Source: Vicinamibacterales bacterium (GTDB taxonomy: Bacteria > Acidobacteriota > Vicinamibacteria > Vicinamibacterales > 2-12-FULL-66-21). Taken from it: 64,000 bases of DNA. Numbering within the stretch: the first letter of the stretch is position 1; each line of letters begins with the position of its first letter. Under the pieces are notes generated by a model, which searched no databases, was not told the origin of the DNA, and saw only the letters and a list, made by a program, of their open reading frames with translations. The position numbers and the translations under genes are program-made. The stretch lies in assembly GCA_035699745.1 (NCBI GenBank), contig DASSPH010000055.1:1-64000 (forward strand), in the 5' to 3' direction. Positions 1 to 64,000 of this stretch are shown piece after piece.

Positions 1-1
1 G

Positions 2-714
2 AATTTTCCCGAGGTCCTTCGGCGGGAGCTGGACAAGCCGACGTGGACACGAGAGCTCGTGGCGCTCGGCACCGCCACGGATCCGTACCAGCCAATCGAA
101 GGGCACTACAAGCTGACGCGCCGCACCATCGAAGCGCTCATCGCGGCGCGAACGCCGGTCGGTATCGTGACCAAGGGACCGATGATCGTGCGGGACGCGG
201 ACCTGCTCGCGGAGCTGTCGCGCGTCGCGAAGTGCACCGTGTGCCTCAGCGTGCCGACGGTGGACGAGGATGCGTGGCGCGCGCTCGAGCCCGGCACCGC
301 GCATCCGCTGCAGCGGCTTCGAGCGGTCCGCAAGCTCCGCGAGGCCGGTATCAACGCCGGCGTGCTGATGGCGCCCGTCGTGCCCGGATTCACCACCCGG
401 AGCGACAAGCTCGCCGCGACGATCAAGGCCTGCGCGGATCACGACGCGGCATTCGTCGGCGCGAACGTGCTGTACCTGAAAGGGGGGACGAAGGATCACT
501 TCATGGGATTCCTCCGCCACTCGTTCCCCGACATGGTGCACAGGTACGAGAAGCTGTACTCAGGGGCGTACGCGTCGCCCGAGTACGCCGGAACGGTGCG
601 CGCACTGATCGAGATGTTTCAGGAAAAGTACGATGTGAACCGGCGGACGCGGAGGGCCCGAACCGAGGACCTCCCCGCGCCGCCCCCCGCGGCAAGACAA
701 GCCGGGCTCGATTT

Positions 715-718
<4 letters not shown>
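2..718 (+). CDS. Radical SAM protein, C-terminal part (gene begins before the window)
   Basis: The reading frame is open from the first bases of the window, so this is the 3' part (about 238 residues) of a longer gene. The visible part begins just before VALGTATDPYQPIE, a signature of the SPL-like radical SAM family (Rv2578c type), where the stretch lies downstream of the CxxxCxxC cluster motif. The iron-sulfur motif itself is outside the window. The remainder shows alternating strand and helix segments typical of the second half of a radical SAM TIM barrel, ending in a basic, proline-rich tail. The substrate is unknown. The stop codon lies in a CTAG palindrome that also supplies the stop of the convergent clp gene, so the two ends overlap by 4 bp. 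Confidence 0.8.
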
Positions 719-3006
<2,288 letters not shown>

Positions 3007-3207
3007 GAAGCCCCTCCACGAGTGCGCCCCATGCGCTTGCCGAGGGAGCAGCAATTCGCGCGCCGCATTTCCGGCGCATGCTGAGCTTCTTTAAATGACT
3101 GCAACGAAACAGGAAGGGAATTCGGGATGGCACTGCGGGCCACACGAGCGGAAGACGGTGTCCCGCCTTCCGCTCCCCCACAGTGGACGGGCGCTTCCGA
3201 TCTGGCG
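3007..3207. other. Intergenic region between htpX and clpA
   Basis: About 200 bp between the 3' end of htpX and the start of clpA, both on the minus strand. It holds the clpA Shine-Dalgarno (GGAGGGG beside 3006) and a stem-loop with 9-bp perfect arms, GAGCGGAAG at 3146-3154 and CTTCCGCTC at 3167-3175. No T-run follows the hairpin on either strand, so it is not a canonical intrinsic terminator. An AT-rich TTTAAA around 3091-3096 could contribute to a clpA promoter. I see no gene here. Confidence 0.5.
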
Positions 3208-4056
3208 TCAGCGGATGCCGCCGAGGAGCGCGGCGATGCGGGCCTCCGTCGGCGGGTGGCTGCTGAACAAACCGGCCAGCCCCGCGCCGGAGAACGGCTT
3301 CACGATGAACATGTGCGCCGTCGCGGGATTGGCCTGGAGCGGCACGCGCCGGGCGACGGCTTCGATCTTCCGCAGCGCGTCGGCCAGACCGTAGGGCGTG
3401 CCGGCGATCTGCGCGCCGGTCGCGTCTGCCGAGAACTCGCGCGACCGCGAGATGGCGAGCTGGATCAGCGTCGCCGCCAGCGGCGCCAGGATGATCATCG
3501 CCAGCAGCGCGATCGGGTTGTTGCCGCGGTCGCGCCCCTCGCCGCGGCCGCCATAGCCGCCGAACATCGCCATGAACTGCGCGCTCTGCGCCGCGAACAT
3601 GATCACCGCGGCGAGCGTCGCCGCCACCGAGCTGATGAGGATGTCGCGGTTCTTGACGTGCGCCAGTTCGTGCGCAATCACCCCTTCGAGCTCGTGCTGG
3701 CTGAGCACCTGCAGGATCCCCTCGGTGGCCGCCACTGCGGCATGCGAGGGATTCCGCCCCGTCGCGAACGCGTTCGGCGACGGATCCGGAATGATGTACA
3801 CCTTCGGCATCGGCAGCTGGGCCTGACGCGACAGCCGCTCGACCGTCGTATGGAGGGGATGGCCCGGCCCGACTTCCTGGGCGCGGTACATCCGCAGCAC
3901 GATCTTGTCCGAGAACCAATACGAGCCGAAGTTCATCACGACGGCGAAAACCAGTCCGATCACCAGGCCGTTCGCGCCGCCGAAGTATTGTCCGATCGCG
4001 AGGACGATTCCGCTCAACAGACCGAGCAGGATCGCCGTTTTCAAGCCGTTGGGCAT
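3208..4056 (-). CDS. htpX: Zinc metalloprotease HtpX homolog (M48B)
   Basis: A 282-residue membrane protease, the usual length for HtpX. Two hydrophobic segments occupy roughly residues 8-25 and 29-48. The zinc site HELAH is at residues 129-133, followed by the typical HVKNRD. Two more membrane segments follow at about 141-160 and 182-200, then SREFSADATGA, where the glutamate is the third zinc ligand. HtpX degrades misfolded inner-membrane proteins. The start is ATG 4056, giving the conserved short N-terminus; the frame stays open far upstream but that extension is not HtpX-like. A TAATAT hexamer lies 5 bp upstream of the ATG and there is no Shine-Dalgarno. Confidence 0.93.
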   Translation of the reverse strand: MPNGLKTAILLGLLSGIVLAIGQYFGGANGLVIGLVFAVVMNFGSYWFSDKIVLRMYRAQEVGPGHPLHTTVERLSRQAQLPMPKVYIIPDPSPNAFATGRNPSHAAVAATEGILQVLSQHELEGVIAHELAHVKNRDILISSVAATLAAVIMFAAQSAQFMAMFGGYGGRGEGRDRGNNPIALLAMIILAPLAATLIQLAISRSREFSADATGAQIAGTPYGLADALRKIEAVARRVPLQANPATAHMFIVKPFSGAGLAGLFSSHPPTEARIAALLGGIR

Positions 4057-4075
4057 ATTCGATATTACCGTGTAT

Positions 4076-5212
4076 TCACGAGGGCCGGGCGAAGTCGGCG
4101 AGCAGGCCCGCGAGGAGCGCGGCGCGCCACGGGAGAGCGGAAATCTCCACGTGTTCGTGCGCCGCATGGGCGCCGTCGCCAACCGCCCCAAGGCCGTCCA
4201 GCGTCGGCACGCCCAGCGCCGCCGTGAAGTTGCCGTCGGATCCGCCGCCGGCGCTTCCCTCGCCCAGCTCGCGCCCCAGTGAGGAGGCCACGCGGGACGC
4301 GCGCGAGAAAAGCTCGAGTACGGCGGGACCGCGCTCCATCGGAGGCCGTTCGAAACCGCCTTCGATCGTAAGACGCGTGCCCGGGCGCCGCGGTTGCAGC
4401 CGCCGCAGCGCAACCTCGGCCGCCTCCGCCGCGGCGCGCGTCGGAGCGCGGACGTCGATCGTCGCCTCGGCCCGCTCGGCGACGACGTTGGGACGCGTCC
4501 CGCCGGCCACGAGGCCGACGTTCACGCTGACGCCGCGGGGCAGATCCTGCAGCCGCTCGATTTCGGCGATCTGCGTCGCCAGCTCGTGGATCGCGCTCGC
4601 CCCCTTTCCCGGATCGAGGCCGGCGTGCGCGGCGATGCCGTGGACAGTCAGCCGGAACTCGCCGCACCCCTTGCGCGCGGTCTTCAGCGCGCCGCCGGGC
4701 AGCGAGGGTTCGAGCACCAGGACGGCCCGGGATCGCATCGCTTCGGCTTCGATCTCGGCGCGCGAGCTGTCGCTGCCGATCTCCTCATCCGTCGTCCACA
4801 GCATCGTCACCGCCGGAGCCGGACCGCCGCTTTCGCGCAGCGCGCGGATCGCGGTGATCCCCAGCGCGATTCCCGCTTTCATGTCGAACACCCCGGGGCC
4901 GTGCAGCCGATCGCCGTCGCGGCGCAGCGGCATCTGTTCGATGGTGCCGATCGGCCAGACGGTGTCGAAATGGCCGAGGAGGAGCACGGGCGCGCCGCTC
5001 CCCGCCACACGCGCGCGGACGTGGTCACCGCGGTCCGCCCGCGCCAGAAGTTCGACGTCCCCTCCAAGCGTGCGCAGCATCCCGGCGAGCGCCTGCCCGC
5101 AGCGATCGACGGCCGCCTTGTCGGTGCTCGGAGACTCCAGACGGACCAGCGTGTCGATGGTGTCGAGCGTGAACGGCAACGCGTCCTGGCAGAGCTGGAG
5201 CAGAGCTTTCAT
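4076..5212 (-). CDS. M20 family metallopeptidase (carboxypeptidase G2-like)
   Basis: A 378-residue dinuclear zinc peptidase of the M20A family. Metal-binding motifs visible in order: LLGHFDTVWP (His, Asp), GPGVFDMKAG (bridging Asp), TTDEEIGS (catalytic Glu pair), and a C-terminal HAAHEHVEI. The region around TVHGIAAHAGLDP is the dimerisation domain insert. The best family match by motif is glutamate carboxypeptidase-like hydrolases, but the substrate cannot be fixed. The start is ambiguous: ATG 5212 has GGAG at 5 nt spacing, while ATG 5227, five codons upstream, has GAGG at only 4 nt. The gene lies 19 bp upstream of htpX on the same strand, so co-transcription is possible. Confidence 0.85.
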   Translation of the reverse strand: MKALLQLCQDALPFTLDTIDTLVRLESPSTDKAAVDRCGQALAGMLRTLGGDVELLARADRGDHVRARVAGSGAPVLLLGHFDTVWPIGTIEQMPLRRDGDRLHGPGVFDMKAGIALGITAIRALRESGGPAPAVTMLWTTDEEIGSDSSRAEIEAEAMRSRAVLVLEPSLPGGALKTARKGCGEFRLTVHGIAAHAGLDPGKGASAIHELATQIAEIERLQDLPRGVSVNVGLVAGGTRPNVVAERAEATIDVRAPTRAAAEAAEVALRRLQPRRPGTRLTIEGGFERPPMERGPAVLELFSRASRVASSLGRELGEGSAGGGSDGNFTAALGVPTLDGLGAVGDGAHAAHEHVEISALPWRAALLAGLLADFARPS

Positions 5213-5337
5213 GGCTGCTCCGGGCATCGTACCTCTGCTCCGGAACCGCGTGCGGCGCGCACGGCGAACCTGTCGACTCGGGACACCGGCGCCGTCTACA
5301 TCGTCGACGGGATGCGATCAGGCGATCTGGTTACATC

Positions 5338-5343
5338 TATAAT
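5338..5343 (+). promoter_or_regulatory. -10 hexamer TATAAT, 7 bp before ATG 5351
   Basis: A perfect TATAAT ends 7 bp before ATG 5351. A transcript from it would begin at or next to that ATG, giving a leaderless mRNA. No good -35 element is visible 16-18 bp upstream, and there is no Shine-Dalgarno. Confidence 0.55.
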
Positions 5344-5350
5344 GTCCTTC

Positions 5351-5857
5351 ATGTTGCTGCTCCTGGCCGCGTGCGCATTTCTCGCGCAGACGCCGCAACC
5401 GTTTCCGAAAGTCGGGCCGCCGCAGCCGGCTCCGACCCTGCCGCCCGCCGGCAGCCCCGCCGTGCAGGCGCCGGCTCAAGCCGTCGATCCCAAGACGACG
5501 CCCACTGAAGCCACGCTGGGCGTGCCGATTTATCCGGGGGCGGAGTTCCTGGTCTCCTACGATGCCGGCCGCAACCAGCGCTATTACCTGTTCGGCACCA
5601 ACGCGGGCTTCGTCGAGATCGTCAACTACTACCGCACCGTGCTGAAACAGCGAGGCGAGCTCGTTTACGAAGCGCCGGGCGTGCACCAGTTCGACATCGG
5701 CCGGTTCCGCGAAGAGACGATGGCCTTCCCGCCCAGCGTCACCGTCAAGGACTACACCTGGGGCGGATCGGCCGGCTATCTGAACCCGAAACGCGGCCAG
5801 CAGCCGGCACGCTTCAAGACGGTCATCCAGATCGTCCCGAACCCGACCGTCCAGTAA
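5351..5857 (+). CDS. Small secreted protein of unknown function
   Basis: About 168 residues. The N-terminus is a hydrophobic signal-like stretch (LLLLAACAFLAQ), followed by a proline- and alanine-rich linker to about residue 45. A compact domain follows, containing GVPIYPGAEFLVSYDAG and FVEIVNYYRTVLKQRGE, ending in IQIVPNPTVQ. The pattern of a YPGA motif followed by a helix with YY resembles small periplasmic domains that keep a folded core after a flexible linker, but I do not recognise a named family. ATG 5342 is an alternative start three codons earlier, but its first bases lie inside the TATAAT, so ATG 5351 fits a leaderless transcript better. Divergent from the M20 peptidase and convergent with the next gene. 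Confidence 0.75.
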   Translation: MLLLLAACAFLAQTPQPFPKVGPPQPAPTLPPAGSPAVQAPAQAVDPKTTPTEATLGVPIYPGAEFLVSYDAGRNQRYYLFGTNAGFVEIVNYYRTVLKQRGELVYEAPGVHQFDIGRFREETMAFPPSVTVKDYTWGGSAGYLNPKRGQQPARFKTVIQIVPNPTVQ

Positions 5858-5973
5858 GAAGCGGCGCGGCGGCACGCCCACGCGCGTCGGCGGCATCGCC
5901 GCGCGCGAGAGCGCCGGCGACGTCAGGCCGATCAAATCCCGCCGATCTCTTCACGACCCCGGCGCAGTCTTGA

Positions 5974-10949
<4,976 letters not shown>

Positions 10950-10950
<1 letters not shown>

Positions 10951-10972
10951 AAAAGGGGACAGTCCCCTTTTT
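10950..10972. terminator. Palindromic bidirectional terminator after the permease gene
   Basis: A 23-bp perfect palindrome around one central base: AAAAAGGGGAC, A, GTCCCCTTTTT. It starts in the permease stop codon and gives a GC stem followed by five T on both strands, suitable as an intrinsic terminator in both directions. A second copy of the core sits at 11122-11144. Confidence 0.7.
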
Positions 10973-11121
10973 GCCGCCCACGCCCCCCGATTCAGGCCAT
11001 TTTTTCGGCCGTTTTTAGCGAACTGGCCGGGGATCGTTCCTCCATTGACCGATCGCGTCCGGGGCCAACCGTCCTGGGGGTTTTCCGAATGCTTCGGCGC
11101 GAAAAGCCGCGGGGAGGGCTG
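10973..11121. other. Spacer between two facing GGGGACAGTCCCC palindromes
   Basis: About 150 bp without a gene between the convergent permease and rlmI genes. It includes GGCCATTTTTTCGGCC near 10998-11013 and a GC-rich stretch. With its two bounding palindromes it has the layout of a short REP/BIME-like element, which is inference only. Confidence 0.4.
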
Positions 11122-11144
11122 AAAACGGGGACTGTCCCCTTTTC
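11122..11144. repeat. Second copy of the GGGGACAGTCCCC palindrome, overlapping the rlmI stop
   Basis: On the minus strand the rlmI stop TGA runs directly into AAAGGGGACAGTCCCCGTTTTC, so the core is identical to the copy after the permease stop and lies in the orientation of its own gene. One extra C interrupts the lower right stem. Confidence 0.65.
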
Positions 11145-12303
11145 ACGCCAGCTTCCGCAGGATCAGGCACTTCAAATAGTAGGTCTCCGGCACGTTGATC
11201 AGGATCGGATGATCGCGCCCCTGGGCCCGCTTCTCCACCAGCGACACCTCGACTCCCGCGTCCGCCGCCGCCGACGCCACCACCTCGACGAACATGGCTT
11301 CGCTCACGTTGTACGAGCAGCTGCAGGTCACGAGGAACCCGCCCGGCTTCAGCAGCTTCAGCGCGCGCAGGTTGATCTCCTTGTAGCCGGTCAGCGCCTT
11401 GCGGATCGCACTCTTGTTCTTGGCGAACGCCGGCGGGTCGAGGACGATGGTGTCGAAGCGCGCCCCGATCCGCTCCAGCTCGCGCAGCTCGTCGAACACG
11501 TTCATCGCCCGCGCCTCGACGTTGGTCAGCCCGTTGCGCGCCGCGTTCTCGCGGATCCTGGCGACGGCGTCTTCCGAAATGTCGACCGCCAGCACCGACT
11601 CGCACCGCGGCGCCAGCGACAGCGCGAACCCGCCGTTGTAGCTGAACGCGTCCAGCAGCCGTCCGCGCGCGTAACGCAGCGCCGCCTCGCGGTTCTCGCG
11701 CTGGTCGAGGAACAGCCCCGTCTTCTGCCCGCGCCAGGGATCGACCTGGTAGGTCACCGCGCCCTCGCGGACGTCGATCCGCTCCGGCACGCTGCCGTGC
11801 AGGATCTCGACCCGCTGCTCGAGACCCTCCAGCAGACGCACGCGCGGATCGTTGCGCGCCAGGATGCCGGCCGGCCGGACGAGTTCAACCAGCGCCGCGA
11901 CGATCTCCGGCACGCGCCGATCGATCCCCTGCGACAGCGCCTGCACCACCAGGTAATCGCCGTAGCGATCGACGATCAGCGACGGCAGCCGGTCCGCTTC
12001 GCCGTGCACCAGACGGTACGCGGTCGCGTCGAGCGCCAGCGCGCCGCGGAACGCGATCGCCGCGGCGAGGCGATCGCGGACGAAGGACGGCGGCGGCGCG
12101 GCGGCCCCGTGCGCGATCATCCGCAGCGTGATCTCCGACCGCTCGCTGTACAGCGCGTGGCCGACGGCGCGGCCGCGCGCCCCGACCACCTGCACGAGAT
12201 CGCCGCCGGCGGCGTCCACCTCCTCGACGTCGCTGCGATAGATCCAGGGATGCCCGTGGCGGGCGCGCTCCTCTCCACGGCGGCCGATGGTGACGCGCGG
12301 CAT
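11143..12303 (-). CDS. rlmI: Class I SAM-dependent rRNA methyltransferase (RlmI-like)
   Basis: A 386-residue protein of the RlmI / PUA-methyltransferase family, which methylates C5 of a cytosine in 23S rRNA. The N-terminal PUA-like part contains RGEERARHGHPWIYRSDV. The family motif GQKTGLFLDQRENR lies in the middle, followed by the Rossmann motif I LLDAFSYNGGFALSLA, motif II AVDISEDAV, and motif IV TIVLDPPAFAKNK. The C-terminal TCSCSYNVSE carries the catalytic cysteine region. Start ATG 12303 leaves only 16 bp to the divergent rpiB start, so any promoter must lie partly inside rpiB. Confidence 0.9.
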   Translation of the reverse strand: MPRVTIGRRGEERARHGHPWIYRSDVEEVDAAGGDLVQVVGARGRAVGHALYSERSEITLRMIAHGAAAPPPSFVRDRLAAAIAFRGALALDATAYRLVHGEADRLPSLIVDRYGDYLVVQALSQGIDRRVPEIVAALVELVRPAGILARNDPRVRLLEGLEQRVEILHGSVPERIDVREGAVTYQVDPWRGQKTGLFLDQRENREAALRYARGRLLDAFSYNGGFALSLAPRCESVLAVDISEDAVARIRENAARNGLTNVEARAMNVFDELRELERIGARFDTIVLDPPAFAKNKSAIRKALTGYKEINLRALKLLKPGGFLVTCSCSYNVSEAMFVEVVASAAADAGVEVSLVEKRAQGRDHPILINVPETYYLKCLILRKLA

Positions 12304-12305
12304 CG

Positions 12306-12311
12306 TATAAT
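12306..12311 (+). promoter_or_regulatory. -10 hexamer TATAAT, 8 bp before the rpiB ATG
   Basis: A perfect TATAAT ends 8 bp before ATG 12320, in a 16-bp intergenic gap. The expected transcription start coincides with the rpiB ATG. The corresponding -35 region falls inside rlmI and is not consensus. Confidence 0.6.
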
Positions 12312-12319
12312 CCCATCTT

Positions 12320-12763
12320 ATGCGCATCGCGATCGGCGCCGACCACGCGGGGTATCCGCTGAAGCAGCACCTGGTCGCCACGCTCGCCCGCCTCGGCCAC
12401 GTCGTCCACGATCGCGGCACGCATTCGGAGGCGGCGGTCGACTACCCGCCGATCTGCGCCGACGTCGCGCGGCTCGTCACCAGCGGCCAGGCCGATCGCG
12501 GCATCGTCGTCGGCGGCAGCGGCCAGGGGGAGCAGATGGCCGCCAACAAGATCCGCGGCGCCCGCGCCGCGCTGTGCAACGATCTCTATACCGCGCGGAT
12601 GTCGCGCGCCCACAACGACGCCAACGTGCTCGCGATCGGCGGGCGCATCGTCGCGTTCGGGCTTGCCGACGAGATCGTCGCGCTCTGGCTCGAGACGCCG
12701 TTCGACGGCGGCCGGCACCAGCGCCGCGTCGATCTCATCGCCGCGCTCGAAGGCACCCTCTAG
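12320..12763 (+). CDS. rpiB: Ribose-5-phosphate isomerase B
   Basis: A 147-residue RpiB/LacAB family isomerase interconverting ribose-5-phosphate and ribulose-5-phosphate. It shows the family opening RIAIGADHAGYPLKQHL, the VDYPPICADVA stretch, the phosphate-binding loop VVGGSGQGEQMAANKIRGAR and the conserved HNDANVLAIGGR. In most RpiB the loop reads GTGIGM; here it is GSGQGE, a modest variation. Length is normal. There is no Shine-Dalgarno; TATAAT lies 8 bp upstream, so the message is probably leaderless. glyA follows after 13 bp. Confidence 0.93.
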   Translation: MRIAIGADHAGYPLKQHLVATLARLGHVVHDRGTHSEAAVDYPPICADVARLVTSGQADRGIVVGGSGQGEQMAANKIRGARAALCNDLYTARMSRAHNDANVLAIGGRIVAFGLADEIVALWLETPFDGGRHQRRVDLIAALEGTL

Positions 12764-12776
12764 TTAAAAGGATTGC

Positions 12777-14051
12777 ATGGCCACCACCGAGACTCCTTCC
12801 CGCTGGCGGACGCTGGCCGACACCGATCCCGAGATCGCCGACGCCATCCGCCGCGAGCAGCACCGGCAGAACTCCGGGCTCGAGCTGATCGCGTCCGAGA
12901 ACTTCGTCTCCCAGGCCGTGCTCCAGGCGGCCGGGTCGGTGCTGACCAACAAGTACGCCGAGGGATACCCGGGAAAGCGCTACTACGGCGGATGCGAGTT
13001 CGTCGACGTCGCCGAGTCGCTCGCGATCGCGCGCGCGAAACAGTTGTTCGGCGCCGACCACGCCAACGTGCAGCCGCATTCGGGAGCGCAGGCCAACATG
13101 GCCGTCTACTTCACGCTGCTCCAGCCGGGCGACACCGTCCTCGGGATGAACCTCGCCCATGGCGGGCACCTGACCCACGGCCACCCGCTCAACTTCTCCG
13201 GCAAGCTGTACAAGATCGTCCCCTACGGCGTCCGCAAGGATGACGAGCGCATCGACTACGACGAGCTGGAGACGCTCGCGCACGAGCACAAGCCGAAGAT
13301 GATCATGGTGGGCGCGAGCGCCTACCCGCGGGTGATCGACTTCGCGCGGATCGGCGCGGTGGGCAACGCGATCGGCGCGCCGGTCGTCACCGACATGGCG
13401 CACATCGCCGGGCTGGTCGCCGCCGGCGTGCACCCGAGCCCGGTACCGCATTCCGATTTCGTCACGACGACGACCCACAAGACGCTGCGCGGCCCGCGCG
13501 GCGGCATGGTACTGTGCCGCGCGCGGTACCAGAAGGATCTCGATCGCACCGCCTTTCCCGGCATCCAGGGCGGACCGCTGATGCACGTCATCGCCGCCAA
13601 GGCGGTGTGCTTCAAGGAAGCGCTCGAGCCCGCCTTCGCCGAATACCAGCGGCAGATCGTCGCCAACGCCAAGCGCCTGGCGTCGGGTCTGTCGTCCGCC
13701 GGCTTCCGTCTGGTCAGCGGCGGCACCGACACTCACCTCATGCTGGTGGACGTGTTCTCGAAGGGGATCACCGGCAAGGCCGCGGAAGCGGCGCTCGGCA
13801 AGGCCGGCATCACCGTCAACAAGAACGCGATCCCGTTCGACCAGAATCCCCCGATGGTCGCCAGCGGCATCCGCGTCGGCACGCCCGCGGTCACCAGCCG
13901 CGGCATGCGCGAGCCGGAGATGGACCGCATCGCCGAGTTCATCGCCGCCGCGCTCGCGGCGCCCGACGATGACGCGGCACTGCAGCGCATCGAGAAGGAA
14001 GTCGAGGCCCTGTGCCGGAAGTTCCCGCTGTACCCCGAAGTCCAGGGCTAG
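12777..14051 (+). CDS. glyA: Serine hydroxymethyltransferase
   Basis: A 424-residue PLP enzyme that converts serine and tetrahydrofolate to glycine and methylene-THF. Typical stretches are [40 protein letters not shown], the [13 protein letters not shown] region, and the PLP lysine motif [13 protein letters not shown]. The C-terminal [14 protein letters not shown] matches the family. It follows rpiB by 13 bp with a weak AAGGATT site before the ATG. Its last 40 bp are overlapped by the start of the downstream helicase gene. Confidence 0.96.
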
Positions 14052-15997
14052 CCGCCGCCGTCAACGCCGTCTTCGCCCCCGGCGGACCGCTCTCCACCGC
14101 GCTCGACGGCTTCGAAGCCCGCCCGGCGCAGCTCGAGATGGCGGCCGCGGTGGCCGACGTCTTCGCCGACGGCGGGATTCTCCTCGCCGAGGCCGGGACC
14201 GGCACGGGCAAGACGCTCGCCTATCTCGTTCCGGCGATCCTGAGCCGCCAGCGCGTGCTGGTCTCCACCGGCACGAAGAACCTGCAGGAGCAGATCTTCT
14301 TCAAGGATCTGCCGGTGCTCAAGCACACGCTCGGCGTCCCGTTCACCGCGGCCTACATGAAGGGGCGCGGGAACTATCTCTGCCTGCATCGCTTCGATGC
14401 GCTCAAGCAGAGCCCGGCGATCCGCTCGCGCGAGGAGGCCATCGCAATCGAGTGCATCGACGAGTGGTCGCGCGAGACCGAGACCGGCGACCGCGCCGAG
14501 ATGGACGACCTGCCGGAGGATCTGCCGTTCTGGCCGGACATCGCCGCGACCGCCGAGAACTGCATCGGCGCCGACTGCCCCCAGTTCAACGAGTGCTTCG
14601 TCACCAGGATGCGGCAGCGCGCCGCCGAGTCCGACGTCGTCATCGTCAACCACCATCTGCTGTGCGCGGATGCGTCGGTGCGGCAGAGCGCGTTCGGCGA
14701 AGTCATCCCCTCGTGCCGCTACGCGATCGTCGACGAGGCGCATCAGCTGGAGGACGTCGCGACGCAATACTTCGGGCGGATGATCAGCAACTACCGCTTC
14801 GACGACTACGCGCGCGACGTCGACCGGGCGTTGTCGACCCGGCAGATCCCCGATCCCGACGCCGCGGATGCGCTGCGCGACGACGTCGAGAACGTGCGGG
14901 ACGCGGCGCGGCTGTTCTTCGGCACGCTGCAGATGGTGCGCTTCGACGTCAAAGCGGGAACCGAGAGCCGGATCCGCGTGACCGCGGCGCAGCTCGAGCG
15001 TCTGGTCCCGGAAGCGACGAGCCTGACCCGTTCGCTCGAGGCGATTGAAGCGACGATCACGCTCACCAAGGACATCAGCGAAGACGTCATCGCACTCGGA
15101 CGCCGGGCGGCGGACCTGCGCGAGGACGTGCGCTTCCTCACGCGCGCGGACGACCCGGGGCACGTCTACTACCTCGACATCCGCGGCCGCGGCGTGTTCC
15201 TGCGCGCGTCGCCGATCGACGTGTCGGACATCGTCCGCGAGATGCTGCTCGATCGAATGCAGGCGACGGTGCTGACCTCCGCCACCCTGACAGTGGACGG
15301 GCGGTTCGAGTACGTGCGCGGACGGCTGGGCATCCGGAACGCGCACGAAACGCGGCTCGCCTCGGAGTTCGACTACCGGCGCCAGGCGATCCTGTACCTG
15401 CCGAAGAAGATGCCCGATCCGCGCTCGTCCGAGTTCGTGGCGGCGGCGGGGCGCGAGGTGGTCGAGATCCTGAAGCGTACGGACGGCCGCGCCTTCGTCC
15501 TGTTCACCAGCTACAACAACCTGCGGCAGGTGCACGAGTTCGCGTCGACCCGCGTGCCCTATCCCATGCTGGTCCAGGGCAGCGCGCCGCGGTCGGCGCT
15601 GCTGCGCGAGTTCAAGCAGACGCCCAACGCGGTCCTGTTCGCGACCTCGAGCTTCTGGCAGGGGGTCGACGTCGTCGGCGAGTCCCTGAGCTGCGTGATC
15701 ATCGACAAGCTGCCCTTCGCCTCGCCCGGCGATCCGATCACCTCGGCGCGCATCGAGGCGATCACCAACGGCGGCGGCAACGCCTTTGGCGAGTATCAGA
15801 TACCGCTGGCCATCCTCGCCCTGCAGCAGGGGCTCGGCCGTCTGATCCGGCATCGCCGGGACCGCGGCGTGCTGGCGATTCTCGACCCGCGGCTGAAGAC
15901 CATGGCCTACGGACGCAGATTTCTCGCCTCGCTGCCGCCCGCGCCTGTAACGCAGGACATCGAAAGTATCGATAAGTTCTTCGACCCCTCGGCTTAG
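14012..15997 (+). CDS. dinG: DinG/YoaA-type ATP-dependent DNA helicase with Fe-S cluster
   Basis: A 661-residue XPD-like superfamily 2 helicase. Motif I is [13 protein letters not shown] near residues 60-72. Motif II is AIVDEAHQ near residue 241. Four cysteines at about residues 124, 187, 193 and 198 (YLCLH, NCIGADC, NEC) match the iron-sulfur ligands of the family. The C-terminal half shows [30 protein letters not shown] and the [13 protein letters not shown] arginine motif. It is expected to unwind 5'-overhang and R-loop substrates in repair. The only plausible start covering the Q-motif region is GTG 14012, inside glyA, so translation is probably coupled through a 40-bp overlap. Confidence 0.92.
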
Positions 15998-16031
15998 CGC
16001 CCGGGGGTCGTTCGAGTGGAGTCGAGAAACG

Positions 16032-16964
16032 ATGTCTGAATCGCGCGCGGCGGTCCGCCCGCTCCTGAAATGGGCCGGGGGGAAGCGCCAGCTGCTGCCC
16101 GAGCTTCGTCCGTTCTATCCGCGGGTGTTCGCGCGCTACGTCGAGCCGTTTCTCGGCAGCGGCGCGGTCTTCCTCGATCTCTACAACACCGGGCTGCTGG
16201 ACGGACGGCGGGTGGCGCTGTCGGACATCAACGCCGACATCATCGGCTGCTATCTGATGGTGCGCGACCGTCCGGCCGCGGTGATCGCGGCGCTGCGCGC
16301 GCTGGAAGGGCGGCACCGCCGCCGCGGCGACACGCATTTCTACGACGTCCGCGACAACGCGTTCAATCCGACGCGGCGGGCCGTGCACGCGACGGCCGAC
16401 CCCGCGGCGTCGTACACGCCGGCGCTGGCGGCGATGCTCATCTATCTCAACCGGACCGGCTTCAACGGGCTGTTCCGGGTGAACGCGCGCGGCGACTTCA
16501 ACGTGCCGGCGGGGCGGTACCTGCGGCCGTTGATCTGCGACGACGCCAACCTGTTCGCCTGGAGCGCCGCTCTGAACCGGTCCGGGGTGACGATCGGCAT
16601 GGCGTCGTTCGAGCACGCGCTGGCGGACGCGGGCCAGGACGATTTCATCTATCTCGACCCGCCGTACGCGCCGGTGAGCGTCACCTCGCGCTTCACCGCC
16701 TACACGGCGGGGGGATTCGGACCGGTCCAGCAGGAGCGGCTGCAACGGCTGGTGATCGCGCTGGCCTCCCGGGGCGCGTCGGTCCTGCTCAGCAATTCCG
16801 CCGCCCCGCAGATCAAGGCGCTCTACGCGCGCGACCGCCACGCCAGAACGGCAGGGTTGAAGGCGACGACGGTGTCGGCGAGGCGCGCCATCAACTCGCG
16901 CGCCGCCAGCCGCGGCGCCGTCGCGGAGTATCTCATCACCAACGTCGCTCGCCGCTCGGTGTAA
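16032..16964 (+). CDS. Orphan DNA adenine methyltransferase (Dam / D12 class)
   Basis: A 310-residue N6-adenine methyltransferase. Motif I is LKWAGGKRQLLPEL near the N-terminus, LNRTGFNGLFRVNARGDFN is the typical middle stretch, and motif IV is YLDPPYAPVS. The C-terminal part with RRAINSRAASRGAVAEYLI resembles Dam-class ends. No restriction endonuclease or specificity gene is adjacent, so it is an orphan enzyme; GATC is the usual target of this class, but specificity cannot be read from the sequence. It follows the helicase by 34 bp and is probably co-transcribed. Confidence 0.88.
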   Translation: MSESRAAVRPLLKWAGGKRQLLPELRPFYPRVFARYVEPFLGSGAVFLDLYNTGLLDGRRVALSDINADIIGCYLMVRDRPAAVIAALRALEGRHRRRGDTHFYDVRDNAFNPTRRAVHATADPAASYTPALAAMLIYLNRTGFNGLFRVNARGDFNVPAGRYLRPLICDDANLFAWSAALNRSGVTIGMASFEHALADAGQDDFIYLDPPYAPVSVTSRFTAYTAGGFGPVQQERLQRLVIALASRGASVLLSNSAAPQIKALYARDRHARTAGLKATTVSARRAINSRAASRGAVAEYLITNVARRSV

Positions 16965-16998
16965 AATGAGCCCCTAGCATTCGCAGAGGAGGATACCG

Positions 16999-17976
16999 AT
17001 GACGGGCGCCACCATTCGCCGGACCCTCATGATTGCGGCCATGGCTGTTGCGGTTGCGATCGTGGCGACGCCGGCCTCCGCGCAGACCGGCCAGGTCAAG
17101 GGCAAGGTGGTCGACACCAAAGGCCAGCCGGTCGAGGGAGCGAAGATCACGCTGCTGAACCAGCAGACCAACCGCACGCTCGAGACCAAGACCAACAAGA
17201 AGGGTGAGTACATCCAGGTCGGGCTCGCGCCGGGCAAGTACCGGATCACCGCATCGAAAGACAGCCTGTCGGACACGGTCGACGTCGACATCCGCCTGGA
17301 AATGGCGACGCACGATTTCACGCTCGGCGCCGGCCGCGGCGGCGGCGGCGGGATGTCCAAGGAAGAGGTGGCGAAGGCCAAGGCCAAGGCGGAAGCCGCG
17401 ACCAAGACCTTCAACGAAGGGGTCGCGCTCAGCAACGAGGGCAAGGGAGACGAAGCGATCGCGAAGTTCAACGAGGTGATCGCCTCGATGCCCAACTGCG
17501 TGGAGTGCTACGCCAACATCGGCACGGTGCAGACGCGCGTCAGGAAGTACGACGAGGCCGAGGCGGCGTTCAAGAAGGCGATTGAGCTGAAGCCCGACTT
17601 CGCCGAGGCGTACAACGGCCTGGCGAATCTGTACAACGCCCAGAAGAAGTTCGATCAGGCCGCCGAAGCGAGCAAGAAGGCGATGGAGCTGGGCGGCGCC
17701 GCCGGCGCCGGCGCGGCCGGCGGCAGCGCCTCGTCCGTCTTCAACCAGGGGGTCATCCTCTGGAACGCCGGCAAGATCCCCGAGGCGAAGGCCCAGTTCG
17801 AGCAGGCGGTGAAGCTGGATCCGAACATGCCCGACGCGCAGTACTGGCTCGGCATGGCGCTGCTCAACTCCGGCGACACCGCGAGTGCGAAGCCGAAGTT
17901 CGAGGCGTATCTGAAGCTGGCCCCGACCGGCCAGTACGCCGAGACCGCGAAGTCGATCGTCGCGACGATCAAGTAG
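16999..17976 (+). CDS. Secreted protein with carboxypeptidase-regulatory-like domain and TPR repeats
   Basis: A 325-residue exported protein. The signal peptide ends near ATPASAQ (residue about 30). Residues 31-105 form a beta-sandwich of the carboxypeptidase-regulatory-like type (QVKGKVVDTKGQPVEGAKI, YIQVGLAPGKYRITAS). After a glycine run (GRGGGGG) come TPR units, including NEGVALSNEGKGDEAIAKFN, VRKYDEAEAAFKKAIELKPD and PEAKAQFEQAVKLDPNMPD. A second glycine/alanine-rich hinge separates the TPR blocks. This combination suggests a periplasmic scaffold or cell-surface assembly role; no specific function is assigned. A strong Shine-Dalgarno, AGAGGAGG, lies 7 bp before ATG 16999. Confidence 0.85.
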   Translation: MTGATIRRTLMIAAMAVAVAIVATPASAQTGQVKGKVVDTKGQPVEGAKITLLNQQTNRTLETKTNKKGEYIQVGLAPGKYRITASKDSLSDTVDVDIRLEMATHDFTLGAGRGGGGGMSKEEVAKAKAKAEAATKTFNEGVALSNEGKGDEAIAKFNEVIASMPNCVECYANIGTVQTRVRKYDEAEAAFKKAIELKPDFAEAYNGLANLYNAQKKFDQAAEASKKAMELGGAAGAGAAGGSASSVFNQGVILWNAGKIPEAKAQFEQAVKLDPNMPDAQYWLGMALLNSGDTASAKPKFEAYLKLAPTGQYAETAKSIVATIK

Positions 17977-18037
17977 CCCGTTTTCCGGCGGCGCGGCGCG
18001 GATCGTCGATTCGCGCCGCGGGCCGGTCAGCCGCCGC

Positions 18038-18745
18038 GTGGACAGCCAGGACATCGCCGCCAACCTCACCTCGATCCGTCAGCGGATCGCCGGGGCGGCC
18101 GCGGCGGCGGGCCGCAGCCCCGGGTCCGTGGCGCTCCTGGCGGTCTCGAAGACCTTCAGCGCCGACCACGTGCGCGCCGCCTGCGCCGCAGGGCAGCGGG
18201 ACTTCGGCGAGAACAAGGTCCAGGAGGGGCTGCAGAAGATCGGCGAAACGGCCGATCTGGAGATCAGGTGGCATCTCATCGGCCATCTGCAGTCGAACAA
18301 GGCGAAGAAGGCCGCGGCCGCGTTCGCGGCGATCCACGCCATCGACTCGATCGATCTCGTCCGCCGGGTGGACGCGGCGGCGGCGGAGGCGGGTGCCTCG
18401 CCCGATCTGTTCGTTCAGGTGGATCTCGCCGGAGAAGCGACGAAGTTCGGCGCGCCCGAGGCGGATGTGCCGGCGATCGTGCGCGCCGCGGCCGGCTGCC
18501 GCGCCGCCCGGCTGCGCGGGTTGATGCTCCTGCCGCCCTGGTTCGACGACCCGGAGCAGGCGCGCCCGTACTTCCGGCGGCTGCGCGATCTGCGCGATCG
18601 ACTGGTGGCGGACGGCATCGATCCCGACCGGCTGCGCGATCTCTCGATGGGGATGAGCCACGATTTCGAGGTGGCGATTCAGGAAGGGGCCACGCTGGTA
18701 CGCGTCGGCACCGCGATTTTCGGCAAACGCACTGTGAGGACCTGA
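18038..18745 (+). CDS. yggS: PLP homeostasis protein, YggS / YlmE family
   Basis: A 235-residue fold-III PLP protein (PLPBP), which binds PLP and affects amino-acid and vitamin B6 balance. The PLP lysine is in LLAVSKTF (residue about 38). FGENKVQEGLQKI, RWHLIGHLQSNKAKKA and the C-terminal LSMGMSHDFEVAIQEGATLVR are diagnostic. The start is GTG 18038. Its stop TGA overlaps the start of the next gene in TGATG. The neighbours divIVA and yggU recall the ylmE-ylmF-ylmG-divIVA cluster of Gram-positive bacteria and the yggS-yggT-yggU group of proteobacteria. Confidence 0.93.
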   Translation: MDSQDIAANLTSIRQRIAGAAAAAGRSPGSVALLAVSKTFSADHVRAACAAGQRDFGENKVQEGLQKIGETADLEIRWHLIGHLQSNKAKKAAAAFAAIHAIDSIDLVRRVDAAAAEAGASPDLFVQVDLAGEATKFGAPEADVPAIVRAAAGCRAARLRGLMLLPPWFDDPEQARPYFRRLRDLRDRLVADGIDPDRLRDLSMGMSHDFEVAIQEGATLVRVGTAIFGKRTVRT

Positions 18746-19356
18746 TGTTCGAGCACAAGCCGACGCCCGCCGCCAGCGATCCGGTCGCGCCGCAGCCGCC
18801 CGAGCGGATGATGCGAATCACGCCGCTCGACATGCGGCAGCACCGCTTCAAGCCGGCGCTGCGCGGCTACGACAAGACCGACGTGGTCGCGTTCCTCACC
18901 GAAGCGGCCGACGACTACGAGCAGGCGATGCGCGAGATCGATCGGCTGCGCGGCGATCTGATGCGGATGGAGGCGCTGCTGGCCGAGCACCGGCAGCGCG
19001 AGCAGAACCTGCGCGACACGCTGCTGACCGCGCAGCGGCTGTCCGGCGAGCTCAAGGAGACGGCGCAGGCGGAAGCGAAGATGATCATCCGCGAAGCCCA
19101 GGGACGCGCCGACCTGCTGATCCAGAAGGCGCAGGTCCGCCTCGAGGAGCTCGATCACGACTGCAACGAGCTGCGGCTGCGCCGCCGCGATGCCGAGGGG
19201 TCGGTGGAAGCGACGATTCAGGCGCTCTACCGCGCGCTCGAGTTCATGCGCGATCAGGATCAGTCGCGCACCGACGACAAGGTCCTGCTCCACCGCCCGC
19301 GGCAGGTCGAAGCGCCGGCGCCCCCTCAATTCGAGGAGCGGAAGGCGTCGAGCTGA
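18745..19356 (+). CDS. DivIVA-domain protein
   Basis: A 203-residue protein. After a 22-residue tail it has the DivIVA N-terminal motif ITPLDMRQHRFKPALRGYD, followed by KTDVVAFL, then a long coiled coil to about residue 175 (rich in E, R, Q, A with heptad spacing), and a proline-rich tail. DivIVA proteins bind curved membranes at poles and septa and recruit division or growth factors. The TGATG overlap with yggS implies translational coupling. Placement beside yggS and yggU supports a cell-division or envelope role, though a direct function is inferred. Confidence 0.85.
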   Translation: MFEHKPTPAASDPVAPQPPERMMRITPLDMRQHRFKPALRGYDKTDVVAFLTEAADDYEQAMREIDRLRGDLMRMEALLAEHRQREQNLRDTLLTAQRLSGELKETAQAEAKMIIREAQGRADLLIQKAQVRLEELDHDCNELRLRRRDAEGSVEATIQALYRALEFMRDQDQSRTDDKVLLHRPRQVEAPAPPQFEERKASS

Positions 19357-19418
19357 CCGCTGGCCGCTGGCCGCCTTCCGCGATCCGCCGTCTGCTCTCC
19401 GCTTGCCGCTGTGCTCGC

Positions 19419-19688
19419 ATGGTCCCGGCAGTGCTCGCGATTCGCGTCATCCCTCGGTCCCCGCGCACGCGCGTGGACGGCCGCCGGGGTGACGCGATCC
19501 TGATCCGCCTGAACGCGCCGCCGGTGGATGGCGCGGCCAACGACGCCCTCGTCGCCTTTCTCTCCGACGCCCTCGCTGTCCCCCGCCGGTCGATTGCCAT
19601 CGTGAGCGGTCTGACCTCGCGCGACAAGCGGGTGCGGGTGGAGGGGATGGATACTGACACCGCAATCGCGCGTCTGCTGCCGGCGTGA
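19419..19688 (+). CDS. yggU: DUF167 / YggU family protein
   Basis: An 89-residue protein of the small alpha/beta DUF167 family. The family signature is visible as LAIRVIPRSPRTRVDG, ILIRLNAPPVDGAANDALVAF and IVSGLTSRDKRVRVEG, at normal length. The molecular role of YggU is not established, but the gene commonly lies next to yggS and yggT. Here yggT itself is missing, and divIVA takes the place between yggS and yggU. Confidence 0.87.
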   Translation: MVPAVLAIRVIPRSPRTRVDGRRGDAILIRLNAPPVDGAANDALVAFLSDALAVPRRSIAIVSGLTSRDKRVRVEGMDTDTAIARLLPA

Positions 19689-19740
19689 GCGAACCGCTCC
19701 CTGTCCGGCCGTGGCCCCACACCCCGAACCTCGAACCGTC

Positions 19741-21024
19741 ATGCTCCACATCCGCCACATCCGCCAGCTGATCCCCTGCGCCGGCCCGGCACCCCGCCGC
19801 GGAGCCGCGCAGCGCGACCTCCCGATCATCCAGGACGGCGCCGTGATCGCCGATGGCGAGCGGATTCTGTTCGCCGGACCCGAGTCCGAGCTGCCGGCGT
19901 CGCTCGTCGCCGCACCCGACGCGACCGTCATCGACGCCCGCGGACTCTCCGTCGTCCCCGGCTTCGTCGACGCGCACACCCACGCGATGTATGCCGGCGA
20001 TCGGCGCGACGAACTGAGACGGCGCCTCGCCGGAGCCACCTACGCGGAGATCGCCGCGCAGGGCGGCGGCATCGTCTCGACCGTGCGCGCGACGCGTGAG
20101 GCGAGCGAGGACGAGCTCGTGGAGAGCACGCGCGCGCGGCTCGGCGAAATGCTGGCGTGCGGGACGACGACCGCCGAGATCAAGAGCGGCTACGGCCTGG
20201 ATCTCGAGAGCGAGCTGAAGATGCTGCGCGCGATCCGGCGGCTCGCTGCCCGCCAGCCGATCGACGTCGTCCCCACGTTCATGGGAGCGCACGACATTCC
20301 GGTGGACTATCGATCGCGGCGCGACGACTACGTGCGGCTGGTGATCGATCGGATGATCCCGGCGGTGGCGGAGGAGGGGCTCGCGGAATGGTGCGACGTC
20401 TTCTGCGAGCAGGGCGTCTTCACGCCGGATGAGTCGCGGCGGATCCTCGAGGCCGGAAAGGGGCGCGGCCTCGAGCCGCGTATTCACGCCGACGAACTCG
20501 GGCCGAGCGGCGGATCGCAGGTCGCCGCGGACGTCGGCGCCCGATCCGCCGATCATCTGATCTTCGTGCCGGCGGAGGGAATTGCCGCGATGCGGCGCGC
20601 CGACGTCGTCGCCACGCTGCTGCCCAACGCCGCGTTCTATCTGAAGCTCGGCCGGTTCCCCCCGGCGCGCGCGCTGATCGACGCCGGCGTGCCGGTCGCG
20701 CTTGCCACCGACGTCAATCCCGGCGGCGGCTTCTCCCCGTCGATGCCGTTCGCCATGACGCTCGCCTGCTTCGGCATGGGACTGACCTTCGAGGAAGCGC
20801 TCTGCGCCGCGACGATCAATGCCGCCCACTCGCTCGATCGCGCGTCGACGGTCGGCAGCCTCGAACCCGGCAAGCTCATGGATGCGGTCCTGATCGATGG
20901 CGACGCGATCGAATTGATCCGCGTCGGCGCCGCCTCGGTTGCCGGCGTGGTGAAACGTGGCAAGATCGAGCGGCAAGCGGCCGGCGGACAGCGGCCGGCG
21001 GACAGCGGGGGCAACAGCGCGTGA
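19741..21024 (+). CDS. hutI: Imidazolonepropionase
   Basis: A 427-residue amidohydrolase acting in histidine degradation, hydrolysing imidazolone propionate to formimino-glutamate. The metal motif is VDAHTHAMYAGDRRDE, and the family stretches GGGIVSTVRATREASEDEL, TTTAEIKSGYGLD, RIHADELGPSGGSQVAADV and VALATDVNPGGGFSPSM are present. The start is ATG 19741 (MLHIRHIRQL). The C-terminal end carries two 14-bp tandem copies of GCGGCCGGCGGACA (20977-21004), adding a low-complexity tail. The stop overlaps the ftcD start by 4 bp. hutH and hutU are not in the window. Confidence 0.94.
   Translation: MLHIRHIRQLIPCAGPAPRRGAAQRDLPIIQDGAVIADGERILFAGPESELPASLVAAPDATVIDARGLSVVPGFVDAHTHAMYAGDRRDELRRRLAGATYAEIAAQGGGIVSTVRATREASEDELVESTRARLGEMLACGTTTAEIKSGYGLDLESELKMLRAIRRLAARQPIDVVPTFMGAHDIPVDYRSRRDDYVRLVIDRMIPAVAEEGLAEWCDVFCEQGVFTPDESRRILEAGKGRGLEPRIHADELGPSGGSQVAADVGARSADHLIFVPAEGIAAMRRADVVATLLPNAAFYLKLGRFPPARALIDAGVPVALATDVNPGGGFSPSMPFAMTLACFGMGLTFEEALCAATINAAHSLDRASTVGSLEPGKLMDAVLIDGDAIELIRVGAASVAGVVKRGKIERQAAGGQRPADSGGNSA
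20977..21004 (+). repeat. Two 14-bp tandem repeats in the hutI 3' end
   Basis: GCGGCCGGCGGACA occurs twice in succession, encoding part of the non-conserved tail of HutI. The unit is not a multiple of 3, so copy-number change would shift the frame and alter the hutI-ftcD overlap. Confidence 0.6.
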
Positions 21025-21635
21025 AACTCACCGACACGACGATCACCGGCTTTCTCGACGCGCTGCGCGCTCCGGAGCCCACTCCTGGCGGCGGCTCGGC
21101 CGCCGCGCTTGCCGGCGCCATGGGCGCGTCGCTCTTCGCCATGATGGCGGGGCTGCCGAAATCCAGGGCGACGACGGCTGAAGATGCGGCGCGCCTCGCC
21201 GCGGCCGGGACGCGCTCGGCGGCGCTGGCCGATGAACTCACGATCCTGGTGGATCGGGACAGCGCGGCCTACGCGGACGTGATGGCCGCCTATCGCCTGC
21301 CGAAGGGAACCGCCGAGGAAAAGGCGGCCCGGTCGGCGGCCATTCAGAGCGCCATGCGCGGCGCCATCGCCGCGCCGCTGGACGTGATGCGTGCCTGCGC
21401 CGCCGCCGCCGAGCAGGGGGTCGTCGTCGCCGCGATGGGCAATCCCTCGGCGTCGAGCGACGCCGCGGTCGGCTTCGAGCTGCTCGGCGCCGGACTCCGC
21501 GGCGCGAAGCTGAACGTGGAGATCAATCTCGGCAGCGTCAAGGATGCCGAGTACGTGAAGCGCGTTCAGGCCGAGATCGAAGAACTCGAGCGCGCGATCG
21601 CACACGAAACCCGGGCGGCCAGGCAAGCGAGCTGA
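21021..21635 (+). CDS. ftcD: Formimidoyltetrahydrofolate cyclodeaminase
   Basis: A 204-residue FTCD_C / FchA-type cyclodeaminase, which converts 5-formimidoyl-THF to methenyl-THF and ammonia. Family features are TITGFLDALRAPEPTPGGGS at the N-terminus, AALAGAMGASLFAMMAGL, and VAAMGNPSASSDAAVGFELL. It starts with GTG 21021, overlapping the hutI stop in GTGA. With hutI it channels the formimino group of histidine into one-carbon metabolism; the transferase half (FTCD_N) is not encoded in the window. Confidence 0.9.
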   Translation: MKLTDTTITGFLDALRAPEPTPGGGSAAALAGAMGASLFAMMAGLPKSRATTAEDAARLAAAGTRSAALADELTILVDRDSAAYADVMAAYRLPKGTAEEKAARSAAIQSAMRGAIAAPLDVMRACAAAAEQGVVVAAMGNPSASSDAAVGFELLGAGLRGAKLNVEINLGSVKDAEYVKRVQAEIEELERAIAHETRAARQAS

Positions 21636-21693
21636 TGCGAGCGGAAGCGAGAGAGCGTGGAGGGATGTCCGAGAGGCGGAGCCGCTCGGCCAA

Positions 21694-22029
21694 TCAAGGT
21701 GTGGTGTATTCGAAGTCGAAGCGCCGCGCGTAGCCGGGCGCGAGCTGAATCATCTCGGCGTAGGCGACCTTGATCACCACCTTGTCGTTGGGCACGACGA
21801 CGCTGCGGCGGCTGATCTCGATGAACTCCGGCTCGAGCGGGATCGCGTTGCGCCTCGCCGCGTCCATCACTTTCTGCTTCAGCGCCTCGTCAGGGTCTTT
21901 GGCGCCGAACAGCGCGATCTCCCGCACCGCGTCGTTGAACTGCTGATCGTGGAAGAACGCCACCGCCAGCCGCGCTCCCGCGTTGACCAGCGCGAGGAAG
22001 ATGACCAGGCTGAGCAGCTTCTTGATCAT
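21694..22029 (-). CDS. Small single-pass membrane protein beside lepB (DUF4845-like)
   Basis: A 111-residue protein with one N-terminal membrane segment (LLSLVIFLALVNAGARLAVAF) and a soluble tail holding EFIEISRRSVVVPNDKVVIKVAY. It lies 3 bp after lepB. Many bacteria have a DUF4845-type gene next to lepA-lepB, and its size and layout fit, but the assignment rests mainly on position. Function unknown. Confidence 0.7.
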   Translation of the reverse strand: MIKKLLSLVIFLALVNAGARLAVAFFHDQQFNDAVREIALFGAKDPDEALKQKVMDAARRNAIPLEPEFIEISRRSVVVPNDKVVIKVAYAEMIQLAPGYARRFDFEYTTP

Positions 22030-22032
22030 CGG

Positions 22033-22727
22033 TCACCGGATCTGGTTGAAGAGACGCTCCCAGCGGGTCCTGGTGAAGAAATGCGTGACCACCGAGGCCA
22101 GGCGTTTCACCGTCGCGCCCAGCCCTTCGTCCAGGTAGTCCTCGCGTCCTGACTCGTACGACCAGTAGATCAGCAGCGCCCTGCCCTTGATGTAATGCCG
22201 CGGCAGGAAGCCCCAGTAGCGGCTGTCCTGCGAGTTGTCGCGATTGTCCCCCATCACGAAGTACTGGTCGGGCGGCACCGTGACCGGCCCGAACCGCTCG
22301 CGCAGATCGTAGGACGTGACTTCCTGGTATTCGTTCGACGGCGGGGTCAGGAAGTGGACGTAGGGCTCGTCGAGCGGCCGGCCGTCGACGTGCACTTTCT
22401 TGTTCTTCAGCTCGATGGTTTCTCCCGGCAGGCCGATCACCCGCTTGATGAAATCGCGATCGGGCTCGTCGGGATACTTGAAGACGACGATGTCGCCGCG
22501 GCGGATCGGGCGCACCGGCAGGACCTTGCGACCGATCGCCAGCGGCGTCGGCCCGAAGACGAACTTGTTCACCAGCAGGTGGTCGCCGATCAGCAGGTTG
22601 TTCTCCATCGACCCGGTCGGGATCTTGAACGCCTGCACCACCCAGGTGCGGACGAACAGGGCGAGGATCACCGCGATGACGATCGATTCGAAGTACTCGC
22701 GGACGACCGACTTCTTGAAGGTCGAGC

Positions 22728-22731
<4 letters not shown>
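22033..22731 (-). CDS. lepB: Signal peptidase I
   Basis: A 232-residue inner-membrane serine protease (S26A) that cleaves signal peptides. One N-terminal membrane helix (residues about 16-34) is followed by box [11 protein letters not shown] with the catalytic Ser41, box [13 protein letters not shown] with catalytic Lys96, and box [17 protein letters not shown]. Start ATG 22731 overlaps the lepA stop in ATGA, so it is translated together with lepA. The length is that of the compact Gram-positive-like enzymes, with a single predicted membrane anchor. Confidence 0.95.
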
Positions 22732-24530
<1,799 letters not shown>

Positions 24531-24570
24531 GCAGGTGATCGCTAAAGTATAGCACCCGCATGAGTTAGTG

Positions 24571-25623
24571 CTAGGCGCGCGCGGCGCGGCGTTCGTGCTC
24601 CAGCAGCCACTGCTTGCGCCACTTGCCGCCGCCGTAGCCGCACAGCGTCCCGTCGGCGCGGATGACGCGATGGCAGGGGACGATGATCGCGAGCTGGTTC
24701 TGGCCGTTGACGCGGCCGATGGCGCGGACGGCCCCGGGCGATCCGACTCGACGGGCCATGTCGCTGTACGAGCGCGTCTCGCCGTAGGGGATCTCGCACA
24801 GCGCGTTCCAGGCAGCGAGCTGGAACGGCGAGCCGTGCTGCTTCAGCGGGATGTCGAACTCGCGCCGCGTGCCGGCGAAGTACTCGCGCAACTGATCCGC
24901 CGTGCGCTGCAGGATCGGATGGTCGCCCGGCACGATCGGCGCGCGCAGCTTGGCGCGCAGGGCGCGCAGCTCCGTCTCCAGCGCGCGGCGATCGACGAAC
25001 TCGAGGAGCTCGAGCCCGCCGTCGCACGCGATGGCCAGCATCGGCCCGAGCGGCGTTTCGATCCAGGCGGCGGTGAGCAGCGCGCTCGCCCGCGCGCGCC
25101 CGGGCGTGTCGCCGAACACGCGGGCGAACGCCTCGCGGAAGCCGCTGTCGGATTCGAACCCGGCGTCCATGCCGGCATCGATCGTCGGCGCGCCGGCGTG
25201 CAGCGACTTCATCGCCGTCCCGAGGCGGCAGGCGCGCTGATACGCCTGGAACGTCATGCCGAACGACCGCTTGAACGTCCGCCGCACCTGCACGGGATCC
25301 AGTCCGCGCGCCCGCAGATCGTGATCGCGGAGCTTCAGATCCGGGCGCCGGCGCAGCTCGTCGAGGAGCGGCGTCAGCCAGTTCGGCGCGGCGGCGCCGG
25401 CGGCCATCGGCTCGCACAGCTGGCACGGCCGGTAGCCGCGGTGCAGCGCCTCCTGGATGGAGGGGGCGTACTCGACGTTCTCGGGCTTCGGCTTCCGCGC
25501 GTGGCACGTCGGCCGGCAGAAAATTCCGGTCGTCCGGATGCAGGCATAGAACAGCCCCTCGAACGACTGGTCGCGCTCGACGAGCGCGCGGTACATCTCG
25601 GCGGTGGAAGGGAGAGTCATCAT
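24571..25623 (-). CDS. ada: Ada-like bifunctional DNA repair regulator / O6-methylguanine-DNA methyltransferase
   Basis: A 350-residue protein with full Ada architecture. Residues 1-75 form the Ada zinc domain with Cys36, Cys40, Cys67 and Cys70 ([16 protein letters not shown]); Cys36 corresponds to the methylphosphotriester acceptor. Residues about 80-180 are an AraC-type HTH with [20 protein letters not shown]. The C-terminal methyltransferase has IIVPCHRVI with the acceptor cysteine and the [16 protein letters not shown] end. It repairs alkylated DNA and likely controls its own gene when methylated. The start ATG 25623 lies in the right arm of an inverted repeat; a second ATG follows immediately. 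Confidence 0.93.
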
Positions 25624-25650
25624 GGGCGCAGGTTACGCGCCTGCGCCCAT
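25622..25650 (-). promoter_or_regulatory. Inverted repeat over the ada start codon, with a five-codon upstream ORF
   Basis: The arms ATGGGCGCAGG (25650-25640) and CCTGCGCCCAT (25632-25622) are perfectly complementary over 11 bp with a 7-nt loop. The first two bases of the ada ATG lie in the right arm. The left arm begins with an ATG that opens a minimal reading frame Met-Gly-Ala-Gly-Ala-stop ending 9 nt before the ada ATG. Both arms include GCGCA, a string present in Ada operators of E. coli. It could act as an RNA hairpin limiting initiation or as a DNA operator. Confidence 0.5.
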
Positions 25651-25688
25651 TGTCCGCCACCGGGGTTTGAACAGGCAATTCTGGATCG

Positions 25689-25705
25689 CCGGGCTGAAAG
25701 CCCGG
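25689..25705. repeat. Palindrome CCGGGCTGAAAGCCCGG
   Basis: A 7-bp-arm palindrome in the ada-gltA gap, immediately upstream of the gltA stop. It resembles other GTAGC/CCGG-type palindromes in the window (43923-43946, 46455-46476, 50994-51017). It may end gltA transcription but has no T-run. Confidence 0.45.
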
Positions 25706-25708
25706 ACA

Positions 25709-26848
25709 TCACCGTTGATCCAGCGCCAGGAACGTCTGCGGGTACGCCGGGCCGATGTAATCGGTGCGCGGGCGGATCAGCCGATTGTTCTTGTACTGCT
25801 CGAGGCAGTGGGCCGTCCAGCCGGAGACCCGGCTGACCGCGAAGATCGGCGTGAACAGGTCGATCGGAATGCCCAGCGTGTAGTAGGTCGACGCCGAGTA
25901 GAAGTCGACGTTCGGATACAGCTTCTTCTCGCCGGTGACGAGCGCTTCGATCCGCTTCGACATGTCGTACCACCGCGTGTTGCCGGCGCGCTCGCCGAGA
26001 TCCTTGGACATCCGCCGCAGGTGCGTCGCCCGCGGATCCTCGGTGCGATAGACGCGGTGGCCGAAGCCGGGAATCTTCACCTTGCGCGCGAGCTTGGCGC
26101 GGATCGCCTCGTCGATCCGCTCCGGCGCGGCTTCCGGACCGATCTCGATGAGCAGCCGCATGACGTCGGCGTTGGCGCCGCCGTGCAGCGGTCCCTTGAG
26201 CGCGCCGACGGCGCCGACGATGGCGGAATAGATGTCGGTGAGCGTCGCCGCCGCGACCCGGGCGGCGAACGTCGACGCGTTGAGCTCGTGATCGGCGTGC
26301 AGGATCAGGGCGATGTCGAACGCGCGCGTCGCGAGCGCATTCGGGCGTTCTCCCTTCAGCATGTAGAGGAAGTTCGCCGCGTGGCCGAGCGCGGGATCCG
26401 GCTGAATCGGTCCGCCGCCCGCCTGCAGCCGCCCATGGGTCGCGACGATGCTGCCCATCTGAGCCGTGAGGCGCACCGCCTTGCGGTACTGCGCCTGCGG
26501 CGAGCTGTCGTTGACTTCCGGGTCGTACTGGCCCAGCGCCGAGGTCAGCGTCCTCAGCATGTCCATGCCGTCTGACGCCGGCAGCTGCTTCATCAGGCGC
26601 AGGATCGGCTCGGACACGGGACGGGCCGCGGCGAGCTGCGACTGCAGGTCGCCCAGCTCGGCCCGGTTCGGCAACCGCCCGTGCCACAGCAGGTAGCAGA
26701 CTTCCTCGAAGGTCGCTCCCTTGGCGAGATCGTGGATGTCGTAGCCGTAGTACGCAAGAACGCCGCGCTCCCCGTCCAGATAACAAATCGCGGAGGTCGC
26801 GGCGACGACGTCTTCGAGCCCGGCTTTTGGCTTCTCGTCTACGGCCAT
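25709..26848 (-). CDS. gltA: Citrate synthase
   Basis: A 379-residue citrate synthase of the short (type I-like) group, condensing acetyl-CoA and oxaloacetate. Visible hallmarks are LHADHELNASTFAARV with an active-site His, GPLHGGANADVMRLL with the second His, GFGHRVYRTEDPRATHLRRM with the substrate-binding Arg, and the NVDFYSASTYYTLGIPID aspartate region. The gene has no Shine-Dalgarno; an extended -10, TGATATGAT, ends 6 bp before ATG 26848, pointing to a leaderless or nearly leaderless mRNA. Confidence 0.96.
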   Translation of the reverse strand: MAVDEKPKAGLEDVVAATSAICYLDGERGVLAYYGYDIHDLAKGATFEEVCYLLWHGRLPNRAELGDLQSQLAAARPVSEPILRLMKQLPASDGMDMLRTLTSALGQYDPEVNDSSPQAQYRKAVRLTAQMGSIVATHGRLQAGGGPIQPDPALGHAANFLYMLKGERPNALATRAFDIALILHADHELNASTFAARVAAATLTDIYSAIVGAVGALKGPLHGGANADVMRLLIEIGPEAAPERIDEAIRAKLARKVKIPGFGHRVYRTEDPRATHLRRMSKDLGERAGNTRWYDMSKRIEALVTGEKKLYPNVDFYSASTYYTLGIPIDLFTPIFAVSRVSGWTAHCLEQYKNNRLIRPRTDYIGPAYPQTFLALDQR

Positions 26849-26854
26849 ACCCGG

Positions 26855-26860
26855 ATCATA
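26855..26860 (-). promoter_or_regulatory. Extended -10 (TGA-TATGAT), 6 bp before the gltA ATG
   Basis: The minus strand reads TGATATGAT followed by CCGGGT and the gltA ATG. This is the TGn extended -10 form, which does not need a good -35; none is visible. Confidence 0.55.
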
Positions 26861-26876
26861 TCAGCAGCGGTCTCCG

Positions 26877-27002
26877 CTGAGACGGCCGACGGCAGCGGAC
26901 ACGAAGGGCACAAAGATCACAAAGACCACAAAACAACCTTGTCTTCTTTGCGATCTTTGTGAACTTTGGGATCTTCGTGCCGCGGCCGTCGGCTCGTCTC
27001 AG
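26877..27002. repeat. 126-bp imperfect inverted repeat with 9-bp CACAAAGAN repeats in the arms
   Basis: The outer arms match over about 28 bp, from CTGAGACG and GCCGACGGC inward to CACGAAG, with a few single-base differences. Inside, each arm carries about three 9-bp units related to CACAAAGAT. It fills the gap between the glycosyltransferase stop and the gltA promoter. It could form a long hairpin in RNA, ending upstream transcription, or a cruciform; it also has the form of a non-autonomous MITE-like element. No coding sequence is seen. Confidence 0.65.
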
Positions 27003-27008
27003 TCGAAA

Positions 27009-28508
27009 CTATTTTGCGATTTCCGGCTGCATGTCGGGGTCGCCGGTGAACTGCTGCAGGATCGACAGCAGGCCGGTGTAGAGGAACCCGATCTGGAAGA
27101 GCATCAGGAACGGCAGCGTGCCGTAGATCTGATTGATCAGCGCGTAGAACACCGTGCCGGTGAAATAGAGGCCGAGCCCCACCTCGATGATCGACTGCAC
27201 GCCGACGGTCTGGTGGTACTTCTTGCCCGCCCACTCGTCGCTCTCGCGCTCGATGCCGTACTTCGGGGTGCGCGCGAACTCGCTCTGCTTGCGGAACAGC
27301 GCCTCGAGCACCGCCCGCGTGTTGTTCACCGAGAGGCCGATGCCGATCGACATCAGGAACGGCAGATACTTGAGGCGGGTGCGCCAGTCGGGATACAGCT
27401 CGCGCTGCGACACCATGTAGAAGTTGAAGAACGACATCGTCGCGGCGAGGAACAGCGGGATGTCGATCAGCAGCATCTCCGTCCAGCCCATGTTGTAGCG
27501 CACCCACATCGCCGGGAACATCAGCACCGACAGCAGGCACATGAGCAGGTAGTTGAAGTTGGCGGTGAGGTGGAAGAACGCTTCCGCCTTGACCTTCAGC
27601 GGCTGCGGCGAACGCAGGATGTGCGGCAGCAGCTTCATGCAGGTCTGGATCGACCCCTTCGCCCAGCGGTGCTGCTGCGACTTGAAGGAGTTCATCTCGA
27701 CCGGCACCTCCGCCGGCGAGACGACGTGCGGCAGGAACTTGAAGCGCCAGCCAAGCAGCTGGGCGCGGTAGCTCAGATCCAGGTCTTCCGTGAGAGTGTC
27801 GTGCTGCCATCCGCCTGCGGCATCAATCGCTTCACGCCGCCACACCCCGGCGGTGCCGTTGAAGTTGAAGAAGCAGCCGGCGCGGTTGCGCCCCCCGTGC
27901 TCGAGCACGAAGTGCGCGTCGAGCAGGATGGCCTGCACCTTGGTCAGCAGCGAATAGTCCTGGTTGATGTGCCCCCAGCGCGCCTGCACCATGCCGACGT
28001 CCGGCGCGTCGAAATGCGGCAGCGTCTTGAGCAGGAAGTCCTTCGGCGGAATGAAATCGGCGTCGAAGATGGCGATGAAGTCCGCCTTGGCGCGCTTCAG
28101 TCCCGCTGCCAGCGCCCCCGCCTTGTACCCGGTGCGATCGACCCGGTGCAGGTAGCTGATGTCGAATCCGCGGGCCGCGTGGCGGCGCACGGCGAGTTCG
28201 GCAATCTCCTTCGTCTCGTCCGTCGAGTCGTCCAGCACCTGGATCTCGAACAGCTCGCGCGGATAGTCCATTTCGCAGACCGCGTCGATCAGGCGGTCGG
28301 CGACGTACATCTCGTTGTAGATCGGCAGTTGGACCGTGACGCGCGGCAGGGACGTCAGCGGCGCCGGCGCGAGCGCCGCGTCCGGGGCCTTGTCCCGATT
28401 TTTCATGTAAAGATAAACGAGGTAGTAGCGATGCCAGCCGTAGAAGGCCAGGATGCTCAACACAAAGAAATACAGGACGAGAATGAGTGTCTCAGGCAGC
28501 GACGTCAT
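27009..28508 (-). CDS. Family 2 glycosyltransferase, cellulose-synthase-like membrane protein
   Basis: A 499-residue processive-type GT2. An N-terminal membrane helix (LILVLYFFVLSILAFYGWHR) precedes the GT-A domain: VTVQLPIYNEMYVADRLID, VLDDSTDETKE, the DAD motif in FIAIFDADFIPP, TEDLDLSYRAQL, and QQHRWAKGSIQ, matching the D,D,D,QxxRW signature. FNFNGTAGVWRREAI is typical of the family. Four or more membrane helices follow at the C-terminus. It probably makes a beta-linked polysaccharide such as a glucan or mannan from a nucleotide sugar at the inner membrane. No PilZ domain and no accessory cellulose genes are adjacent. Confidence 0.88.
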   Translation of the reverse strand: MTSLPETLILVLYFFVLSILAFYGWHRYYLVYLYMKNRDKAPDAALAPAPLTSLPRVTVQLPIYNEMYVADRLIDAVCEMDYPRELFEIQVLDDSTDETKEIAELAVRRHAARGFDISYLHRVDRTGYKAGALAAGLKRAKADFIAIFDADFIPPKDFLLKTLPHFDAPDVGMVQARWGHINQDYSLLTKVQAILLDAHFVLEHGGRNRAGCFFNFNGTAGVWRREAIDAAGGWQHDTLTEDLDLSYRAQLLGWRFKFLPHVVSPAEVPVEMNSFKSQQHRWAKGSIQTCMKLLPHILRSPQPLKVKAEAFFHLTANFNYLLMCLLSVLMFPAMWVRYNMGWTEMLLIDIPLFLAATMSFFNFYMVSQRELYPDWRTRLKYLPFLMSIGIGLSVNNTRAVLEALFRKQSEFARTPKYGIERESDEWAGKKYHQTVGVQSIIEVGLGLYFTGTVFYALINQIYGTLPFLMLFQIGFLYTGLLSILQQFTGDPDMQPEIAK

Positions 28509-28576
28509 AAGAAGATGAATCGGTCACGCGGTCCAATCGATCATGTTACGGTTCAGGTCGGCGCAAAGTCAACTCG

Positions 28577-29338
28577 ATGAACCGTCAGCAGTTGCGGGCC
28601 CTTCTCGAGGCCGTGGGCGCCGGCTCGCTTACTCCTGAGGCGGCGCAGGAGCAGCTCCTTCAAGTTCTGCGCCAGCAGCCCTTCGAGGATCTGGGCTTCG
28701 CTCGCGTCGATCATCACCGCAACGCGCGGCAGGGCTTCCCCGAGGTGATTTTCGGGCAGGGAAAGACGCCGGCCCAGGTCGCCGGCATCGCCAAACGCAT
28801 CGTCCACGCCGGACACAGTCTCCTGGTCACGCGCACCTCGGGTGACGTGTTTGACTGCGTTCGGCGTGAACTTCCTGAAGCGAAATACCACGAGCTCGCG
28901 CGCTGCATCACGCTGGCTCGCGGCGGCCCCGCCACGGGGCGCGGCACCATCCTCGTCGCCGCCGCCGGGACCGCCGACCTCCCCATTGCCGAAGAAGCGG
29001 TCGTCACCGCCGAAATCATGGGAAATACGGTGGATCGCCTCTACGATGTCGGCGTCGCCGGCCTCCACCGGCTCCTCAGGGAACACGATCGCCTGATCGC
29101 CGCCCGGGTCATCATCGTCGTCGCGGGGATGGAAGGGGCGCTGCCCTCGGTGGTCGGCGGACTGGTCGACGTGCCGGTCGTCGCGGTCCCCACGAGCGTG
29201 GGGTACGGCGCCAGTTTCGGCGGCCTCACGGCCCTCCTCGCCATGCTAAACAGCTGCGCCACAGGGATTTCCGTCGTCAACATCGACAACGGCTTCGGGG
29301 CGGCGGCGATCGCGTCTTCGATCAACCATCTCGATTAG
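28577..29338 (+). CDS. larB: Nickel-pincer cofactor biosynthesis protein LarB (PurE-like carboxylase)
   Basis: A 253-residue LarB-family protein related to AIR carboxylase. LarB carboxylates and hydrolyses nicotinic acid adenine dinucleotide in the first step of the nickel-pincer cofactor pathway. Evidence includes GFARVDHHRNARQGFPEVIF, GQGKTPAQVAGIAKRI, VAAAGTADLPIAEEA, and the C-terminal VVAVPTSVGYGASFGGLTAL with NIDNGFGAA. larC and larE are not in the window, so the pathway cannot be completed here. It is divergent from the glycosyltransferase across 68 bp. Confidence 0.9.
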   Translation: MNRQQLRALLEAVGAGSLTPEAAQEQLLQVLRQQPFEDLGFARVDHHRNARQGFPEVIFGQGKTPAQVAGIAKRIVHAGHSLLVTRTSGDVFDCVRRELPEAKYHELARCITLARGGPATGRGTILVAAAGTADLPIAEEAVVTAEIMGNTVDRLYDVGVAGLHRLLREHDRLIAARVIIVVAGMEGALPSVVGGLVDVPVVAVPTSVGYGASFGGLTALLAMLNSCATGISVVNIDNGFGAAAIASSINHLD

Positions 29339-29375
29339 CCCACAGACCCTCCCGGCAGACACGGGCGGACCGCGG

Positions 29376-29381
29376 TATACT
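29376..29381 (+). promoter_or_regulatory. -10 hexamer TATACT upstream of mutS2
   Basis: TATACT lies 33 bp before ATG 29415. It would give a leader of roughly 26 nt. A TTG at 29388 opens the same frame earlier but falls where transcription would start. Confidence 0.4.
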
Positions 29382-29414
29382 TGAGGATTGCGCTCCGGCG
29401 CTCCCCAGCACGCC

Positions 29415-31841
29415 ATGCACCCCGGCACGCTCAAGGCCCTCGAGTTCGACCGCATCGTCGCGTCGGTGACGCGGCTCGCGCAGACGCCGCCCGGTGCGGC
29501 GCGGCTGTCGCGGCTGCAGCCCTCCGACGACGCGGAAGCGATTTCGCGCGCGCTCGCCGCGACGAGCGAGGCCGCACGGTTCCTGTCCGGCGCCGGCGAG
29601 ATCGCCCTGCGCGCGCCCGCCGACCTCGATGCCGTTCTCGAGGCGCTGGCCGTCGACGGACGCCCGCTCGAACCGCTCCACCTGCTCGGACTCGCGACGT
29701 TTCTCGGCTCGATTGACGCGTCCGCCGGCGGCATCCGCCGCGCGCGCGCCGCGTTCCCCCTGCTCGCCGGCATCGTCGAGGGGGCGGCCTCGTTCGAGCG
29801 CGAGATCGCCGACATCCGCCGCAAGATCGACCCGGGCGGCGAACTGGTGGACGACGCCAGCCCGGAGCTGAAGAGCATCCGCGAACGGCTGCGCAAGCAG
29901 CGGGCGCGGCTGCGCGGGACGCTCGAGTCGTACGTGCGCGGCAAGGACACCGCGAAGTATCTGCAGCAGCAGATCGTCACCGATCGCAACGGGCGCTACG
30001 TCCTGGTCGTCCGCGCGGAGCACCGCTCGGCGATTCCCGGCATCGTCCACGGCAGCTCGGCGAGCGGCGCGAGCCTGTTTCTCGAACCGCTCAGCACGGT
30101 CGAGATCAACAACGACATCGTCGCCCTCGAGCAGCAGGAGCAGGAGGAAATCCGCCGCATCCTGCTGGCGCTCACCGACGCGCTGCGCGCGCGCGGCGGC
30201 GACCTCGGGCGCACGATCGACGCCGCAACCGAGCTCGATGTCGTCCAGGCGCGGGCGCGGTATTCGCTGGAGATCGACGGCATCCATCCCGCGCTGGCGA
30301 AAGACGGCCGCCTCGAGTTGCGGGCGGCGCGCCATCCTCTGCTCATCGCGCGGGGCGCGGACGTAACCCCGGTCGATGTGCTGCTGGTTCCGCCGGCGCG
30401 CGTGCTGGTGATCACCGGCCCGAATACCGGCGGCAAGACCGTGGCGCTGAAGACCGCGGGCCTGCTGCCGTTGATGGCGCAGGCGGGGCTGCTGATTCCC
30501 GTCGCGGACGGATCGCAGATTCCGGTGTTTCGCAGCGTCTATGCCGACATCGGCGACGAGCAGTCCATCGCCGAGAGTCTGAGCACGTTCTCGGCCCACA
30601 TCGCGCACATCGTCGAGATGGATCGCGCGCTCGATCCCCCTTCGCTGGTGCTGCTCGACGAAGCCGGCGGCGGGACCGATCCGAACGAAGGGGGCGCGCT
30701 CGCCACGGCGATCATCGATCACTTCCGCAGGCGCGGCGCGATGGTGGTGGCGACGACGCACTTCGACGCGCTGAAGACCTACGCGTCGACGACCGAAGGA
30801 GTGACGTCGGCCGGGTTCGGATTCAACCCGCAGACGTTTGCGCCGACCTATCGCCTCCACTACGGGTCGCCGGGCAGCAGCCTGGCCCTGGAGATTGCGA
30901 CCCGGCTCGGCCTCCCCCCCTCGATCATCGAGCAGGCGCGGGCGCAGCGGACCGCGCGTGAAGCGCAGCTCGCCGAACACCTCGCCAGGATCGAGCGCGA
31001 GATGCAGGGGCTCGATCACGAGCGGCGTCTGGTGGCGCGCGAACGGCAGATGGTCGAGGAGACCAGGGGGCGCCTGCAGGCGCGCGAGCAGGAGCTGCGC
31101 AGCCGTGAGGAGACGTTCCGCAAGCGGCTGGATCAGAAGATCGACGAGCGCATGCGGGAGGCGAAGCGCGAGATCGATTCGGTGATCGACTCGCTGAAGA
31201 CGCGCGCGTCGACGATCGCGTCGGACGCCGAGCGGCGGGCGGCCCGGCTGGTGCCGACCGGCGACATCGGATCGGCGCGGGCCGATGCCCGCAGCGCCCT
31301 CGATGCCATCGACAACAGGCTTCGCGGAGCAGCTCAGAGTCCGCCTTCGCTCCCTGCGGGAGCTTCGGCGGGACAACCGCGACCTGCTGCGGAAGGGGAT
31401 CGGGTCGCGGTTGGCCTGCTGGGTCTCGAAGGCGTGGTTCAGTCGATCAACGGAGACCACGCGGAGGTCGACGTCCGCGGCAAGCGCATGCGCACGAAGC
31501 TCGCAGACCTGCGCGTGCTCGTGCCGGCGGCGGCGCTATCATCCTCCGCGGCGCGCGTTCGCGTGAACGTCGACCTGGCGCCGCGGAGCGGCGGGAGCCT
31601 CACCGAGATCAACGTGATCGGCAACCACTCGGACGAAGCCGTCGGTCGCGTCGATCGTTTCCTGGAAGATGCCGCGACGACGGACCTCCGATCGCTGCGC
31701 ATCGTCCACGGTTATGGTACCGGCGCGCTGCGGCGCGCCATCGCGGAGTTCCTGCGGGCCCATCCGCTGGTCTCCAGTTTCGGCCCCGCTCCCGACAATC
31801 AAGGGGGCGGCGGCGTCACAGTGGTGGAGCTCAAGGAATGA
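29415..31841 (+). CDS. mutS2: Endonuclease MutS2 (ribosome rescue / anti-recombination ATPase)
   Basis: An 808-residue MutS2. The N-terminal lever/clamp region is followed by an ABC-type ATPase with Walker A GPNTGGKTVALKT at about residue 335, the YADIGDEQSIAESLSTFSAH signature, and LVLLDEAGGGTDPNEG as Walker B. A long coiled coil (residues about 510-600) follows, a variable proline/alanine linker, a KOW-like segment (EGVVQSINGDHAEVDVRGKR), and a C-terminal Smr endonuclease domain with IVHGYGTGALRRAI. The linker around 31320-31400 is unusually rich in P/A/S. Start ATG 29415 gives the typical MHPGTLKALEFDRI. Confidence 0.94.
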   Translation: MHPGTLKALEFDRIVASVTRLAQTPPGAARLSRLQPSDDAEAISRALAATSEAARFLSGAGEIALRAPADLDAVLEALAVDGRPLEPLHLLGLATFLGSIDASAGGIRRARAAFPLLAGIVEGAASFEREIADIRRKIDPGGELVDDASPELKSIRERLRKQRARLRGTLESYVRGKDTAKYLQQQIVTDRNGRYVLVVRAEHRSAIPGIVHGSSASGASLFLEPLSTVEINNDIVALEQQEQEEIRRILLALTDALRARGGDLGRTIDAATELDVVQARARYSLEIDGIHPALAKDGRLELRAARHPLLIARGADVTPVDVLLVPPARVLVITGPNTGGKTVALKTAGLLPLMAQAGLLIPVADGSQIPVFRSVYADIGDEQSIAESLSTFSAHIAHIVEMDRALDPPSLVLLDEAGGGTDPNEGGALATAIIDHFRRRGAMVVATTHFDALKTYASTTEGVTSAGFGFNPQTFAPTYRLHYGSPGSSLALEIATRLGLPPSIIEQARAQRTAREAQLAEHLARIEREMQGLDHERRLVARERQMVEETRGRLQAREQELRSREETFRKRLDQKIDERMREAKREIDSVIDSLKTRASTIASDAERRAARLVPTGDIGSARADARSALDAIDNRLRGAAQSPPSLPAGASAGQPRPAAEGDRVAVGLLGLEGVVQSINGDHAEVDVRGKRMRTKLADLRVLVPAAALSSSAARVRVNVDLAPRSGGSLTEINVIGNHSDEAVGRVDRFLEDAATTDLRSLRIVHGYGTGALRRAIAEFLRAHPLVSSFGPAPDNQGGGGVTVVELKE

Positions 31842-31902
31842 CGCCGCCGCCATTGCAGATTGGCGATTGGCGAGTGCCGATCGGCGGTCGGCAATAATCA
31901 CA

Positions 31903-33669
31903 ATGCCACTATTCCCTCCGAACTTCGTCGAGGACCTGAAGTCGCACGTGGACATCGTCCAGGTGGTGCAGGAGCGCGTGCCGCTGCGCAAGGCGGGCGG
32001 CGCGTCGTGGAAGGGACTGTGCCCGTTTCACGGCGAGAAGACGCCGTCGTTTCACGTCCACGGCGACCGGCAGATGTTCAAGTGCTTCGGCTGCAACGCG
32101 GGCGGCGACGTGATCAAGTTCATTCAACTGACGGACAGCCTCGGCTTTCCCGATGCCGTCCGCCAGCTTGCCGCGCGCGCCGGCATCCCCGTGCCCGAGG
32201 CGGAGGACGCGAAGGAAGATCGCGAATCCGCGCGCGAGCGCGAAGCGCTGTTGAAGGCGCACGAGGTCGCCGCGGCGTGGTTTCGCGAGCAGCTGGCCGC
32301 GCCCGCCGGCGCCGCGGCACGGCGGATGCTCGCCGAGCGCGGCATGTCGGCGGAGACCATCGACCTGCTCGGCATGGGCTTCGCTCCGGGCAGCGACGGC
32401 CTCCGCACGCGATTGTCGAAGGAGGGTTTCGATGACGCGGTCCTCGTCAGGACCGGGCTGGTGCTGAAGCGTGACGATGGGTCGACGCGCGACCGTTTCT
32501 GGAACCGGCTGATGATTCCGATCTGCCGCGACACCGGCGCGATCATCGCCTTCGGCGGCCGCGCCATGAAGGCGGACCAGCAGCCGAAGTACCTGAACTC
32601 GCCGGAAACGGCCATTTACGTGAAGGGGCGGACCCTTTTCGGGCTGAATCACGCCAAGGCGTCCATCGGGCGTCTGAAGTACGCCGTGCTCGTCGAGGGC
32701 TACTTCGACTGGGCCCAGGCCTACCAGGCGGGGATCACGAACGTGGTCGCATCCTCGGGTACGGCCCTGACGCCGGCGCAGGCGCGCCTCCTGAAGCGGT
32801 TTGCGGGCAAGGTGGTGCTCAGCTTCGACCCTGACGCCGCCGGCCAGGGGGCCGCCGCCAGATCCTCCGAACTGCTGGTTACGGAAGGGTTTCAGGTCAA
32901 CGTTGCCATGCTGCCGGCGGGCGATGATCCCGATAACTACATCCGGAGGTACGGGGCGGGGGCGTACCAGGAACTGCTGCGCGGGTCGCGGCCGTACCTG
33001 GAATACCTGCTGGATCGGTCCGCCGCCGGCGAGGACCTGTCAACGGACGAGGGCCGGCGGTCGTTTCTCGGGAAGATGCTGGCGGTGGCGGCGCGAATCC
33101 CCGACGCCGCCCAGCGTGACCAGTTTGCAGACAGACTTTCGCACAAAGCGCGGATTACGGAAGAGGTGGTCCGCGCGGAAATCCGCAAAGCGGCGGTCCA
33201 GCGGCAGACGAACGTCGACGACCTGCAGCGGCGGGCGCCGTCCATGGGGCAGGTGAAAGAGGCCGAAAGAGCCCTGATCTGGGCCCTGATGCGGCAGGCG
33301 GAGGGGGTGCAGACCGCCCTGCTCGAGCTCGAGGAGGCCGACCTGGAGGGCCTGGCGACCAGGGAGATCCTGCGGCAGGCGCGATCCCTGCAGGATTGGG
33401 GCGAGGGGTCCGTACCCCAAGCCCTCATGGAGCGTCTAAGTAAGGGAGAAGCGGCGCTGGTCGAGCAGATTGCCCGGGAAAAAGGGGCGCCTGCCGATGC
33501 CCTCGACTCGGTCCGGACCCTGAAACGGCTTCGCTACAGCCGTGAGAACGCCGACCTGCAGCGGGAGATCGACCGGCTGCAGCAGGCGGGCGCGGCGATG
33601 CACGAACACGAGATCATCGCGCTGTGGGAGCGCAAGAAAGACCTGCTCCAGCGGTTGGACAAGCACTAG
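31903..33669 (+). CDS. dnaG: DNA primase
   Basis: A 588-residue primase that makes RNA primers for replication. The CHC2 zinc finger uses Cys40, His43, Cys61 and Cys64 ([19 protein letters not shown]). The TOPRIM catalytic core shows [16 protein letters not shown] and [11 protein letters not shown]. The C-terminal DnaB-binding region is present from about residue 440. AATAAT lies 4 bp before ATG 31903 and there is no Shine-Dalgarno. rpoD follows after 58 bp, forming a dnaG-rpoD macromolecular synthesis pair; rpsU, part of the classical operon, is absent. Confidence 0.96.
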
Positions 33670-33727
33670 CATTCATAAGAGACACAGAGGCGTGACGCCG
33701 GGGAGCCCGGCGGCTCAGGAGGACGCG

Positions 33728-35437
<1,710 letters not shown>

Positions 35438-35469
35438 CGAACCGTCCGCCATCCGCGATCCGCTCACGA

Positions 35470-35501
35470 AAGGCGGGAGGAAACTCCCGCCTTCGTTTTT
35501 T
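35470..35501 (+). terminator. Rho-independent terminator after rpoD
   Basis: A 10-bp perfect stem, AAGGCGGGAG and CTCCCGCCTT, with a GAAA tetraloop, is followed by CG and a run of T. It lies 32 bp after the rpoD stop and ends the dnaG-rpoD transcript just before the tRNA promoter. Confidence 0.9.
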
Positions 35502-35505
35502 ACGC

Positions 35506-35511
35506 TACTAT
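35506..35511 (+). promoter_or_regulatory. -10 hexamer TACTAT for the tRNA gene
   Basis: TACTAT ends 7 bp before the mature 5' end of the tRNA, so transcription should begin at or one base from the first tRNA nucleotide. The T-rich terminator tail lies in the -35 area; no good TTGACA is seen. Confidence 0.55.
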
Positions 35512-35518
35512 CGGGGGC

Positions 35519-35594
35519 GGGCCCATAGCTCAACGGTCAGAGCCGCCGGCTCATAACCGGCCCGTTCCAGGTTCGAATCCTGGTGGGCCCACCA
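35519..35594 (+). tRNA. tRNA with CAU anticodon (elongator tRNA-Met most likely)
   Basis: A complete 76-nt cloverleaf: acceptor GGGCCCA paired with TGGGCCC, D arm GCTC/GAGC, anticodon stem GCCGG/CCGGC around the loop CTCATAA (anticodon CAT), T arm CCAGG/CCTGG with loop TTCGAAT, and an encoded ACCA 3' end. The acceptor stem pairs fully, including position 1, which excludes initiator tRNA-fMet (it has a 1-72 mismatch). Elongator Met is most likely; an Ile2 tRNA that is lysidine-modified by TilS also carries CAU and cannot be fully excluded. Confidence 0.93.
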
Positions 35595-35747
35595 GCCTCC
35601 GCTCTCGAGTCAGCGGAGGCTGCGCGCCGAAGCGGCGCAGCCGCGAAGGCGGGCGAGCTACGGCGTGGCAGGCCTTCGCTCACGCCTGACAGGGAGCGCG
35701 TGAGCTACGGCGGGGCAGGCCCCCGAAGACGGACCGTCATCACCACC
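35594..35747 (+). other. Stem-loops and short repeats downstream of the tRNA
   Basis: Directly after the tRNA come two hairpins: AGCCTCCGCT (35594-35603) with AGCGGAGGCT (35612-35621), and CTGCGC with GCGCAG around 35620-35640. Neither has a T-run. Then CCGCGAAGGCGGGCGAGCTAC (from 35641) belongs to the GTAGC-type palindromic family. GAGCTACGGCGTGGCAGGC and GAGCTACGGCGGGGCAGGC are near-identical direct repeats at about 35655 and 35702. Confidence 0.45.
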
Positions 35748-35982
35748 ATGCGCAGAGCAGTCGCCGTTTCGTTCATCGCTGTCGTCTGCGCGGCAGGCGG
35801 CGGACGCGGTCAAGCCGGACGATGTGTCCGCCACGCGCATTCGCGCGGACGAAGGACGGCAGGCGGGCACGCGCGATCACGATCTCGCCGCACTGTACGC
35901 CGCGACCCGGCTCCAGGCGGCCGGCCGGGAGCCCGAAGGCCGGGAACTTCTTCGGCGAGACGTTCGAGAAATAGCGATATGA
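35748..35982 (+). pseudogene. Frameshifted small secreted-protein ORF
   Basis: ATG 35748 opens a signal-peptide-like sequence (MRRAVAVSFIAVVCAA). From about 35800 the coding-like signal moves to the +1 frame, reading ADAVKPDDVSATRIRADEG, then TRDHDLAALYAATRLQAAG, ending at TGA 35982. Merging the two frames with a single-base correction gives about 78 residues with a clean signal peptide and an acidic-basic helical domain. This looks like a truncated, frameshifted remnant of a secreted helical-repeat protein, or a sequencing error. No product is assigned. Confidence 0.4.
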
Positions 35983-35997
35983 TCGTCAGCGTTTCCC

Positions 35998-36723
35998 GTG
36001 AACCCTGACATTCAGCACCTGATCCGGCTGCAGCAGCTCGATACGGAGATCGATGCCGCGCGCCGCCGAATCGCCGACATCCCCTCGGTGCAGGCGGCGC
36101 TCGCGGCGCGGCTCGATCGCGCCGGCGCGGCGCTCGCGGCGGTGAAGGAGCGGCTCACCGCGAACCAGGCGGACCGCAAGAAGATCGAGGCGGAGGTCGC
36201 ATCGATCCAGACCCGGCTGTCGAAGTACAAGGGACAGCTGCTCGAGCTGAAGACGAACAAGGAATACCAGACCATGCTGCACGAGATCGCCACCGCGGAG
36301 GCGGCGATCCGATCCCACGAGGACGTCCTGCTCGAGCGCATGGAGGAGGCCGAGAATCTCACCCGCGAGCTGAAGGCGGCGGAAGCGGAGCTGCAATCGC
36401 AGCAATCGGCGGTCGCCGCCGAGCGCGCCGCGCTCGACGAAGAAGCCATGACGCTGCACCGGCGAGTGGACGAGACGACGGCGGCGCGCGGCGCGGCCGC
36501 CGCGCAGCTGGCGCCCGACACGCTGCGGCTGTTCGAGCACGTCGCCCGCCAGCGCAAGGGGCAGGCGGTCGCCGAAGCCAGGGACGGCACCTGCAGCGTG
36601 TGCCACGTCCGCATGCGGCCGCAGATCTACAACGAGGTCCGCCGCGGCGAGGCGCTGATCCAGTGCGAGAGCTGCCAGCGCATTCTCTTTTTCGTTCCCG
36701 CTACCGCAACCCACCCTTCGTGA
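35998..36723 (+). CDS. Coiled-coil protein with C4 zinc ribbon (zf-RING_7 / CdsZ type)
   Basis: A 241-residue protein. Residues 1-190 form a long antiparallel coiled coil, starting IQHLIRLQQLDTEIDAARRR and including QLLELKTNKEYQTMLHEI. The C-terminus has a four-cysteine ribbon at about residues 199, 202, 223 and 226 (CSVC, CESC). Proteins of this layout are common next to RNase HI genes; a role in nucleic-acid binding or translation has been proposed, not proven for this one. The start is GTG 35998; the stop overlaps the RNase HI start in GTGA. Confidence 0.85.
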   Translation: MNPDIQHLIRLQQLDTEIDAARRRIADIPSVQAALAARLDRAGAALAAVKERLTANQADRKKIEAEVASIQTRLSKYKGQLLELKTNKEYQTMLHEIATAEAAIRSHEDVLLERMEEAENLTRELKAAEAELQSQQSAVAAERAALDEEAMTLHRRVDETTAARGAAAAQLAPDTLRLFEHVARQRKGQAVAEARDGTCSVCHVRMRPQIYNEVRRGEALIQCESCQRILFFVPATATHPS

Positions 36724-37139
36724 TTACGGCTTATATCGATGGCGGCGCGCGGGGCAACCCCGGCCCCGCGGGCTACGGCGTGTACATCCAGGATCCCGGC
36801 GGCGGCGTGCTCGCGGAGCTCCACGGCGGGCTGGGGATCGCGACCAACAACGTCGCCGAATACAACGGGCTGCTCGCGGCGCTTCGCTGGGCGGCGGAAC
36901 ACGGCCATCGGACGGTCCACATCCGCGCCGACTCCGAGCTGCTGGTGAAGCAGATGCGGGGTGAATACAAGGTGAAGCACGAAGGGCTGAAGCCGCTCTT
37001 CCTGCAGGCCTGCGCGCTGATCCGGCGCATCGGCGACGTCACGTTCGAGCACGTGCGCCGCGAGTTCAACAAAGAGGCGGATCGGCTGTCCAACCTGGGC
37101 ATGGACGAAGCTGAAGCGGCACTCCGCGCCGGCACCTGA
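36720..37139 (+). CDS. rnhA: Ribonuclease HI family protein
   Basis: A 139-residue RNase HI-like nuclease that cleaves RNA in RNA-DNA hybrids. The acidic catalytic set is Asp7 (AYIDGGARGNPGP), Glu47 (NNVAEYNGL), Asp71 (IRADSELLVKQM) and Asp121 (NKEADRLSN). It resembles the short Bacillus/actinobacterial RNase HI group without the basic protrusion of E. coli RNase HI. The start is GTG 36720, overlapping the zinc-ribbon gene stop by 4 bp. Confidence 0.9.
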   Translation: MITAYIDGGARGNPGPAGYGVYIQDPGGGVLAELHGGLGIATNNVAEYNGLLAALRWAAEHGHRTVHIRADSELLVKQMRGEYKVKHEGLKPLFLQACALIRRIGDVTFEHVRREFNKEADRLSNLGMDEAEAALRAGT

Positions 37140-37187
37140 CGACCAACCGCCTCGTGGCGGTGTCAAAAGACCAGGAGGGCGGCTCGA

Positions 37188-39776
37188 ATGCGCGCGCTGT
37201 CACTGATCCTCGTCACGACGCTGGCGTGCTCCGGCCCGGCGTACGCCCAGCGCGCCGAACCCGATCGGGCGGCGGCGGCTGAATTCCCGGCCTGCGAATT
37301 CACGCTGCTGAACACGTATCAGCGCGGACTGCGTCTCACCGCAGCGGCGCGGGCGCTCTCGCGCGAGCCGGACTCGATCGACACCCTGGCCCTGCTCCTC
37401 GCGACCGAGCGCCTCGACGCCGCGATTGCCGCGGCCGGACGTCTGGTGGCGGCGTCTCCCGACCGGTTCCTGCCGGCGTTGACGCTGCTCGCGCAGCACA
37501 ACCACCGCTTCCGCGACGGCGCGCGCGGCCACGCGGGGGCGATGCGCGAGATCGCGCGCCAGGCGCGCCTGCGGCTCGGCAGCCTGGATCGGGAAGACGC
37601 CGCGCGGGCGGCTCGCCAGATCCTGATGTTCGACCCCGGGCCGGCCAGCCCGGCGCAGGCCAGCACCTACGAACAGGCGATCGCGACCTTCCTGCAGGAA
37701 TACGCCGGGACAGAGGAAGCCCGGCTCACCGAAGTCGACCAGCTGATGCGGGGACGTCCGAGCTACGAGCAGGTCGACGCGCTCGAGGCGTTCGCCCGCG
37801 CGCATCGTGGAACAGCGGCCGGCGCGAAGGCTCTCTACAGCGCCGCGCATCAGCTCTCCGTCAACGTGCCGATCACGGGTGTGGAACGGCGCGGATCCGA
37901 TCCGACCGAGCGGTTCGTGCGCGTGCTGGCGATGGTGAAGGAGCTGGAGAGCGGCGCCTATCCGCGCGGCGAGTGGGTCGATCGCGCATCCGAACTCGTC
38001 GCCGGACTGTTCGCGTCGAATCCGGCGATCGCGCCGGCCAACGTCGAGCGGCTCGAGGCCGAATACGCGGCGTTCGCGAAATCGCATATCGACGCGGACG
38101 GCCCCGATCCCGCCGAGTCGCGAATCGGCTACCTGCTCACCACCAAGCTCGCGGAGCTGCACAAGACGCAAGGAGATCCGGTGCCGCGCGTGGAACGCGT
38201 GCTCGATCGCCTTGCCGGCGAAACGGGTCGCGCCGACTTCGCCTTCATGAAGGCGAGGTTCTACCTGCGGACCGCCGTGAACGAGACGGGCCGGCGCGCG
38301 GCGATGCGCCAGAAAGCGCGCGACGCGCTCGGCGCCCTGATCGACGCCGGCACCGGTCTGTATCACCGGAAATCCCTGGCGACGCTCGCCTGCCTCGAGT
38401 TCGAGGATCGCGACTACGGCGGCGCGCTGGAGCACTTCACCGGCTACGTGCGGCGCTATCCGTCGAGTCCGTACGCATGGCTTGCGGCCCTCCGCGTCGG
38501 CGCGACGCAGGCGGCGATGGGCGACTGGCGGTCCGCGGCCGCGTCCTACCGCGCCGCGGCGCGATACGACGTGCCGATTGCGCGCATGCTCGGCCACGAA
38601 CACGCGGCGCGCAGCCTCGAAGCGCTCGACGAGTCCGGCGCCGCGCTGCGCGAGCACGAGGCGGCGCTGGCCGCGTGGGATCCGAACTTCGCCGGATACT
38701 CGGCACGTGACCTGGTGCTGGGAGGGGCGCCCAACCTGCTCGCAACCGCGCCCGTTTCGTTCGAGCCCCCGGCGCCGATCGACCGCGATGCGCTGACGGC
38801 GCGGGTCGCGCAGCTCCGCGCGTCGCTCGCACATCCCTCGGGGCCGCTGCTCGAGCGCGGACGATGGCTGCTGCAGCAGGAACGCCGGGTCGAAGCGGCC
38901 GAGACGCTCGCGCGGCTGCTGCGCGAATACCCCCGATCGCCGCTGGCCGGCGAGGCGCGGGCGCTCTCGCATCACGCGCGGCTCGAGACGGCCCTCATCG
39001 CCGCGAACGTCGAAGCGGCCGCGCCCGATCCGGCGGCGGCGCTGGCGCAGCTCACGCAACTCATTCGCGAACCGTACGACGACGCCGTGTGCATTGCGGG
39101 GATCGCGCGCGCGACCCTGCTGGCGCGCGATCGCATCGACGAAGCCCGCACCGCGATGCGGACGGCGCTGGCGCAATGCCGCACCGGCAGCGCCGGGGCG
39201 GACGCCGGCGCGCCGTCCGCCCTCGACAGCGACGTCCTCGCCGTCCGCAATACGGTGTTCAGGCCGCTCGGCGGAGGTATTTACGCGACTGACGGATGGG
39301 ACTCGCACCGCTGGCCGTCGGCGCCGCCGCCGTTCTTGCTGGTGTCCGGCACGGTGACGGTGAAGACCTCCGACGGGCAGCAGACTGAGGTGCGCGTTCG
39401 CCGCCCCGTGCCGGGGCTGGACAATGTCGTGTTCGTGAGCGGCGATCAACTTCGGCTGTTGAACACCGTCATGACGGCGCTCGGCGGGACCAGACGCTTC
39501 GCGCCCGCCTCGGTGATGTCGACGCCGAATCAACCGGCCGGCGCGGCGCTCGACGTGCTCGCCTTCTGGAGACAGTTCTTCCCGGCGATGCCGGGGCATT
39601 GGGGCGGGTGGGAGTTCGAAGCCTTTCCGCGCATCAACCGGATCGACTTCCTCGACGCCGCACGCACGAGGGCCGCCGTCCCGGTCACGATCGGCTACTC
39701 CGGCGCGACGATCGTCCTCGAAAAGCGCGACGGTGTGTGGCGGATGCTCGAGCTGACCAACCGCTGGATCACGTGA
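37188..39776 (+). CDS. Large secreted helical-repeat protein of unknown function
   Basis: An 862-residue protein with a signal peptide ending near GPAYAQ (residue 21). Most of the length is alanine- and arginine-rich paired helices typical of TPR-like solenoids, such as ATLACLEFEDRDYGGALEHF and EAAETLARLLREYPRSPLAGE. The last 180 residues change character: YATDGWDSHRWPSAPPPFLL, then a beta-rich domain with GTVTVKTSDGQQTEVRVRRP, and an end with YSGATIVLEKRDGVWRMLEL. I do not recognise a family. A periplasmic or outer-membrane scaffold is plausible. AGGAGGG lies 7-8 bp before the ATG. Confidence 0.75.
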   Translation: MRALSLILVTTLACSGPAYAQRAEPDRAAAAEFPACEFTLLNTYQRGLRLTAAARALSREPDSIDTLALLLATERLDAAIAAAGRLVAASPDRFLPALTLLAQHNHRFRDGARGHAGAMREIARQARLRLGSLDREDAARAARQILMFDPGPASPAQASTYEQAIATFLQEYAGTEEARLTEVDQLMRGRPSYEQVDALEAFARAHRGTAAGAKALYSAAHQLSVNVPITGVERRGSDPTERFVRVLAMVKELESGAYPRGEWVDRASELVAGLFASNPAIAPANVERLEAEYAAFAKSHIDADGPDPAESRIGYLLTTKLAELHKTQGDPVPRVERVLDRLAGETGRADFAFMKARFYLRTAVNETGRRAAMRQKARDALGALIDAGTGLYHRKSLATLACLEFEDRDYGGALEHFTGYVRRYPSSPYAWLAALRVGATQAAMGDWRSAAASYRAAARYDVPIARMLGHEHAARSLEALDESGAALREHEAALAAWDPNFAGYSARDLVLGGAPNLLATAPVSFEPPAPIDRDALTARVAQLRASLAHPSGPLLERGRWLLQQERRVEAAETLARLLREYPRSPLAGEARALSHHARLETALIAANVEAAAPDPAAALAQLTQLIREPYDDAVCIAGIARATLLARDRIDEARTAMRTALAQCRTGSAGADAGAPSALDSDVLAVRNTVFRPLGGGIYATDGWDSHRWPSAPPPFLLVSGTVTVKTSDGQQTEVRVRRPVPGLDNVVFVSGDQLRLLNTVMTALGGTRRFAPASVMSTPNQPAGAALDVLAFWRQFFPAMPGHWGGWEFEAFPRINRIDFLDAARTRAAVPVTIGYSGATIVLEKRDGVWRMLELTNRWIT

Positions 39777-39832
39777 GCCGCAAGCTCGTCCGCGGCCGGC
39801 GTCAGGCGCAGGCTTTGCACTGTGGACGCTCG

Positions 39833-40333
39833 ATGCGTTGCCGTCTCGTCATTGCGGCCGTGGCGCTCCTGGCGCTGCAGGCATGCGCGGGCGCATTGGG
39901 GAATCTGAACGCCCTGGTGCAGCCGCCCCGCTTCCAGCAGGTCCCCGGACGACAGGCGGAGATCCGCGTGCTCGGGCTCGAAGGGGCGGGGGTGCGGATC
40001 TGGACCCGGGTGACGAACCCGAATACGTTCGGCATTCGCCTCGGGACGTTGAAGGGGACGCTGTTCCTCGAGGAAGCGCGCGCGGCTGACGCCGAGTTTC
40101 CGCTCGGTCTGGATCTGGGCGCCGGCGCCGACACCGAGCTGCCGATCGACATCAGCGTCAGTTTCCGGGATCTGCCGGGGCTGGGCGGCGTCGCACGCAA
40201 GGTGCTGGCGCGGGAAGCGGTGCCTTATCGTCTCGACGGCACGATCGGCATCGACGCGGGGCGCATCGGCCGCGACATGCTGTTCGGTCCGATGACGCTC
40301 TTGCGCGGCGAAGCCGTCGTCCCGATCCGCTGA
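39833..40333 (+). CDS. LEA14-like (WHy domain) lipoprotein
   Basis: A 166-residue probable lipoprotein: the signal sequence ends in the lipobox-like LLALQACAG. The mature part has the WHy/LEA2-type pattern GVRIWTRVTNPNTFGIRLGT, LFLEEARAADAEFPLGLDL and ELPIDISVSFRDL, and ends in a strand-rich tail. LEA14-type domains are linked to desiccation and stress tolerance; a role here is inferred from fold similarity only. It is convergent with pgeF across 15 bp. Confidence 0.75.
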   Translation: MRCRLVIAAVALLALQACAGALGNLNALVQPPRFQQVPGRQAEIRVLGLEGAGVRIWTRVTNPNTFGIRLGTLKGTLFLEEARAADAEFPLGLDLGAGADTELPIDISVSFRDLPGLGGVARKVLAREAVPYRLDGTIGIDAGRIGRDMLFGPMTLLRGEAVVPIR

Positions 40334-40348
40334 AACGGCCCGGGCGCT

Positions 40349-41116
40349 TCAGGTGCCATCCACTCTGATCGCCGCCAGCAGGCGGCCGGCGCCCCGGCCG
40401 TGGGCGCGATACGAGTGGAGCCGATGCTGCTCGGTCCTGGTGCACAGCCCCGACGCAAAGATTCTCGCCGGATCGAGACCCGCGGCCGTCAACTGATCCG
40501 CGTTGGCGCGCTCCAGGTCGAGCAGCGATCGATCGCCGTGGCCGGCTGCGAACCAGCGGCCGATCGACGCGGCATCGGCGCCGCCGGCGCGAAATGCGTC
40601 GATCACCTCCGGACCGACCTCGCCGCAGCAGCGGCCGAGCAGCGGCCCGATCGCGGCAGTCAGATCCGATGGCCGGCTGCCAAACTGCTCCCGCAGCGCA
40701 CGCACTGCCGCACCCGCCGCGTTCGCCGCGGTGCCTCTCCACCCGGCATGCGCCGCACCGGCGACGTTCCTGGCGGCGTCGTAGAGCAGGACCGCCGCGC
40801 AGTCGGCGGTCCGGACGCCGACGGCGATCGACGGATCGTCCGTGACGATGATGTCGGCTTCAGGGCGCGCCGCCGGCAGCGCATCACCGCGCCTGGCGAC
40901 GGCGGCGTGGACGCCGTGGACCTGTTCGAGGAGCCGCAGCCGATCGGGTGTGACGCCGAGCGACCGCGCGACCGCGGCCCATTCGCCTGCGTTGTCGCGC
41001 AGGATCACGTCTCGCGACGTGAACAGATGGGGCGCCGGCAGCCGCGTGCAGCGCAGCGCGCGGCCCCACGGCTCTTGCGTCCACTCGAACGGGCCGGTAG
41101 GCTGGGGATCGGTCAT
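40349..41116 (-). CDS. pgeF: Peptidoglycan editing factor PgeF (multicopper-oxidase-fold, DUF152)
   Basis: A 255-residue YfiH/DUF152 protein. PgeF removes wrongly incorporated residues from peptidoglycan precursors; some homologs act as purine nucleosidases. Family signatures are LLEQVHGVHAAVA with a metal His, TADCAAVLLYDAARNVAGAA with the Cys ligand, HAGWRGTAANAAGAAV, and the AIGPLLGRCCGEVGPEV cysteine pair. The start is taken as ATG 41116; two further ATGs lie at 41122 and 41125 in the same frame and would overlap the divergent acpS start. No Shine-Dalgarno is seen. Confidence 0.88.
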   Translation of the reverse strand: MTDPQPTGPFEWTQEPWGRALRCTRLPAPHLFTSRDVILRDNAGEWAAVARSLGVTPDRLRLLEQVHGVHAAVARRGDALPAARPEADIIVTDDPSIAVGVRTADCAAVLLYDAARNVAGAAHAGWRGTAANAAGAAVRALREQFGSRPSDLTAAIGPLLGRCCGEVGPEVIDAFRAGGADAASIGRWFAAGHGDRSLLDLERANADQLTAAGLDPARIFASGLCTRTEQHRLHSYRAHGRGAGRLLAAIRVDGT

Positions 41117-41123
41117 CGACATC

Positions 41124-41504
41124 ATGGGAATCATCGGACTCGGCGTGGATGCCACGGATCTGCCACGCGTGCGCGACGTGTTCACGCGCTACGGCGAGCG
41201 CTTTCTGCGACGCGTCTTCACCGACGTCGAGATTGCCTATTGTACGCGCCAGCGCGATCCGGTTCCCAGCCTCGCCGGCCGCTTCGCCGCCAAGGAAGCG
41301 GCGATGAAGGCGCTCGGGACCGGACATTCGCGCGGCGTGTTGTGGAAGGACATCGAAGTGTTCCGTCAGGGTGGGCCGCCGCAACTCCGGTTGTCGGGCG
41401 GCGCGGCCCGCCGGTTCGCGGCGATGGGAGGGCGCCGATCGCTGCTGACCATCACGCACTCCGAGGGTCTCGCGCTCGCGCAGGTGCTCCTGCTGGACGA
41501 ATGA
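41124..41504 (+). CDS. acpS: Holo-[acyl-carrier-protein] synthase
   Basis: A 126-residue phosphopantetheinyl transferase that loads ACP with 4'-phosphopantetheine from CoA. Motif 1 is IGLGVDATDLPRVRDV, motif 2 RFAAKEAAMKALGTG with the catalytic Glu and Lys; the C-terminal ITHSEGLALAQVLL is typical. The start lies only 7 bp from the nearest divergent pgeF start, so the two genes must share or interleave promoters. There is no convincing Shine-Dalgarno. Confidence 0.92.
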   Translation: MGIIGLGVDATDLPRVRDVFTRYGERFLRRVFTDVEIAYCTRQRDPVPSLAGRFAAKEAAMKALGTGHSRGVLWKDIEVFRQGGPPQLRLSGGAARRFAAMGGRRSLLTITHSEGLALAQVLLLDE

Positions 41505-41657
41505 TCGCCAACCGGCGTTAGCACTGTCGCCCCCGCGCCGCGTCGCGCGCCGGCCCGCGCGCGCGTCAAGTCCTTTCCGCGGCGCTCCTTCCAAAGACAT
41601 CGCTCCTGCGCGCGGCGGCGGCGCGAGGCTTGCCCTGCTGCCCGGCGGAGGCTCGCC
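41505..41657. other. Intergenic region between acpS and the next small gene
   Basis: About 150 bp, GC-rich, with CGCGCGCGTC and GCGCGGCGGCGGCGCG runs. CGGAGGC lies 6-7 bp before ATG 41658 and may serve as its ribosome-binding site. No gene or clear terminator is visible. Confidence 0.4.
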
Positions 41658-41963
41658 ATGACGGTCAAGATCGTGTCGAATGACAAGGGCAATCCGCCCG
41701 GAAAGCTGGCGGATGCCGAGCTGCACTTCTCCGAAGGGCCGCTCGAAGGGCTGAAGCTGATTGGCTTCGCGGTGTGGGAGAAGAGAAACGGCGGCGGCCG
41801 GAACGTGACGTTCCCGGCGCGCTCGTTTTCGGTGAACGGCGAGCGAAGGTCGTTCGCGCTGCTTCGTCCGCTGGGCGACAGCACCGCCCAGAACCGGCTG
41901 CGCGATCTGATCCTCGAGGCGTATGACGAGCACGCCGGCGCGCTGGCCGAGGCGACGGCGTAG
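41658..41963 (+). CDS. Small protein, possibly SpoVG-like
   Basis: A 101-residue protein. The pattern ELHFSEGPLEGLKLIGFAVW, RNVTFPARSFSVNGERRSFA, and RLRDLILEAYDEHAG resembles the arrangement in SpoVG: a first strand pair, a (V/T)FP motif in the middle, and a C-terminal helix following R-D-x-I/V-L-x-A-Y. SpoVG is a small RNA/DNA-binding regulator. The similarity is by eye and partial, so the name is withheld. It stands alone between acpS and the convergent radical SAM gene. Confidence 0.6.
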   Translation: MTVKIVSNDKGNPPGKLADAELHFSEGPLEGLKLIGFAVWEKRNGGGRNVTFPARSFSVNGERRSFALLRPLGDSTAQNRLRDLILEAYDEHAGALAEATA

Positions 41964-41997
41964 CGCGGCGCGGCCGCGGCGCGGCGTGACGGCAGCG

Positions 41998-43758
41998 CTA
42001 CGAGAGGACCGGAAGGAACTTCCGGTTCTCGGCCGCGCGCTTCGGCGGCAGCGTCCATTCCTCCCGCAGCCCCTTGTCGAACTCGGCGCGGAAGAACGAC
42101 GCCTTCATCCCGCCGTCGATGATGTCCCAGGGCAGGACCGCGTCGCCGGATCGGTCGCGGAAGATGAAGAAGTCGGCGTCGACGCCGCTCTCGGCCACCG
42201 CCGCGCGCCAGTTCCCGCCGTTGCGCTCGGCCGCTTCGATCGCGGGCGCCACCCGCCGGTCGCCGAGCGACAGCAGCGCCTGATAGTACGAGTGCCGCTC
42301 CGACTTGATGTTGAAGTACACGTTGTCGAGATCGGCGACGAGGGTGCGCAGCCGCTTTCCCTTGCGGTCGGTCACCGCCGGGTCTTCCATCGCCAGCCAC
42401 TGGTAGGCCGTCCCTGGCTTCGGAATCAGCGGGTTCACGCTCGAGACGATCCGGCCGATGCGGCCTTTCGGCCTGGCGTGCGCCATCATGACGTCCCGCA
42501 GCTGCGCGGTGAGATCGCGGATGCTCGCCAGGTCCTCGTCGGTCTCGGTCGGCAGGCCGATCATGTAATAGAGCTTCAGGTTCTCCATGCCGTTCCTGAA
42601 GATCAGATCCGCCTTGTCGAGGATCTCGGCGTTGGTCACCGTCTTGTTGATCACCCGCCGCAGCCGGTCGGAGCCGGTCTCCGGCGCGATGGTGATCGAC
42701 CGTTCGCCGCTCTGGTGCAGCATGCCGACGATCGTGTCGGTGAGATCGTCGAGCCGCAGCGACGCGGGGGAGATCGAGTAGCCCATCTCGATCAACCCCG
42801 AGAGGATGCGTTCGATCTCGGGATGATCGCAGAGCGCGATCGACACCAGGCCGGCGCGGTGGGCGTGCGGGCGGGCCTCGCGCGCCAGCTCCAGGATCCG
42901 GTCCGCCGGAAAGGCGCGGACCGGCAGGTAGTTGTAGCCGGCCCAGCAGAAACGGCACAGGTTGGCGCAGCCGCGCACCACCTCGATCAGGAAGCGCGAT
43001 CCGAACTCGGTGTCGGGGGTGAAGATCCGCGTGGACGGGGGATCGAGGCGCTCGGTGCTCTTCACCGCCGCTTTCTTCACCGCCGGCGGCGCGCCGGTGC
43101 CGGGCTGCGGCACGAACGCGGCGATCGTGCCGTCAGCGGCGTACTCCACGTCGTAGAACGACGGCACGTAGAATCCGCGCTCGGCGGCGAGCTGGCGCAG
43201 CAGGCCGCCGCGATCGGCGCCGCTGCCGAGGGCGCGGGCGAGCGCCGGGATCAGGACCTCTCCTTCGCCGGCGGCGATGACGTCGGCAAACGGCGCGAGC
43301 GGCTCGGGGTTCACGAACGTGACCGCGCCGCCGATGACGACGAGCGGATCGTGGCGGGTGCGCGCCGCGCTGCGGAGCGGGATGCCCGCCAGGCGCAGCA
43401 TCGACAACACGTTGGTGTAGTCCCATTCGAACGACACCGAGAACGCCACCACGTCGAAGTCGCGCACCGGCGTATCCGATTCGAACGTGCGCAGCGGCTG
43501 CCCGGAGGCGAGCGCCGCCTGCAATTCCTGCTTCGGCGGAAGGCAGACGCGCTCGCACACCACGTCCTCCAGCTCGTTGAACAGCCGGTAGACCGTCTGG
43601 AAGCCGAGGTTCGACATTCCGACGAAGTAGGTGTTCGGGAACGCGAGCGCGACGCGAAGCCGCCCCCCGTGTGGTTTGCGGATGAAGCCGACTTCGCGTG
43701 AAAGGACGTCGCTCGCGCGCCCGGGTCCCGCGCTGCGGGCCTGGGATCGCTGGGCCAT
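41998..43758 (-). CDS. B12-binding-domain radical SAM protein (TIGR03960 type)
   Basis: A 586-residue protein. Residues about 30-190 form a cobalamin-binding-like Rossmann domain (VALAFPNTYFVGMSNLGFQT, VVAFSVSFEWDYTN). The radical SAM cluster motif is in RGCANLCRFCWAGYNY, followed by ITIAPETGSDRLRRVINKTV and YYMIGLPTETDEDLASI. The layout matches the TIGR03960 radical SAM family, commonly paired with a TIGR03936-type protein and tRNA or ribosome-related genes; no partner is found in the window. The reaction is unknown. A TACACT about 77 bp upstream (43835-43840) may be its -10. Confidence 0.85.
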   Translation of the reverse strand: MAQRSQARSAGPGRASDVLSREVGFIRKPHGGRLRVALAFPNTYFVGMSNLGFQTVYRLFNELEDVVCERVCLPPKQELQAALASGQPLRTFESDTPVRDFDVVAFSVSFEWDYTNVLSMLRLAGIPLRSAARTRHDPLVVIGGAVTFVNPEPLAPFADVIAAGEGEVLIPALARALGSGADRGGLLRQLAAERGFYVPSFYDVEYAADGTIAAFVPQPGTGAPPAVKKAAVKSTERLDPPSTRIFTPDTEFGSRFLIEVVRGCANLCRFCWAGYNYLPVRAFPADRILELAREARPHAHRAGLVSIALCDHPEIERILSGLIEMGYSISPASLRLDDLTDTIVGMLHQSGERSITIAPETGSDRLRRVINKTVTNAEILDKADLIFRNGMENLKLYYMIGLPTETDEDLASIRDLTAQLRDVMMAHARPKGRIGRIVSSVNPLIPKPGTAYQWLAMEDPAVTDRKGKRLRTLVADLDNVYFNIKSERHSYYQALLSLGDRRVAPAIEAAERNGGNWRAAVAESGVDADFFIFRDRSGDAVLPWDIIDGGMKASFFRAEFDKGLREEWTLPPKRAAENRKFLPVLS

Positions 43759-43941
43759 AAAGGAGTTACGTGAGACTTGTCGTACGCGACAGCGGTATGA
43801 GGCGGCGTCGATCCCGCGTGCCGTGGATATACCTAGTGTACATCACGCCGCGGCCCCGCCGCCCCGGCCCGCAGGGCGGAAGGCGGCGGTAGCTGGACAG
43901 CCGCGGGCCCGGCTCCGTCCAGCCCGCCCGCGAAGGCCGGG
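43759..43941. other. Intergenic region between the radical SAM gene and ftsZ
   Basis: 183 bp. On the minus strand TACACT with TATATC (43829-43840) may drive the radical SAM gene, leaving a leader of about 70 nt with a GTCGTACGCGAC dyad. GC-rich arms CCGCCGCC and GGCGGCGG (43858-43890) form a stem-loop after ftsZ. The 43923-43946 palindromic repeat overlaps the ftsZ stop. Confidence 0.45.
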
Positions 43942-43946
43942 CTACT
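43923..43946. repeat. GTAGC-type palindromic repeat supplying the ftsZ stop codon
   Basis: On the minus strand: GAGTAGCCCGGCCTTCGCGG. The TAG inside GTAGC is the ftsZ stop. Related elements lie at 35641-35662 and 46455-46476. Confidence 0.5.
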
Positions 43947-45189
43947 CGTTCTGCCGCCGCAGGAACGCCGGGACGTCGAGCGGCGATACCGGCTCGAACT
44001 CGGCGCCCGGGCTGAACGTGTTGTGCGAGGGATCCGACGCGGCGGCGGCGACCGGCATCTCGAGGACGGGGCGTCGCGTCACGCTGAGCCGCGCTCCCCC
44101 GCCGCCGCCGGCGGCCGCGATCTTCTCCGTCGCCTGGTAGGCCGTGTAGGAGTGCAGGTCCACCGGCGTCGCCGCGGATGAGGCCGTGGCCTGCTTCGCC
44201 GCGCCGACCCGATCGAATCCGGTCGCGATGACGGTGATCTTCACCTTGCCTTCCATCTTCGGATCGACCACCGCGCCGAAGATGATGTTCGCGTCCTCGT
44301 GCGCCGCTTCCTGGATGATGGCCGACGCCTCGCTGACCTCGATCAGCGACAGATCGGCGCCGCCGGTGACGTTGATGATGACGCCGCGTGCCCCCTTGAC
44401 CGACGCGTCCTCGAGCAGCGGGCTGGAGACGGCGCGCTGCGCCGCTTCCATCGCCCGCGACTCTCCCTCGGACAGCCCGGTGCCCATGATCGCGATCCCC
44501 ATGCCGGCCATGATCGTCTTCACGTCCGCGAAGTCGAGATTGATCAGCCCGGGCACCAGGATCAGATCCGAGATGCCCTGGATCGCCTGCCGCAGCACGT
44601 CGTCCGCGCTGATGAACGCCTCGTTCAGCGAGGTCGAGCGCGCGATCGTGGCGAGAAGCCGCTCGTTCGGGATCGTGATGACGGTGTCGACGCAGTCGCG
44701 CAGCTCGTCGAGGCCGCGCTCGGCCTGCAGCTGGCGCTTCTTGCCCTCGAACTTGAACGGCTTGGTGACCACCGCGATGGTCAGCGCGCCGAGCTCGCTG
44801 GCCAGACTGGCGATCACCGGCGCGGCGCCGGTGCCGGTGCCGCCGCCCAGCCCGGTGGTGACGAACACCATGTCGGCGCCGTCGAGCGCCTCGATCAGTT
44901 TGTCGGTGTCTTCGAGCGCGGCCTGCCGGCCGACGTTCGGGTCGGCGCCGGCGCCAAGCCCCTTCGTCAGCTTGCTGCCGATCTGGATCTTGTGCGGCGC
45001 CGCATTGAGCTTGATCGCCTGCAGATCCGTGTTCGCCACGATGAACTCGACGCCGTCGAGCCCCGCCAGCACCATGCGGTTCACGGCGTTGCTGCCGCCG
45101 CCCCCGACCCCCACCACCTTGATGCGGGCGCCCGTCCGGCCTTCCTCTTCGAGCCTCAACCGCAGCGTGGACGTGTTCTGATCAGCCAT
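43942..45189 (-). CDS. ftsZ: Cell division protein FtsZ
   Basis: A 415-residue tubulin-like GTPase that forms the Z ring. GTP-binding elements include [18 protein letters not shown], the tubulin signature GGGTGTG at residues 115-121, and the T7-loop [14 protein letters not shown] glycine/alanine-rich linker follows, and the conserved C-terminal peptide DVPAFLRRQ ends the protein, the docking site for FtsA and other partners. The start is ATG 45189 ([10 protein letters not shown]), with GGAGG at 5 nt spacing; ATG 45201 is an in-frame alternative overlapping the ftsA stop. It is the last gene of the dcw cluster. Confidence 0.97.
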
Positions 45190-45200
45190 CCGGCCCTCCA

Positions 45201-46436
45201 TCAGAAGAACTCCTTGAACAAGCCGCGCAGCCGGCCGGCCACGCGTCCGAACGCGCCGGCCCCGACCGGGCGCGCAACTTCTCCGACGTGATTTCTGTGC
45301 GCGTACATCACCAGCCCCACCGCCGTGGCGAAGGCCGGGTTGTTGACGTGATCGGCGAGGCCGCCGACGCCGGCCGGCACGCCGCGGCGGATCGGCAGAT
45401 CGAAAATCTGCTCGGCGATCTCCGCCATCCCCTCGAGCATCGCTCCGCCGCCGGTGAGCACGATTCCCGAGTTGAGCGACTTCTCGAACCCGGCCTTGCG
45501 GATCTCGTCCCAGAGCAGGTGAAAGATCTCCTCCGCGCGCGGCTGCAGGATCTCCGACAGGATGCGCCGCGCCATCACGCGCGGCTTGCGCCCGCCGACG
45601 CTCGGCACGTCCATGGTCTCGTCTTCGCTCACCATCGCCGACAGCGCGCAGCCGCAGCGGCGCTTGATCTTCTCCGCGTCCGGGATCGCCGTGCGCAGGC
45701 CGACGGCGATGTCGTTGGTGAAGTGATCGCCGCCCACCGCCACCACGCCGGTGTGCCAGATGCTGCCGCGCTCGAAGATGGCGAAGTCGGTGGTGCCGCC
45801 GCCGATGTCGACCAGCGCCACCCCCAGCTGCTTCTCGTCGTCGGTGAGCACCGCCTCGCTCGCCGCCAGCTGCTCGAGCACGGTGTCGAGCACGGCGACG
45901 CCGGCCCGGTTCACGCACGCGACGATGTTCTGCGTCGACGAGGCGCTGCCGGTGACGACGTGGACGTTCACCTCGAGCCGGGTCCCGGTCATGCCGACCG
46001 GCGCGCCGATGCCGTCCTGCTCGTCGACGACGAAATCCTGCGGCAGGACGTGCAGGATCTCCCGCCCGCTCGGCAGCGCCACCGCCTTCGCCGCGTCGAT
46101 CGCGCGCCGGACGTCCTCGCGGGTGATCTCGCGGTTCTTCCCGGCGACGGCGACCACGCCGCGGCTGTTGAACGCCTTGACGTGCGCGCCCGACAGGCCG
46201 AGATGGACCGAGTCGATCTCGACCCCGGCGGTCAGCTCGGCCTCGTCGATCGCCTTCTTGATCGACTCGACCGCCGCCTCGAGGTTCACGACGACGCCGC
46301 GGCGGATGCCCTTCGACTCGGCCAGGCCGAGACCGATGATGTCGAGGCCGTCATCGTCGGTCATCTCCCCGACGATGGCGGCGATCTTCGACGTCCCGAC
46401 GTCCAGACCGACCAGATATCGTTCCTTACGCGCCAC
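45201..46436 (-). CDS. ftsA: Cell division protein FtsA
   Basis: A 411-residue actin-like protein that tethers FtsZ to the membrane. It has the phosphate-1 motif [16 protein letters not shown], the SHS2/1C region ([18 protein letters not shown]), phosphate-2 [17 protein letters not shown] and adenosine motif [13 protein letters not shown]. The end, [10 protein letters not shown], fits an amphipathic membrane-targeting helix. ftsZ follows almost directly; its Shine-Dalgarno lies just after the ftsA stop. Confidence 0.96.
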
Positions 46437-46454
46437 AGATGCCCCCGTGTCTCT

Positions 46455-46476
46455 CCGGCCTGAAGGCCGAAGCTAC
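46455..46476. repeat. GTAGC-type palindromic repeat between ftsQ and ftsA
   Basis: On the minus strand GTAGCTTCGGCCTTCAGGCC. GGCCTGAAGGCC is a perfect dyad. It lies in the 68-bp gap between ftsQ and ftsA and may modulate the transcript. Similar to elements at 35641 and 43923. Confidence 0.5.
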
Positions 46477-46504
46477 CTACCCCACCCGCTCGAGCAGCGG
46501 GCAC

Positions 46505-47335
46505 TCACCGTTTCACCGCCGCCGGCCGGACGTAAACCCGTTCACCGAAGCGCAGGTCGACGTAGTCGATGTCGCTGACCTGTTCGCGCAGCGCCGGCGC
46601 GAGATCGACGTACGACTGGAGCCGCTCGAGGAACTTCTCGTCGCCGAGGTGCAGCAGCGCCGGGTCGTCCTGGAGCATCACCACCGCGTCGTGGATGTCG
46701 CGAACGTCGATCTGCGAAACCCGCCGGGCGATGTCGTTGCGCGACGCCAGCGAGTCGATGACGCGCGCCGCGAGATCCGCCCGCGCCGGATCGATCGTCG
46801 GCTGGCCGCTGCTCGGCGACGCGACCAGGCCGTCGATGATCGGCAGGTCGAACTCGGAGTAGAGGGGCCCGAACTCGTCGATCAGGGTGCCGCCGGCGTC
46901 GACCAGGTACAGCGTGCTGCCGAGGCGGCAAAGGCCGACCGGGCGTCGCTCGGAGACGAAGATCTCCACGGTCGACGGCAGCACGCGGCGCAGCGCCACG
47001 TCCGCGATCCACGGCGATTCCATCAGCCGCCGCCGGTAGCCGACGAGATCCGCGGTGAGGATGCTGGTGCCGCGGAGGCCGTCGACGATCGCCTGCACCT
47101 CGCCGCTCGAGATGCGCACGTTGCCGTGCACGGCAATCCGGCGGACCTGCAGCGCGGATGCGTGCAGCACCAGCGTGGTCGCCGTATAGCCGGCGTACGC
47201 GACGAACGTGACCGCCACGAGATAGCGCACCAGCCGCCACGAGACGTACCGGAGCAGGCCGGCGCTTCGCCTGGCCGACCCGGGCCGCGTCCGCGCGCGG
47301 CGGAAGTTCTTTTCCGCAGGGGCTTTGACCCGCAT
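46505..47335 (-). CDS. ftsQ: Cell division protein FtsQ / DivIB
   Basis: A 276-residue bitopic divisome protein. A basic cytoplasmic tail (about 30 residues) is followed by a membrane helix (LVRYLVAVTFVAYAGYTATT). The POTRA domain is ALQVRRIAVHGNVRISSGEV, and the FtsQ beta domain has SPWIADVALRRVLPSTVEIF and LYLVDAGGTLIDEFGP. It links the FtsBL subcomplex to FtsWI. The start is ATG 47335, 2 bp after the murC stop. In many bacteria murB and ddl lie between murC and ftsQ; here they do not. Confidence 0.92.
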   Translation of the reverse strand: MRVKAPAEKNFRRARTRPGSARRSAGLLRYVSWRLVRYLVAVTFVAYAGYTATTLVLHASALQVRRIAVHGNVRISSGEVQAIVDGLRGTSILTADLVGYRRRLMESPWIADVALRRVLPSTVEIFVSERRPVGLCRLGSTLYLVDAGGTLIDEFGPLYSEFDLPIIDGLVASPSSGQPTIDPARADLAARVIDSLASRNDIARRVSQIDVRDIHDAVVMLQDDPALLHLGDEKFLERLQSYVDLAPALREQVSDIDYVDLRFGERVYVRPAAVKR

Positions 47336-47337
47336 GC

Positions 47338-48735
47338 CTACGCCGTCGCCTTTCCGGTGAGCGCCTCGAGGATCCGCTCGGGCAGCGTGCCGATCGAACC
47401 GGCGCCAAGCGTGATCACCAGGTCGTGCGGCCGCGCCATCCGGGCGACCGCCGCCGGAACGTCGTCGAGCGCCTTCACCAGCGTGACCGGCCGGCCCGTC
47501 TTGCGCACCGCCGCTTCCACCGCTTCGGCGGTCGCGCCGGGTATGGGCGCTTCGCCCGCGGCATAGACGTCCGTCAGCAGGATCTCGTCCGCGCCGGCCA
47601 GGGCGGCGCCGAACTGGTCGAGCAGATCGCGGGTGCGCGTGTAGCGGTGCGGCTGGAACACCACCACGATCCGGCGGTCGAGGCCGGCGCGCGCCGCGGC
47701 AATCACGGCGGCGATCTCGGTGGGATGGTGCCCGTAGTCGTCCACCACCATCACGCCGCCGGCCTCGCCGCACAGCTGGAACCGCCGCTCGGCGCCGCGA
47801 AAGTCCGAGAACCCGCTGGCGATCTTCGCGAACGGGATGCCGACCTCGAGGCCCACCGCCACGGCGCCGAGGGCGTTGAGCAGGTTGTGGCGGCCCGGCA
47901 CTCGCAGCTGCAGCGTGCCGAGATCGGTGGCGGCGCCGCCGCGCGGCGCGTGCACGACGCGGCAGCGCGAGCCGAACGCCTCCAGCGCCATGTCCCGGCC
48001 GGTCACCGTCGCGGCGCGATCGTCGAACCCGTAGGTGATCACCCGGCGGGTCATGCGCGGCAGCAGCTCGCGCACCGGCGCGTCGTCGGCGCAGGCCACC
48101 ACCGTGCCGTAGAACGGCACCTTGTTGGCGAAGTCGACGAACGCCTGCTGCAGGGCGCCCCAGCTGCCGTAGCTCTCCATGTGCTCGTGGTCGAGGTTCG
48201 TAATCACCGCAATCGACGGCGTGAGCTTCAGGAACGTCCTGTCGCTCTCGTCCGCTTCGACGACCATGTAGTCCCCGCGGCCGAGCCGCGCGTTGCTGCC
48301 GAACGCGCTCAGCCGCCCGCCGATCACCGCCGTGGGATCCAGACCGGCGCGCTCGAGCACCAGTGCGATCATCGACGTGGTCGTCGTCTTGCCGTGCGCG
48401 CCGGCGACGGCGATGCCGTAGCGCAGCCGCATCAGCTCGGCGAGCATCTCGGCCCGCGGGATCACCGGGATGCCGCGGCGGCGGGCCTCGTCCACCTCGG
48501 GGTTGCCGGCTTGAATCGCCGACGAGGTCACGACCACGTCGGCCTCCCGCACGTGCGACGCATGGTGTCCTTTCGCGACTCTCACCCCGAGCTTTTCCAG
48601 ACGCGCGGTCAATTCCGATGGCTTCGCATCCGAGCCGCTCACCTCGTACCCGAGATTGGCCAGCAGCTCGGCGATCCCGCTCATGCCGATCCCGCCGATG
48701 CCGACGAAATGAATCCGCCGCGTTCGTCCCAGCAT
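47338..48735 (-). CDS. murC: UDP-N-acetylmuramate--L-alanine ligase
   Basis: A 465-residue Mur ligase adding L-alanine to UDP-MurNAc. The N-terminal Rossmann motif is IHFVGIGGIGMSGIAEL, the ATP loop is AVAGAHGKTTTTSMIALVL, and the central region has VITNLDHEHMESYGS and NLLNALGAVAVG. The C-terminal domain contains VVVDDYGHHPTEIAAVIAAA and VVFQPHRYTRTRDLLDQFG. Length is normal. It is 1 bp after murG. Confidence 0.96.
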   Translation of the reverse strand: MLGRTRRIHFVGIGGIGMSGIAELLANLGYEVSGSDAKPSELTARLEKLGVRVAKGHHASHVREADVVVTSSAIQAGNPEVDEARRRGIPVIPRAEMLAELMRLRYGIAVAGAHGKTTTTSMIALVLERAGLDPTAVIGGRLSAFGSNARLGRGDYMVVEADESDRTFLKLTPSIAVITNLDHEHMESYGSWGALQQAFVDFANKVPFYGTVVACADDAPVRELLPRMTRRVITYGFDDRAATVTGRDMALEAFGSRCRVVHAPRGGAATDLGTLQLRVPGRHNLLNALGAVAVGLEVGIPFAKIASGFSDFRGAERRFQLCGEAGGVMVVDDYGHHPTEIAAVIAAARAGLDRRIVVVFQPHRYTRTRDLLDQFGAALAGADEILLTDVYAAGEAPIPGATAEAVEAAVRKTGRPVTLVKALDDVPAAVARMARPHDLVITLGAGSIGTLPERILEALTGKATA

Positions 48736-48736
48736 C

Positions 48737-49852
48737 TCAGTCGCCGCCGGCGACGAGCTGCAGCAGCCGGTCGACGATCCGCTTCGCCGCGTCCGGGCGC
48801 GCCATGGCGTGCGCCGCGCGCCCCATCTCCGCGATGCGGCGCGAATCCGACGCCAGCGCCAGCAGTCGATCCGCGAGCAGCGGACCGGTCAGGTCCTTCT
48901 GCTCGATCAGCTCGGCGGCGCCGGCGCGGGCGAAGACCTCGGCGTTCTTCTTCTGGTGATCGTCGGCCGCCGTCGGCAGCGGTACGAGGATCGCGGCGCG
49001 CCCGACCGCGGCCAGCTCGGCGATCGTCGTCGCGCCGGCGCGGCTCACCACGAGGTCCGCGCCCTTCATTTCCCGGTCCATGGCGTAGAGGAACGGCTCG
49101 ACCCGGGCCTCGAGGCCCGCGGAGCGGTAGCCGCTCCTGACCATGTCCACGTCGCGCTCTCCTGTCTGATGCGTGATGTCCACGCCGCCAGCGGCTGCCA
49201 GCCGCGGCGCCGCCTCCACCATGGCCAGGTTGATTGCGTGCGCGCCCTGGGAGCCGCCAAAGATCAGGACCTTCGCCCGCCGGCCGTTGCCGCGGTCCGG
49301 CGGACGCTCCCCGTCGAAGAATTCAGGACGTACCGGGTTGCCTGCGACAAAACCCCTCCTGCCGAAGAAGGACACCGTCGAGTCGAACGTCACCGCCGCC
49401 GCGCTCACCACGCGCGCGAGCAGTCGATTGGTCATGCCGGGCACGGCGTTCTGCTCGGCGATGAGCGTCGGCACGCCGCGCAGCGCCGCGAGCATCACCA
49501 CCGGTCCCGAGGCATAGCCGCCGACGCCGATCACGACGTCCGGCCGGCGGCGGCTGATGATCCGCCAGGCATCGGCGAAGCTCAGTGGCAACAGCGCGAC
49601 GCCGCGAATCGCCGCCGGCGCCGAGCGCCCCTTCAAGCCCGCGATGCGGAGCAGATCCAGCTCGAACCCTTCGCGCGGCACCACCCTGGTTTCGATTCCG
49701 CGCGCCGTTCCGGCGAACGTGATCGTCGATCCCGGCCGCCGCGCCGCCAGCTCTCTGGCGATCGCGATCCCCGGATACAGATGGCCGCCGGTGCCGCCCC
49801 CGGCAATCACGGCGCGCAACGCGGCTGCCCCGAGTGAGCTCGAGAGGGTCAT
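48737..49852 (-). CDS. murG: UDP-GlcNAc:lipid I N-acetylglucosaminyltransferase MurG
   Basis: A 371-residue GT28 enzyme that makes lipid II at the inner face of the membrane. The glycine loops are AVIAGGGTGGHLYPGIAIA and VGGYASGPVVMLA; the UDP-GlcNAc region includes EQNAVPGMTNRLL, VLIFGGSQGAHAINLAM and VVSRAGATTIAELAAVGRA, with LPTAADDHQKKNAEVF. The start is ATG 49852, overlapping the ftsW stop in ATGA, so translation is coupled. Confidence 0.96.
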   Translation of the reverse strand: MTLSSSLGAAALRAVIAGGGTGGHLYPGIAIARELAARRPGSTITFAGTARGIETRVVPREGFELDLLRIAGLKGRSAPAAIRGVALLPLSFADAWRIISRRRPDVVIGVGGYASGPVVMLAALRGVPTLIAEQNAVPGMTNRLLARVVSAAAVTFDSTVSFFGRRGFVAGNPVRPEFFDGERPPDRGNGRRAKVLIFGGSQGAHAINLAMVEAAPRLAAAGGVDITHQTGERDVDMVRSGYRSAGLEARVEPFLYAMDREMKGADLVVSRAGATTIAELAAVGRAAILVPLPTAADDHQKKNAEVFARAGAAELIEQKDLTGPLLADRLLALASDSRRIAEMGRAAHAMARPDAAKRIVDRLLQLVAGGD

Positions 49853-50979
49853 GCATCCGCCGTCATTTCCGTGGTGATGACGTGCGTGGAGGAGGCGTAC
49901 TGCGAGACGTTCAGCAGGATGCCCATCCCGATCATGCTCATCAGCAGCGACGAGCCGCCGAAGCTGACGAACGGCAGCGGGATTCCCTTCGTCGGCAGCA
50001 GTCCGAGCACCACGCTGATGTTGAAGAACGCCTGCACGACCACCATGGCGGTGAGTCCCAGGGCGAGGAACGCGCCGAAGCGATCCGGCGCGCGGAGCGC
50101 CGTGCGCAGCCCGCGCCACGCGATCACGCAGAAGCAGGCCAGCACCAGCGACGTGCCGAGGAGCCCCAGCTCCTCGCCGATCACCGCATAGATGAAATCG
50201 GTTTCGGGGTACGGCAGATAGAACAGCTTCTGCACGCCGGCCATCAGGCCACGGCCGAAGACGCCGCCGGTGCCGACCGCGATCAGCGACTGAATCACCT
50301 GGAAGCCGTCGCCGAGCGGGTCCTGCCAGGGGTCGAGGAAGGCGAGCATGCGGCGGCGCCGGTAGTCGGCGCTCATCAGCACCAGATAGGCGGCCGGCAG
50401 CAGCACCAGCATCAGTCCGACGATGTAGCGGTAGTTGATCCCGGCGGCGAACACCATCGCGGCGACGATCACGATGATCGACAGCGCCGTTCCAAGGTCC
50501 GGCTGCAGCAGGATCAGCCCGACGATGCCGCCGAGCACGACGCCGACCGGGACCAGCGAGTAGCGCAGGTCGTCGATGCGGTCCATGCGGCGCTCGAGGA
50601 TCGCGGCCACGAAGAAGATGACGGCGAGCTTGGCGAACTCGGACGGCTGCACGCCGACGCCGGCGACGCCGAACCACCGCCGCGCGCCGTTGATGCGCGG
50701 GCCGAACAGCACGGCGATCAGCGCCAGCCCGACCAGCCCGAGCGCCGTCCACAGGACGATCGGCTGCCGGTAGTTGCGGTAGTCGACGCGCATCAGCACC
50801 GGCATCAGCACCAGGCCGAGCAGCGCGAACGTCGCCTGCTTGAACAGGAAGAACGACGGGTGCTGGTGCTTCTCCAGCGCGATCACGGCCGAGGCGCTGT
50901 AGACCATCACCAGGCTGGCGCAGACCAGCACCAGGATGGCGATGAACAGCAGCTTGTCCGATTTGAGTTTCCTGGCCAT
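49849..50979 (-). CDS. ftsW: Lipid II polymerase / SEDS protein FtsW
   Basis: A 376-residue polytopic SEDS glycosyltransferase partner of FtsI. About ten membrane segments are visible. Signature stretches are FGPRINGARRWFGVAGVGVQ, QPSEFAKLAVIFF, LQPDLGTALSIIVI, DFIYAVIGEELGLLGTSL, and the ending GIPLPFVSFGGSSLLMSMIG. The conserved catalytic aspartate lies within the large periplasmic loop area. It is separated from upstream murD by 264 bp, the longest gap in the cluster. Confidence 0.95.
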   Translation of the reverse strand: MARKLKSDKLLFIAILVLVCASLVMVYSASAVIALEKHQHPSFFLFKQATFALLGLVLMPVLMRVDYRNYRQPIVLWTALGLVGLALIAVLFGPRINGARRWFGVAGVGVQPSEFAKLAVIFFVAAILERRMDRIDDLRYSLVPVGVVLGGIVGLILLQPDLGTALSIIVIVAAMVFAAGINYRYIVGLMLVLLPAAYLVLMSADYRRRRMLAFLDPWQDPLGDGFQVIQSLIAVGTGGVFGRGLMAGVQKLFYLPYPETDFIYAVIGEELGLLGTSLVLACFCVIAWRGLRTALRAPDRFGAFLALGLTAMVVVQAFFNISVVLGLLPTKGIPLPFVSFGGSSLLMSMIGMGILLNVSQYASSTHVITTEMTADA

Positions 50980-51040
50980 TTGATCGTACCGTCACGCCTG
51001 CCGGCTAAAGCCCGGCCGGGGCGGAACCGAAACAACCCCC

Positions 51041-51160
51041 GAGCAGTCAGTTGTCATCAGCCGGTTGTGAGGGAAGACACCGACCTCGCAGACCGGGGCA
51101 GCCTGCGTTCCCAGCGGCCAGCTCTTCTCCGCCATTACCGACTGATGACAACTCACTCCT
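51041..51160. repeat. 20-bp inverted repeat pair around an 80-bp spacer
   Basis: GAGCAGTCAGTTGTCATCAG at 51041-51060 and CTGATGACAACTCACTCCTC at 51141-51160 match as inverted copies at 18 of 20 positions. The spacer is GC-rich with no gene. It may form an mRNA stem-loop between murD and ftsW or be the ends of a small decayed element. Confidence 0.6.
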
Positions 51161-51183
51161 CGGGGATATCGATCTCCCCGCTA

Positions 51184-51239
51184 CCCGCTTCCCGCTTCCC
51201 GCTTCCCGCTTCCGGCTTCCCGCTTCCCGCTTCCCGCGT
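51184..51239. repeat. Eight tandem copies of a 7-bp unit (CCCGCTT), G-rich on the transcribed sense strand
   Basis: Eight consecutive units from 51184 to 51239: six perfect CCCGCTT, one CCGGCTT (unit 5) and a final CCCGCGT. On the minus strand, which is the mRNA-like strand of the cluster, it reads GGGAAGC repeated, giving four successive GGG runs with 4-nt loops (51184-51211). It starts 5 bp after the murD stop. Confidence 0.85.
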
Positions 51240-51243
51240 CGAG

Positions 51244-52629
51244 TCACTGTTCCCTGATGCCGCTCCACTCGCTTTCGAGCCGCGCCACTTCGCGTTTGAA
51301 GACCTGGCCGCGCTCGGCGTAGTCCTTGAACATGTCGAAGCTCGCGCATGCCGGGGCGAGCAGGACGGTTTCGCCGGGGGACGCGAGGGCGAACCCGGTC
51401 CGCACCGCTGCCACCATGTCGGCGGCGTCGTGCACGGCCACCGCGGGTGACAACGCCTCGCGCACGAGCGGCGCCGCTTCCCCGATGGCGACGACCGACG
51501 CGGATCGCTCCACCAGGGCGGACGTCAGGTCGGCGAAGTCGCCGCCCTTGAAGCGGCCGCCGAGGATCACCACCAGGCCGGGCGCGAAGCTCTGAATCGC
51601 GCGCAGCGCCGCCTCGATGTTGGTGGCCTTCGAGTCGTTGACGAAGCGCACCCCGGCGATCTCCGCGACCGGCTCCAGCGCGTGCTCGAGGCCGGTGAAG
51701 GTCTCGACCGCGCGCACCATCGCGGGCGCCGCGACCCCGGCGAGCGATGCGATCGCCGTCGCCGCGACCACGTCGGCCAGCAGGTGCCGGCCGAGCACCT
51801 TGACCGACGACAGCGGCACCAGCGCCTGCTCGCCGTCGCGCGTGCGCCGCACGATCGCGTCGCGGGCGACGAGCACCCCTTCCAGCAGGTCGCGTGACGT
51901 GGCGAACAGCAGCCGCCGCGAGCGCGCTTCCTGCGCCAGCGCGTGGGACGGCTCGTCGTCCGCGTTGAGCACCGCCCAGTCGTCGGACGTCTGGTTCGCG
52001 AAGATCCGTGCCTTGGCCGCCGCGTACTCCGCCAGGTCCGCGTGGCGATCGAGGTGATCGGGCGAGAAGTTCAACAGCACCGCGATCCACGGATGGAAGG
52101 TCTCGGACCCCTCCAGCTGGAAGCTGCTCACTTCGACGACGTGGATCGTTTCTTCCGTGGAATCGTCCACCTGCGCGCTCAGCGCGTGCCCGATGTTGCC
52201 GCCGACCAGCACGCGATGGCCGCCGGCCTCGAGCATCCGCCCCGTCAGCGTCGTGGTCGTCGACTTGCCCTTGGTGCCGGTGATGGCGACGATGCGCCCG
52301 CGAAGCCAGCGTGAGGCGAGCTCCAGCTCCCCCATCACGGGGACGCCGGCGGCGCGCGCCGCGGCGACGTCGCGCTGGGTCAGCGGCACGCCCGGACTCA
52401 GCACGATCAGATCCGCCGATCGCAGCGTCCCGGCGCGGTGTCCGCCGAGCTCGAGCTCGACGCCGGCGTTGCGCAGCTGCCCCTCTTCGGGGATGGAAGG
52501 CTGAAGGTCGGTCAGCGTCACCGTGGCGCCGCGGCGCACCAGCAGCTCCGCGGCCGCCACCCCGCTTCTCGCGGCGCCGACGACGACCGCTTTCCGTCCC
52601 GCGACCGTGAAAGGAGTGCTGCCCGTCAT
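51244..52629 (-). CDS. murD: UDP-N-acetylmuramoyl-L-alanine--D-glutamate ligase
   Basis: A 461-residue Mur ligase adding D-glutamate. Features: [20 protein letters not shown] at the N-terminus, [23 protein letters not shown] loop [49 protein letters not shown], and the C-terminal [20 protein letters not shown] with [19 protein letters not shown]. The start ATG 52629 overlaps the mraY stop in ATGA. Confidence 0.96.
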
Positions 52630-53717
52630 CTGAGCTTCAGGGTGGTGAGGCTGAACAGCGCGAAGATGATCGCGAGGATCACGAACCGGGCGATCACCTT
52701 CGGCTCCGACCAGCCGATCAGCTCGAAGTGGTGGTGCAGCGGCGCCATCCGGAACACGCGCCGGCCGGTGAGGCGGAACGACGCGACCTGCACCACGACC
52801 GACGCGGCCTCGAGCACGAAGACGCCGCCGACGATCACCAGCACGAACTCCTGCTTGATGAGGAGCGCGACCGTCCCGAGCGCGCCGCCGAGGGCGAGCG
52901 ATCCGACGTCGCCCATGAAGATGTCGGCGGGATAGGAGTTGTACCAGAGGAAGCCGAGGCTGGCGCCGACCAGCGCGCCGCAGAAGATCGTCAGCTCGCC
53001 GATCAGCGGCGACACGGTCTGGAGCTGCAGGTACTCCGCGAAGACGCGATGCCCGCTGACGTAGGCGAGCGCCGTCAGCGCCGCGGCGGCGACGCCGAAC
53101 ACGCTGATCGCGAGGCCGTCGAGGCCGTCCGTGAGGTTGACCGCGTTGGTCCAGCTCACGCACACGAACATCGCGAACAGGACGTAGGCCCAGCCGAGAT
53201 CCGGGATGAACCGCTTGAAGAACGGAAAGACCAGCCGCGTGTTGTAGAGATCGAGCGCGGTCAGCGCGATCAGCGCGCCGCCGACGGCGAGCCCGATCAC
53301 CACCTGCCAGCCCATCTTGTAGCGCGGCCACAAGCCGTGGTGCGAGCGGCGCACGATCTTGAGGTAGTCGTCGGCGAAGCCGACCGCGCCGAACGCGGCG
53401 GTCGCGATGACCACGATCCAGATGTTGGGGTTGGTCAGATTGGCCCAGAGCAGCGTCGGGATCAGCGCCGACGACAGAATCAGCAATCCGCCCATGGTCG
53501 GCGTGCCCGCCTTGGCGCGGTGCGTCTGCGGCCCGTCCTGCCGGATCACCTGGCCGATCTGGAACTCGCGCAGCCGCCGGATCATCATCGGCCCGAGCAC
53601 CAGGCTCAACGCCAGCGCCGTCACGCTCGCCCCGGCGGTGCGGAACGTGATGTAGCGGAACACGTTCAGCACCCCGAACTCCGAGTGGAGCTGCTCGTAG
53701 AGCAGGTGGTACAGCAT
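52626..53717 (-). CDS. mraY: Phospho-N-acetylmuramoyl-pentapeptide transferase MraY
   Basis: A 363-residue polytopic enzyme producing lipid I from UDP-MurNAc-pentapeptide and undecaprenyl phosphate. It shows about ten membrane segments, [40 protein letters not shown] with the DD motif, [28 protein letters not shown] and the HHH motif in [18 protein letters not shown]. Start ATG 53717 shares one base with the murF stop (TGATG). Confidence 0.97.
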
Positions 53718-55156
53718 CAGGCGAACTCCGCCTTGAGGCGATCGACGACGATGTCGGTGCGGATGCCTCGCGAGCCCTTCACCAGGACCAGATCGCCGGG
53801 GCGGACGCGCTGCAGGACGACCCGCGTCGCCTCGTCGCTGTGCGCCGCGTGAATGACGGTCGGGACGCCCGCCGCGAGGGCGGCATCGGCCATCCGCTCC
53901 GCGGCTTCGCCGCCGACGGTGATCAGCATCGCCAGGCCGGCGGCCGCGGCGGCGACGCCGCTCTCTTCGTGCAGGCGGACGGAGTGCTCGCCCAGCTCCA
54001 GCATCTCGCCGAGCACCGCGATCTTCCGCGCGCTCCCCGTGGCGGCGGCGACCGTCTCCAGCGCGCGCGTCAACGCCGCCGGGCTCGAGTTGTAGGAATC
54101 GTCGATCAGCGTCACGCCGCCGGGCAGGCGCAGCAGCTCGCCGCGGTGCGCCGCCGGCTTCATCGCCGCGGCGCGCGCACTGATCTGGTCGGTAGGCACG
54201 CCCAGGTCGATGGCCACCGCCGCCGCCGCCAGGACGTTGAGGAGGTTGCCGGACCCGAGCAGCGGCGTCTCGATTTCGAAGGTGCCGGCGGGAGAGGTCA
54301 CGATCGCGCTCATCCCGTCGAGGCCGCGATGCCGCACGGCACTGGCGCGCACATGAGCTCGATCCGATAGACCGAACGTCAGAATCCTGCCCCCGAACCA
54401 CTGGGCGCGCGACTGAATCCGCTCGTCGTCCGCGTTGGACACCAGCAGGTCGCCGGGCCGCGCCTGCTCGAGGATCTCCGCCTTGGCATCGGCGATCGCG
54501 TCCGCCGAGGCAAAGAACCCGAGGTGGGCGTCGCCGACGTTGGTCCACACGCGCACCTCCGGCTCGGCGATCCCGACCAGCGTGCGGATCTCGCCGGGAT
54601 GGCTCATCCCCAGTTCGACGACCGCGACGTCCGGCTTCGAGCGCAGCTCCAGCAGCGAGAGCGGCAGGCCGATGTGGTTGTTCAAGTTCCCCTTGTTGCG
54701 AAACACGGTCCGCGTTCCCGCCAGGAACTCGGCCGTCAACTCCTTGGTCGTCGTCTTGCCGGCGCTGCCGGTGATCGCGACCACCTTGGCGCCCGATCGC
54801 CGCCGCACCTCGCGCGCGCCGTCCTGCAGCGCCCGCGTCGTGTCCGCGACCTTGATCAAGAGCGGCGCCGGTCCCCCCTCGCCCCGCGACGGGCGTGAGC
54901 CCGTCGACGGGTTTCCTGCCTCGGGCAGGGCCGGCGTCGCGGTCACCACTGCCCCGGCCGCTCCCGCGGCCAGCGCGCTGGCGACGAATTCATGCCCGTC
55001 GAACCGGTCGCCGCGGATGGCGACGAACAGATCGCCGCGCTGCAGCGTGCGCGTGTCGATCGACCATCGCTCGACCCGCCGCGCCGGATCGCCGGAGACG
55101 ATCGTGCCGCCGGTCGCGGCGGCGATCTCCGCGGCGGTGAGCGCGATGGCCGCCAC
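53717..55156 (-). CDS. murF: UDP-N-acetylmuramoyl-tripeptide--D-alanyl-D-alanine ligase
   Basis: A 479-residue Mur ligase that adds D-Ala-D-Ala. The N-terminal domain has [20 protein letters not shown], the ATP loop [40 protein letters not shown], and the C-terminal [20 protein letters not shown] and [18 protein letters not shown]. Start is GTG 55156. ddl, which supplies its substrate, is not in the window. It follows murE by 3 bp. Confidence 0.95.
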
Positions 55157-55159
55157 CGG

Positions 55160-56674
55160 TCAGGTCACCCGCGATCCGCTGCGCCGCCGTCCCAGCGCCG
55201 CGCGGGCCACGTCCACGTCGTCGAACGGCAGCGTCCGGTCGCCGATCACCTGGTACTTCTCGTGCCCCTTGCCGGCGATCAGAATCAGGTCGCCTGACCG
55301 CGCGTCCTTGATCGCCTTCTCGATCGCTTCGCGCCGATCGACGATGGCGAGCGACGGCGTGCCCTTCTGCTGCCCCTTCGGCGCGATGCGGTCGGCGGGC
55401 CTCACGATGCCGCGGCGGATCTCGTCGATGATCCGCTCCGGATCTTCGCTGCGCGGGTTGTCGGACGTGACGATCACCAGGTCGCTGAGCCGCGCCGCCA
55501 CCGCCCCCATCAACGGCCGCTTGGTGCGATCGCGGTCGCCGCCGCAGCCGAACACGGTCACGACGCGGCCGGTGGCGAGGGGACGCGCCGTCTCGAGCAG
55601 GTTCTTCAGCGCGTCGTCGGTGTGCGCGTAGTCGACGATGACCCGCACGTCGTCGGCCGGCGCGGAGACGACCTGGAAGCGGCCCGGCACGTTCTCCAGG
55701 CGGGCGACGCCGGCTTCGATGGCCGAGAACGGCAAGTCGAGCGCCATCGCGGTCGCCGCGGCGGCGATGATGTTGTAGGCGTTCGGGCGGCCGACCAGCG
55801 GCGACCGCACGTGCAGCGTGCCGCGCGGCGTGCGGATCTCGAACTCGAGCCCGTCGAGCGTGAAGGTCAGCGGGCCGGGACGGACGTCCGCAGCCGCGTC
55901 AATCGCGTAGGTCACCGGCCGCTTCGCGGCGGCGATCAGATCCGAGCCGCGGCGGTCGTCCACGTTGATGACGCCGACCGCCCCCGCGGGCAGGATCTCG
56001 AACAGCCGGCGCTTGGCGCCGAAGTACGCCTCCATGTCGCCATGGAAGTCGAGATGGTCCCGGGTGAGATTGGTGAACACCCCGGCGGCGAACCGCAGGC
56101 TGTCGGCGCGCCGCAGCGCGAGCGCGTGCGACGACACCTCCATCACGCAGGCGCCGCAGCCGTCGGCCACCATGCCGCGGAGCATCTGCTGCAGCTCGGG
56201 CGCCTCCGGCGTGGTGCGCGGCGCCTCCAGCTCGCGCCCGCCGACGCGGTAGCCGATCGTGCCGATGCGGCCGCACTTGATCCCGGCCGCTTCGAAGATC
56301 GAGGCGAGCACGTACGAGGTCGTGGTCTTGCCGTTGGTGCCCGTGATCCCGACGAGCACCAGCTCCTCGCTGGGATGGCCGTGGAAGGCGGCGGCGAGCT
56401 CGGCCAGTGCGGCGCGCGCGCCCGCGACGCGCATCCACGGCACCGACACGCCCGCGGGGGGGGCGGTCTCGGCGACGACCGCGATCGCGCCGTTGGCGAT
56501 CGCCTGCGGCGCGAACCGGCTGCCATCGGCGTTGACGCCGCGCAAGGCGACGAACACCGTGCCCGGCTTCACCTGGCGCGAGTCGTAAGCGACGCCCGTG
56601 ACCTGGCGATCGTCTGCGACAGCCGGGGCGCGGTCCCGGAACGACGTCGCGGCGAACAGCTCGCGCAGCGTCAC
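55160..56674 (-). CDS. murE: UDP-MurNAc-L-Ala-D-Glu--meso-diaminopimelate ligase
   Basis: A 504-residue Mur ligase. The N-terminal domain has VAYDSRQVKPGTVFVALRG, the ATP loop is GITGTNGKTTTS (residues about 109-120), and the C-terminal region holds VIVDYAHTDDALKNLLETAR and VFGCGGDRDRTKRPLMG. The amino-acid specificity motif is DNPR at about residues 405-408, the form diagnostic of meso-diaminopimelate, so the wall is of the DAP type. The start is GTG 56674, overlapping the ftsI stop in GTGA. Confidence 0.96.
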   Translation of the reverse strand: MTLRELFAATSFRDRAPAVADDRQVTGVAYDSRQVKPGTVFVALRGVNADGSRFAPQAIANGAIAVVAETAPPAGVSVPWMRVAGARAALAELAAAFHGHPSEELVLVGITGTNGKTTTSYVLASIFEAAGIKCGRIGTIGYRVGGRELEAPRTTPEAPELQQMLRGMVADGCGACVMEVSSHALALRRADSLRFAAGVFTNLTRDHLDFHGDMEAYFGAKRRLFEILPAGAVGVINVDDRRGSDLIAAAKRPVTYAIDAAADVRPGPLTFTLDGLEFEIRTPRGTLHVRSPLVGRPNAYNIIAAAATAMALDLPFSAIEAGVARLENVPGRFQVVSAPADDVRVIVDYAHTDDALKNLLETARPLATGRVVTVFGCGGDRDRTKRPLMGAVAARLSDLVIVTSDNPRSEDPERIIDEIRRGIVRPADRIAPKGQQKGTPSLAIVDRREAIEKAIKDARSGDLILIAGKGHEKYQVIGDRTLPFDDVDVARAALGRRRSGSRVT

Positions 56675-58518
56675 GGCGCGCCCCCGTTGGCCATCACGCG
56701 GCGGCCCAGCTTCAGCGCGCAGGCCTCGCCGCGCAGCACCGCCGATCCGGGCAGCGGCAGCTGATCGAGGACGAACCCGTCGCCGCTCATCCGCGCCGTC
56801 ATCCCGAGCTTCGACAGCAGCCGCAGCGCTTCGCGCGCGCTGAGCCCGCGCAGATCGGGCATCAGGCCGTCGCGCACCGGCTCCACCTCCGCCGGCAGCA
56901 CGGCGGCGGTGCGCGCCGGCTGCGGCATCACGCCGGTGGCGTCGGCGGCGTCGCGCCGGGCGACGAGCACCGGCGGCGGCGGATTCAGGTTCGGCGGAAT
57001 CCCGAGATACGTCACCGCCGCTTCGGCGATGCGCTTGAACACCGGCGCGGACACCGCCCCTCCCGTGTGCCCTCTGGCGTGCGGCGAATCGATCACCACG
57101 AGGATGGCCAGGCGCGGGTTGCGCGAGGGAATGAAGCCGACGAACGACGCGTTGTAATCGGACGTCTGATAGTGGCCGTTGACGAGCTTCGCCGCCGTGC
57201 CGGTCTTGCCGGCGATGGTGAACCCCTCGATCTGCGCCGCCTTCGCGGTGCCGCGCTCGACCACCTGTTCCATGATCGTCGTCAGCGTCGCTGCCGTCCC
57301 GGCTTCGATCGTGCGCCGCATCTCCTTCGCCGGCACGTCGATGCGGCGGCCGTCCCTGATGAAGGCGCGGACGACGCGAGGCTGGAACAGGTGGCCGCCG
57401 TTGGCGACCGAGCTGACGGCGCTCACCATCTGCAGCGGCGTCACGCCGACCTGGTAGCCCATCGCCACCGAGGCGAGCGCGCTGGCGTCGAGCCGATCGG
57501 CGCTCCAGACGATGCCGGCGGTCTCTCCCTTGAAATCCGGCCCGAGCGTCTGGCCGAAGCCGAACCGGTTCACGTACTGCGTGAGGACCTCCGGGCCGAC
57601 CTTCAGACCGACCTTGATCGCGCCGACGTTGCTCGATTTGACGATGACGTCGGTGAAGTCGAGCGTCCCGTAGTGGTGCGTGTCGTAGATCGGCTTGCGT
57701 CCCGGGAACGTGATGAAGCCCGGGCTGGTCTCGATCAGCGAATCCGGCCGGATCACCTTCTGTTCCAGCGCCGCCGACGCGGTGACGATCTTGAACGTCG
57801 AGCCCGGCTCGTAGAGCGTCTGGATGGCGCGGTTGCGGCGGACGGCGTCGTCGACGCGGCCGAACGCGTTGGGATTGAACGTGGGCCAGTTGGCGAGCGC
57901 GAGGATCTCGCCGCTCGACGGATCCATGACGATCGCGGTTCCGCCTTCGGCGCGGTTCTCCTCGACGCCGGCGCGCAGCTCGCGTTCGGCGACGTACTGC
58001 AGGTACTGATCGATCGTCAGCTCGATGCCGGCGCCCGCGGTGGGCGGGGTTTCGACCCGGCTGAACATCGCCTTCCGCAGGTTGTCGGTCTGCAGCAGGA
58101 CCTTGCCGGCGCGGCCGCGGATCTGCGAGTCGTAGGCGGACTCGATGCCGCCGAGACCGACGTTGTCGAGGCCGACGTAGCCGATGACGTGGGCCGCCAG
58201 CTCGCTGTTCGGGTAGTAGCGGCGGCTCTCCTTCAGCAGCATGATGCCGGACAGCGCCAGCGCCTTGACGCGCCGCGCCTCGTCGGGCGTCACCTGGCGG
58301 GCGATGTAGGCGAACGGCGCGCGCTTCGAGAGGTTCCTCGCGATCCCCTGCCGGCGCTCGGCGTTGCAGCCGTCGAGCGCGGCGCAGACGCGCGCCGCGA
58401 CCTCCGCCGGGTTGTCGATCTCGTTCGGCACCGCGGCGATGGTGTCGGCGTCGACGCTGTAGGCGAGCAGCCGTCCCTTGCGATCGAAGATGTCGCCGCG
58501 CTTGGCGGGCGGGATCAC
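56671..58518 (-). CDS. ftsI: Peptidoglycan transpeptidase FtsI (PBP3) with C-terminal PASTA domain
   Basis: At least 615 residues. The transpeptidase motifs are EPGSTFKIV (SxxK), SSN in VKSSNVGAI, and KTG in IAGKTGTA. A C-terminal PASTA domain (LMPDLRGLSAREALRLLSKL) makes it SpoVD-like. The coordinates begin at the first canonical start, GTG 58518. The coding frame clearly continues upstream with PPAEWRATLRSRILIAAAGL and ARLVYLQVVAHEDF, the expected cytoplasmic tail and membrane anchor, to about 58670. No ATG, GTG or TTG exists in that frame between the ftsL stop (58765-58767) and 58518. The true start is unresolved. Confidence 0.9.
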   Translation of the reverse strand: MIPPAKRGDIFDRKGRLLAYSVDADTIAAVPNEIDNPAEVAARVCAALDGCNAERRQGIARNLSKRAPFAYIARQVTPDEARRVKALALSGIMLLKESRRYYPNSELAAHVIGYVGLDNVGLGGIESAYDSQIRGRAGKVLLQTDNLRKAMFSRVETPPTAGAGIELTIDQYLQYVAERELRAGVEENRAEGGTAIVMDPSSGEILALANWPTFNPNAFGRVDDAVRRNRAIQTLYEPGSTFKIVTASAALEQKVIRPDSLIETSPGFITFPGRKPIYDTHHYGTLDFTDVIVKSSNVGAIKVGLKVGPEVLTQYVNRFGFGQTLGPDFKGETAGIVWSADRLDASALASVAMGYQVGVTPLQMVSAVSSVANGGHLFQPRVVRAFIRDGRRIDVPAKEMRRTIEAGTAATLTTIMEQVVERGTAKAAQIEGFTIAGKTGTAAKLVNGHYQTSDYNASFVGFIPSRNPRLAILVVIDSPHARGHTGGAVSAPVFKRIAEAAVTYLGIPPNLNPPPPVLVARRDAADATGVMPQPARTAAVLPAEVEPVRDGLMPDLRGLSAREALRLLSKLGMTARMSGDGFVLDQLPLPGSAVLRGEACALKLGRRVMANGGAP

Positions 58519-58764
58519 GGTGCGCAGCTGCTGCCGATCGGCGCGGGTGGTGAAGTCCTCGTGCGCGACGACCTGCAGATAGACCAGGCGCGCCTCGATG
58601 CCCGCGGTCCACAGCGCCAGGCCGGCGGCGGCGATGAGAATGCGCGAGCGGAGGGTCGCGCGCCATTCCGCCGGTGGCCGAAGGCTGCCAGGCCGAGACC
58701 TCGTCCGGCTTCGAGCAGCGACTGGATGCGCTCTGGTGTGATCGCCATGTCCGGACGCGCCTGT

Positions 58765-59157
58765 CTACCGTGCGGCGACGATCGATTTGTCGGGCGGCGC
58801 CGCCGGAGTGACGCGCTCGATGACGATGGCCCGGCCGCGCGCCGGCGCGACGAGGTGGAGCTGCTCGGTGGCGATCTTCTCGATGCGGCGCGGGGCGCGC
58901 AGCGTCTCGATCTCGAGCGTGAGGTGGCGGTTGATCTCCTCTTCCGCGGCGCGCTCCTGGCGCATGCGTTCGATTTGATAGCCGTGCCGCAGCAGCTCGA
59001 AATGCTGCCACGCGGAGAACAGCAGCACCACGACGAGGAACAGCCCGATGCCGACCGAGCGCCAGAGCTGCCGCTGGCGCGCCGCGTCGACCTCGCGCAC
59101 GATCGGGTTGTTGCGAATGTCCTTCTTGATCGCGTACTCGAAGTCCATTCCGCTCAT
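58765..59157 (-). CDS. ftsL: Cell division protein FtsL (FtsL-like)
   Basis: A 130-residue bitopic protein. A cytoplasmic part (MSGMDFEYAIKKDIRNNP) leads to a membrane helix (SVGIGLFLVVVLLFSAWQHF), then a short leucine-zipper-like coiled coil (IERMRQERAAEEEINRHLTL) and RRIEKIATEQLHLVAP, the FtsL pattern. FtsL pairs with FtsB and regulates FtsWI. Its ATG overlaps the rsmH stop in ATGA. Its TAG stop is in the same frame as the ftsI coding sequence downstream. Confidence 0.85.
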   Translation of the reverse strand: MSGMDFEYAIKKDIRNNPIVREVDAARQRQLWRSVGIGLFLVVVLLFSAWQHFELLRHGYQIERMRQERAAEEEINRHLTLEIETLRAPRRIEKIATEQLHLVAPARGRAIVIERVTPAAPPDKSIVAAR

Positions 59158-60041
59158 GCGAACCTCTCAATCGCGCGCAGCTTGGCGCTGCGGGCGCGCG
59201 GGTTGCGCGCGACCTCGTTGTCGCCGGGCGTGAGCGGCCGCTTGGTCAGGATGCGGAGCCCGTCGCCGGTCTTCTCCAGCGCCCGGAAGGTGTGCTTCAC
59301 GATGCGATCCTCGAGCGAGTGGAACGTGATCACCGCCAGCCGCGCGTTCGCGCGCAGCCGCCGCGTCGCGTCCGCGAGGAACCCGTCCAGCCCCTCCAGC
59401 TCGCGGTTGACCCAGATCCGCAGCGCCTGAAAGGTCCGCGTCGCCGGGTCGATCCGCTGGTGTCCCTTGTGCGGCACGGCGCGGCGGACGATCGCCGCCA
59501 GCCGCGACGTCGTGTCGATCGCCGCTTCCCGGCGCGCGCCGACGATCGCGCGGGCGACGCGGCGCGAAAAGCGCTCCTCCCCGAACTGGAAGATCACGTC
59601 GGCGAGCGCCTGCTCGTCCACGTCGCGGAGCAGATCCGCCGCGGTGGGTCCCTGGGTGCGATCCATCCGCATGTCGAGCGGCTCGTCGCGGCGGAAGCTG
59701 AAGCCGCGCCCGGCCTCGTCGAGCTGCATCGACGACACCCCGAGGTCGGCGAGCGCGCCCGCCACCGCGTCGATGCCGCGCGCGTCGAGCACCCGGCCGA
59801 GGTCGCGGTAATCCGCATGCACCAGCTCGACACGCCCGCCGAAGGAGGACAAGGCGGCACGCGCCAGCGCCAGCGCGGAGACGTCGCGATCCAGCCCGAG
59901 CAGGCGGTCGGCGCCGTTCTCCAGCAGCGCGCGGCTGTGGCCGCCGAGCCCGACGGTGCAGTCGACGAACAGACCGCCGCGCGACGGCTCGAGCAGGGTG
60001 AGCACTTCGGGGACCATCACCGGCTCGTGCAGGGGCGACAT
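59154..60041 (-). CDS. rsmH: 16S rRNA (cytosine-1402-N4) methyltransferase RsmH
   Basis: A 295-residue SAM-dependent methyltransferase (MraW). Signatures: HEPVMVPEVLTLLEP, VDCTVGLGGHSRALLENG as the SAM site, DLGVSSMQLDEAGRGFSFRR, PLDMRMDRTQG, ALRIWVNRELEGLDGFL and VITFHSLEDRIVKHTFRAL. It modifies the ribosomal P site. The gene overlaps the mraZ stop by one base (TGATG). Confidence 0.96.
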   Translation of the reverse strand: MSPLHEPVMVPEVLTLLEPSRGGLFVDCTVGLGGHSRALLENGADRLLGLDRDVSALALARAALSSFGGRVELVHADYRDLGRVLDARGIDAVAGALADLGVSSMQLDEAGRGFSFRRDEPLDMRMDRTQGPTAADLLRDVDEQALADVIFQFGEERFSRRVARAIVGARREAAIDTTSRLAAIVRRAVPHKGHQRIDPATRTFQALRIWVNRELEGLDGFLADATRRLRANARLAVITFHSLEDRIVKHTFRALEKTGDGLRILTKRPLTPGDNEVARNPRARSAKLRAIERFA

Positions 60042-60481
60042 CAGACGCCGAACTCCGAGAGGGCGCGGGCGTCGTCGTCCGTGTAAGGCTCGCTGAGCAT
60101 CTTGGCGACGAGCCGATCGTGATTCCAGACGTCGAGGCGATCGACCGCGCCGAGCACGTCGACTTCACCGCTCATGCCGGCGGAGTCGCGCAGGCGCTGG
60201 TGGATCAGCACGCGCCCCTGTGAATCGATTTCGGCGCTCTGCCCGTAGTAGTTCACCCGGTCGAGAAACTTGGTGCGGGACGGATGAGTCGAGGGGGCGC
60301 GGGCCAGGCGCTCTTCCAGGGCCAGCCAGACCGGCATGGGATAAATCCGTACGGAGTCCCCCGTCAGGCTCGTCACGAACACTTCAGACCCATGCGCCTT
60401 TTCGACCAGCGCACGGAAAGCGTTCGGAATCTTGAGCCGCGCCTTGTCATCGATTCTGGCGGCGTAGTTGCCCCGGAGCAC
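60041..60481 (-). CDS. mraZ: Transcriptional regulator MraZ
   Basis: A 146-residue protein with two AbrB/SpoVT-like domains; the DNA-binding DxxxR motifs are in DDKARLKIPNAFR and DSQGRVLIHQRLRD. MraZ forms octameric rings and represses or tunes its own dcw promoter. The start is GTG 60481 (GTGCTCCGGGGC). It is the first gene of the cluster, immediately downstream of three MraZ boxes. Confidence 0.95.
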   Translation of the reverse strand: MLRGNYAARIDDKARLKIPNAFRALVEKAHGSEVFVTSLTGDSVRIYPMPVWLALEERLARAPSTHPSRTKFLDRVNYYGQSAEIDSQGRVLIHQRLRDSAGMSGEVDVLGAVDRLDVWNHDRLVAKMLSEPYTDDDARALSEFGV

Positions 60482-60491
60482 GTCCGTTTAC

Positions 60492-60516
60492 TCCACTTTG
60501 CTCCACAAAAATCCAC
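60492..60516 (-). promoter_or_regulatory. Three MraZ boxes (GTGGA at 10-bp steps)
   Basis: GTGGA occurs at 60516-60512, 60506-60502 and 60496-60492 on the minus strand, exactly 10 bp apart, so all three face the same side of the helix. MraZ operators in other bacteria are TGG-type direct repeats at about 10-bp spacing. The first box overlaps the expected transcription start and the third ends 11 bp before the mraZ GTG. Confidence 0.85.
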
Positions 60517-60520
60517 CGCG

Positions 60521-60549
60521 ATAGTAGAGGGGGCATCTCTTTCTGTCAA
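60521..60549 (-). promoter_or_regulatory. dcw cluster promoter, TTGACA-N17-TACTAT
   Basis: A perfect -35 TTGACA (60549-60544), a 17-bp spacer, and a -10 TACTAT (60526-60521). Transcription would start near 60514, inside the first MraZ box. This is the strongest promoter match in the window and fits the vegetative sigma factor encoded at 33728. Confidence 0.9.
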
Positions 60550-60602
60550 CGGCAAAATGTAGAGCCTCTTGGACTTACGTTAAACTTTCGCCCCCTTTCG
60601 CG

Positions 60603-60611
60603 TGCTAGCAT
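60603..60611 (+). promoter_or_regulatory. Extended -10 (TGC-TAGCAT) upstream of the YchF-like gene
   Basis: TG-C-TAGCAT ends 13 bp before ATG 60625, giving a leader of about 6 nt. No consensus -35 is seen. It overlaps an earlier in-frame ATG at 60610, which would therefore not be transcribed fully. Confidence 0.4.
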
Positions 60612-60624
60612 GCGCAGATCTGAC

Positions 60625-61716
60625 ATGCTGCGCGCCGGCCTCATCGGGTTCCCCTCGTCCGGCAAGACCGCCCTCTTCCAGCTCCTGACCAGCGTCCGCG
60701 AGGCTCCGCGTCCCGCGGGCCGGCAGGAAGCCCATGTCGGCGTGTCCCGCGTACCCGACGAGCGCCTCGATCGGCTGACTGAGCTGTTCAAACCGCGCAA
60801 GCACACCCCGGCGACCGTCGAGTTCGCCGACATGGGCGGCGCCGGCGGGGCGCGGACCGGCGCGGCCGCGCTCCTCGACGTCGCCCCGTTTCGCAACGCC
60901 GACGCGCTGCTGCACGTCGTCCGCATGTTCCGCGATCCCGCCATTCCGCACGCCGCGGGCTCCGTCGATCCGGCGCGCGACGTCCGCACCATGGAGGAGG
61001 AAGTCATCCTCGCGGATCTCGGCGTCGTCGAGCGGCGGCTCGAGCGGCTCGAACGGGATCTGAAGAAGTCGGCGGCGAACGCGGACCTGAAGAAGGAACA
61101 CGAGATCCTGCTGCGCTGCCGGGCGCTGCTCGAGAACGGCAAGGCGATCCGCACGCTCGACCTCCCGGCCGACGACGCGCGGCGGCTGAGAGGATTCCAG
61201 TTCCTCTCCGCGAAGCCGCTGCTGATCGTGTTGAATCTCGACGAGGCGGATCTGCCGCAGGCCGACCGCGCGGTGGACCTTGCCGGAATCGCGGATTACC
61301 TCCAGGGCGCGCACACCCGCGCCGTGCCGATCTGCGCCAAGATCGAGCTGGAGATCGCGCAGCTCGATCCGGCGGACGCCGCGGCATTCATGGCGGATCT
61401 CGGCCTGCGCGAGTCTGGCCTGGACCGCGTGATCCGCGCCAGCTACGAGCTGCTCGGGTACATCTCCTTCTTCACCGTGGGGGAAGACGAGAACCGCGCG
61501 TGGTCGATCCCGCGCGGCACCAACGCGCAGCAGGCGGGCGGGGAGATTCACACCGACATCCAGCGCGGCTTCATCCGCGCCGAAGTGGTGCGCTACGAGC
61601 ACCTGCTCGCGCGGGGCTCGCTCGCGGCGTGCCGCGAGCACGGCGAGCTGCGCCTCGAGGGGAAGGAGTACATCGTCCTCGACGGCGACGTGATCAACTT
61701 CCGCCACGCGACGTAA
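60625..61716 (+). CDS. ychF: Divergent YchF/Obg-family GTPase
   Basis: A 363-residue P-loop protein. G1 is LIGFPSSGKTALF, where standard YchF has GLPNVGKST; the G3 position reads FADMGGAGG rather than DIAGLV. The G4-like motif is NLDEADL, the altered form typical of YchF, which prefers ATP. A coiled-coil insert (VERRLERLERDLKKSAANAD) follows, then the C-terminal TGS-like domain with GYISFFTVGEDENRAWSI, GGEIHTDIQRGFIRAEVVRY and EGKEYIVLDGDVINFRH. It is a member of the family but diverged at the nucleotide site. Start chosen at ATG 60625 (MLRAGLIGFP). Confidence 0.85.
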   Translation: MLRAGLIGFPSSGKTALFQLLTSVREAPRPAGRQEAHVGVSRVPDERLDRLTELFKPRKHTPATVEFADMGGAGGARTGAAALLDVAPFRNADALLHVVRMFRDPAIPHAAGSVDPARDVRTMEEEVILADLGVVERRLERLERDLKKSAANADLKKEHEILLRCRALLENGKAIRTLDLPADDARRLRGFQFLSAKPLLIVLNLDEADLPQADRAVDLAGIADYLQGAHTRAVPICAKIELEIAQLDPADAAAFMADLGLRESGLDRVIRASYELLGYISFFTVGEDENRAWSIPRGTNAQQAGGEIHTDIQRGFIRAEVVRYEHLLARGSLAACREHGELRLEGKEYIVLDGDVINFRHAT

Positions 61717-61782
61717 TCATCCGCGGGGCTTCGCCCCCGGACTCCTCTGCACGCCCGCTCGCGGTTGCTGCTGAAGTTGCGG

Positions 61783-61788
61783 GATAAT
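61783..61788 (+). promoter_or_regulatory. -10-like GATAAT upstream of the glycosyltransferase cluster
   Basis: GATAAT ends 11 bp before ATG 61800, giving a leader of about 4 nt. No Shine-Dalgarno or clear -35. Confidence 0.4.
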
Positions 61789-61799
61789 CGGAACGGTCG

Positions 61800-62861
61800 A
61801 TGCCGGTTCAGAAGATCCTCGTACTCGAGGCGCAAGTGCCGTTCGTGCACGGGGGTGCGGAGGTTCACGTACGCGAGCTGCTCCGCGAGCTGCGCGCGCG
61901 CGGCTACGACGCGGAGCTGGTGAGCGTCCCGTTCAAGTGGTATCCGAAAGACGAGATCCTGCCGCACGCGGCGGCGTGGCGGCTGCTGGATCTGAGCGAG
62001 AGCAACGGGCAGCCGATCGACCTCGTCATCGCGACCAAGTTTCCGACCTATTTCGCGCGGCATCCGAACAAGGTCGCGTGGCTGATTCACCAGTATCGCG
62101 CCGCGTACGAGCTGTGCGGGACCGAGTACAGCGATTTCGGGCACAACGAGCGGGACCTGGGGCTCCGCGACACGCTGATCCGGCTGGATACGGAGATGCT
62201 GGGGGAGTGCCGTCGCATCTACGCCAACGCCCGGAACACCGCGAATCGCGTGGCGAAGTACAACGGGCTGGCGGCCGAGGCGCTGTATCATCCGCCGAAG
62301 CTGGCGGCCCGGCTGCGCGCCGCGCCGCCGGCGTACGGCGACTTCGTGCTGTCGGTCGGCCGGATCGAGGCAGTGAAGCGCGTCGACCTGCTGGTGTCGG
62401 CCATGGCTCGCGTCGATAAGCCGATCAGGCTCGTGGTGGCGGGCGACGGCACGCAGCGCGGCAACGTCGAACGCGCCGCCGCGGAGGCGGGCGTCGCCGA
62501 TCGAATCGACTTCCTCGGCTCGGTCGACGACGAGCGGCTGCTGGATCTGTATCGCCGGGCGCTGGCGGTGCTGTATCCGCCGTTCGACGAGGATTTCGGC
62601 TACGTCACGCTCGAGGCGTTCCTGTCCCGCAAACCGGTCGTGACCGCCGCCGATTCCGGGGGGCCCAACGAGTTCGTCGTCGACGGCGTGAACGGCTTCG
62701 TGCGCCCGCCCGATCCGTCGGCGTTCGCCGACGCCGTCAACGCGCTCGCCGCCGATCGGCGCCGCGCGGCGGCGCTGGGCGACGCCGGCTACGAGCGCGC
62801 GCGCACGATCACCTGGGACGGCGTGATTGAGAAGCTGGTGAGGCAAGCGAGCGGCGGATGA
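61800..62861 (+). CDS. Family 4 glycosyltransferase
   Basis: A 353-residue GT-B glycosyltransferase. The N-terminal domain has VPFVHGGAEVHVRELLREL, and the C-terminal domain the GT4 pattern VLSVGRIEAVKRVDLLVSAM, LVVAGDGTQRG, DRIDFLGSVDDERLLDLYR, and the donor-binding YPPFDEDFGYVTLEAFLSRK with EDFG-xxx-E. It transfers a sugar from a nucleotide donor during surface polysaccharide or glycolipid synthesis; acceptor and donor are unknown. The next gene starts within its stop (ATGA). Confidence 0.9.
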   Translation: MPVQKILVLEAQVPFVHGGAEVHVRELLRELRARGYDAELVSVPFKWYPKDEILPHAAAWRLLDLSESNGQPIDLVIATKFPTYFARHPNKVAWLIHQYRAAYELCGTEYSDFGHNERDLGLRDTLIRLDTEMLGECRRIYANARNTANRVAKYNGLAAEALYHPPKLAARLRAAPPAYGDFVLSVGRIEAVKRVDLLVSAMARVDKPIRLVVAGDGTQRGNVERAAAEAGVADRIDFLGSVDDERLLDLYRRALAVLYPPFDEDFGYVTLEAFLSRKPVVTAADSGGPNEFVVDGVNGFVRPPDPSAFADAVNALAADRRRAAALGDAGYERARTITWDGVIEKLVRQASGG

Positions 62862-63868
62862 AAAAACTGATCATCCAGATTCCGTGCCTCAATGAGGCGC
62901 AGACGCTGCCGGCCACGCTCGCCGACCTGCCGCGGAGCATGGCCGGCGTGGACGTCGTCGAGATCCTGGTGATCGACGACGGCTCGCGCGACGGCACGGC
63001 GGAGGTGGCCCGCGCCTGCGGGGCGCATCACATCGTGCGGCTGCGGCGCAATCAGGGGCTGGCGGCGGCGTTCCGCGCCGGCATCGACGCCGGCCTGAAG
63101 CTCGGCGCCGACTTCATCGTCAACACCGACGCCGACAACCAGTACGCCGGGCACGAGATCCCCAGGCTGCTCGCGCCGCTGCTGCGCGGCGAGGCCGACA
63201 TCTGCATCGGCGATCGCAACATCGCGGAGCTGCGGCACATGTCGTGGCGCAAGCGGCAGCTGCAGGCGCTCGGCAGCTGGGTGGTCCGGCAGGTGTCGAA
63301 CACCTCGGTGCCCGACACCACCAGCGGCTTCCGCGCCTACACGCGCGAAGCCGCGCTGCGCATGACCATCGTCTCCGAGTTCTCGTACACGCTGGAGTCG
63401 ATCATCCAGGCCGGCAAGAAGCGCATGGCCATCGCCCACGTGCCGATCGCGGTCAACCCGCGGACGCGCGAGTCGCGCCTGTTCGACAGCGTCTTCTCCT
63501 ATATCAAGCGGTCCGGCGCCACCATCGTCCGCATCTACGCGATGTACGAGCCGCTGAAGGTCTTCACCTACCTGGGGCTCACGATCTTCGGCGGCGGCGT
63601 GCTGCTCGCGCTGCGCTACGGCTACTACGTGCTGCGAAGCGAAGGCTTCAAGCACACCGGCTCGCTCATCGCCGCGGCGGTGCTGATGATCGTCGGCTTC
63701 ATGGTGCTGGTGATCGGCCTCGTGGCGGATCTGATCTCCGCCAACCGCAAGCTGCTCGAGGATCTGCTCTACCGGGTGCGCGGGCTCGAGCTGCCGCCCG
63801 AGGAGCGCGACCGCGAGGGGCCGACGGTGACGCACGCGTCCGAACGCGTCGACCGGTGGGAACACTAG
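62858..63868 (+). CDS. Family 2 glycosyltransferase, polyprenyl-phosphate type
   Basis: A 336-residue GT2. The GT-A domain has LIIQIPCLNEAQTLPATLA, EILVIDDGSRDGTAEVARAC, FIVNTDADNQYAGHEIPRLL and DTTSGFRAYTREAALRM. Two C-terminal membrane helices follow (YLGLTIFGGGVLLALRYGYY and LIAAAVLMIVGFMVLVIGLV). The layout matches dolichol/undecaprenyl-phosphate sugar transferases (ArnC/DPM1-like). It overlaps the upstream gene by 4 bp and abuts the next. Confidence 0.9.
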   Translation: MKKLIIQIPCLNEAQTLPATLADLPRSMAGVDVVEILVIDDGSRDGTAEVARACGAHHIVRLRRNQGLAAAFRAGIDAGLKLGADFIVNTDADNQYAGHEIPRLLAPLLRGEADICIGDRNIAELRHMSWRKRQLQALGSWVVRQVSNTSVPDTTSGFRAYTREAALRMTIVSEFSYTLESIIQAGKKRMAIAHVPIAVNPRTRESRLFDSVFSYIKRSGATIVRIYAMYEPLKVFTYLGLTIFGGGVLLALRYGYYVLRSEGFKHTGSLIAAAVLMIVGFMVLVIGLVADLISANRKLLEDLLYRVRGLELPPEERDREGPTVTHASERVDRWEH

Positions 63869-64000
63869 GTGGCGGATCCCTCCGCAGTCTCGGTCGTCAT
63901 CCCCGCGTACAACGAGAGCGCGGCCATCGCCGAGGTGATCGCGGTGCTGCGCGGCGCGGCGCACTGGCGGGAAATCATCGTCGTCGACGACGGCTCGACC
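63869..64000 (+). CDS. Family 2 glycosyltransferase, N-terminal fragment (cut by window end)
   Basis: GTG 63869 follows the previous stop directly. The 44 visible residues read SVVIPAYNESAAIAEVIAVL and EIIVVDDGSTD-like, the nucleotide-binding start of a GT-A fold. The gene continues beyond the window, extending a surface-glycan cluster. Confidence 0.85.
   Translation, partial: MADPSAVSVVIPAYNESAAIAEVIAVLRGAAHWREIIVVDDGST

Follow-up and report, generated by a model that had tools for sequence, protein, structure and literature searches.

Stable hairpins between the genes of a bacterial operon are exemplified by the REP/BIME elements of Escherichia coli, which are multicopy and intercistronic and can protect the upstream mRNA. 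Regulatory RNA structures can also be borne by phages, as is the case for the put RNA of phage HK022. The L17 downstream element is a conserved structured RNA within a 3' untranslated region (3' UTR), a mode of regulation that its authors call highly unusual in bacteria, and the manA and wcaG RNAs are common to bacteria and phages (PMC2864571). Among short repeats, the heptamers of Xanthomonas and Nostoc occur genome-wide and are capable of forming G-quadruplexes (G4); oligonucleotides of the form GGGNATC fold as G4 in vitro, and the authors found no regulatory role for these repeats (PMC4692102).

The window analyzed here is a stretch of 64,000 nucleotides from a Vicinamibacterales bacterium (phylum Acidobacteriota), and the whole analysis was computed from DNA. 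It contains a tightly packed cell-wall and division gene cluster, in which the identities of MraY, MurD, FtsW, and MurG were confirmed by Pfam. The upstream gene murD (51244–52629, minus strand; Mur_ligase_M, MurD-like_N, and Mur_ligase_C) and the downstream gene ftsW (49849–50979, minus strand; FTSW_RODA_SPOVE, E 2.5e-112) are separated by 264 nt. The other gaps measured from mraY to ftsZ do not exceed 68 nt (mraY/murD, −4; ftsW/murG, −4; murG/murC, 1; murC/ftsQ, 2; ftsQ/ftsA, 68; ftsA/ftsZ, 11), such that the original prediction was right in calling this the only long gap of the cluster. Outside of the order Vicinamibacterales, murD and ftsW overlap or lie no more than 40 nt apart in 13 of the 15 genomes for which both genes were on the fetched piece.

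Directly behind the murD stop codon (TGA, 51246–51244) lies an array of GGGAAGC heptamers (51177–51237, minus strand), to which TRF assigned a period of 7, 8.7 copies, 94% matches, and a score of 108, the highest in the window. The longest period-7 self-match run in the array spans 23 bases, compared with 12 for the longest such run across 40 Markov-1 simulations. A 7-bp tandem array on the mRNA strand just past murD was what the original prediction had described, and only its finer details required correction: the first unit begins 6 nt rather than 5 nt past the stop codon (the first GGG, 8 nt past), and the order of the G runs is the reverse of that claimed. On the mRNA strand, three GGGAAGC units are followed by one CGGAAGC, three further GGGAAGC, one GGGTAGC, and a closing GGGG, which places three GGG runs before the mutated unit and five G runs after it. 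The G4 sequence rule is satisfied once in the gap (51176–51207); across the window it is matched twice, relative to a Markov-1 null of approximately 3.5 (loops of 1 to 7) or 0.7 (loops of 1 to 4).

In the original prediction, the array was suggested to be functional as a G-quadruplex, by making polymerase pause or by attenuating ftsW, or else to vary by slippage. Its fit to the G4 rule on the mRNA strand and the in vitro folding of related GGGNATC oligonucleotides (PMC4692102) speak for such a role, yet GGGAAGC was found in the murD-ftsW gap of none of approximately 24 named relatives, degenerate NGGAAGC/GCTTCCN tracts occur at approximately 25 other places in the source genome, mostly in spacers, and the analogous known heptamers have no identified regulatory role (PMC4692102). 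We therefore regard a functional quadruplex as highly improbable, and a G4 was rejected as the conserved feature of the gap. Because relatives lack the array at this site and degenerate copies occur elsewhere in the genome, it is probably a lineage-specific, local, and neutral repeat expansion in unconstrained spacer between the murD stop codon and the hairpin described below. The array may form a G4; its functional relevance finds no support in the present analysis. In some relatives, the gap holds unrelated 7-mers (GGGCTAA in L054; GTGGGTA/GTGGCTA in L055), and in many others it holds none. Degenerate GCTTCC/GGAAGC heptamer tracts were also seen in several spacers of an apparent ribosomal-protein gene cluster (L009, L016, L022, and L028, on G000:C85). 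The array resembles the heptamers of Xanthomonas and Nostoc in being built of 7-nt G-tract units with four G tracts, non-coding, dispersed, of variable length, G4-capable by sequence, and on the sense strand within 50 bp of a stop codon, and differs from them in its unit, which is GGGAAGC and neither GGGNATC nor GGGGA(C/T)T, and in being mostly degenerate elsewhere in its genome (PMC4692102).

Between the array and ftsW, the remaining half of the gap consists of an inverted repeat with 38-nt arms (51037–51074 with 51128–51165), which the original prediction did not mention. The full element, comprising arms and an apical domain, is a long RNA hairpin of 129 nt (51037–51165, minus strand), supported by the inverted repeat, RNA folding, blastn, covariation, and a model of the full element (R1). 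Its minimum free energy was −86.5 kcal/mol (z, −9.2), and it is present as a single copy in the source genome. The apical domain, or tip, of approximately 65 nt (51065–51129, minus strand) is the portion common to phages, as supported by an alignment of tips (A2), a model of the tip (R2), genomes of the order, and viral contigs. Atop the long helix, an asymmetric 8-nt bulge, GCUGGGAA (51108–51115, minus strand), lies opposite a single A and is followed by a stem of 7 to 9 bp, an apical loop CCCC (51095–51098, minus strand), and then AGGNNGGUGYC. Both bulge and loop are nearly invariant in A2, and the bulge motif GCTGGGA.C (RNA, GCUGGGA.C) is identical in all 28 of its rows, which include host, prophage, and viral tips. 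The GGG of the bulge could pair with the CCCC loop as an H-type pseudoknot; these columns are too invariant for covariation to bear on such pairing.

The hairpin is almost certainly a conserved RNA, as judged from the pattern of substitutions. In an alignment of 30 sequences, 96% of cells were paired, and 26 of the 49 pairs had changed on both sides, relative to a shuffled mean of 16.6, this pair count having been set against one control that ignores relatedness and a second that preserves it and gave a result in the same direction. Doubly changed cells numbered 143, versus a shuffled mean of 45.6 and 13 to 23 for slid-structure controls; compensatory changes thus exceed both shuffles and slid controls, as is expected of a structured cis RNA. 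In the alignment of apical domains from hosts, prophages, and viruses, 11 of 18 pairs showed compensatory change. On the sense strand, G-U pairs far outnumbered A-C pairs (189 versus 18 overall; 69 versus 4 in the prophage and viral rows), and therefore the form read from murD to ftsW is the conserved one, with the opposite strand ruled out as the RNA by the same count. This strand bias also bears on whether the element might instead be a palindrome or mobile element (MITE, REP, or cruciform) acting at the level of DNA, as its long inverted repeat and the weak scores of other short-repeat palindromes against its arms might suggest; given the G-U excess, a single copy at a fixed address, and no target-site duplication seen, we consider that reading extremely improbable, and MITE or REP identity was rejected on copy number.

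Relatives share the hairpin throughout the order. It was found by blastn in 51 of 60 relatives, and searches were extended with R1 and with R2, the latter a model of the 65-nt tip built from host and viral rows; the two models agree. R2 matched 153 of 162 Vicinamibacterales genomes and 99 of the 100 of high quality (completeness of at least 90% and contamination of at most 5%), with the understanding that model E-values are rough, that stricter filters were applied in the many-genome searches, and that many of the genomes are metagenome bins. Nearly all genomes of the order had one copy. Wherever all three parts were located, their order was murD-hairpin-ftsW (64 of 64 loci), and in many relatives the 5' arm begins at the murD stop codon itself. 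When 396 genomes from across the phylum were sampled, R2 yielded 42 matches, every one of them inside Vicinamibacterales. Two genomes with weak R2 matches (G160 and G186) have contigs that end inside the hairpin, beside murD. Judged from these genome sequences, the hairpin was gained at the root of the order and has been retained as a single chromosomal copy. The gap is long because Vicinamibacterales, an order found in soil, carry this conserved hairpin within it, and since the hairpin is order-wide while murD and ftsW mostly touch outside of the order, gap and RNA most likely arose together. The interpretation given in the original prediction is borne out insofar as the tract fits the G4 rule and insofar as the gap is special and could let murD and ftsW be expressed differently; its conserved content, however, is the hairpin and not the repeat.

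Several matches were set aside or stand apart from the element. R1 matches at G128:C15, G029:C235, and both G438 loci were false positives, being generic short-repeat palindromes that match the arms only, and further weak R2 matches in the source genome (E 0.04 to 9.5) look like coding DNA or chance. In one relative (L048, G102:C366), two tandem copies of the hairpin flank a run of N, probably a palindrome assembly artifact. Related genomes also contain long palindromes of AGTCGGC/CAGT short repeats (L165–L168), an odd class of repeat hairpin unrelated to the element.

Beyond its host address, the tip recurs on approximately a dozen viral contigs and also within five prophage-like regions. Extra tips lie in prophage-like regions of genomes of genus g24 (L162–L164), and tips in G080, a genome from another order, and in G008 are near phage-like genes. 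The viral tips (L172, L175, L177/L179, L178, L191, L201, L204, L218, L267, L270, L338, and L352) came from pattern scans of IMG/VR and were kept after a stem-pairing filter; L173, L174, L176, and L180 failed the fold check and were dropped, as were other loose viral pattern matches without the right stems. No similar copies were found in annotated phage and plasmid records. Pfam identified viral content in four contigs, namely terminase (L178), phage capsid (L338), DNA polymerase A (L177), and phage integrase (L270). In these phage copies, arms and stems vary and the tip is kept, and we infer that Vicinamibacterales are the hosts of the phages that carry it.

Most viral copies place the bulge within approximately 30 to 75 nt of the stop codon of a co-directional gene, and farther in L178, L270, and L338, with ORFs near viral tips called mechanically. 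The genes that follow the tip are convergent in L162, L163, L172, L177/L179, L191, L201, and L270 and co-directional, as in the host, in L175, L178, L204, and L338. A separate intrinsic-type terminator lies behind the tip in L177/L179, and a scan of 50900–51350 in the host revealed no terminator-like site: the G+C-rich stem followed by a U tract that defines an intrinsic (Rho-independent) terminator was not found there, and there is no U tract at the hairpin. The tip itself is therefore probably not the terminator. By eye, a short reading frame for a small zinc-ribbon-like protein ends just before the tip in L162, L164, and possibly L270 and L438, and the prophage tips of L162 and L163 adjoin genes that we named, also by eye, as HigBA-like toxin-antitoxin and ArdC-like antirestriction genes. 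In L270, a sequence like the 3' end of a tRNA lies approximately 100 nt past the tip, beside the integrase gene; it is probably the attachment site of a prophage with the tip as its last late element.

A second conserved element lies between the hairpin and ftsW: a TnTCGG-N16-CTTTAG box (51005–51032, minus strand). TnTCGG-N15/16-CTTTAG was present in 51 of 59 distinct hairpin-to-ftsW intervals in relatives, ending 5 to 133 nt before the ftsW start, and TnTCGG-N16-CTTTAG has only two exact matches in the source genome. It has the layout of a two-box promoter, which might be read on either strand; on the opposite strand (CTAAAG-N16-CCGANA), it resembles a promoter of the sigma-28 type. The only other exact match (L401, G000:C43:7467-7494) reads CTAAAG-N16-CCGATA; it is oppositely oriented and precedes a lipoprotein-like gene by a short distance.

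The hairpin might be a 5' leader that regulates ftsW, as a riboswitch or a protein-binding leader, for example, in autoregulation by a protein of the cluster. In the host it always lies upstream of ftsW, its conserved bulge and loop are aptamer-like, and the conserved box lies between it and ftsW. Against this, the phage copies come after stop codons, and the genes beyond them are often convergent, which leaves no co-directional downstream gene as a target of regulation; moreover, no Rfam riboswitch matched, even at relaxed threshold. With Rfam 15, the window yielded at gathering only a tRNA, located elsewhere in it, and the relaxed search returned chance matches, mostly to miRNA models and far below gathering; 11 relative and viral loci yielded tRNA only. 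A leader function is thus unlikely, if still worth entertaining. We tentatively favor, at below even confidence, a role for the hairpin at the 3' end of the gene that it follows, one that would separate expression of mraY-murD from that of ftsW-ftsZ and that phages would have reused; this is preferred over a leader mainly because there are phage copies without a co-directional gene behind them. In this view, the mraY-murD message would have its 3' end defined or shielded by the helix and the folded tip, to which a host factor might bind, or would be cut at this point; murD and the ftsW-ftsZ genes could then differ in expression level. Bulge and loop, both invariant, would adopt a specific fold (possibly the GGG/CCC H-type pseudoknot) that either is itself active or is recognized by a host factor, and phages would use the tip likewise behind late genes.

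This 3'-end role sits less easily with some observations. The scan of the host hairpin showed neither a U tract nor an intrinsic terminator, and a few upstream stop codons in viral contigs lie farther from the tip. If the hairpin did no more than cap 3' ends, its invariant bulge and loop and its occurrence as a single copy would call for an additional explanation, for example, a specific partner, and the co-directional next genes of L175, L178, L338, and L204, arranged as in the host, make an effect on the downstream gene possible. A compact and nearly invariant asymmetric internal loop, with an apical loop that could form a pseudoknot, would also suit a specific processing site or a small self-cleaving ribozyme, with the mRNA cut between murD and ftsW in the host and downstream of late genes in phages. 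The intergenic or 3'-UTR position and the occurrence in both host and phages fit as well, but no Rfam ribozyme family matches, and on balance we view such cutting as rather doubtful. Another candidate role, in trans after release from the operon, as a small RNA or as a decoy for a host RNA-binding protein whose partnership phages use or titrate, would agree with a sequence-specific tip that is single copy and universal in the order and that phages keep while arms and stems vary. It strikes us as distinctly unlikely, in that no conserved promoter of its own was found before the hairpin and the murD-ftsW address would need another reason. Finally, near the start of its long cluster and on the nascent transcript, the hairpin could by analogy with put or EAR modify RNA polymerase such that it passes terminators farther along the cluster; phage sharing fits the put precedent, yet the phage copies stand at the ends and not the beginnings of late gene blocks, which leaves this reading with very little probability.

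A broader proposal, likewise tentative, is that the apical domain represents a new functional RNA class (an aptamer, a ribozyme, or a protein-binding tip) that separates mraY-murD from ftsW-ftsZ across the order and that phages of these bacteria carry to gain access to the same machinery of the host. Few bacterial gene blocks are more conserved than the cell-wall and division cluster, and murD and ftsW mostly touch in nearby acidobacterial lineages; an order-wide RNA between them, outside of Rfam, would be a new handle on the balance between genes of precursor synthesis and those of septation. A core common to phages would point concretely to a host factor of which phages also make use, and the fold and its conserved residues make point mutations a direct probe of the hairpin's function.

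The hairpin apparently represents a structured RNA family that has not been described before, unusual in its genomic position and linked to phages; no published description of it was found in the literature searched, in which journal coverage was partial. Acido-1 and Acido-Lenti-1 (RF01686 and RF01687) are, like it, structured RNAs reported from Acidobacteria, and their models matched neither the window nor its relatives. As a stable hairpin between operon genes it is reminiscent of REP/BIME, which are defined by many copies per genome, whereas this element has one copy in the source genome and in nearly all genomes of the order, one fixed address, and a sequence-specific tip. Like the L17 downstream element (PMC2864571), it holds a 3'-UTR position and its strand was deduced from G-U pairs; unlike that element, it follows murD rather than L17, belongs to another lineage, differs in sequence and fold, and has no Rfam match. 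With put and with manA and wcaG it shares the trait of an RNA structure that phages and bacteria both carry, or that acts on the host; it differs from them in fold and in that its phage copies stand mostly at the ends of gene blocks.
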